Assembly: GCA_945919465.1 (NCBI GenBank)
Contig: CAMEJG010000021.1
Location: 1 to 34,709 of the forward strand
Origin: an uncultured Anaeroplasma sp.
Lineage (GTDB): Bacteria; Bacillota_I; Bacilli_A; Acholeplasmatales; Anaeroplasmataceae
DNA: 34,709 bases
Direction: 5' to 3'
In this document: piece by piece, positions 1 to 34,709 of the stretch
Layout of the letters: every line of letters starts with the position of its first letter
How positions within the stretch are numbered: the first letter of the stretch is position 1
The notes under the pieces: generated by a model
Told to the model about the DNA's origin: nothing
Seen by the model: the letters and a program-made list of their open reading frames with translations, nothing else
Database searches by the model: none
Made by a program: the position numbers and the translations under genes

Positions 1-53
1 AATTTAGAAGATAGAAGTTAGAATCTTATGACTTATAGTCATGAGAGGTTCAA

Positions 54-362
54 GATTATGGTACTGGATTTAATAATATTGGAATGATATTAAATTATTC
101 TCCAAAATATATTAAGCTTGATTGTTTATTAGTTAGAGAAATAAATATTGATAGTAAAAAGTTAATGTTTGCAAAATCACTAATAGAATTTTGTAAAAAG
201 AATAATATTTTAGTTATTGCTGAAGGTGTTGAAATAATTGAAGAATTAAAATGTGTTAAAGAGGCTGGAGCTGATTATGTTCAGGGCTATTTAATAGCTA
301 AGCCAAATTTAGAAATTAAAGATATTCCTTTGGAAATTAAAAAATTAATAATTGAAAGTTAG
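54..362 (+). pseudogene. EAL-domain (c-di-GMP phosphodiesterase) C-terminal fragment
   Basis: This is the C-terminal half of an EAL domain, the fold that hydrolyses cyclic di-GMP. Visible landmarks are DYGTGF (from base 54), PKYIKLD, the VIAEGVE segment and the QGYLIAKP end, in the usual EAL order. The N-terminal half, including the E-A-L signature, is absent. Stops occur in all three frames within the first 45 bases, including an in-frame TGA at 42-44, so the reading frame cannot be extended to the left edge. An ATG at 84 would give a 92-residue product lacking most of the active site. I infer a decayed remnant; a frameshifted gene starting outside the window is the alternative. The next gene begins 9 bases after its stop. 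Confidence 0.7.
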
Positions 363-371
363 GAGAAATGT

Positions 372-1178
372 ATGAAAACAGTTGTTATTACAGGTTCTGC
401 AAGAGGCTTTGGTCTATGTCAGGCAAAAAAATTTAAAGAATTAGGCTGTAATGTTGTAATATCAGATATTAATGAGGCTAATTTAGAAAAAGCATTAGCT
501 GAATTAAATAAAATTAAACCTGATACTACAAAGGCTATAAAAGTAAAAGCTGATGTAACTAGCTATAATGATTTAGAGAATTTATGGAATATAGCTAAAG
601 AAGAATTTAATAATGTAGATATCTGGATTAATAATGCAGGAGTTAATTCTCCTGATAAACCAGTTTATGAATTAAGTGAAAAAGAAATTTCATTTATTTT
701 AGATATCGATCTAAAAGGTGCTATTTTAGGTTCTAAAATTGCCTTTAAAGGAATGAAGGAACAAAGCTTTGGTCAAATATATAACGTTGAAGGATATGGA
801 TCTAATGATGCAATGATGACTGGATTAACTCTATATGGTACTACAAAAAGAGCTATTACTTATTTTACATTATCATTAGCTAAGGAAGCTCATGAGGTTA
901 CTAACGATAAAGTAAAGGTTTGTAGATTAACACCAGGAATTATGATTACTGAATTTATTACCTCTGCAAATGGAGGAAGTACTCACATTGAATTGCCTGA
1001 AAAAACTAAGAAGGTTTATAATATTTTAGGAGATTATCCTGAGGTAATTGCTGATTACTGTGTACCTAGAATGTTAAAAAATGAAAAGAATAATTATAAT
1101 GTAGTATGGTTATCTAATGCTAGAGCTTTTAGAAGATTTTTATTTGCAGGATTTAATAAAAGAGATTTCTTTAAGTAA
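372..1178 (+). CDS. SDR-family NAD(P)-dependent oxidoreductase
   Basis: A 268-residue classical short-chain dehydrogenase/reductase. The Rossmann cofactor loop TGSARGFG is at residues 7-14, an Asp (SDIN) follows beta-2, NNAG lies near residue 90, and the catalytic set is Ser near 144 with YGTTK giving Tyr155 and Lys159. The stretch around Ser144 (NVEGYGS) and the following GLTLYGTTKRA recall the chlorophyll-b-reductase-like SDR subgroup found in many non-photosynthetic bacteria; the substrate cannot be read. An Asp after beta-2 favours NAD over NADP by family rule. An AGGAG site sits 5 bases before the ATG. It has no functional link to prs downstream, from which it is separated by a hairpin and a promoter. 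Confidence 0.85.
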   Translation: MKTVVITGSARGFGLCQAKKFKELGCNVVISDINEANLEKALAELNKIKPDTTKAIKVKADVTSYNDLENLWNIAKEEFNNVDIWINNAGVNSPDKPVYELSEKEISFILDIDLKGAILGSKIAFKGMKEQSFGQIYNVEGYGSNDAMMTGLTLYGTTKRAITYFTLSLAKEAHEVTNDKVKVCRLTPGIMITEFITSANGGSTHIELPEKTKKVYNILGDYPEVIADYCVPRMLKNEKNNYNVVWLSNARAFRRFLFAGFNKRDFFK

Positions 1179-1190
1179 TAATATTTATAA

Positions 1191-1251
1191 TAGAAGCTTT
1201 CGTTAAAAATATATGAAAGTTGTAAAAACTAGTTTTTTTCTAGTGATTATT
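1191..1251 (+). terminator. Weak terminator-like hairpins after the SDR gene
   Basis: Two hairpins follow the SDR stop: AGCTTTC pairing with GAAAGTT across a 13-base loop, and ACTAG/CTAGT with an all-T loop. Neither is a textbook G+C-rich stem followed by a T run, so termination here is only possible. Confidence 0.35.
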
Positions 1252-1252
1252 G

Positions 1253-1261
1253 TGATATAAT
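1253..1261 (+). promoter_or_regulatory. Extended -10 promoter for prs
   Basis: TGATATAAT is a perfect extended -10 (TGn plus TATAAT), 35 bases before the prs start. There is no good -35 at 17 bases upstream, which is acceptable for an extended -10 promoter. The Shine-Dalgarno GGGGGG follows just before the ATG. Confidence 0.5.
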
Positions 1262-1295
1262 TATCGACGGATTTTAAATTCAGGGGGGAATTCTC

Positions 1296-2279
1296 ATGTC
1301 AATTTTATTGGGAAAAAAAGTAAAAGTATTTAGTTTAAGCTCAAATAAGGAATTAGCTTTAGAGATTTGTGATTCTATTGGTATTCCACTATCTAGCTGT
1401 GATGTATTACATTTTGCTGATGGTGAAATTAATGTACAGATTAATGAAACTGTTCGTGGTCATCATGTATTTGTTATTCAACCAACAAGTGCGCCAGTAA
1501 ATGATCATTTAATGGAATTATTAATTATGTGTGATGCATTAAAGCGTGCCTCTGCAAAAACTATTAATTTAGTTATTCCATATTATGGATATAGCCGTCA
1601 AGATAGAAAGGCTAGAAGTCGTCAGCCTATTTCAGCTAAGCTTGTTGCGGATTTATTACAAACTGCAGGTGCTGATCGTGTAATTTGTATGGATATCCAT
1701 GCTGCACAAATTCAAGGATTCTTTAATATCCCAGTAGATAATTTTATGGGATTACCTATTTTATGTAATTATTTAATGGATAAGCATTTAGAAAACATTG
1801 TAGTTGTATCTCCTGACCATGGTGGTACTACTCGTGCTAGAGAATTTGCTAAAGTATTAGATACTACAATCGCTATTATTGATAAGCGTCGTCCAGAACC
1901 AAATAAGGCTGAGGTTATGAATATCATTGGTGATGTAAAGGGTAAAACTTGTATTTTAGTTGATGATATGTGTGATACTGCAGGTACTCTTACAATTGGA
2001 GCTAAGGCATTAATGGAGGCTGGAGCTGTTGAGGTTTATGCTGCTTGTACTCATGGTGTATTATCTGGTCCTGCAATTGAAAGAATTCAAAATTCTTGTT
2101 TAAAGGAAATGATTATTACTAATACAATTAAATTAGACCCAGCTAAGAAAATTGATAAGATTAAAGTTTTATCAGTTGGTCAATTATTAGGTCATGGTAT
2201 TTTAAGAATATTATCTGATGAGCCATTATCAGGCTTATTCACTTATTCTTATGATAAAACTAAGAGAGAATTGTTATAA
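1296..2279 (+). CDS. prs: Ribose-phosphate pyrophosphokinase (PRPP synthase)
   Basis: Makes 5-phosphoribosyl-1-pyrophosphate from ribose 5-phosphate and ATP, feeding purine, pyrimidine, NAD, His and Trp synthesis in the cytosol. The 327-residue protein has the class I PRPP synthase layout: [10 protein letters not shown] near residues 40-50, a pyrophosphate segment [12 protein letters not shown], and the PRPP-binding motif DDMCDTAGT at residues 223-231 (usual DDMIDTAGT). It is slightly longer than the usual 315-320 residues, with a short C-terminal tail. The start is set by GGGGGGAAT upstream. pth begins one base after its stop, so the two are cotranscribed, as is common in Bacilli. Confidence 0.97.
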
Positions 2280-2280
2280 T

Positions 2281-2847
2281 ATGAGATTAATTATTGGTCT
2301 TGGTAATCCTGGATTGCAGTATGAAAATACAAGACATAATGCAGGATTTATGGCTTTAGATCATTATGCATCAAAAAATAACATTGAATTTTCTATGGTA
2401 AGTAAGCTTAAGGGAATGATTGCTCAAGTCAACTATAATGGTAATAAGGCTATTTTATTAAAGCCTATGACTTATATGAATCTTTCAGGAGAAAGTGTTC
2501 AATTAGTTTGTAGCTATTATAAAATTGATATTGAGGATATAATTGTATTTTCTGATGATTTGGATTCTCATTTAGGTAGAATTAGATTAAGAGCTAAAGG
2601 AAGCTGTGGTGGCCATAATGGTCATAGAAATATAGCGTTACATTTAAAAACAGAAGAATATAAAAGAGTCAAAATTGGTATTGATAGAAGTCCTGTTATA
2701 CCAGTTATTGATTGGGTATTAAAAAAATTTACTAAAGAAGAATTAGAAGAAATTAATAAATCTTTTGAAATTACAGATAATATAATTGATGATTTCATTA
2801 GAGGAGTAGATTTTTATAAAATATCATCTTTATATTCTCAGAAATAA
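2281..2847 (+). CDS. pth: Peptidyl-tRNA hydrolase
   Basis: Releases peptides from prematurely dropped peptidyl-tRNA so that the tRNA can be reused. The 188-residue protein shows the Pth signature GLGNPGLQYENTRHNAG at the N-terminus (His as the catalytic base), KPMTYMNLSG, the active-site Asp in FSDDLD, and KGSCGGHNGHRN. The ATG at 2281 is chosen because homologues begin with M-R-L-I-I-G-L-G-N-P; an upstream in-frame ATG at 2218 lies deep inside prs and would add 21 unrelated residues. Only one base separates it from prs, so translation is probably coupled. The riboswitch stem begins 5 bases after its stop. Confidence 0.97.
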   Translation: MRLIIGLGNPGLQYENTRHNAGFMALDHYASKNNIEFSMVSKLKGMIAQVNYNGNKAILLKPMTYMNLSGESVQLVCSYYKIDIEDIIVFSDDLDSHLGRIRLRAKGSCGGHNGHRNIALHLKTEEYKRVKIGIDRSPVIPVIDWVLKKFTKEELEEINKSFEITDNIIDDFIRGVDFYKISSLYSQK

Positions 2848-2851
2848 ATAT

Positions 2852-2940
2852 TATATAGGGAGTAGAAAACCAATTTATTGGTTATAATATCGTCATCTCG
2901 ACTTTAAGTCCGGTATTATAGTAAATTTCAAGACTATATA
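2852..2940 (+). promoter_or_regulatory. yybP-ykoY-type (manganese) riboswitch aptamer
   Basis: The segment carries the landmark blocks of the yybP-ykoY aptamer in order. P1 5' strand TATATAG (2852-2858) runs into GGGAGTAG; a hairpin follows, AACCAA/TTGGTT (2869-2884); then the arm ATAATATCG with CGTCA, an internal hairpin, and CCGG closing with CGGTATTAT; then CAAGAC and the P1 3' strand CTATATA (2934-2940). GGGAGTAG, CGTCA, CCGG and CAAGAC are the conserved positions as I remember them from solved Mn2+ riboswitches. The final P1 strand is shared with the terminator that follows. It starts right after pth, so it is either read through from prs-pth or driven from within pth. Confidence 0.8.
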
Positions 2941-2974
2941 TTTTCAGTAATGGGAATATATAGTCTTTATTTTT
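2930..2974 (+). terminator. Riboswitch expression platform (intrinsic terminator)
   Basis: A perfect 13-bp stem, AAGACTATATATT (2930-2942) with AATATATAGTCTT (2955-2967), has a 12-base loop and a run of T. Its left arm contains the 3' strand of riboswitch P1, so P1 and terminator cannot form together. Known behaviour of the class predicts that Mn2+ stabilises P1 and allows read-through. Confidence 0.85.
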
Positions 2975-2996
2975 TTAATAAAAGGAGAAGAAAAAT

Positions 2997-4064
2997 ATGT
3001 TAGATGCTTTATGGGATTTATTAGATCAGGCTATTAGTAATATAGGCTGGGCGCAATATTTAATTTATATTGCATTTTTAGTTGTTGGAGTTATATTTTT
3101 AGTAAAATTTTGTGATATTTTCGTTGATGCAGCAAGTGCTATTGCTCAAAAGCTACATGTATCACCATTAATAATAGGATTAACAGTAGTCGCAATAGGA
3201 ACAAGCTGTCCTGAGCTTGCTGTATCTGTATCGGGTTCTATTCAGGCTTTAATAAATGGTACTACAGCTAATATAGCTATAGGTAATGTTGTTGGGTCTA
3301 ATATTTGTAATTTATTATTAGTGTTAGGTTTTAGCTGTATTTTTACTCCAATTGTTGTAAAAAAGAGTATTTGTAAAAGAGAATTTCCATTTTTAATAGG
3401 AATTACTGCATTATTAGTAATATTAGCTTTATTCTTTTCATTTAATGGTTATCCTTATGGTATTGCAAGATGGGAAGGTATTATTTTAGCAGTATTTATT
3501 CCTATTTATATATTCTTTCTTATTTATAATGCAAAAAAGCATCCAGAAGAGCAGGATGCAGTAGAAGAGGTAAAGGATATGCCTTTAGTAAAGGCAATAA
3601 TCTTTACTTTAATTGGTATTGTTGGTATTATGCTTGGTGGTGAATTTGTAGTTTACGGAGCCCAAAGAAGTGCAGTTAATATTGCGGTATCTTGTGGATT
3701 ACAGCGCGAAATGGTTGAATCATTAGTAGGATTAACTATTGTTGCGGTAGGTACAAGTCTTCCTGAGCTTGTTACTAGTATTGTTGCTGCAAGAAAAGGC
3801 CAAAATGAATTAGCATTAGGTAATGTTATTGGTTCTAATATTTTTAATACTATTTTCGTTTTAGGAATTTCTGCAACTATTTGTGATTTAGGAACCTTAA
3901 ATAATCAAATGTGGGTTGAACTTGCAGTTATGATGGCAGCTACTTTATTAGTGTTTATCCTTTCTTTAAGAGGAAAGCTTGAAAAGAAGCATGGATTTAT
4001 ATTAATTGGTATGTATGTAGCATTTTTAGTTTATTTAGTTATACGTACGATTCTAGTTAGATAG
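2997..4064 (+). CDS. CaCA-family Na+/Ca2+-type cation antiporter (possible Mn2+ exporter)
   Basis: An integral membrane antiporter of the Ca2+:cation antiporter superfamily, 355 residues, about ten hydrophobic segments in two inverted halves. The two alpha repeats are plain: GLTVVAIGTSCPE (from residue 61) followed by GNVVGSNICN, and GLTIVAVGTSLPE (from residue 245) followed by GNVIGSNIFN. These hold the ion-binding Glu, Asn and Ser positions. A hydrophilic loop near residues 180-195 joins the halves. By family it would exchange Ca2+ for Na+, H+ or K+; the manganese riboswitch in front suggests that Mn2+ export is at least one role. The ATG at 2997 follows AAAGGAGAAG. Closest named relative in style is YrbG. 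Confidence 0.88.
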   Translation: MLDALWDLLDQAISNIGWAQYLIYIAFLVVGVIFLVKFCDIFVDAASAIAQKLHVSPLIIGLTVVAIGTSCPELAVSVSGSIQALINGTTANIAIGNVVGSNICNLLLVLGFSCIFTPIVVKKSICKREFPFLIGITALLVILALFFSFNGYPYGIARWEGIILAVFIPIYIFFLIYNAKKHPEEQDAVEEVKDMPLVKAIIFTLIGIVGIMLGGEFVVYGAQRSAVNIAVSCGLQREMVESLVGLTIVAVGTSLPELVTSIVAARKGQNELALGNVIGSNIFNTIFVLGISATICDLGTLNNQMWVELAVMMAATLLVFILSLRGKLEKKHGFILIGMYVAFLVYLVIRTILVR

Positions 4065-4074
4065 TATTTGAGTT

Positions 4075-4083
4075 TGATATAAT
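4075..4083 (+). promoter_or_regulatory. Extended -10 promoter for nrnA
   Basis: TGATATAAT, 38 bases before the nrnA ATG, matches the extended -10 consensus and is the same word as in front of prs. No clear -35 is seen. Read-through from the exchanger gene is equally possible. Confidence 0.4.
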
Positions 4084-4120
4084 AATATGATAAAATTCTT
4101 TATAGAAGGGAAGTAATTTT

Positions 4121-5068
4121 ATGGATCATATTTTGCAGAAAATAAAAGAATATAATACAATTATTATTCATGGCCATGTTCGTCCTGATGGTGATTGTAT
4201 TGGAAGTCAATATGGACTATATCATATTTTAAAGGCATCATTTCCTCAAAAGAATATTATTATAACTGGTACTACTAGTGATTATGTTTCATTTGTAGGT
4301 GCCCCATCAATATTAGAAGATGAATCATTATTTGAAAATGCATTGTCAATTTGTGTTGATTGTGCAACTAGCGAAAGATTATCAGACCAAAGATATGTTA
4401 AATCTAAATATTCAATTAAAATAGATCATCATATTCCTGTAGATGATTATGGTGATTATCAATATGTTGATACAACATCACCAGCATGTAGTCAAATTAT
4501 CACTGAATTTTATATGAAATTTAGTGATCAATTAATAATGAATAAAGAAGCTGCTTTAGCTTTATATGTAGGTATTTATACTGATACAGGAAGATTTAAA
4601 TTTGATAGTGTAAATTCAAGAACCTTTAATGCGGCAGCATTATTATTAGATAATGGCGTAGATTTAGGTTATGTAGATAATAATTTATCAATTGAAACCT
4701 TAAAAACATTAAAGCTTAAGGGTTATGCATTATCTAATTTCAAATATACTGATAATGGTTTTGCATATTTAGTTATTACAAGAGATATAATTAATGAATA
4801 TGAGGTTACTGATGAAGAGGCAGCTGCATTAGTTTCAGTAATATCAACTATTGAATTTTGTCCTGTCTGGGCATTATTTATTGAATATCCAACCGAAATT
4901 AGAATTAGACTGCGTTCTCGTGGCCCTGTAATCAATTTATTAGCTGAAGAATATCATGGTGGAGGACATGCGAAAGCATCTGGTGCGAGCCTTTCTAATT
5001 GGGATGAATTAGAAGGTTTTGTAAATAAAGCTGATAAGCTTGTATTAGAATATAAAAATAGTTTATAA
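4121..5068 (+). CDS. nrnA: DHH/DHHA1 phosphoesterase, NrnA-like nanoRNase / pAp phosphatase
   Basis: Family members degrade 2-5-nt RNA from the 5' end and dephosphorylate 3'-phosphoadenosine 5'-phosphate; some also act on linear dinucleotides from c-di-nucleotide decay. The 315-residue protein has motif I HGHVRPDGDCIGS (Asp23, Asp25), an Asp in VDCATS, the namesake DHH at residues 102-104, and a C-terminal DHHA1 domain ending in GGGHAKASG (residues 280-288). Metal ligands are all present. The start follows AGAAGGGAAG. A DHH-family phosphoesterase and the EAL remnant in the same window are not adjacent, and I draw no link. Confidence 0.92.
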   Translation: MDHILQKIKEYNTIIIHGHVRPDGDCIGSQYGLYHILKASFPQKNIIITGTTSDYVSFVGAPSILEDESLFENALSICVDCATSERLSDQRYVKSKYSIKIDHHIPVDDYGDYQYVDTTSPACSQIITEFYMKFSDQLIMNKEAALALYVGIYTDTGRFKFDSVNSRTFNAAALLLDNGVDLGYVDNNLSIETLKTLKLKGYALSNFKYTDNGFAYLVITRDIINEYEVTDEEAAALVSVISTIEFCPVWALFIEYPTEIRIRLRSRGPVINLLAEEYHGGGHAKASGASLSNWDELEGFVNKADKLVLEYKNSL

Positions 5069-5119
5069 GAAATATTTTATACACTCAAAATTCTTTAATG
5101 AAAAAATATAAAAAAATAC

Positions 5120-5148
5120 TTGATTTTTATTATATTTTCTTGTACAAT
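5120..5148 (+). promoter_or_regulatory. Promoter for tRNA-Gln
   Basis: -35 TTGATT (5120-5125), 17-bp spacer, -10 TACAAT (5143-5148); the tRNA begins 31 bases downstream. A perfect 13-bp inverted repeat (5078-5090 and 5161-5173) brackets the promoter. Confidence 0.7.
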
Positions 5149-5178
5149 AATGAGGAACTCTTTTGAGTGTATATATAT

Positions 5179-5253
5179 AGGACCATCGCCAAGCGGTAAG
5201 GCAAGGGACTTTGACTCCCTCATTCACAGGTTCAAATCCTGTTGGTCCTGCCA
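5179..5253 (+). tRNA. tRNA-Gln (anticodon TTG)
   Basis: A 75-nt cloverleaf with encoded CCA. The acceptor stem AGGACCA pairs with TGGTCCT, followed by discriminator G and CCA. The D arm is GCCAAGCGGTAAGGC, the anticodon loop centres on TTG between GGGA and TCCC strands, and the T arm is ACAGG-TTCAAAT-CCTGT. The anticodon reads CAA and, with wobble, CAG. The body closely matches typical bacterial tRNA-Gln. Confidence 0.97.
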
Positions 5254-5268
5254 GTCAAAATATTCTTT

Positions 5269-5286
5269 ATTTGTCGCAAGACAAAT
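5269..5286 (+). other. Short hairpin with GCAA tetraloop after the tRNA
   Basis: ATTTGTC and GACAAAT form a perfect 7-bp stem closed by a GCAA (GNRA) loop, 15 bases after the tRNA. No T run follows. It may help 3' processing, but this is only a guess. Confidence 0.35.
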
Positions 5287-5327
5287 CTATTTAGCATAAA
5301 TGTTACACAAAAAGTAGCGAAGGATAG

Positions 5328-5356
5328 AGACCTAGCAATAGGTCTTTTTTCTTTTT
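5328..5356 (+). terminator. Terminator of the tRNA-Gln transcript
   Basis: AGACCTA (5328-5334), GCAA loop, TAGGTCT (5339-5345), then a T-rich run. A clear intrinsic terminator. Confidence 0.85.
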
Positions 5357-5358
5357 TA

Positions 5359-5387
5359 TTGAATGTTTCACGATATCGTGATATAAT
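5359..5387 (+). promoter_or_regulatory. Promoter with palindromic operator for the DUF4160/DUF2442 pair
   Basis: -35 TTGAAT (5359-5364), 17-bp spacer, extended -10 TGATATAAT ending at 5387. The spacer holds the perfect 12-bp palindrome CACGATATCGTG (5369-5380), which overlaps the TG of the extended -10. A dimeric repressor bound there would block RNA polymerase. The HTH-bearing second gene is the obvious candidate, by inference. Confidence 0.65.
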
Positions 5388-5407
5388 AAATGTGGAGGAA
5401 ATAGAAT

Positions 5408-5662
5408 ATGCCTACAATAGCATTATTCTATGGTATTATTATCCAAATGTATTTCTTGAGTTCTGAACATAATCCTCCACATATTCATGCAATCTATAAT
5501 GATCATAGGTCAACGTATTCATTAATAGATATGACTAAAATCAATGGAGATCTTCCTATTAAGGCAGAAAAGCTAGTTTTAGAGTGGATGAATCTTCATA
5601 TCGCTGAGTTGCGTGAAATGTGGGATAGTCAGTCATTTAAGAGAATTGAACCATTAGAATAG
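5408..5662 (+). CDS. DUF4160 protein, probable toxin-antitoxin-like partner
   Basis: An 84-residue protein matching DUF4160: an N-terminal MPTI...FYGIIIQMYFL strand pair, a His-rich HNPPHIHAIY motif near residues 21-30, then a C-terminal helix (LEWMNLHIAELREMWD) ending the domain. DUF4160 genes are commonly paired with DUF2442 genes, as here, and such pairs are treated as toxin-antitoxin-like on genomic grounds; biochemical activity is not established as far as I know. GTGGAGGAA precedes the ATG. The stop overlaps the AGGAGG site of the next gene, so the two are cotranscribed and translationally close. Confidence 0.85.
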   Translation: MPTIALFYGIIIQMYFLSSEHNPPHIHAIYNDHRSTYSLIDMTKINGDLPIKAEKLVLEWMNLHIAELREMWDSQSFKRIEPLE

Positions 5663-5674
5663 GAGGTGGATGCA

Positions 5675-6115
5675 GTGAAATATATTTTTCATCCAGTAAG
5701 GACAGTTACAGCTTTAGATAATTATATGTTATTTGTTGAATTTTGTGAGGGTGTATCAAAAATATATGATATTAAACCATTGTTTGAACGAATACCTATT
5801 TTCAAAGAATTAAAAGAAAATGATTTGTTTTATAAAGTGCATGTAGATGTTGGTGGTTATGGTATTATTTGGGACGATAAAATAGATTTAGCTGCAGAAG
5901 AGCTTTATTATAATGGTAATATTGTTCCATCTAGATTTGACGGTATTATGGCGCTTGGTGATGCTGCACAACTGTGGAATATAGATGATTCTACATTACG
6001 CCACGCTATAAAAAATGGAAAATTCAAATGTGGAAAAGACATTACTAAATTTGGAAAGCAATGGATAATAACCATAGAAGCAATGGTTCGCGAATACGGC
6101 GAGCCAAAGCAATAA
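5675..6115 (+). CDS. DUF2442 protein fused to a C-terminal helix-turn-helix
   Basis: Residues 1-85 or so form a DUF2442 domain (HPVRTVTALDNYMLFVEF, YDIKPLFER, and the closing GYGIIWDDKIDLAAEELY). Residues after about 90 (GIMALGDAAQLWNIDDSTLR, then HAIKNGKF) look like an excisionase/MerR-type helix-turn-helix, a known variant of the family. GTG at 5675 is chosen because AGGAGG lies 8 bases upstream; an in-frame GTG at 5666 overlaps that site. The likely role is DNA-binding antitoxin and autoregulator for the DUF4160 partner, acting at the palindrome at 5369-5380. That role is inferred from context, not shown. Confidence 0.8.
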   Translation: MKYIFHPVRTVTALDNYMLFVEFCEGVSKIYDIKPLFERIPIFKELKENDLFYKVHVDVGGYGIIWDDKIDLAAEELYYNGNIVPSRFDGIMALGDAAQLWNIDDSTLRHAIKNGKFKCGKDITKFGKQWIITIEAMVREYGEPKQ

Positions 6116-6167
6116 TTGCTATTTGAAAAAAACATATAAAAAACAATAGGAAATGAGATACTAATTT

Positions 6168-6607
6168 ATGTATTTGAGAAAAATGAAAATAGAAGATTAC
6201 GTAATGTATATTCGCTATGGATGTCTTGCGTAGGAATGGGATTAAATAATCTTGATGCATCTAAAGAGGTAATAGAAAAGTTTCTAAATAGAAATCCAGA
6301 TACTTGCTATCTTGCAATAGAAGCTGATGAAGTTATTGGTGTAATTATGGTTGGTAATGATGGTAGAAGAGGATACATTTATCACACGGCAGTTCATCCT
6401 AATTATCGTAAACAAGGAATTGGGAAAGCACTAGTAGAAATAACTTTAGATTCATTACTAGAATTAGGAATAAATAAGGTAGCCTTGGTTGTATTTGAAA
6501 GAAATAATGCAGGGAATGAGTTTTGGGAAAAGATGGGATTTACATCTCGTAATGATCTAATCTATAGAAATAAAGCATTAGTTAAAATTGAGATAATAGA
6601 CACCTAA
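6168..6607 (+). pseudogene. GNAT-family N-acetyltransferase, frameshifted
   Basis: A GNAT acetyltransferase that would move an acetyl group from acetyl-CoA to an amine. The main frame (from 6221, 128 residues) holds the acetyl-CoA loop HPNYRKQGIGKAL and the late NAGNEFWEKMGF segment. The N-terminus is in another frame: ATG at 6168 reads MYLRKMKIEDYV, then stops at 6231-6233, while the main frame reads upstream of its ATG as NVYSLWMSCVGMG. Joining the two near base 6200 gives the normal GNAT beginning (ITEDY..VYSLW type), so one base has been lost. An internal start at 6221 would yield a protein without beta-1 and alpha-1. I regard it as a recent pseudogene or a sequencing indel. Confidence 0.75.
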
Positions 6608-6716
6608 ATTAGTTTCCGCTAGCCTACCGCGTCATTTTTGTGCTATCGAGCTATGGCATTAGACAATTTAAGTAACTATTTTTATTTTATGGTTCTTGAA
6701 TAAATTTAATCTTTGC

Positions 6717-6749
6717 ATAAGGGAATGAATAGTTCCCTTATTTTTTTTA
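6717..6749 (+). terminator. Intrinsic terminator
   Basis: ATAAGGGAA (6717-6725), 7-base loop, TTCCCTTAT (6733-6741), followed by a run of T. Strong. Confidence 0.85.
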
Positions 6750-6763
6750 TAATCGTAGTGGAA

Positions 6764-6827
6764 AGTTCAAAAAAGCTTATAGCTATGCTTGGAAAATAAA
6801 TAACAAGGAGTTATATCAATTGTAATT
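6764..6827 (+). mobile_element. Solo remnant of an IS200-like left end
   Basis: The block from GTTCAAAAAAG through TTATAGCTATGC and on to ATAACAAGGAGTTATATCAA matches, with an internal gap of about 50 bases, the left end of the degenerate IS200-like element at 12364-12471, including its ribosome-binding region. No tnpA follows. It lies just after a terminator T run. The rest of 6608-6968 shows no gene: a G+C-richer scrap at 6604-6660, then the terminator, this remnant, and A+T-rich DNA before the next gene. Confidence 0.6.
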
Positions 6828-6968
6828 AAAAAGAAATAAATTATATTTTAAATAAATTTTTTGTCATAAAATATTAATATTTTGAACAAAATTATTATTT
6901 TTGTATATTTATTTTGTTTTTAAATTGCTTTATAATATTTTTATAATAAAAAAAAGGAGATAATATTG

Positions 6969-7442
6969 ATGAAATTTTTAAAAGATAAGAAATTAAATTC
7001 ATTAGTAACATCAATAATATTAATTGTAGTTGGTGTTATTATGTTTATTCCAAGTGTAAGAGATACCCTATTAGGTGTTGCGTTAACTTTATTTGGAGTA
7101 TTATTAATTGCTTTAGGTATTATTGCAATAATGAATAAGAATAATACTGAAGGTATTATAGAAATTGTAGTTGGTGTAGTTGTAATTGTATGTGGTTGGA
7201 CTTTATTATGGCTAGTATTAGTTATTGTAGGTGTATTCTTAGCAATTAAAGGTGTATTAGATTTAATAAATTCAATTAACGCAAAGAACACAATATCAAT
7301 TGTTTATTCAATTATTACAATCATTATTGGTGTTTTACTTGTAGTAGCACAATGGGTTGTAATGGATTGGTTCTTCATTGTATTAGGAGTTGTTCTACTT
7401 CTTAATGGTGTTTTTGGTATTTATAATTATTTAAAGAAGTAA
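6969..7442 (+). CDS. DUF308/HdeD-like small membrane protein
   Basis: A 157-residue, very hydrophobic protein with about six transmembrane segments in three similar pairs (for example LVTSIILIVVGVIMFIP, LLGVALTLFGVLLIALGII, WFFIVLGVVLLLNGVFGIY). Repeating G-x-x-L/I-x-x-L-G spacing fits the DUF308 (HdeD) repeat family, whose E. coli member is linked to acid resistance; the role here is unknown. AAGGAG lies 9 bases before ATG 6969; an in-frame TTG at 6966 is the alternative start. It stands alone between two terminators. Confidence 0.75.
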   Translation: MKFLKDKKLNSLVTSIILIVVGVIMFIPSVRDTLLGVALTLFGVLLIALGIIAIMNKNNTEGIIEIVVGVVVIVCGWTLLWLVLVIVGVFLAIKGVLDLINSINAKNTISIVYSIITIIIGVLLVVAQWVVMDWFFIVLGVVLLLNGVFGIYNYLKK

Positions 7443-7448
7443 TTAGAT

Positions 7449-7482
7449 AAATGATGTCATTTAATGGCATCATTTTTCTTTT
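7449..7482 (+). terminator. Intrinsic terminator after the DUF308 gene
   Basis: AAATGATGTCA (7449-7459) pairs with TGGCATCATTT (7465-7475) with one G-T pair and a 5-base loop, followed by T-rich sequence. Confidence 0.85.
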
Positions 7483-7545
7483 TTTTATCTTTTAAAACTT
7501 GAATGAATATGGTAAAATAGCAAATGATATAAATAATTATAAGCT

Positions 7546-7575
7546 ACCTATTTTTAAATGGGTTTCTTTTTCTTT
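7546..7575 (+). other. Hairpin plus T-rich tract in the aminotransferase leader
   Basis: ACCTATT (7546-7552), TTTA loop, AATGGGT (7557-7563), then TTCTTTTTCTTT. It looks like an intrinsic terminator 20-30 bases before the start site of the next gene, downstream of a possible -10 (TAAAAT near 7513). It could be an attenuator or simply a second terminator. Confidence 0.4.
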
Positions 7576-7595
7576 ATATAAATTGGAGGATTTAT

Positions 7596-8831
7596 ATGTC
7601 ATTATTAGCTAAAAGAAGTATTGTTAAAGAAGATAAGAGTAATATTATTACTTTAGGTGCTATCGCAAAAGAAATGAAAAAAAAGGATCCTAGTGTAGTA
7701 AATGCTACTATAGGAATGCTTTATGATGAAGAGGGAAAGCTTTTTGTTTTTGATAGTGTTAATGAAGCATTAAATAATTTAACAGATGATGAGAAATTCT
7801 CTTATGCATCAACCCCAGGACCAGATACCTATCATGAGGCTATTAAGCATTGGGTATTGAGGGAGCATTACTCTTCATTTATGAATGTTGGTGTAATGGC
7901 TACACCAGGTGGCAGTGGTGCTATTTCTAATACATTTAGTAATTATTTAAATCCTGGTGATGAGGTATTACTTCCAAATTATATGTGGGGTAATTATAAG
8001 CAATTTGCTTATGAAAACTATGCATCATTTAGAACCTATAGTTTATTTGATGAAAATAATAAATTTAATTTAAAAGATATTTATAATCAAATGGTCTCTT
8101 TAAAAAATAAACAAGGAAGAATATTATTAGTAATTAATGATCCTTGTCAGAATCCAACTGGTTATACTATGTCTTTTGATGAGTGGAAAAGTATCATTAA
8201 TATGATTAATGAATTATCAAATGATGGTACTCCTGTAATATTATTGCATGATATGGCATATATTGATTATGATAAAAGAGGTTTTAAGGCTACAAGAGAT
8301 AAAATAGCTTTATATAAAAATCTTAATTCTAATGCGATGGCAATAATGGCATTTAGTGGTTCTAAGACTATGGCTTTATATGGTATTAGAGTAGGAGCTA
8401 TGATAGCTGTTAGTAATTCAGAAGAAAATATTTTAGAATTTAATAAGGCCAATAAGTTTTCTTCTCGTGCTAAATGGAGTAATACTACTAATTTAGGAAT
8501 GAATTTAATTACTAAGGTATTAACAGATGATAAGCTTAGAAATAAATTTGAAGAGGAATTAGAGCTTTCAAGAAAAACATTAATTGATAGAGCGAATATG
8601 TTTATTGAAAAATCTAATGAAGTAGGTCTTAAGACTTTACCATTTGATTGTGGTTTCTTTATTACTATTCCATGTAGTAATCCTAATTCGGTATATCAAT
8701 ATTTAGTAGATAAAAAAATACATATTATTCCTATGGATAATGTTATTAGAGTTACTATTTCGGCTATTTCTATTAAAGATTGCAAGAAGCTTCCAATATT
8801 AATTAAAGAAGCAATAGATTATTGTAAATAA
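7596..8831 (+). CDS. Class I/II PLP-dependent aminotransferase
   Basis: A fold-type I aminotransferase of 411 residues. Seen in order: the phosphate-site TPGGSGA near residue 108, NDPCQNPTGY (Asn and NPTG), LLHDMAYIDY (Asp that contacts the pyridine N) and the Schiff-base lysine Lys257 in SGSKTMALYGIRVGAM. A C-terminal Arg (NVIRVTISAIS) would bind substrate carboxylate. The family transfers amino groups between an amino acid and a 2-oxo acid; Tyr and aromatic residues around the site hint at an aromatic or aspartate-type substrate, which I cannot decide. TTGGAGGA sits 7 bases before the ATG. It separates pth from mfd, which are usually close neighbours in Bacilli. Confidence 0.88.
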   Translation: MSLLAKRSIVKEDKSNIITLGAIAKEMKKKDPSVVNATIGMLYDEEGKLFVFDSVNEALNNLTDDEKFSYASTPGPDTYHEAIKHWVLREHYSSFMNVGVMATPGGSGAISNTFSNYLNPGDEVLLPNYMWGNYKQFAYENYASFRTYSLFDENNKFNLKDIYNQMVSLKNKQGRILLVINDPCQNPTGYTMSFDEWKSIINMINELSNDGTPVILLHDMAYIDYDKRGFKATRDKIALYKNLNSNAMAIMAFSGSKTMALYGIRVGAMIAVSNSEENILEFNKANKFSSRAKWSNTTNLGMNLITKVLTDDKLRNKFEEELELSRKTLIDRANMFIEKSNEVGLKTLPFDCGFFITIPCSNPNSVYQYLVDKKIHIIPMDNVIRVTISAISIKDCKKLPILIKEAIDYCK

Positions 8832-8843
8832 ATATTAAAGAAG

Positions 8844-8868
8844 AAAGCTATATTTTTATAGTTTTTTT
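8844..8868 (+). terminator. Terminator between the aminotransferase and mfd
   Basis: AAAGCTATA (8844-8852), TTTT loop, TATAGTTTT (8857-8865), then T. Nine base pairs including one G-T pair; A+T-rich, so efficiency may be moderate. Confidence 0.65.
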
Positions 8869-8890
8869 CTATTATTTTAATGGTGATTTT

Positions 8891-11800
8891 ATGGTTATTT
8901 TAGATTATTTTAATAAATTAGATTCAGTAAAAAGAATAATAGATACAAATCAAATAAGATTAGGAAATTCTTGTGATGGATTTAATATTATGTTAATAGC
9001 TTCAGATTTTTATAAATCAAATAAAACTATTTTTGTATGTTTGCCAACTTTATATCAAGCTCAAAAATATTATGATCAACTAGCTTCCTTTATTAATGAG
9101 GAGGATGTTTTGTTTTTCCCTGCAGATGAGCTTGTTTCAGCTGAAATGATTGCGGCAACAGGAGATTTCTTATTTGAAAGAATTCAAACCATTTGTACTT
9201 TATTATCTAATTCTAAGAAAATAGTAATTATGAATATGCACGCAATTATTAAATATGAATTACCTAAAGAAGTATGGACTAATTCCTTATTAAGAATAAA
9301 AAAATATGATGAATATGATTTATCTAAGCTTGTAGAAAAACTAGTATATTTAGGATATGAGCCTGTTTATACAATTGAAAAAACTGGTCAATTTTCTAAA
9401 AGAGGTTCTATTTTAGATGTTTTCCCCTTTGGATATTCTGAACCAGTAAGACTTGATTTTTTTGGTGATGAAATAGATAGTATCAAAACCTTTAATATTG
9501 ATACTCAACGTTCTATTTCATCAGTAGATGAGGTTGAGATTTTACCTGTTAGTGAAATGATGTATGATAATGAAAATTATTTAAATGCAAAGAGTAAATT
9601 ATCTTCTTATTTAGATGGATTTCCTTTATCAGAAATAGAAGAGAATATCTATAAAAAGGATCTTGAAAATTTGGGATTACATAAGGAATTGAATAATCTT
9701 CAAAGATATATTACATTCTTTAATGATACATCCACTTCTATTATTAATTTTGTTGATGAAAAAAGATTATATTTTATTGATCCTACAAAATCAATGGAAT
9801 GCTATGAAAGATTGAATTTGGATTTACATGAGTATTGTGGTAGAGTTGGCGGTTATAGTTTAGCTGGAATTCCTTTTTATATGAATTTTAAGGAAATCTT
9901 AGAAATGTATAATGTTCAAATTGAAGGACTAAGAAGTATCGGAGAAACTGATTTAGAAATAAATTCTACTTCTATTGAACCTTATAAAGCTAATCAAAAA
10001 GCTATATTAACAGATTTTAAGGATTATTTATCAAAAAGAAAGCTTATTGTTTCTATTACTCGTGAAGATAGATATAAAAAATTATTTGAATATCTTGATG
10101 AAAATGAAATTATATTACATAAAATAAGTAAATTAGATGATATTAGAGAAAATGTAGTTAATTGCTTTATCGGCTATACCCCTTCATTTATTATGAAAAA
10201 TGAAGATTTTATGATAATAAATGAAGCTGATATTTTTGATATACAAGCAAAGCCTAAAAAAGCTAAATATAAATCTATATATAAAAATGCCATTAAAATA
10301 TCTAGATATGATGAATTATGTATTGGAGATTATGTTGTTCATTATGATTATGGTATTGGTAGATATTTGGGTATTAAAACTCTAGATTTAGAAAATACAA
10401 AAAGAGATTATTTATATGTTGAATATGCTGATAATACAGCTGTATATATACCACTTGAATCTATTGCAAATCTTATGAAATATGCATCTAAGGATGTTGA
10501 AGGTATTGAATTACATAAAATAGGTGATACTAAATGGGTCAAGGCAAAGAATAGAGTTAAGAATAGAGTTCATGAAATATCTGATAAATTAATTAGATTA
10601 TATTCAGAACGTCAAGCCTCAGAAGGCTTTATGTTCCCAGAGGATTCAATAGAGCAAATAGAATTTGAAAATGATTTCCAATATGAACTAACTCCTGATC
10701 AGAAAAAGGCTGTTGAGGCAATTAAGCATGATATGGAATCTAATCGTCCTATGGATAGATTAGTTTGTGGAGATGTTGGTTATGGTAAAACGGAGGTTGC
10801 ATTAAGAGCTGCATTTAAAGCAGTTTATGGTGGTAAACAGGTTTGTGTATTAGCTCCAACTACTATTTTAGCAAGGCAGCATTATTATACATTTAAAGAT
10901 AGAATGGAAAAATATGGTATTAGAGTTGAACTATTATCTAGATTTATTTCTAAAAAGGATCAAACTAAAATTATTCATGATTTAAATACTGGAGCAGTTG
11001 ATGTTGTTATTGGAACTCACAGGATATTATCAAAAGATATTAGTTATCATAGCTTGGGTTTGTTAATAGTTGATGAGGAACAAAGATTTGGTGTAAGTCA
11101 TAAGGAAAAGATAAAAGAATTAAAGGTTAATGTTGATTGTATTACTTTATCTGCAACACCAATTCCTAGAACTTTACAAATGTCTGTAATGGGACTTAAG
11201 GATTTATCTATGATAGAAACTCCACCTAAAAATAGATATCCAATTCAAACCTATGTTCTTGAAAGAAATGACAAAATTATTGCTGATGCAATATTACGTG
11301 AAATGGCAAGAGGTGGCCAAGTATTCTATTTATATAATTTTGTTGAGGGAATAGAAGAGGAAGCAGCTCATTTACATAGTATTGTACCAGAGGCACGAAT
11401 TTGTATTGGTCATGGTAAGCTATCAAAAGATCAGCTTGAGAATGTATTAATTAAATTTATTAATCATGAATATGATGTTTTATTATGCACTACTATTATT
11501 GAAACTGGTATTGATTTACCAGATACTAATACTTTAATTATTCATGATTCAGATAGATTAGGTTTATCTCAAATGTATCAAATTAGAGGTAGAGTAGGTA
11601 GATCAAATAAAATAGCTTATGCTTATTTAATGTATGAACCAAGAAAGGTTCTTACTCCTCAAGCCGAAAAAAGATTAGAAACTATTAAGGAATTTAATGA
11701 GCTTGGTAGTGGCTTTAAGATAGCTATGAGAGATTTATCAATTAGAGGAGCTGGAGATTTGTTAGGTGAGGAGCAATCCGGGTTTGTAGAATCTGTAGGA

Positions 11801-12325
11801 CTTGATATGTATATGAAGCTTTTAGATGAAGAACTTCATCATAAAGAAGAAAAGAAGATTAAGCTCGATCCTAGTATGAATAAACCTTTAGCTAATAGAA
11901 CTATTAAAGAAAGCTATATTTCTAATGATGATATAAGAATTGATATTCATAAGCGTATTGATAATATAAGATCTAGAAGTGATATGAATCATTTAATTGA
12001 TGAATTAACTGATAGATTTGGCGCTGTTGATAGTGATTTAAAATGCTATATGCTTGAAAAGCTTATGAAGAGTTTGTTTAATGAAATAGGTATTTATTAT
12101 ATAGATGTGAAATTAGAATCTATAATTATAAAATTTTCTGCTGAAGCAAGTAAATATCAGGATGGTAATAAGCTATTTCAAGTAGCATATTCTATGAATG
12201 GAGTTAAACTAACAAATAAAAATTCAGAAATTAATATTATTTTTGATACAAAGAATTTAACAAAAGAAAAATCATTTGAAAAGATTATTAAATATTTAGA
12301 AAATATAAAAGTAAATAGTAATTAA
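8891..12325 (+). CDS. mfd: Transcription-repair coupling factor
   Basis: Mfd removes RNA polymerase stalled at DNA lesions and brings in UvrA. The 1144-residue protein is full length. Domains: UvrB-like N-terminal part (roughly 1-470, with GQFSKRGSILDVFPFG near 172-187), the RNA polymerase interacting module (around GDYVVHYDYGIGRYLG, 480-550), a superfamily 2 translocase with Walker A GDVGYGKTE (627-635), DEEQRFG box (728-734), SATPIPRTL, and the QIRGRVGRS motif VI with the following TRG-like hairpins, then a C-terminal autoinhibitory domain (from about 1000). No breaks. The Shine-Dalgarno (GGTGAT) is modest. Spacing and the terminator upstream imply its own promoter or leaky read-through. 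Confidence 0.97.
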   Translation: MVILDYFNKLDSVKRIIDTNQIRLGNSCDGFNIMLIASDFYKSNKTIFVCLPTLYQAQKYYDQLASFINEEDVLFFPADELVSAEMIAATGDFLFERIQTICTLLSNSKKIVIMNMHAIIKYELPKEVWTNSLLRIKKYDEYDLSKLVEKLVYLGYEPVYTIEKTGQFSKRGSILDVFPFGYSEPVRLDFFGDEIDSIKTFNIDTQRSISSVDEVEILPVSEMMYDNENYLNAKSKLSSYLDGFPLSEIEENIYKKDLENLGLHKELNNLQRYITFFNDTSTSIINFVDEKRLYFIDPTKSMECYERLNLDLHEYCGRVGGYSLAGIPFYMNFKEILEMYNVQIEGLRSIGETDLEINSTSIEPYKANQKAILTDFKDYLSKRKLIVSITREDRYKKLFEYLDENEIILHKISKLDDIRENVVNCFIGYTPSFIMKNEDFMIINEADIFDIQAKPKKAKYKSIYKNAIKISRYDELCIGDYVVHYDYGIGRYLGIKTLDLENTKRDYLYVEYADNTAVYIPLESIANLMKYASKDVEGIELHKIGDTKWVKAKNRVKNRVHEISDKLIRLYSERQASEGFMFPEDSIEQIEFENDFQYELTPDQKKAVEAIKHDMESNRPMDRLVCGDVGYGKTEVALRAAFKAVYGGKQVCVLAPTTILARQHYYTFKDRMEKYGIRVELLSRFISKKDQTKIIHDLNTGAVDVVIGTHRILSKDISYHSLGLLIVDEEQRFGVSHKEKIKELKVNVDCITLSATPIPRTLQMSVMGLKDLSMIETPPKNRYPIQTYVLERNDKIIADAILREMARGGQVFYLYNFVEGIEEEAAHLHSIVPEARICIGHGKLSKDQLENVLIKFINHEYDVLLCTTIIETGIDLPDTNTLIIHDSDRLGLSQMYQIRGRVGRSNKIAYAYLMYEPRKVLTPQAEKRLETIKEFNELGSGFKIAMRDLSIRGAGDLLGEEQSGFVESVGLDMYMKLLDEELHHKEEKKIKLDPSMNKPLANRTIKESYISNDDIRIDIHKRIDNIRSRSDMNHLIDELTDRFGAVDSDLKCYMLEKLMKSLFNEIGIYYIDVKLESIIIKFSAEASKYQDGNKLFQVAYSMNGVKLTNKNSEINIIFDTKNLTKEKSFEKIIKYLENIKVNSN

Positions 12326-12333
12326 TTTAAATT

Positions 12334-12362
12334 ATAGGAGGGAATTATTTCCTCCTATTTTT
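12334..12362 (+). terminator. Terminator of mfd
   Basis: ATAGGAGGGAA (12334-12344), TTA loop, TTTCCTCCTAT (12348-12358), then T. An 11-bp stem with one G-T pair; strong. Confidence 0.9.
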
Positions 12363-12363
12363 A

Positions 12364-12660
12364 GTTTTAAAAAAGATTATAGCTATGCCTATAAATAAAA
12401 AAATTCCTGTTATATAATTTAAGTATAGTCCGCCAACTGCACAAAAATTAATAACAAGGAGTGATATCAAATGAATGATACCGTTAATAGTTTAGCACAT
12501 ATAAGTTGAAATTGTAAGTACTATATTGTATTTGCCCTAAAATATAGAAGACAAGTTTCTTATAAAAGTAAGAGACTAGAGAAGGGCAAATATAAAAAGC
12601 TTTGTGAATTCAAAGAAGTTGAAATAATTTAAGCAGAGGTTTGTCCGGATCACATTCATA
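12364..12660 (+). mobile_element. Degenerate IS200/IS605-type element (left part)
   Basis: The element begins right after the mfd terminator. It has a hairpin TTATAG-CTATGC-CTATAA (12377-12394), a candidate left-end hairpin of the Y1-transposase type, an untranslated leader, a good AAGGAGTGAT site and a broken tnpA. The 3' half of tnpA and a recognisable right end are missing; foreign DNA joins within the tnpA histidine region. A second copy of the same left end lies at 6764-6827. Confidence 0.7.
12471..12660 (+). pseudogene. tnpA: IS200-like transposase tnpA, broken
   Basis: Reading from ATG 12471 gives MNDTVNSLAHIS, stop, NCKYYIVFALKYRRQV, then KKLCEFKEVEII, stop, AEVCPDHIH. These are the conserved N-terminal blocks of IS200 Y1 transposases (...SLAHTKWECKYHIVF-PKYRRQV..., CEYKGVEIIEAEACPDHIH), including the HxH metal motif. 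TGA replaces the Trp codon, TAA replaces a Glu codon, a stretch after RRQV is deleted, and the C-terminal half with the catalytic Tyr is gone. It is certainly inactive. Confidence 0.85.
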
Positions 12661-12892
12661 CGTTAGAAATACCAACAATGCAGGCGGTTATGTGGCTGTT
12701 CCTGCCATGATGCAGATGCAGGGGATGAATGTGTCCCCTGTACCATCTGTTACACCAGCTGATCCAACAGAATCGAGAAAGGAAATGGTGGAGGAATTAC
12801 CAGAGATTAATCTGGAGCTTTCCGATAAGCCACTGGATGATGGAGCACTTGCTTCTTTGTCTGTCATGTTTGGGGATGATGAGGAAGAATAA
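12641..12892 (+). CDS. Small acidic, Pro-rich ORF of unknown function (probable 3' fragment)
   Basis: I do not recognise this ORF. The open frame can start at TTG 12641, but that codon lies inside the tnpA remnant, so the foreign part starts near 12665. Internal ATGs at 12707 and 12710 would give about 60 residues. The product has a Met/Gln/Pro-rich middle (AMMQMQGMNVSPVPSVTP) and ends in an acidic tail (FGDDEEE). Codon use and G+C differ from the flanking mfd and match the AbiEi gene downstream. It is probably the 3' end of a gene cut by the insertion junction, from a higher-GC Bacillota donor. Confidence 0.4.
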   Translation: MSGSHSYVRNTNNAGGYVAVPAMMQMQGMNVSPVPSVTPADPTESRKEMVEELPEINLELSDKPLDDGALASLSVMFGDDEEE

Positions 12893-12915
12893 ATTTCAAA
12901 AAGTGCACAAAGTAT

Positions 12916-12944
12916 TTGATATTTCTAATATTATGTGGTAAAAT
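12916..12944 (+). promoter_or_regulatory. Promoter of the AbiEi/AbiEii-like operon
   Basis: -35 TTGATA (12916-12921), 17-bp spacer, -10 TAAAAT (12939-12944). Two copies of TAATTTTAAAA (12954-12964 and 13002-13012) lie between it and the gene and could be operators, though this motif is weak in A+T-rich DNA. Confidence 0.6.
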
Positions 12945-13031
12945 CAAAACAAATAATTTTAAAAAATGCATAAAATATTAAGAATAGATAATACATTGTG
13001 CTAATTTTAAAACTGTAGGAGATGATGCGTG

Positions 13032-13796
13032 ATGAAGTATTATGAAAAATTGCTTGCAAAGGGGTGTTTTTCAAGAGAGGAGCTGACAGAGCTTGTTGGA
13101 ACATCAACCGTAGCGAATCAGGTAATCTATGAATATCAGAAGAAGGGGCTGATAGAAAAGGTGAAAAGAGATTTTTATGTGGTAATCAGCATGGAAACGA
13201 AACAGCCTGTGTTATCTCGTTATCAGATAGGTTCCAATCTGTTCCCGGATGCTTGTATCACCCATCACAGTGCATTTGAAGTATTTGGTTATGGAAGTCA
13301 GGTGTTTTATGAGTGCTATGTTGCAACGGGCAAACGGTTTTACGATTTTGAGTATGACGGAGTGATGTATCGCCGCGTAGAGCGTAAGCCTGATTTGGAA
13401 GTAGTACAGATGAGAAATATGTGGGTGACATCTGTGGAACAGACTGTTGTAGACAGTATCCGTGATTTTGAAAAGATAGCAGGTCTTGAGGAAGTGATAC
13501 GCTGCATGATGCTTGTGCCGGGATTGAATGAGCAGAAGGTGCTTGAATGTTTGGTAAGATACAACAATGGTTTTCTGTATCAGAAATGTGGATACATTTT
13601 TGAGGAAATGCAGGAAGAATTTCACTTTTCAGCCAATTTTTTTGAGGCGTGTGAGAAGGGTTCCTCTGATGCAAAGCGTTATCTGATAAAGGAGTCGCAG
13701 GACAATGTATTTCATAAAAAATGGAAGCTTTATGCACCGGCTTCGCTAAAAGGACTGATAGATAAGGGGCTTGAGGATTATGATGCAATGGGATAG
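13032..13796 (+). CDS. AbiEi-like antitoxin (type IV toxin-antitoxin, transcriptional regulator)
   Basis: A 254-residue protein with a winged-helix N-terminus (REELTELVGTSTVANQVIYE, then KKGLIEKVKRDFYVV, residues ~15-55) and the AbiEi middle domain (ITHHSAFEVFGYGSQVFYE; VEQTVVDSIRDFEKIAG). It matches the AbiEi antitoxin family, which represses its operon and counters AbiEii; the AbiE system can abort phage infection. ATG 13032 has AGGAG 10 bases upstream; GTG 13029 is the alternative. It appears intact and overlaps the toxin start. G+C is clearly higher than in the host genes, which indicates horizontal transfer. Confidence 0.8.
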   Translation: MKYYEKLLAKGCFSREELTELVGTSTVANQVIYEYQKKGLIEKVKRDFYVVISMETKQPVLSRYQIGSNLFPDACITHHSAFEVFGYGSQVFYECYVATGKRFYDFEYDGVMYRRVERKPDLEVVQMRNMWVTSVEQTVVDSIRDFEKIAGLEEVIRCMMLVPGLNEQKVLECLVRYNNGFLYQKCGYIFEEMQEEFHFSANFFEACEKGSSDAKRYLIKESQDNVFHKKWKLYAPASLKGLIDKGLEDYDAMG

Positions 13797-13989
13797 ATTA
13801 ACTCTTGGCAGAATGGCTAAAGAACTGGGTTTTCCGAGAGATACACTGGAAAAGGAATCCCGTCTGGCAGATGTGCTGAAGTTTATGGAATCGGATGAGC
13901 TTTTATCAGAAGGGATTGCCTTAAAAGGTGGTACTGCCATTAATCTGACAATTTTTGATGCATCTGAGTCGCCCACTCGTTTGATATGA
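13783..13989 (+). pseudogene. AbiEii-like nucleotidyltransferase toxin, truncated
   Basis: Only the first 68 residues of an AbiEii/AbiGii-type nucleotidyltransferase remain. The KGGTAINL motif at residues ~48-55 is the G-G/S-x-x nucleotidyltransferase signature. The family continues with R-x-S-x-D-(I/L)-D, supplying the metal-binding Asp pair; here the frame reads SPTRLI and stops at the exact point where that motif should begin. Without the Asp pair and C-terminal domain it cannot be active. ATG 13783 is chosen for its GAGG spacing and overlaps the AbiEi gene by 14 bases. Confidence 0.75.
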
Positions 13990-14018
13990 TATCTCCAAAG
14001 TAGACAAATAAAATATTT

Positions 14019-14110
14019 ACAGGAATACCTGTATTAGCAAAATAAAACCAATTGAAGGTTACACAATAATAATTTTGTGTAAGACTTTTCAATTGGCTTT
14101 ATTTTTTTAT
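14019..14110 (+). terminator. Hairpins after the truncated toxin gene, possible terminator or element end
   Basis: TACAGG-AATA-CCTGTA (14019-14034) is followed by a long imperfect hairpin: AATAAAACCAATTGAA (from 14041) and ACACAA pair with TTGTGT and TTCAATTGGCTTTATT (to about 14103), then a T run. It can act as an intrinsic terminator; it may also be the surviving right end of the inserted element. No gene is seen in 13990-14236. Confidence 0.55.
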
Positions 14111-14171
14111 AATTTACGACTGAACTGTAACAAAAATTATTAATAATTTAATAAAAAATAAATCTTAAACG

Positions 14172-14200
14172 TTTACATTTTCGACAAAATTTTATATAAT
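14172..14200 (+). promoter_or_regulatory. Promoter of the DUF2188 gene
   Basis: -35 TTTACA (14172-14177), 17-bp spacer, -10 TATAAT (14195-14200), 36 bases before the start codon; TGGAGGG gives the ribosome site. Confidence 0.7.
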
Positions 14201-14236
14201 TTATACAATAAGTATATATATGGAGGGATTTGAACA

Positions 14237-14653
14237 ATGGCAGTTTTATCAACAAAAAAAGATTCTACAGCACCAACAAAAAAGGCACCAGGAGTTAAGG
14301 TGGCACCCAAAGTAGAGGCGTCAAAACCAGTTGAAGTAGCTAAAGAAGCTGATAGTCCTAAAAAAACTGTAAAGAAAACACCAAAGGAAAAGAAGCCGGT
14401 AGATATGGCACAAATGAAAACTGTTGTTCCTAAGCTACCTACTCAAGAAAAGAAGGGTACTATTTATCATGTATCTAAAAGAGATAATGATGGAAGAGAG
14501 TGGAAGGTTTTTATTCAAGAGTCAAAAAAGGTTATTAAGCTTTTTGATACTCAAGAGGAAGCCTTAAAATATGCAAAAGGATTATGTTCAAATAAGGCTG
14601 ATGGAAGTTATGTGGTTTTACATGGCTTAAATGGTAAAATAAGAAAGTTTTAA
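14237..14653 (+). CDS. DUF2188 protein with Lys/Ala/Pro-rich N-terminal tail
   Basis: A 138-residue, strongly basic protein in two parts. Residues 1 to ~72 are low in complexity, rich in Lys, Ala, Pro, Val and Thr, and without hydrophobic clusters, so probably disordered and of a histone-H1-like make-up. Residues ~76-138 form a DUF2188 domain (IYHVSKRDNDGREWKVFIQ, KVIKLFDTQEEALKYAKGL, SYVVLHGLNGKIRKF), a small domain of unknown biochemical role found in many bacteria. The tail suggests nucleic-acid or nucleoid contact, by inference. It is monocistronic, with its own promoter and a terminator whose loop contains the -35 of the S10 operon. Confidence 0.75.
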   Translation: MAVLSTKKDSTAPTKKAPGVKVAPKVEASKPVEVAKEADSPKKTVKKTPKEKKPVDMAQMKTVVPKLPTQEKKGTIYHVSKRDNDGREWKVFIQESKKVIKLFDTQEEALKYAKGLCSNKADGSYVVLHGLNGKIRKF

Positions 14654-14683
14654 AATTTGTAAAAAAATATTTTGTAAAAAATT

Positions 14684-14712
14684 AAAAAAGGTCTTGCAAT
14701 AGGCCTTTTTTT
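14684..14712 (+). terminator. Terminator of the DUF2188 gene
   Basis: An 11-bp stem: bases 14684-14694 (A-run then GGTCT) with 14701-14711 (AGGCC then T-run) across a 6-base loop, and a T tail. It overlaps the promoter of the ribosomal operon. Confidence 0.85.
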
Positions 14713-14722
14713 GTTGTAAAAT
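14694..14722 (+). promoter_or_regulatory. Promoter of the S10-spc-alpha operon
   Basis: -35 TTGCAA (14694-14699), 17-bp spacer, -10 TAAAAT (14717-14722). The -35 is in the loop of the preceding terminator and the spacer contains its right arm, so the two signals share DNA. This is the only good promoter I see before rpsJ. Confidence 0.75.
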
Positions 14723-14728
14723 AAAAAA

Positions 14729-14862
14729 GGCTCTATATCGAGCAGGAAGTGGCTGTGAAGTGGGAGGTTGCCGACACACCGAAGAGCGTTGTCATACAGC
14801 GTGTTGGGTTTTCTCATGGAGCAAGTCTATACTACGATTATAGGCGAAAGGAGTATATTAAA
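14729..14862 (+). promoter_or_regulatory. Structured, G+C-rich leader of rpsJ
   Basis: About 134 nt with visibly higher G+C than its surroundings. It folds into GCTC-TATATC-GAGC (14730-14743), a nested stem CCGACAC/GTGTTGG (14771-14777 with 14801-14807) enclosing GTTGT-CAT-ACAGC (14788-14800), and CTATA/TATAG (14827-14843). The ribosome site AAAGGAG follows. The position fits an autoregulatory ribosomal-protein leader; in E. coli this operon is controlled by L4 at its leader. I do not know the ligand here. A GTG at 14749 opens into rpsJ in frame but is not a credible start. Confidence 0.6.
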
Positions 14863-15171
14863 ATGGCAAAAGAAAAAATCAAAATTCGTTTAAAGTCTTA
14901 TGATCACAGATTATTAGACCTATCAGCAAAGAAGATTGTTGATAGCGTTAAGAAGGCAGGTTCAGTAGTAAATGGTCCTATTCCACTACCTACTGAAAAG
15001 GAAATCTTCACTATTCTTCGTTCACCTCACGTAAACAAGGATTCTCGTGAGCAATTCGAAAGAAGAACACATAAGAGATTAATCGAAATTGTGGATCCAA
15101 ATCCACAAACAATTGATGCTTTAATGCACATTGATCTACCTTCTGGTGTAGACATCGTATTAAAGAAGTAA
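14863..15171 (+). CDS. rpsJ: 30S ribosomal protein S10
   Basis: S10 of the small-subunit head; with NusB it also joins the Nus antitermination complex. Exactly 102 residues, the standard length. N-terminal [14 protein letters not shown] and later [22 protein letters not shown] are diagnostic. ATG 14863 is chosen over an upstream in-frame GTG because AAAGGAG lies 7-8 bases before it and homologues start with M-A-K-E-K-I. First gene of the long operon. Confidence 0.98.
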
Positions 15172-15205
15172 TTAAAATAATTTAAAGAAAAGAGGAAAAT
15201 TTCAA

Positions 15206-15850
15206 ATGGCTAAGGGAATCTTAGGTAGAAAATTGGGTATGACTCAAATTTTCGATGCAGCTGGAAATTTAGTTCCAGTTACTATCATTGATTGTTCTGA
15301 TAATGTTGTATTACAACAAAAGACAGTTGAAAATGATGGTTATGTTGCTGTTCAGGTTGGATGCTGTAATAAAAGAGAAAATTTAGCAAATAAACCTGAA
15401 ATGGGCCATGTTGCAAAGGCTAACACTGCTCCTAAGCGCTTCATAAGAGAATTCCGTTTCTCAGAAGCACAAGGAAATGAGTTATTGTCTTACAATGTAG
15501 GCCAAGAAATTAAATGTGATATTTTTGCAGCAGGTGATGTTGTAGATGTTACTGGTACTTCTAAAGGTAAAGGATTTGCTGGTACAATCAAGCGTTATAA
15601 TCATGCTCGTTTAAGAATGAGTCATGGTACTTCAGCTTGTCATCGTATCGTTGGTTCTATGGGAGCTATCAAGGGTAACATGAAGGGTAAGAAAATGCCT
15701 GGACATATGGGACATGACACTGTAACATTACAAAACCTTACAATTGCTAAGGTTGATGCTGAAAGAGAATTAATCTTAGTTCGTGGTAATGTACCAGGAC
15801 CTAAGAAGGGATTCGTAGTAATTAAGACAGCTGTAAAGGCTGTAAAGTAA
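15206..15850 (+). CDS. rplC: 50S ribosomal protein L3
   Basis: L3 is a primary 23S rRNA binder near the peptidyl-transferase centre and helps start 50S assembly. 214 residues. It begins [15 protein letters not shown] and carries the long internal loop with [22 protein letters not shown] and GKKMPGHMG. The loop has [15 protein letters not shown] where most bacteria have HG-S-x-x-H-R-x-P-G-S-I-G, a mild variation. The spacing to rpsJ is 34 bases, with AAGAGGAAA before the ATG. Confidence 0.97.
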
Positions 15851-15876
15851 TAAATTGGTAGGAAAGGAGATTTATT

Positions 15877-16509
15877 ATGCCAACAATCGCATTATTAAAT
15901 CAATCTGGAGAAAAAGTTAAAGATCTAGAGTTAAGTGCTGAAGTATTCGGTATTACTGAAATTAATCAGCAAGTAGTATATGATGTGGTTAACTGCCAAA
16001 GAGCAGCTATGAGACAAGGTACTCATGATACTAAGGGTCGTAGCGAGGTTCGCGGTGGTGGCCGTAAGCCATGGAGACAAAAGGGAACAGGACGTGCTCG
16101 TCAAGGTTCAATCCGTGCTCCACAATGGGTTGGTGGTGGAACAGTATTTGGTCCTACACCAAGAAGCTATGCCTTCAAGTTAAACAAGAAGGTTAAGAGA
16201 TTAGCTTTAAAGAATGTTTTATCTTATAAGTTAAACGAGAATGCTTTAACTGCTGTTGAAGCAATTAAGTTTGAAGAAATCAAAACTAAGAATTTTATTA
16301 AGTTCTTAGAAAACATTAAGGTTGAAGGAAAGACAATGGTTGTATGTGCTCCAGAGGAGCTTACAGCAGAGGCTGTTTATTCAGCTAGAAACATTGCAGG
16401 AGTATTCCTATCACCTGCTGATAATGCAAGCGTATATGAAATTCTATGTTACAAGAATTTAGTATTAACTAGCGCTGCAGTAGCTTATTTTGAGGAGGTT
16501 TTGAAGTAA
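15877..16509 (+). CDS. rplD: 50S ribosomal protein L4
   Basis: L4 lines the peptide exit tunnel and in some bacteria represses its own operon by binding the leader. 210 residues: globular domain plus the long basic loop, seen as [19 protein letters not shown] and [10 protein letters not shown] (residues ~48-85). A single base separates it from rplW. It is the natural candidate ligand for the structured rpsJ leader, by analogy with E. coli. Confidence 0.97.
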
Positions 16510-16510
16510 T

Positions 16511-16798
16511 ATGACAAAGGCATTTGACATTATTCAAGGTCCAATCATCACTGAAAAGACTATGGCTTTAAAAGAAAGCTATAATAAATATACTTTTAAG
16601 GTATTAAAGACAGCTAACAAGGTTGAAATTAAAAATGCTGTTGAACAAATTTTTAATGTAAAGGTATTAAGCGTTCATACAATCAATGTATTACCTAAGC
16701 ACAAGAGAGTAGGTCAACATGAGGGCTACACTGCTGCTTATAAGAAGGCTATTTGTAAACTTGCAGATGGTCAAAAGATTGACGCTTTTGAGATCTAA
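16511..16798 (+). CDS. rplW: 50S ribosomal protein L23
   Basis: L23 sits at the tunnel exit, where trigger factor and the signal recognition particle dock. 95 residues, normal length. It shows [12 protein letters not shown] at the start and [17 protein letters not shown] in the middle. The Shine-Dalgarno GAGGTT lies within the end of rplD, so translation is likely coupled. Confidence 0.96.
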
Positions 16799-16816
16799 TA
16801 GGAGGAATTATTAACT

Positions 16817-17650
16817 ATGGCAGTTAGAAAATATAAGCCAACGTCTAATGGTAGACGTAACATGTCAGTTTTAACATTTGATGAAATCACAACTGACACT
16901 CCTGAAAAGTCATTACTTGCACCTCTTAATAAAAAGGGAGGACGTAATAATACAGGACATATCACTGTTCGTCATCAAGGCGGCGGTGTTAAAAGACAAT
17001 ATCGTTTAATTGATTTTAAGAGAAACAAGGATGGTATCCCTGCAACTGTTAAAACAATTGAATACGATCCAAACAGAAGTGCAAACATTGCATTATTAGT
17101 TTATGCTGATGGTGAAAAGAGATATATCTTAGCACCTAAGGGCTTAACTGTAGGTACAGTTGTTGTATCTGGTGCTGATGCAGATATTAAGGTTGGTAAT
17201 GCATTACCTATCGTTAATATCCCAGTTGGTACATTAATTCATAATATTGAATTACATCCTGGTAAGGGTGGACAATTAGCACGTAGTGCTGGTGTTTCTG
17301 CTCAAATCTTAGGACGTGAAAGTGGATATGTTTTAATCCGTCTTGGTAGTGGTGAGGTTCGTAAGGTTCTTGCTACATGTAAGGCAACAGTTGGTGAGGT
17401 TGGTAATGAATCTCATGAACTTGTAAGAATTGGTAAGGCTGGTAGAGCTCGTCATATGGGCTTACGTCCAGAGGTACGTGGTTCTGTTATGAACCCTAAT
17501 GACCACCCTCATGGAGGTGGAGAAGGTAAGTGTCCAGTTGGTCGTCCTTCACCTATGACTCCTTGGGGTAAGCCTGCTTTAGGTTTAAAGACTCGTAAAC
17601 ATAAGAAAGCTTCTAACAAACTAATCGTTCGTAGAAGAAATGACAAATAA
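16817..17650 (+). CDS. rplB: 50S ribosomal protein L2
   Basis: L2 is needed for subunit joining and peptidyl transfer. 277 residues, standard. It shows [20 protein letters not shown], the RNA-binding middle (GSGEVRKVL), and the conserved [14 protein letters not shown] with the functionally critical His. TAGGAGGAA provides the ribosome site after rplW. Confidence 0.98.
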
Positions 17651-17664
17651 TAAGGAGGAACAAA

Positions 17665-17946
17665 ATGGCTCGTTCAATTAAAAAAGGACCTTTCTGTGAT
17701 GATCATTTAATGAAGAAGGTTGAAGCACAGAACGCTTCAGGCGATAAAAAGGTTATCCAAACTTGGTCTCGTAGATCAACTATATTCCCTGCTTTTGTTG
17801 GATTAACAATCGCAGTTTATAACGGTCGTGAGCATGTTCCTGTATATATTACAGAAGACATGGTAGGACATAAGCTTGGTGAATTTGCACCAACTAGAAC
17901 TTACCGTGGACATGATGCTGACGATAAGAAAGCAAGCAAGAGATAG
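17665..17946 (+). CDS. rpsS: 30S ribosomal protein S19
   Basis: S19 pairs with S13 in the 30S head near the A-site tRNA. 93 residues, starting [14 protein letters not shown] and containing [20 protein letters not shown] and [14 protein letters not shown], all diagnostic. AAGGAGG is placed 7 bases before the ATG. Confidence 0.98.
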
Positions 17947-17963
17947 TAAAAGGAGATAAAACA

Positions 17964-18314
17964 ATGGAAGCAAAAGCAACTGCAAAAACTGTTAGAATAA
18001 CTCCACGTAAGGCACGTCTTGTTTTAGATTTAATTCGCAATAAGGATGTAGCTGAAGCAAAGGCTATCTTAAAGCTAACAAACAAGAAAGCTTGTGAAGT
18101 TATTAGTAAGGTTTTAAATTCTGCATGTGCAAATGCAGAGCACAACTATAATATGGATGTTAATAATCTATATATAAAAACAGCTTACGCTAATGATGGT
18201 GTTCGTATGAAGAGAATGTTACCTCGTGCTAAAGGCCGTGGTGATGTTATCATCAAGAGATGCTCAAATATCACTATTATCGTAGCTGAGAAAGAAACTA
18301 CAGAGGAGGAATAA
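17964..18314 (+). CDS. rplV: 50S ribosomal protein L22
   Basis: L22 extends a beta hairpin into the exit tunnel. 116 residues with [19 protein letters not shown] near the start and the tunnel-hairpin part [21 protein letters not shown] at the C-terminus (normally RxxPRAxGRAxxIxKRxSHI). The Asn in place of the usual His in RCSNI is a small deviation. rpsC follows after 3 bases. Confidence 0.97.
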
Positions 18315-18317
18315 CAT

Positions 18318-19046
18318 ATGGGTCAAAAGGTTAGTCCTGTAGGATTACGTGTTGGTATTAATCGTGATTGGGATGCTGCATGGTATGCAGAAAAGAACGA
18401 CGTTGCAGATCTATTATTAGAGGATCTAAAAATTCGTGAATATCTAGAAAAGACTTATGCAAAAGCAGCTGTATCACGTATTATTATTGAGCGTGTAAAA
18501 GGTCAAAATAATAAAGATCGTATTAAAATTACATTACATACTGCTAAGCCAGGTGTTGTAATTGGACATGAAGCTGAAACTAAGAATAAGGTAGTTGAAG
18601 GCTTAAAACATTTAACTAAGAAAGAAATCATACTAAATGTTGTTGAAATTAAGAAGCCTGAGCTTGATGCAACATTAGTAGCTAAGTCAATCGCTGAACA
18701 ACTTGAACAACGTGCTTCTTTCCGTCGTGTTCAGAAGATGGCTATTCAAAGAGCATTAAAGGCTGGTGCTAAGGGTGCTAAGACATTAATTTCTGGTCGT
18801 TTAGGTGGCGCAGAAATGGCTCGTAGTGAAGGTTATAATGAAGGACAAGTTCCTCTACAAACATTACGTGCAGATGTTGATTACGCTGTAGCTGAAGCAC
18901 ATACAACTTATGGAAAATTAGGTATTAAGGTTTGGATTTATAAGGGTGAAGTTTTCTCTATTCAACCAAGATCAGTTGAAACTAAGCCAAGAACTCCAAA
19001 ACAACCTAGAAAAGATAAGGCGCCTAGCTCTAAAGGAGGTAAATAA
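18318..19046 (+). CDS. rpsC: 30S ribosomal protein S3
   Basis: S3 lines the mRNA entry channel and has RNA-helicase-like function with S4 and S5. 242 residues: N-terminal [13 protein letters not shown], a KH type II domain (residues ~40-110), C-terminal domain with [13 protein letters not shown], and a Lys/Pro-rich tail. The KH loop reads [11 protein letters not shown], where most bacteria have IG-x-x-G: the second glycine is Ala. The fold is otherwise intact, and the frame has no sign of error. GAGGAATAAC precedes the ATG. Confidence 0.97.
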
Positions 19047-19048
19047 TT

Positions 19049-19468
19049 ATGTTAATGCCTAAAAGAGTAAAGTACCGTCGTCCTCATAGAGTTTACTATA
19101 GTGGTAAGGCTAAGGGTGGAACTGAGCTTGCATTTGGTGAGTATGGTTTACAAGCAACTGAAGGTTGTTGGGTTACAAACCGTCAATTAGAAGCTGCCCG
19201 TGTTGCTATTACACGTAAGATGAACCGTGAAGGTCAAGTATGGATTAAAGTATTCCCTCATTTATCTAAGACTAAGAAGCCTCTTGCAGTACGTATGGGT
19301 TCTGGTAAGGGTGCTCCAGAAACTTGGGTAGCAGTAGTAAAGAAGGGTGTAATTTTATTTGAGGTTGCAGGTGTATCTGATGAGATTGCACGTGAAGCAT
19401 TACGTTTAGCTTCTCATAAGCTACCTTGTTCAACAAAAGTTGTTGTAAAAGTAGGTGACGAGCAATGA
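19049..19468 (+). CDS. rplP: 50S ribosomal protein L16
   Basis: L16 organises the A-site side of the 50S subunit. 139 residues, starting [14 protein letters not shown], with [20 protein letters not shown] and the [16 protein letters not shown] loop near the peptidyl-transferase centre. TAAAGGAGG lies in the end of rpsC. Its stop overlaps the start of rpmC by four bases (ATGA), a sign of coupled translation. Confidence 0.98.
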
Positions 19469-19665
19469 TAAAGACAACTGAAATTCGTAAGATGACTGTT
19501 GAAGAAATTAATAAGAAGATCGTTGATCTTAAGGAAGAATTATTCAACTTAAAGTTCCAAGCTGCTTTAGGAAATATTGAGAAGCCTGCTCGTATGAATG
19601 AAATCAAAAGAACAATTGCTAGAATGAAGACAGTTTTAACTGAGAAGGCTAGCAAGGCTGAATAG
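19465..19665 (+). CDS. rpmC: 50S ribosomal protein L29
   Basis: Small two-helix protein beside L23 at the exit site. 66 residues; [20 protein letters not shown] and [20 protein letters not shown] are typical. It starts inside the rplP stop codon. Confidence 0.97.
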
Positions 19666-19676
19666 GAGGAAACAAC

Positions 19677-19937
19677 ATGGAACGCAATAGTCGTAAATAT
19701 TTTCAAGGAACAGTAGTTTCTGATAAAATGAATAAAACAATTGTTGTATCTGTTGATACTTTTGGTGTACACAAGCTTTATAAGAAGCGTGTAAAGAAAT
19801 CTACAAAGTTTCACGTACATGATGAAAACAACACTGCTAAGGTTGGAGATGTTGTTAAATTCATGGAAACTAGACCACTATCAAAAACAGTATGCTATAC
19901 TTTAGTTGAGATAGTTAAATCTAAAGAAACAATTTAA
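19677..19937 (+). CDS. rpsQ: 30S ribosomal protein S17
   Basis: S17 binds helices at the 5' domain of 16S rRNA and is an early assembly protein. 86 residues: [17 protein letters not shown] and [21 protein letters not shown], then ETRPLSKTV. The start follows GGAGGAAACAAC. Confidence 0.97.
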
Positions 19938-19962
19938 TTAGTATCTGAAAGGAGGTACTATC

Positions 19963-20331
19963 ATGGTTCAACAAGAAACAAGAGTAGCAGTTGCTGATAA
20001 CAGCGGTGCTCGTTCATTATTAATAATTAAAATTTTAGGTGGAGCATTACATAGATACGCTAATGTTGGTGATATCGTTATATGTTCAGTTAAGGAAGCT
20101 TCTCCAAATGGCACAGTTAAGAAGGGTGATGTTGTTAAGGCAGTTATCGTTCGTACTAAGCAAGGAATTAGAAGACCTGATGGTTCATATATAAAATTTG
20201 ATGAAAACGCAGCAGTAGTTATCCGTGAGGATAAGACTCCACGTGGAACTCGTATTTTCGGACCTGTAGCTAGAGAGTTACGTGATAAGGATTTCATGAA
20301 GATCGTATCTTTAGCTCCCGAAGTACTATAA
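19963..20331 (+). CDS. rplN: 50S ribosomal protein L14
   Basis: L14 forms intersubunit bridge B8 with 16S rRNA. Exactly 122 residues, the family standard; [38 protein letters not shown] and [20 protein letters not shown] are diagnostic. AAAGGAGGTACTATC precedes the ATG. Confidence 0.98.
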
Positions 20332-20345
20332 GGAGGTGCGCATAT

Positions 20346-20702
20346 ATGCATATTAAATCTGGAGATACAGTAGTAGTAATTGCTGGTAAGGATAAATTTT
20401 CAAAAGATAAGAAGGGTAATTTAGTACCTACAACTGGTAAAGTTTTAAAGGTTTTCCCTGCTGAAAACAAGGTATTAGTTGAAGGTGTTAATAAGGTTAA
20501 GAAGCATCAAAAGCCTACTCAAGCTAACCAAGAAGGTGGCATTATTGAGGTTGAAGCTCCAATTGATGCATCTAACGTAATGTTATTAAACCCTAAGACA
20601 AATAAGCCAGTACGTGTTGGTATCAAAGTTGTCGAAGATAAGAATGGCAAAACTAAGAAAATTAGAGTTGCAAAAGATGATACTCATTATGAGTTCGATT
20701 AA
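20346..20702 (+). CDS. rplX: 50S ribosomal protein L24
   Basis: L24 is an assembly initiator that binds the 5' end of 23S rRNA. 118 residues against a usual 100-105; the extra residues lie in the C-terminal part ([19 protein letters not shown]). A KOW motif is present near the start ([22 protein letters not shown]). AAGGAGGTG precedes the ATG. Confidence 0.96.
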
Positions 20703-20727
20703 TCTACTGGAGAGGAGGTAAACTTTC

Positions 20728-21267
20728 GTGAATCGTTTACAAGAGAAATATCAAACTTCTGTTAGAACAGAATTACAAAACAAATTCGCTTATAAGTCTT
20801 CTATGCAAATTCCTAGAATTGAGAAAATCGTAATCAACATGGGTGTTGGTGACGCTGTTGCAAATTCTAAGGTACTAGATGATGCAGTTGAAGAATTAAC
20901 TATTATTTCAGGTCAAAAGCCAGTTATCACAAAGGCAAAGAAGTCAATCGCAAACTTCAAGCTTCGTGAAGGAATGCCTATTGGTTGTAAGGTTACATTA
21001 AGAGGAGAAAGAATGTATCAATTCTTAGACAAGCTAGTTTCAATAGCTTTACCTCGTGTACGTGACTTCCATGGTGTTAATCCAAATGCATTTGATGGTC
21101 GTGGAAACTATACATTAGGTGTTAAAGAGCAATTAATTTTCCCTGAAATTAATTTTGATCAAATTAAAAAGGTTCGTGGTATGGATATCGTTATCGTTAC
21201 TACAGCACCAACAGATGAGGAAGGTCGTACTTTATTAGCATTAATGGGTATGCCTTTTAGAAAGTAA
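20728..21267 (+). CDS. rplE: 50S ribosomal protein L5
   Basis: L5 holds 5S rRNA in the central protuberance and touches P-site tRNA. 179 residues, GTG start after GGAGAGGAGG. Diagnostic blocks: [47 protein letters not shown], and [19 protein letters not shown]. Confidence 0.97.
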
Positions 21268-21283
21268 GAAAGAGGAATAAACT

Positions 21284-21469
21284 ATGGCAAAGACATCAAT
21301 GGTTGTTAAGAATCATAGAAAACCTAAATATGCTGCTCGTGAATATACTCGTTGTGAGCGTTGTGGCCGTCCACATGCTGTAATTAGTAAGTTCAAATTA
21401 TGCCGTATTTGTTTCCGTGAATTAGCATACAAGGGACAAATTCCAGGCGTTAAAAAAGCAAGCTGGTAA
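21284..21469 (+). CDS. rpsN: 30S ribosomal protein S14, type Z (zinc ribbon)
   Basis: S14 binds late in 30S head assembly. This is the short 61-residue zinc form: CERC and CRIC supply four cysteine ligands. The body matches [21 protein letters not shown]. This is the ancestral C+ type; zinc-free C- paralogues exist in many Bacilli but none is seen here. Confidence 0.98.
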
Positions 21470-21511
21470 TAAAATTATTTTTTCCAAGATAGAAAAAGGA
21501 GGAATCAGGTT

Positions 21512-21904
21512 ATGATGACAGATCCAATTGCGGATATGCTAACACGCATTAAGAATGCAAATGCAATGCGTCATGAAACTGTTACTGTTCAAAGCTCACA
21601 ATTAAAGAGTGCTATCCTTGAGGTTCTTAAGAATGAGGGCTTCATTGCTGGATATACAGTTTCTAAGGATGTTAAGAGTGTTACAACAATTACATTAAAA
21701 TATACTGAGAATAACCAAAGAGTAATCAAAGGTTTAAAGAGAATTTCTAAGCCTAGTCTTCATGTATATTCAACTGCTGAAGATTTACCAAAGGTATTAA
21801 ATGGTTTAGGTGTAGCTATTATCTCTACTTCTCAAGGAATTATGTCAGATAAACAAGCTCGTAAGCAAAAAATCGGTGGAGAAGTTTTAGCTTACGTTTG
21901 GTAA
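21512..21904 (+). CDS. rpsH: 30S ribosomal protein S8
   Basis: S8 binds the central domain of 16S rRNA; in E. coli it also represses the spc operon by binding near rplE. 130 residues: [20 protein letters not shown] and the C-terminal [22 protein letters not shown]. Two ATG codons stand in tandem; 21512 has the better distance (9) to AAGGAGG. A 42-base gap lies before it. Confidence 0.98.
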
Positions 21905-21929
21905 GATAAAAATACAGGAGGTGTTTTAA

Positions 21930-22472
21930 ATGTCTCGTATTGGTAATAAGGCAATTGCAATTCCTCAAGGTGTTACAGTTACTGTTACAGAAGGAAATAA
22001 TGTTACAGTAAAGGGACCTAAAGGTGAATTAACAAGCCAATTCAATAACGAACTAGAAATTAGCGTTAGTGCTACAGAAGTTTTAGTAAAGCGTCCTAAT
22101 GATACAAAATTAATGAAGACTATGCATGGTACTACTCGTGCATTATTACATAACATGGTTGTTGGTGTATCTGAAGGATTTAAAAAGCAATTAGAGATTA
22201 ACGGTGTTGGTTACCGTGCTCAATTACAAGGCAATAAGCTTATCGTTTCTGCTGGTTATTCTCATACAGTAGATATGGAAATTCCAGCTGATTTAAAGGT
22301 TGAATTACCTAAGAATACAGTTATTATTATTTCTGGTATTGATAAGCAAAAGGTTGGTCAATTTGCGGCTGAAATTCGTGAAATCCGTAAGCCTGAACCA
22401 TACAAAGGAAAGGGTATTAAGTATAGTAATGAAGTTATTCGTCGTAAGGAAGGTAAGACTGCTAAGAAGTAG
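21930..22472 (+). CDS. rplF: 50S ribosomal protein L6
   Basis: L6 lies near the sarcin-ricin loop and helps place translation factors. 180 residues, two similar domains: [36 protein letters not shown], and [26 protein letters not shown] before the ATG. Confidence 0.98.
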
Positions 22473-22491
22473 TTAAGAAAGGAGTGCTAAT

Positions 22492-22854
22492 ATGATAAGT
22501 AAGGTATCTAAGAATGTAACTCGTCAAAAAAGACATTTACGTATTCGTCAAAATGTAAACGGAACTGCAGAAAAGCCAAGATTAGATGTATTCCGTTCAA
22601 ATAAGCAAATTTATGCACAAATCATTGATGATACAACTGGTAGAACTTTATGTAGTGCTTCTTCACTAGATAAAGAAATCAATTTATCAAATGGTTCTAA
22701 TGTAGCAGCAGCAACTGAGGTTGGTACTTTAGTAGCTAAGCGTGCATTAGCATTAAATATTGAAGCTGTAGTATTTGACCGTGGTGGTTATTTATACCAT
22801 GGACGTGTTAAGGCTTTAGCTGATGCAGCAAGAGCTGCAGGATTAAAATTCTAA
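22492..22854 (+). CDS. rplR: 50S ribosomal protein L18
   Basis: L18 binds 5S rRNA with L5. 120 residues: a basic N-terminus ([20 protein letters not shown]), [14 protein letters not shown], and [27 protein letters not shown] precedes the ATG. Confidence 0.98.
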
Positions 22855-22867
22855 GGAGGAAAAGTTT

Positions 22868-23383
22868 ATGCGTCAAGATCGTGTTGAGCGTAAAGAAGTT
22901 GAGCAACCAGAGTTTGAAGAGCGTGTTGTTACAATCAACCGTGTAACTAAGGTTGTTAAAGGTGGTAGACGTTTCCGTTTCGCTGCTTTAGTAGTTATCG
23001 GCGATAGAAAGGGACACGTTGGCTTCGGTACAGGTAAAGCTAATGAAGTACCTGATGCAATTAAGAAGGCTGTAGAGAGTGCTAAGAAGAACATGATTAC
23101 TGTTTCTACAGTAAATACTACAATTCCTCATGAAGTAACAGGTGTTTACGGTGCTGGCCGTGTAGTATTAAGACCAGCTTCAGCTGGTACTGGTGTTGTT
23201 GCCGGTGGTCCAGTTCGTGCTGTAATCGAATTAGCTGGTATCTCAGATATTTTATCTAAATCATTGGGTTCTGCTACACCAATTAATGTAGTTAGAGCTA
23301 CAGTAGAAGGGTTAAAGAGCTTAGAAACTGCTGAACAAGTAGCTGCTAGACGTGGCATCACAGTTGAAGAGCTTTTAGGGTAA
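22868..23383 (+). CDS. rpsE: 30S ribosomal protein S5
   Basis: S5 shapes the mRNA channel and decoding fidelity; mutations here give spectinomycin resistance or ram phenotypes. 171 residues: [39 protein letters not shown] and [32 protein letters not shown] precedes the ATG. rpmD starts 5 bases after its stop. Confidence 0.98.
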
Positions 23384-23388
23384 TTATC

Positions 23389-23562
23389 ATGTATAAGATC
23401 ACATTAGTAAAAAGCTTAATTGGTCGTAGACCTAATCAAGTTGCAACAGCTAAGGCTTTAGGTTTAACTAGAATTGGTCAAACTGTTACAAAAGAGGAAA
23501 ATGAAGCAATAAAGGGTATGATTGTTACCATAGCTCATATGGTAAAGGTTGTCCAAGAATAA
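23389..23562 (+). CDS. rpmD: 50S ribosomal protein L30
   Basis: L30, a small alpha/beta protein of the 50S subunit. 57 residues: YKITLVKSLIGRRPNQVATA, then KALGLTRIGQTV, and a C-terminal MVKVVQE, the usual layout. The ribosome site lies inside rpsE (GAGCTTTTAGGG), so translation is probably coupled. Confidence 0.95.
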   Translation: MYKITLVKSLIGRRPNQVATAKALGLTRIGQTVTKEENEAIKGMIVTIAHMVKVVQE

Positions 23563-23579
23563 TAAGGAGGTAGCAATCA

Positions 23580-24017
23580 ATGTTAAATCAATTAAAACCA
23601 GTAGAAGGCGCAAGACATTCTAAGAAGCGTCTTGGTCGTGGAATCGGTTCAGGAATTGGTCATACTTCAGGAAGAGGTACAAAGGGTCAAAATGCTCGTT
23701 CTGGTGGAGGAGTTCGTCCAGGATTTGAAGGAGGACAATTACCTTTATTCCAACGTTTACCAAAAAGAGGATTCCACAATCCAACTAGAGTTGAATATGC
23801 AATTGTAAATCTTGAGGATTTAAATGTATTCGAAAATGATTCTGTTGTTGATGTTCAAGCATTAATCGAAAAGGGTTTAATTAAGAACGTTAAGGACGGA
23901 GTTAAGGTTTTAGGTAAAGGTGAATTAACAAAGAAGCTTACTGTTAAGGCAAATAAGTTCTCAGAATCTGCTCAAAAGGCTGTTGAGGCTTTAGGCGGAT
24001 CTGTTGAGGTGATTTAA
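23580..24017 (+). CDS. rplO: 50S ribosomal protein L15
   Basis: L15 binds 23S rRNA in mid assembly. 145 residues with a very basic, glycine-rich N-terminus ([20 protein letters not shown], then [20 protein letters not shown]) and a globular C-terminal domain. TAAGGAGG precedes the ATG. secY begins one base after its stop. Confidence 0.98.
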
Positions 24018-24018
24018 T

Positions 24019-25323
24019 TTGCTAAATAAAGCAAAATTAATTTTAGGTAATCGTGAGATTGTTCTAAAACTATTGATTACTTTTGCTTTACTATTAGTTT
24101 TTAAGGCAGGAACTTATATTCCTGTACCATTAATTGAAATTAGTAAAGTACAAAGTATTTTATCAGGTAATGACTTTTTAACAGTACTTAATGCTTTTTC
24201 AGGAGGAGGTTTATCTAACTTCTCTATTCTAGCTTTAGGTATTTCACCTTATATTACTTCATCAATTGTTATTCAAATGATGCAAATGATCATTCCAAAG
24301 TTCAAAGAGTGGGGTGAGTCTGGTGAGGTTGGTAAGCAAAAGCTTAACCGCGTTACTAGATATGTAACTATCGTTATTTCATTAATTCAAGCTTTATTAA
24401 TATTATTTAGCTTAAATGAAAATCCAGTTAGTATTTTTGTAAACTCATTAATTGAGTATAAAGATATTTATTGGTTAATCTTTATCTATATGGCGATTGT
24501 AATTACTGCAGGTTCTGCATTTACGATGTGGTTAGCAGATTTAATTACTCGTCATGGTATTGGTAATGGTTCATCAATGATTATCGCCGCAGGTATTATT
24601 TCAACTATACCAACAATGTTTGCTACATTAGCTGATACATATTTAGGTGCAAACTTTACAGTAGGAAATCTATTTCTATATGTTCTAGTTATTTTCTTAT
24701 ATGTAGCAATGATAGTCGGGGTTGTCTTCTTTGAAGGCGCAGTTAGAAAGATACCTGTACAATATGCAAATCGTCAGGCTGGTCAACAAGGCTCTGATAT
24801 TCCAATCAAGCTTAATAGTGCGAGCGTAATTCCAGTTATCTTCGCATCTACAATTTTATCAATTCCATTAACTATAATTGGTGCATTAGGTCTTCAAACT
24901 TCATCATCAAATACAGCGTATTGGTTTGATCAAATTTTCTCAACTAGCCAACCAATAGGTATTGCATTATATGGTATATTAATTATATTCTTTAGTTTCT
25001 TCTATTCTTTTATGCAAGTTGATCCAGAGCGTATTGCTGAAAACTTGGATAAGCAAGGTGCGTATATCCCAGGATATCGTCCAGGAGAGGATACTAAAAA
25101 TCAATTATCTAAGATGTTATTTAGAATTACATTAATAGGCTCAGTTTATCTATTAATTTTAGCAATGGTACCAATTGTTGTAACAAAAGCATTTGGATTT
25201 ACTTCATCTGCTATTCAAATTGGTGGTACTTCTTTAATAATCATAGTTGGTGTTGCGATTGAAACATTTAGACAAATCGAAACAGCATCAGAAACTAAGG
25301 ATTATAAGGGCTTCTTAGATTAA
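24019..25323 (+). CDS. secY: Preprotein translocase channel subunit SecY
   Basis: SecY forms the protein-conducting channel in the cytoplasmic membrane and works with SecA and SecE. 434 residues with ten hydrophobic segments. Seen: TYIPVPLI near TM1, [22 protein letters not shown] in the plug/TM2 area (20 or fewer contiguous residues are diagnostic), GHGIGNGSS-type loop [32 protein letters not shown], and [20 protein letters not shown]. It has a TTG start with GAGGTGAT 6-7 bases upstream within rplO, so expression may be tuned down. Standard position after rplO. Confidence 0.97.
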
Positions 25324-25340
25324 TTAGGAGGAAATTCATA

Positions 25341-25985
25341 ATGAAATTATTAATTATGGGTAGACCTGGAGCAGGAAAGGGTACTCAAGCTGTAAATATT
25401 AGAGAATATTATAATATTCCTCATATTTCAACAGGAGATATGTTCCGTGCTGCAATTAAAAATCAAACAAAGCTTGGTCTTGAAGCTAAAAGCTATATGG
25501 ACAAAGGTGCTCTAGTACCAGATGAGGTTACCATTGGTATTGTAGAGGAAAGATTACTTGCTGAGGATTGTAAGGATGGCTTCTTATTAGATGGTTTCCC
25601 TAGAACAATCGCTCAAGCAGAGGCATTAGATGCTTTCTTAAAGAAAAATGGAATAAAGCTTGATGCTGTTTTAGACGTTAACGTACCACAAGAAATCTTA
25701 GTAAGACGTATGGTGGGTAGACGTGTATGTAAAAATTGTGGTGCAACATTCCATGTTGAATTTAATGCACCAAAGGTTGAAGGAATCTGCGATAATTGTG
25801 GTTCTCCATTAATTCAAAGAGCAGATGATACTGAGGCTACAGCAAAGAATCGTTTAACAGTTTACGATAATCAAACAGCTCCATTGTTAGAATTCTATAA
25901 GAAACAAAATATTTTAAAAACTGTAAATGGTGATCAACCATTAGACAAGGTTTTTGATGATATTAAGGTTGTACTTGGTGCTTAA
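25341..25985 (+). CDS. adk: Adenylate kinase
   Basis: Interconverts ATP + AMP and 2 ADP. 214 residues. The P-loop [10 protein letters not shown] is at residues 7-16, the NMP-binding part has STGDMFRA, and the lid carries a zinc site of four Cys (130, 133, 150, 153), typical of Gram-positive long-type enzymes. [13 protein letters not shown] and [13 protein letters not shown] complete the signature. TTAGGAGGAAA precedes the ATG. In most Bacilli map follows at once; here 393 noncoding bases follow. Confidence 0.98.
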
Positions 25986-26378
25986 TATATGAGTTTTCTC
26001 ATATAGTAGCATTGTGTCACAAAAAAGCATGTGTATACATGGGAACTAAAATAAGAGATTATTTTTAGAGTGATGTTTTTACATCAATAAAAGGTGGTTG
26101 TTCATGGTATTCCTTATTAATTTAACGTAGCAAATTATTTGGGGGATATCATGAAGATTCAGCTTTATGAATCGTAATTGATATTCAATTATCAACTATT
26201 GCATTAGTCATTCTTTTGTAATGATTTTCTAAGTAAATATAATCAAAGGCACATGATTATATATAATGAAATGTTTATAAAAAATAAGCTAGTGGTTAAT
26301 GCGGGCACATAATGTTTATTTCTATTTATAGAATTAATCACTACTACACTTTAATAAAATTAGGAGGCTAAAGTTTCA
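25986..26378 (+). ncRNA. Candidate structured RNA: chain of hairpins between adk and infA
   Basis: No ORF or protein remnant is seen in these 393 bases. They hold a series of mostly perfect stems: 8 bp with TTTT loop (25986-26005), 5 bp (26028-26041), 7 bp with GAGA loop (26048-26065), 6 bp with TTTT loop (26071-26086), GATTC/GAATC (26156-26173), 6 bp (26078+100 region, 26178-26195), 5 bp (26208-26224), 9 bp (26237-26262) and 11 bp with one G-T pair (26290-26343). The loop GGCACA (26248-26253) could pair with TGTGTC near 26013-26018. None has a terminator T run, so the operon can be read through. It could be a long leader of infA, a processed RNA, or an inserted repeat. Confidence 0.4.
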
Positions 26379-26600
26379 ATGGCAAAAAAAGATGATGTAA
26401 TTGAGATGGAAGGTAGAGTTGAAGATGTTCTACCAAACACACAATTTATTGTAACATTAGATAATGGTCATCAGGTTAAAGCCCACGTTTCTGGTAAAAT
26501 CCGCATGAATAACATACGCATTTTACCAGGTGATAAGGTAACTATTGAGTTATCAACCTATGATTTAACACGTGGAAGAATTACTTACAGACATAAATAA
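26379..26600 (+). CDS. infA: Translation initiation factor IF-1
   Basis: IF-1 occupies the 30S A site during initiation. 73 residues of OB fold: [53 protein letters not shown], and the terminal [23 protein letters not shown] precedes the ATG. Confidence 0.98.
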
Positions 26601-26617
26601 TATTGGAGGTATTTTAA

Positions 26618-26731
26618 ATGAAAGTAAGACCATCAGTAAAACCAATATGCGATAAATGCAAGGTTATTAAGCGCAAGGGCCGTGTAATGGTTATTTGCGA
26701 AAACCCAAAACATAAACAAAGACAAGGATAG
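26618..26731 (+). CDS. rpmJ: 50S ribosomal protein L36
   Basis: The smallest 50S protein, 37 residues with a Zn ribbon: CDKC, then a third Cys (VICENP) and a His (KHKQRQG). [20 protein letters not shown] is diagnostic. This is the zinc-binding form. TTGGAGGT precedes the ATG. Confidence 0.97.
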
Positions 26732-26751
26732 AAAGTAGGAGGTGCAGAAAT

Positions 26752-27117
26752 ATGGCACGTATTGCAGGAGTAGATATTCCAAATGAAAAAAGAGTAGTTA
26801 TTTCTTTACAATATATATATGGTATTGGAGAAACAACTGCTAAAAATATTTTAAAGGCTGCGGGTGTTTCTGAGGACATTCGTACAAAGGATTTAACTGA
26901 GGAGCAATTGAGTGCAATTCGTTCTCAAGTTTCTAAGATTAAGGTTGAGGGTGATCTTCGTAGAGAAGTAGCTCTTAACATCAAGCGTTTAATGGAAATT
27001 GGTTGCTATAGAGGTATTCGTCATCGTAAAGGCTTACCTGTACGTGGACAAAATACTCGTAATAACTCTCGTACTCGTAAGGGTCCAAGACATACTATAG
27101 CAAATCATAAGAAGTAA
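26752..27117 (+). CDS. rpsM: 30S ribosomal protein S13
   Basis: S13 in the 30S head contacts the P-site tRNA and forms bridges with L5. 121 residues: [40 protein letters not shown] and the basic tail [19 protein letters not shown] precedes the ATG. Confidence 0.98.
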
Positions 27118-27133
27118 GAGGAGGATTTAATAT

Positions 27134-27517
27134 ATGGCACGTAAGGTACAAAAGCGTCGTGTGAAAAGAAACTGCCCAGTTGGTGTAGCTCATATTCATT
27201 CGACTTTTAATAATACAATAGTTACTATCACTGACCCTCAAGGAAATGTTATTTCTTGGAGTAGTGCAGGTGCATTAGGCTTTAAGGGTAGTCGTAAGTC
27301 AACTCCTTTTGCTGCACAAATGGCTAGTGAAGCAGCTGCTAAGGCTGCTGTAGATCAAGGTGTAGCTAAGGTTGAAGTAGAAGTTAAGGGTCCAGGACAA
27401 GGACGTGAGGCTGCTATTCGTTCATTAACTGTAGCTGGTCTTGAGATTACAGCAATCACAGATGTAACACCAGTTCCACATAATGGTTGTCGTCCACCAA
27501 AGCGCCCTCGTGGATAA
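27134..27517 (+). CDS. rpsK: 30S ribosomal protein S11
   Basis: S11 on the 30S platform near the E site. 127 residues: [40 protein letters not shown], and the C-terminal [25 protein letters not shown] precedes the ATG. Confidence 0.98.
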
Positions 27518-27601
27518 TATTTGGCTTTAATAGAAGTAAAAAGATATATAATAAAATTTAATATTTTTAAAGCTTTTAATTAAATGATAGGAGGCCCATT
27601 A

Positions 27602-28561
27602 ATGAAAGATTTAAAATTTGAAAAACCAAGAACTAATGTAGAAGAAATTTCTAATCAAGGTAGTTATGGTAAATTTGTCATTTCACCTCTTGAAAGAGGA
27701 TTTGGTATTACCCTAGGTAATGCTTTACGTAGAACATTACTTTCCTCTTTACCAGGTGCAGCATTCGTTAACGTAAAGATTGATGGTGCTGAACATGAGT
27801 TTCAAAATGTTGATGGAATTGTTGAAGATGTTATTACTATTATTCTTAATTTAAAGAGAGTAGTATTATCTGTTGATTCTGATGATCCTAACTATGAAAA
27901 GACAGTAGAAATCAACAAGGGTGAAGGTGAAGTAACAGCAGCTGATATCATTCATGATAGTGAAGTTACTGTTGTTAATCCAGATCAACATATCGCAACA
28001 GTTGCTGCTGGTGGAAACCTTCATATGTTCCTAACTATTCGTCGTGGGGTTGGTTTCGTTAGCTCAGTTCAAAACAAGGAATACAATAGATCAGTTGGTG
28101 TTATTGCTATTGATTCTATTTATACTCCAGTTGTTAATGTTGCTTTCCACGTTGAAAAGACACGTGTTGAAAATGTTAATGTTGCATCATTTGATAAGCT
28201 AGAAATTGAAGTTACAACAAATGGTTCAATTTCAGCAAAGGAAGCTATTGCTGTAGCTTCAAAGATGATGATTGAGCATCTTCAAGTTGTTATTGAGTTA
28301 AGTGAGAAGGCTGCTTCAACTGAATATATGATTGAGGCTGAGGATGAAACTCAAGGAAATAAGTATGGAATGACTATTGATGAGCTTGACTTAACAGTTC
28401 GTTCTTACAACTGTTTAAAGAGAGCTGGTATTAATAATGTTGCCGAATTGGCAGAAAAGACTGAAGAAGATATGATTAAGGTTCGTAACCTTGGTAGAAA
28501 ATCTTTAAAGGAAATCAAAGAAAAGCTTGAAGCTTTAGGTATAGGCTTTAAGAAAAATTAG
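27602..28561 (+). CDS. rpoA: DNA-directed RNA polymerase alpha subunit
   Basis: Alpha starts polymerase assembly and its C-terminal domain reads UP elements and regulators. 319 residues: N-terminal dimer domain (FVISPLERGFGITLGNALRR, then TLLSSLPGAA), then a linker and alpha-CTD with IDELDLTVRSYNCLKRAGIN and KVRNLGRKSLKEIKEKL. ATG 27602 follows TAGGAGG; an in-frame ATG at 27584 would add six odd residues and lies before the ribosome site. rpsD, which precedes rpoA in E. coli, is absent, as is usual in Bacilli. The 84-base gap upstream is A+T-rich with no clear signal. Confidence 0.98.
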   Translation: MKDLKFEKPRTNVEEISNQGSYGKFVISPLERGFGITLGNALRRTLLSSLPGAAFVNVKIDGAEHEFQNVDGIVEDVITIILNLKRVVLSVDSDDPNYEKTVEINKGEGEVTAADIIHDSEVTVVNPDQHIATVAAGGNLHMFLTIRRGVGFVSSVQNKEYNRSVGVIAIDSIYTPVVNVAFHVEKTRVENVNVASFDKLEIEVTTNGSISAKEAIAVASKMMIEHLQVVIELSEKAASTEYMIEAEDETQGNKYGMTIDELDLTVRSYNCLKRAGINNVAELAEKTEEDMIKVRNLGRKSLKEIKEKLEALGIGFKKN

Positions 28562-28582
28562 TTTAAAGGAGAATTAAGTAAC

Positions 28583-28942
28583 ATGGCATATAGTAGATTA
28601 CGCCGTAGTTCTGATCAAAGAAAAGCATTACTTCGTGATTTAGTCACTGATTTAATCCTTAATGGTCAAATTGAAACTACAGTTGCAAAAGCTAAAGAAT
28701 TAAAGAGAATTGCTGATAAAATGGTTACTCTAGGTAAGGCTAATACTCTTCATGCTCGTCGTCAAGCAGCAGCATTCGTTCGTTTTGAAAAGGATGAAGA
28801 AGGTAATTATGCAATTCAAAAGCTATTTAATGAAATAGCTCCTAAGTTTGCAAGCCGTAATGGTGGTTATACACGCGTTATCAAGACTGGTTTCCGTCGT
28901 GGTGATGCTGCACCTATGGCAATTATTTCTTGGGTTGAATAA
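28583..28942 (+). CDS. rplQ: 50S ribosomal protein L17
   Basis: L17 lies at the tunnel exit. 119 residues: [60 protein letters not shown]. It is the last gene of the operon and a terminator follows 9 bases after its stop. Confidence 0.98.
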
Positions 28943-28951
28943 TTCTAAATT

Positions 28952-28977
28952 AAGGTAGATTAAATTCTACCTTTTTT
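28952..28977 (+). terminator. Terminator of the ribosomal operon
   Basis: AAGGTAGA (28952-28959), TTAAAT loop, TCTACCTT (28966-28973), then a T run. Confidence 0.9.
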
Positions 28978-29004
28978 GTTTATCTAAATATTACCAAATT
29001 TTGC

Positions 29005-29033
29005 TTGAAAATTAATTTATACAATGGTAAAAT
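29005..29033 (+). promoter_or_regulatory. Promoter of guaB
   Basis: -35 TTGAAA (29005-29010), 17-bp spacer, -10 TAAAAT (29028-29033), 28 bases before the start; TTAGGAGGGA is the ribosome site. The leader is too short for a riboswitch. Confidence 0.75.
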
Positions 29034-29060
29034 TATAGGAAAGGTTTTTAGGAGGGAATT

Positions 29061-30557
29061 ATGGCTTTTTATTATGATGAACCATCACATACATTTAGTG
29101 AGTATTTATTAGTACCAGGATATTCTGATGAGAATTGTATTCCAAGTAATGTTTCACTTAAGACTCCACTTGTTAAATTTAAAAAGGGAGAAGAACCAGC
29201 AATTTCAATGAATATTCCAATGATATCAGCAATTATGCAATCAGTATCAAATGATACAATGGCTATTGCACTTGCAAAAGAAGGAGGAGTATCATTTATT
29301 TATGGTTCTCAAACAATTGAGAGTCAATGTGAAATGGTTAGAAAGGTTAAATCCTACAAAGCAGGCTTTGTGACAAGTGATTCAAATCTTTCTATTGATG
29401 CAACTTTAGCTGATGTATTAGAGCTAAAGGAAAAAACTGGACATTCTACTGTTGCAGTTACTGAAGATGGAAGCTCAACCGGAAAGTTATTAGGTATTAT
29501 TAGTAGTAGAGACTATAGAGTTTCAAGAATGGATTTATCAACTCCTGTTAAGGATTTTATGACTCCACTTTCAAAACTAGTTACTGCTCCATTTGGAACT
29601 ACTCTTAAGGCAGCAAATGATATAATTTGGGAGCATAAGCTTAATAGTCTTCCTATTGTTGATGAAAATGGATGCTTAGTAGCATTTGTATTTAGAAAGG
29701 ATTATTCATCACACAAAGACAATCCTAATGAATTATTAGATTCTCATAAACGTTATATAGTAGGAGCTGGTGTTAATACAAGAGATTATGCTGAAAGAAT
29801 TCCTGCATTAGTAGAAGCAGGAGCTGATGTATTATGTATTGATTCATCTGAGGGCTTCTCTGCATGGCAAAAAAATACCATTAAGTGGGTTAGAGATAAA
29901 TATGGAGATACAGTAAAGATTGGTGCTGGTAATGTTGTAGATAAGGATGGTTTCCGTTTCTTAGCAGATTGTGGTGCTGACTTTATAAAGATTGGTATTG
30001 GTGGCGGTTCTATTTGTATCACTCGTGAAACAAAGGGAATTGGCCGTGGACAAGCAACTGCAGTTATTGAGGTTGCTAAAGCAAGAGATGAATATTTCAA
30101 AGAAACAGGAGTATATATCCCTATTTGTTCAGATGGTGGTATTGTTCATGACTATCATATCACTCTAGCATTAGCTATGGGCTGTGATTTCTGTATGCTA
30201 GGTAGATATTTTGCTCGTTTTGATGAATCTCCAACATCTAAGATTTTAGTTAATGGTAGCTATATGAAGGAATATTGGGGTGAAGGAAGCGCTAGAGCTA
30301 GAAACTGGCAAAGATATGACCTTGGAGGTTCTAAAAAGCTTTCATTCGTTGAGGGTGTTGATTCATATGTACCATATGCAGGACCACTTCATGATAATGT
30401 TTCTACAACATTAAGTAAGATTCGTCATACAATGTGTAATTGTGGTGCTTTAACAATTTCTGAGCTTCAACAAAAAGCTAAATTAACATTAGTTAGTAGT
30501 GTTTCAATTGTTGAAGGTGGAGCACATGATGTATTAGTAAAGGATAAGCAAAATTAA
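29061..30557 (+). CDS. guaB: IMP dehydrogenase
   Basis: Oxidises IMP to XMP with NAD+, the first committed step to GTP. 498 residues. A (beta/alpha)8 barrel with an inserted pair of CBS motifs (roughly residues 100-220), [18 protein letters not shown], the catalytic loop [10 protein letters not shown] with Cys319, and SDGGIVHD followed by the flap. The [14 protein letters not shown] sequence after the Cys and its slightly greater length place it in the group of IMPDH seen in Bacteroides, clostridia and protists rather than the ~488-residue Bacillus type, an impression from memory. It is monocistronic with its own promoter and terminator. Confidence 0.95.
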
Positions 30558-30572
30558 TTAATATAATTATAG

Positions 30573-30601
30573 GCAGGTAGAAAAATCTATCTGCTTTTTT
30601 T
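30573..30601 (+). terminator. Terminator of guaB
   Basis: GCAGGTAGA (30573-30581), AAAA loop, TCTATCTGC (30586-30594), then seven T. Strong. From here to 30886 there is no gene; the gap holds the two 18-bp motifs and a promoter described separately. Confidence 0.9.
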
Positions 30602-30696
30602 AAATATTATAGTATTGTTATTCTTAATTATTTATTGAATAATAATATAAAAATATTTTTTTTAAAAATTTTATATATATCGTTTAAAAAAGTGGG

Positions 30697-30714
30697 TGTA
30701 TGATTTAAGTGTAA
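30697..30714 (+). repeat. Copy 1 of an 18-bp motif, possible operator
   Basis: TGTATGATTTAAGTGTAA differs at one base from the copy at 30839-30856. This copy has no good -35 in front of it, so it is more likely a protein-binding site or relic than a second promoter. Each copy contains the pair TGTA...TGTA. Confidence 0.5.
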
Positions 30715-30817
30715 AATAAAAAGAAAGAAGATCATAACAGTAAAGACAGCTTAAAAACTATATAAAATATAAGATAATTTAATCAACAAAAAATATAATT
30801 ATTTAACCATTTTATTG

Positions 30818-30856
30818 TTGACAAAATAAATTATTAATTGTATGATTTAGGTGTAA
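30818..30856 (+). promoter_or_regulatory. Promoter of the XRE-ImmA operon with copy 2 of the 18-bp motif
   Basis: -35 TTGACA (30818-30823) is a perfect consensus; 17-bp spacer; -10 TATGAT (30841-30846). The motif TGTATGATTTAGGTGTAA (30839-30856) spans the -10 and start site, so a repressor bound there would shut the operon off. Confidence 0.75.
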
Positions 30857-30886
30857 TAACTTAATATTAAAGAAAAGGGGAAAAAT

Positions 30887-31246
30887 ATGAGCTACACAAA
30901 ATTCGGAGAAATGCTAAGGATTAAAAGAATCCAAAATCATGAGGTTATGGGAGATTTAGCAGAGTATTTAGGAGTATCTGTTGCATTTCTATCAGCGGTA
31001 GAGACAGGTAAAAAAAATATACCTGATGAATGGGAAGAGAAGCTTGTTGAAAAATATAATTTTAATGAAGAGGAAAGAACATATCTTAAGAAAGCAATAA
31101 TGGAATCAAAGCCTCAAATTAAAATTAATCTTGTTAATGCTAATGCTCAAAAAAGGGAATTAGCCGTTCAATTTCAGAGATCATTTGATAATTTAGATGA
31201 TGAAATGGTTGAAGGAATATTAAGATTATTAAATAAAGAAGAATAG
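30887..31246 (+). CDS. XRE-family HTH transcriptional regulator
   Basis: A 119-residue protein. Residues 1-65 form an XRE helix-turn-helix (FGEMLRIKRIQNHEVMGDLA, then EYLGVSVAFLSAVETGKKNI); the rest is a charged helical region, presumably for dimerisation (VQFQRSFDNLDDEMVEGILR). Such regulators next to ImmA-type proteases are typical of integrative elements and prophages, where the protease cleaves or relieves the repressor; that link is inferred from family context. AAAGGGGAAAA precedes the ATG. The ImmA gene starts 10 bases after its stop. Confidence 0.88.
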   Translation: MSYTKFGEMLRIKRIQNHEVMGDLAEYLGVSVAFLSAVETGKKNIPDEWEEKLVEKYNFNEEERTYLKKAIMESKPQIKINLVNANAQKRELAVQFQRSFDNLDDEMVEGILRLLNKEE

Positions 31247-31256
31247 GGATGATATT

Positions 31257-31814
31257 TTGGACTATAAATCTCAAAAAACAATGACAAGAAAAACTGCAAG
31301 AATTATAGCGAAAATAATGAGAAAATTATTTGGTTATAATGATGATGAAGTAATAGATCCAATAGCTATGATAGAGCTTGTTCCTGATATTATACCTAAT
31401 ACATTCATTTCGATAGTAGAAAATGATAAATTAGATGTTAATGTTCCTGCACGCTGTTATTTCAGTAATAATAATATAATTATAGAAATTAAAGAGGAAG
31501 TATATGAAGGTGCTCGAATAGAAAAAATTGGTGGATATAGAATGCATATAATTCATGAAATATCTCATGCAGTATTATTTAATATTGGATATACACCAAG
31601 TTTTGATAGAAACTATAAAAATAACGAATTAAATAGCTATGAGAGTATTGAGTGGCAAGCAAAAGCTGTTTCTGGGGAATTTATGATTCCATATGAACAT
31701 ATAAATGATTTGAGTTATAAAGAAATATCAGAATATTATGGTGTATCTATTGAGGCAGCAAAATATAGCATCAAACTAAGGGGCGGTGATAAAAATGGAA
31801 AGACAGCTAATTGA
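31257..31814 (+). CDS. ImmA/IrrE-family metalloprotease
   Basis: A 185-residue protein with the zinc-peptidase motif HEISH at residues 100-104 within MHIIHEISHAVLFNIG and a downstream ESIEWQAKAVSGEFMIP segment, where a Glu of the ExxAxxFA-type motif gives the third ligand. It ends in a short HTH-like part (YKEISEYYGVSIEAAKYSIK). This matches the ImmA/IrrE group. TTG 31257 is used because GGGATGAT lies just upstream; an ATG eight codons in (31281) is the alternative. Its end overlaps the zinc-ribbon gene by 20 bases, so the three genes form one operon. Confidence 0.85.
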   Translation: MDYKSQKTMTRKTARIIAKIMRKLFGYNDDEVIDPIAMIELVPDIIPNTFISIVENDKLDVNVPARCYFSNNNIIIEIKEEVYEGARIEKIGGYRMHIIHEISHAVLFNIGYTPSFDRNYKNNELNSYESIEWQAKAVSGEFMIPYEHINDLSYKEISEYYGVSIEAAKYSIKLRGGDKNGKTAN

Positions 31815-31962
31815 GATTATATGTCCAAATTGTCATAAGAAACAAAAGAATTTGTTTTTAGGGGAGGGATCATATATTCAGGTCAAATGCCCTAAATGTA
31901 TAAAGACATACTTTCTAAAAACGGATAAAAAAGGAAAAATAAAAACTGGTACATTAAATTAA
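31795..31962 (+). CDS. Small four-Cys zinc-ribbon protein (Com-like)
   Basis: A 55-residue protein starting at ATG 31795 behind GGGGCGGTGAT, inside the 3' end of the ImmA-like gene. Two knuckles, CPNC (residues 10-13) and CPKC (32-35), fit a single zinc ribbon. The spacing and the ...GSYIQVKCPKC... end resemble the Com family (small zinc-binding translational regulators first known from phage Mu), but so short a protein is hard to place. No other domain. The overlap ties it to the XRE-ImmA operon. Confidence 0.7.
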   Translation: MERQLIEIICPNCHKKQKNLFLGEGSYIQVKCPKCIKTYFLKTDKKGKIKTGTLN

Positions 31963-32067
31963 AAATTGTAATTGTTTAAAAAGTAGACTTAAGCGGCAAG
32001 TAGAACTCCGAGAGTACGTTAAACGATGATAAAATTTGTGAAAGAGTTAAAATAATATAATAATTTT

Positions 32068-32131
32068 AGCCTGGCAAATCTAGTTGCATAATGAAATGAT
32101 TATGTAATTATTTTTGTCAGGCTTTTATTTT
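32068..32131 (+). terminator. Long-loop terminator after the zinc-ribbon gene
   Basis: AGCCTGGCAAA (32068-32078) pairs with TTTGTCAGGCT (32113-32123), one G-T pair, then TTTATTTTT. The loop has its own stem CATAAT/ATTATG. A possible -10 TATAAT is at 32056-32061, so the hairpin may end a separate short transcript. Confidence 0.75.
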
Positions 32132-32148
32132 TGAGGGGTGGTGATAGA

Positions 32149-32178
32149 ATGACTGATTATAAAAACAGTCCAGTATAA
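32149..32178 (+). CDS. Nine-codon open frame with a strong ribosome site (leader peptide or relic)
   Basis: GAGGGGTGGTGAT stands before ATG 32149, and the frame reads MTDYKNSPV then TAA. It could be a leader peptide for the YD-repeat gene 61 bases downstream, or the stump of a lost gene. No rare-codon or single-amino-acid run is seen that would suggest attenuation. Confidence 0.2.
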   Translation: MTDYKNSPV

Positions 32179-32239
32179 ATTAATCATAATTATTTATGAA
32201 TGATTTTAACAAAAATATATAAATGGAGGAAAAATAAAA

Positions 32240-34709
32240 ATGGCAAATAAAGGCTTAAAATCATACACAAAACAAATAAGTGGTACAATTAGTGATGTAG
32301 TAAAATATAGTGTTAATGTTAATGATTCAGATGGGAATATGAATTTAATAATTCCATTATTAAAAACCATCAGCAATCACCCAATAGAATTAGAATTGAT
32401 ATATAATCATCAAAGAAGGGATGTTTTAAATCAATTTGGTAAGGGAATCCTTACGAATTATGGAATTATAATAAATGATCATGATGCATGGCTAGATGTA
32501 ATTAATGCTGATGGTTCTAGTGATATTTACAATTATGATGATAATACAAATAAATATATATCACAGACCACAACAAAAACAATAAGAAAAGATGCATATC
32601 CAGTTGATGGAGATAGTGATGAATATGGATATACAATTACCGATAAGAATGGTAATATTATATCAATAAAAGACTTTTCATATCATCCTAATTCTATTAA
32701 TTTAATTAATGGAACTAGTATATTATTTACGGCTAATACAATTACTAATAATATAGGTTCAATAATAACCTATACTTATACTAATAATTTAGTAACAAAG
32801 ATAACATATAAAGAATCAAATATTTCAACAAGTATAAATATTGATTTAGAATATGATACAAATAATAGAATTAATAGAATAAGAAAATATATTGTTTCTA
32901 ATTTAGTGAGTGATATTTCAATTAACTATAGTGATTCTTTAATTAGTGTATTAGATAATTTTTCTAAGCATAATGTATTATTTAATTTAAATAATAATAA
33001 GGTTATATCAATACAAGAAAAATATCTAGATGGATTAAATACATTATATACAATAAGTTATTCAAATAATCAAAGTATTATTACAGATTCATTAGGAAAT
33101 ACTAGTACAATAGTATTTGATGAGGATAATCTTCCATCATTTGAATATGATAACAATTTTACATTAAGTGAAACAGATTATGATTCAAAAACAAAAAGAT
33201 TATTATCCCAAAATAGTGGTATTAACATTATAAAATTAGATGATAATAATATAATTGAATCACCATATGATTATGAGGATAAATTTGTAATACTCAGTGA
33301 GGATGCTGAAATTAATAGACATTCTACAATGGATCCATTTTTAACTACAATTGGGATGAAATCTATGTATAGACTTTATACTCATTCATCAGGACAAAGA
33401 TTATTTTATAGATTAGATAAAAAAGGATTACCTTTTGAAAACTTAACATTAATATTATTTGGAAAAAATTCATCAAATAATAAGAGTATTGATGACGTTA
33501 AGGTAATATTAAAGACCTATGCAAGTGGAAATACTTGTGATAGAGTAGAAGGAAGATTTTCATCAGCATTTAAAAATAGATTTGATTTATTAACCTTAGG
33601 TTTAATAACAACAGCTTCATATGATTATTTAGATATAGAATTTGAATTAAGCGATAATGTAGTATTAGATATAAGTAATATGTTGTTAGTAAATAAAGAA
33701 TATGGAAGCTTATTTACCTATGATGAATATCAAAATATAACATCAGTTGTTAATTCATCAAATAAGATAAGCTATACATATAATAAAGACAATTTCTTAG
33801 TATCAAAGCTTGATAATAATGGTAAATATAAATATGAATATGATAATAAAGGAAATATAACAAATATTTCCTCTAATGATATCAATATTTCTAATACCTA
33901 TGATCAATATAATAATTTGACTGAACAAATTATTGAATCAAATAATTGTATTATCAAGAATAATAATACATATGATAGCTATGGAAATTTATTGACAACT
34001 GTTGATACATTTAATAAAACAATTTCATATCAATATGAAATGACAAAATATGGACGCATAAAAAAGATTATTGATTTATTATCTATTACAGAGCTATTCT
34101 ATAATAATAATGAAAGAATTTCAAAAAAGATATATAAAGATAAGAATAATCAATCAAATAATTGTGAATTATTATATACCTATAATTCTAATATGGATAT
34201 AGAAACAGTAAAAGCATCTAATGATAGTATATATCAATTCATATATGATAATAATTCTAACATTACAAATATTAAGGTTAATGATGTTATTATATATACC
34301 TATACCTATGATAGTAATAATAGAATTACCTCAGTTAAATATGCTTCTGATACTAAGCTTTATGAATTTGAATATAATAATCAAGATTCATTAACTAATA
34401 TTAAATATAATGGTAGTGTTATAGTATTATATGAATATAATGATTATTTAGAGCTTATCACTATTAATAACATTAGAGAATCAATTAAATATATGTATGA
34501 ATATGATGATAACTCTAGAATATGCAAGGTAGAAGAGTATAGAAATAATGTATTAAAAAATACAATATTATATACATATGATCATTTAGGATTACCTATA
34601 TTAGAAAGAATTACAAATGAGAATTATCATATAGTAAATACAAATGATTCTATTTCAAGATCTACCGCATCTAATCCAGAATTATTATTTAATACCTATG
34701 TAAAAAATA
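32240..34709 (+). CDS. YD/RHS-repeat protein, Asn-rich, 3' end beyond window
   Basis: The frame is open from ATG 32240 (TGGAGGAAAAA upstream) to the window edge, at least 823 residues. The N-terminus (~40-110) looks like the start of RHS/YD proteins (LIIPLLKTISNHPIELELIY, NHQRRDVLNQFGKG). Many degenerate YD units follow, such as FTYDEYQNITSVVNSSNKIS, YEYDNKGNITNIS and YTYDHLGLPILERI. Residues ~360-490 lack YD units and read as a beta-rich insert (MYRLYTHSSGQRLFYRLDKK; FDLLTLGLITTASYDYLDIE), perhaps a carbohydrate-binding-like domain. No signal peptide or membrane segment is seen. RHS-type proteins form shells around C-terminal toxins; whether a toxin follows is outside the window. A+T-rich codon use makes it very rich in Asn, Ile and Tyr. 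Confidence 0.85.
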   Translation, partial: MANKGLKSYTKQISGTISDVVKYSVNVNDSDGNMNLIIPLLKTISNHPIELELIYNHQRRDVLNQFGKGILTNYGIIINDHDAWLDVINADGSSDIYNYDDNTNKYISQTTTKTIRKDAYPVDGDSDEYGYTITDKNGNIISIKDFSYHPNSINLINGTSILFTANTITNNIGSIITYTYTNNLVTKITYKESNISTSINIDLEYDTNNRINRIRKYIVSNLVSDISINYSDSLISVLDNFSKHNVLFNLNNNKVISIQEKYLDGLNTLYTISYSNNQSIITDSLGNTSTIVFDEDNLPSFEYDNNFTLSETDYDSKTKRLLSQNSGINIIKLDDNNIIESPYDYEDKFVILSEDAEINRHSTMDPFLTTIGMKSMYRLYTHSSGQRLFYRLDKKGLPFENLTLILFGKNSSNNKSIDDVKVILKTYASGNTCDRVEGRFSSAFKNRFDLLTLGLITTASYDYLDIEFELSDNVVLDISNMLLVNKEYGSLFTYDEYQNITSVVNSSNKISYTYNKDNFLVSKLDNNGKYKYEYDNKGNITNISSNDINISNTYDQYNNLTEQIIESNNCIIKNNNTYDSYGNLLTTVDTFNKTISYQYEMTKYGRIKKIIDLLSITELFYNNNERISKKIYKDKNNQSNNCELLYTYNSNMDIETVKASNDSIYQFIYDNNSNITNIKVNDVIIYTYTYDSNNRITSVKYASDTKLYEFEYNNQDSLTNIKYNGSVIVLYEYNDYLELITINNIRESIKYMYEYDDNSRICKVEEYRNNVLKNTILYTYDHLGLPILERITNENYHIVNTNDSISRSTASNPELLFNTYVKN

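Follow-up and report, generated by a model that had tools for sequence, protein, structure and literature searches.

An RNA hairpin within the codons of map appears to have outlived the gene in ribosomal operons of Anaeroplasma and related bacteria

The gap between adk and infA in the ribosomal operon of an uncultured Anaeroplasma sp. is almost certainly an eroded map gene, to judge from its alignment with intact copies in sister species, and an RNA element embedded in the map coding sequence has probably persisted beyond the loss of the gene in two or more separate lineages. The explanation that combines this decayed gene, the surviving RNA element and an inferred role at an mRNA boundary is rated the best overall and is somewhat favoured as a whole. 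The stretch of DNA analysed is 34,709 nt long and is referred to as the window. The features of the adk-infA region, all on the + strand, are as follows.

25341 to 25985 (+): adk, a 214-aa open reading frame and the gene 5' of the gap; the search with it found relatives at up to 92% identity.
25986 to 26378 (+): the entire adk-infA gap, an untranslated spacer holding a hairpin chain, with z of about -5.
25986 to 26005 (+): TTTT-loop hairpin of 8 bp directly 3' of the adk stop codon, mean pair probability 0.96.
25999 to 26351 (+): decayed map (methionine aminopeptidase), collinear with codons 17-251 of the sister-species map, with many deletions.
26071 to 26086 (+): TTTT-loop hairpin of 6 bp, mean pair probability 0.93.
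26092 to 26115 (+): map codons 73-81 (EVVVHGIPS), the 5' arm of the conserved hairpin, with 22 of 24 bases matching the consensus of intact relatives.
26101 to 26155 (+): conserved hairpin, with a predicted 16-bp stem (26101-26116/26140-26155) and inner helix (26118-26123/26132-26137), from the minimum free energy (MFE) fold and pair probabilities.
26143 to 26165 (+): map codons 101-109 (KGYHGDSA), the 3' arm of the conserved hairpin, with 22 of 23 bases identical.
26216 to 26243 (+): promoter-like TTGTAA-16-TATAAT, counted for a promoter reading but not evidence given the number of such sites in the region.
26293 to 26308 (+): remnant of map codons 204-209 (VNAGT), source of the second GGGCACA, with 14 of 16 bases identical.
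26362 to 26367 (+): infA ribosome-binding site AGGAGG; in the MFE fold AGG is unpaired and GAGGC weakly paired, with a mean probability of 0.50.
26379 to 26600 (+): infA, the gene at the start of the downstream half (alpha) of the operon.

The 393-nt gap contains no open reading frame of at least 30 aa on the + strand. Its MFE is -94.2 kcal/mol compared with a mean of about -69 for dinucleotide shuffles, and three shuffle runs gave z scores of -4.49 (0 of 100 shuffles as low), -5.18 and -5.55. The hairpin-rich folding of the gap is more than chance. For comparison, 99 same-strand spacers measuring 80-500 nt were taken from about 430 kb of the same genome. Their median z is -1.88, with 12% falling below -4; many of the latter, by eye, carry an intrinsic-terminator hairpin followed by a T run. 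A search of the gap for such a terminator (GC-rich stem plus T run) found none, with 0.2 expected by chance. The original prediction had described a noncoding, densely folded gap lacking a terminator, all of which is borne out, and the shuffled-sequence check that it proposed places the gap outside the shuffled range at z of about -4.5 to -5.5. The stems that it listed are real, including the two with TTTT loops, but the longest helix was understated; this is the 16-bp stem of the conserved hairpin, which has a mean pair probability of 0.97. Elsewhere in the window, an apparent broken IS200/IS605-type transposase gene at about 12470-12680 (+), recognised by its letters alone, reads MNDTVNSLAH..., then NCKYYIVFALKYRRQVSYKS..., and this putative remnant lies partly inside spacer 12326-12640, which has a z of -8.

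Evidence that the gap derives from map comes from comparison with the intact genes of the genus. In a DNA search of 60 relatives, many genomes gave short matches to positions 97-134 and 158-180 of the gap, and the matching segments sit within an intact map of about 250 codons between adk and infA, where they correspond to the VVHGIPS and KGYHGDSA codons. These two segments are the best-preserved pieces of map in the gap. Aligned as a chain against a profile of the intact genes, the gap scores 143.7, whereas 12 shuffles average 66.2 and reach at most 76.7; the best single stretch has an nhmmer E of 2.9e-5. Eleven genomes of the genus, as well as its sister genus g6, have a map open reading frame of 250 aa at this position between adk and infA. 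About half of the gene length has been deleted in the window. The earlier description of the hairpins as standing in place of map thus turns out to be true in a stronger sense than was meant, since the stretch consists of map remains. The gap sequence has one match only in its own genome and is therefore single copy, and a single weak 30-nt match (E 0.005) was found elsewhere in the same search of 60 relatives; single copy number and collinear homology to map refute the suggestion of a repeat insertion. A proposed loop-loop contact between GGCACA and TGTGTC is also unsupported: TGTGTC lies inside a stem of its own (mean pair probability 0.85), and both copies of GGCACA align to ordinary map codons (140-143 and 204-209). 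An initial reading of the second hairpin arm as 'GDIMK' codons was wrong and was replaced by KGYHGDSA upon comparison with intact map. Translational bypass or recoding of the map gene was likewise rejected, given that many separate deletions take about half of the gene.

Two further genes for methionine aminopeptidase score above the family cut-off in the genome, and nearly every genome of the family has at least one other such gene, which accounts for the loss of map being possible. The ancestral map between adk and infA almost certainly became redundant in this way and was then eroded by point changes and deletions. Across the family sample (55 genomes, 7 genera), adk and infA are separated by about 770-786 nt where map is present and by 21-465 nt where it is absent. 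In an operon tree built from seven proteins (1410 columns), mapless genomes of the genus to which the window belongs are scattered among map-bearing ones. A tree forcing all eight mapless genus members together was rejected (AU p = 0.001), while one grouping the window with G022, G019 and G018 was not (p 0.26). Because a single common loss is rejected and the smaller grouping is not, these sequence comparisons make two to four separate losses of map within the genus likely, in addition to those in other genera.

A hairpin made from the same two map segments is present in the window and in six other mapless species (G018, which is Anaeroplasma bactoclasticum, G019, G022, G004, G015 and G011), the outcome of the comparison of adk-infA intervals that the original prediction had called for. 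The arms, which lie about 60 nt apart in intact map, form a core stem of 12-16 bp in the mapless genomes with a loop that is mostly much shorter, and the outer helix is kept although its sequence differs between species. The spacers of G011 (94 nt) and G019 (116 nt) contain little recognisable map beyond the hairpin. G001, the sister of G011, has a 21-nt gap and no hairpin, which means that the element is not indispensable. Substitutions found only in mapless sequences harm the fold less than randomly placed ones in each of the eight sequences where they occur (z -0.14 to -2.53), a modest effect in a set that includes two pairs of close relatives. An exact-pattern search of 160 genomes of the order matched only G018 and G022, the pattern being too strict.

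Strong folding extends beyond the hairpin. All 20 mapless family spacers tested (80-465 nt) have z between -2.7 and -7.3, sequences unrelated to one another included. The mapless spacers of genera g2, g4 and g5 have no map homology and yet fold well, and those of genus g3 retain other parts of map (G028: nhmmer E 3.7e-25). Several further observations were made on mapless spacers. In L152 and L154 (G034 and G028, genus g3), mainly the 3' end of map is kept, and pairing is conceivable between AGCTGGTGTTCAT and ATGACACTGGCT, an arm not seen in this form in intact map. Five map-unrelated gaps of genus g4 (L127, L130, L131, L132 and L139) have in common an element of two hairpins, the first with a loop resembling TTTAGCACATTGT and the next GC-rich, and in G063 and G064 a loop at the corresponding position carries GCACAA. 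Five Enterococcus genomes (L095, L096, L098, L100 and L113) have near-identical mapless adk-infA spacers of about 196 nt with no open reading frame.

Structure in intact map was evaluated by permuting synonymous codons within each gene, using a segment (codons 73-108) that had been named beforehand from the mapless species. This segment has a mean z of -4.25 and lies below -2 in all 11 map-bearing genomes of the genus, which are sister genomes and not independent data. It is the lowest of 36 map windows, the next best having a mean z of -2.11, and none of 73 windows in adk, rpoA and secY of the genus is as low (minimum mean z -3.29). Counting against the reading, most coding windows of the genus lean toward structure at mean z of -0.5 to -1.5, and some in secY come near -3. 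The first two secY windows (gene at 24019-25323; codons 1-36 and 37-72) have mean z of -2.92 and -3.29 in nine genus genomes and may be further RNA elements in coding sequence. Paralogues of methionine aminopeptidase in the same genus average -1.24, and the operon map values are lower (Mann-Whitney p 1e-4). Outside the family, in families f2, f3 and f5, the duplex z is about 0 and the hairpin effect is weak.

Conservation of synonymous codons over expectation peaks at codons 76-84. The consensus structure has 31 pairs and a covariation score of 0.197 compared with 0.117 for column shuffles (0/500), and slid partners score at most 0.075. The central stem is near-invariant in intact maps, with 8 of its 11 pairs never varying, so the covariation support is supplied by the outer and apical helices. 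In the mRNA of intact map, codons 73-108 very probably form a rod-like hairpin, with the HGIPS codons paired to the KGYHG codons in the central stem. This stem was probably retained with a shortened loop after the death of map in at least two separate lineages, and strong folding persisted in the remainder of each spacer. Survival of the hairpin across losses suggests that the RNA itself has a job. The structured RNA or processing or regulatory region that the original prediction had put forward for the whole gap is accordingly narrowed to its central hairpin, for which conservation across separate losses, synonymous sites and covariation all argue.

The signal points to the RNA strand. In 17 of 18 mapless spacers the + (mRNA) strand is more stable than its complement, and the + strand of the intact-map hairpin reaches about -25 to -39 kcal/mol compared with -9 to -23 for the other, a difference due to G-U pairs. 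Selection acting on RNA is thereby favoured, as against templated repair or an inverted repeat in the DNA, the latter being rejected on the strand asymmetry.

RNase III was found in 53 of the 55 family genomes, and the hairpin has the structure of an RNase III site in that a 16-bp double-stranded stem coincides with the presence of rnc in the same genome. That genome also encodes two RNase III-domain open reading frames below the family cut-off (G000:C8:48692-49363 and G000:C32:15208-15735, in frames of 371 and 439 aa). The rod separates the spc genes from the alpha genes of the operon, with no terminator and no clear sequestration of the infA ribosome-binding site in the window. In the likeliest of the roles considered, its nearly bulge-free stem would mark an mRNA boundary, with the spc genes as far as adk on one side and the alpha genes infA-rplQ on the other, as a putative RNase III cut site or a ribonuclease barrier that sets the stability or levels of the two halves. 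This boundary role, by cutting or by blocking, is put forward tentatively from the position and shape of the stem and is a possibility short of an even chance. Shielding from Rho-dependent termination was considered and excluded, since Rho was found in none of the 55 family genomes while control genomes behaved as expected.

The main sceptical reading, regarded as quite unlikely, is that the hairpin is a neutral relic that survives decay by eroding more slowly, with deletions taking loops while stems resist or correct mutation, and that the other folding is a by-product. The remaining map pieces in the gap do look like plain erosion with deletions, the inter-arm loop shrinks in each mapless lineage as deletion at an inverted repeat would cause, and G001 lost everything. 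Decay cannot, however, explain why the segment is the top structured window of an intact and translated map under synonymous permutation; templated correction of DNA inverted repeats would not be expected to give a G-U-rich, strand-specific stability; and the same 34 or so of 750 nt are retained in lineages whose common loss is rejected. The first and last of these points also bear on the more general proposal that any untranslated stretch of the operon is selected to be compact and double-stranded against endonucleases, the hairpin having no specific partner. Good folding in 20 of 20 mapless spacers, drawn from five clades and unrelated in sequence, speaks for such shielding, which nevertheless leaves unexplained both the structure of this segment in intact, translated map and its retention in separate losses, and it is considered doubtful.

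Ribosomal operons are commonly autoregulated through ribosomal-protein binding sites, and the hairpin could be a putative protein-binding site, for example for an operon-encoded ribosomal protein, through which translation of infA and the alpha genes would be controlled. An S10-Clostridia leader (Rfam RF03136) is annotated upstream in the window at 14747-14847 (+), with 38.1 bits over a cut-off of 35.1, and in G018 and G019 the MFE fold partly pairs the infA ribosome-binding site. In the window, however, this site is largely open or weakly paired, the core stem is a near-perfect rod without the usual bulges and internal loops, and there are no Rfam matches to ribosomal leaders; in map-bearing species, moreover, the element is inside map, several hundred bases 5' of infA. 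Protein binding is on this evidence an unlikely explanation. The Rfam search gave no match in the gap at the gathering threshold, the best weak one being tp2 (25.7 bits with a cut-off of 50, E 0.07), which overlaps the HGIP arm and was judged to be chance. Retention of the spacer for an internal infA-rplQ promoter is highly improbable: the TTGTAA-16-TATAAT site lies outside the conserved hairpin, and promoter-like sites are fewer in the region (2) than shuffles lead one to expect (5.7). The most far-reaching reading is that a functional hairpin lay in the codons of a housekeeping gene that became redundant and was repeatedly lost, and that selection kept the RNA each time, so that the RNA and not the protein would be the reason that this piece stayed; the chances of this being so are put at about even.

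If true, this last reading would provide a clean natural experiment on overlapping functions in which repeated loss of the protein separates protein selection from RNA selection. The finding names a specific RNA element in a ribosomal operon of Anaeroplasma and allied genomes, which form a Rho-less group, and bears on the question of how long polycistronic mRNAs are cut or stabilised in that group. The cultured Anaeroplasma bactoclasticum ATCC 27112 has a mapless form of the region (L040/G018), which makes the claim testable. The papers searched contain no report of this element; adk, map and infA are treated only as genes of the ancestral operon cluster (PMC8046335).

Both pseudogene remnants and structured elements of ribosomal operons have precedents, and a codon-embedded element that outlives its gene in more than one loss would be an unusual variant of them. 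With type I methionine aminopeptidase (map, TIGR00500) of the spc operon order secY-adk-map-infA, the gap shares collinearity over codons 17-251 and the place between adk and infA, but it has no reading frame, about half of its length is deleted and it is reduced to hairpins. Ribosomal-protein leaders such as S10-Clostridia are likewise structured RNAs in a Bacillota ribosomal operon, whereas the map hairpin is not at the operon 5' end, has no known ligand and in relatives lies inside coding sequence. The RNase III processing hairpins of bacterial polycistronic mRNAs share with it a long, near-perfect stem (12-26 bp) between operon parts, and the map hairpin, a candidate site from sequence alone, differs in being embedded in the map open reading frame of sister species. 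Pseudogene-derived RNAs are also RNA structures built from gene remains, but the map hairpin appears to have pre-existed in the intact coding sequence and to have been kept in more than one loss.
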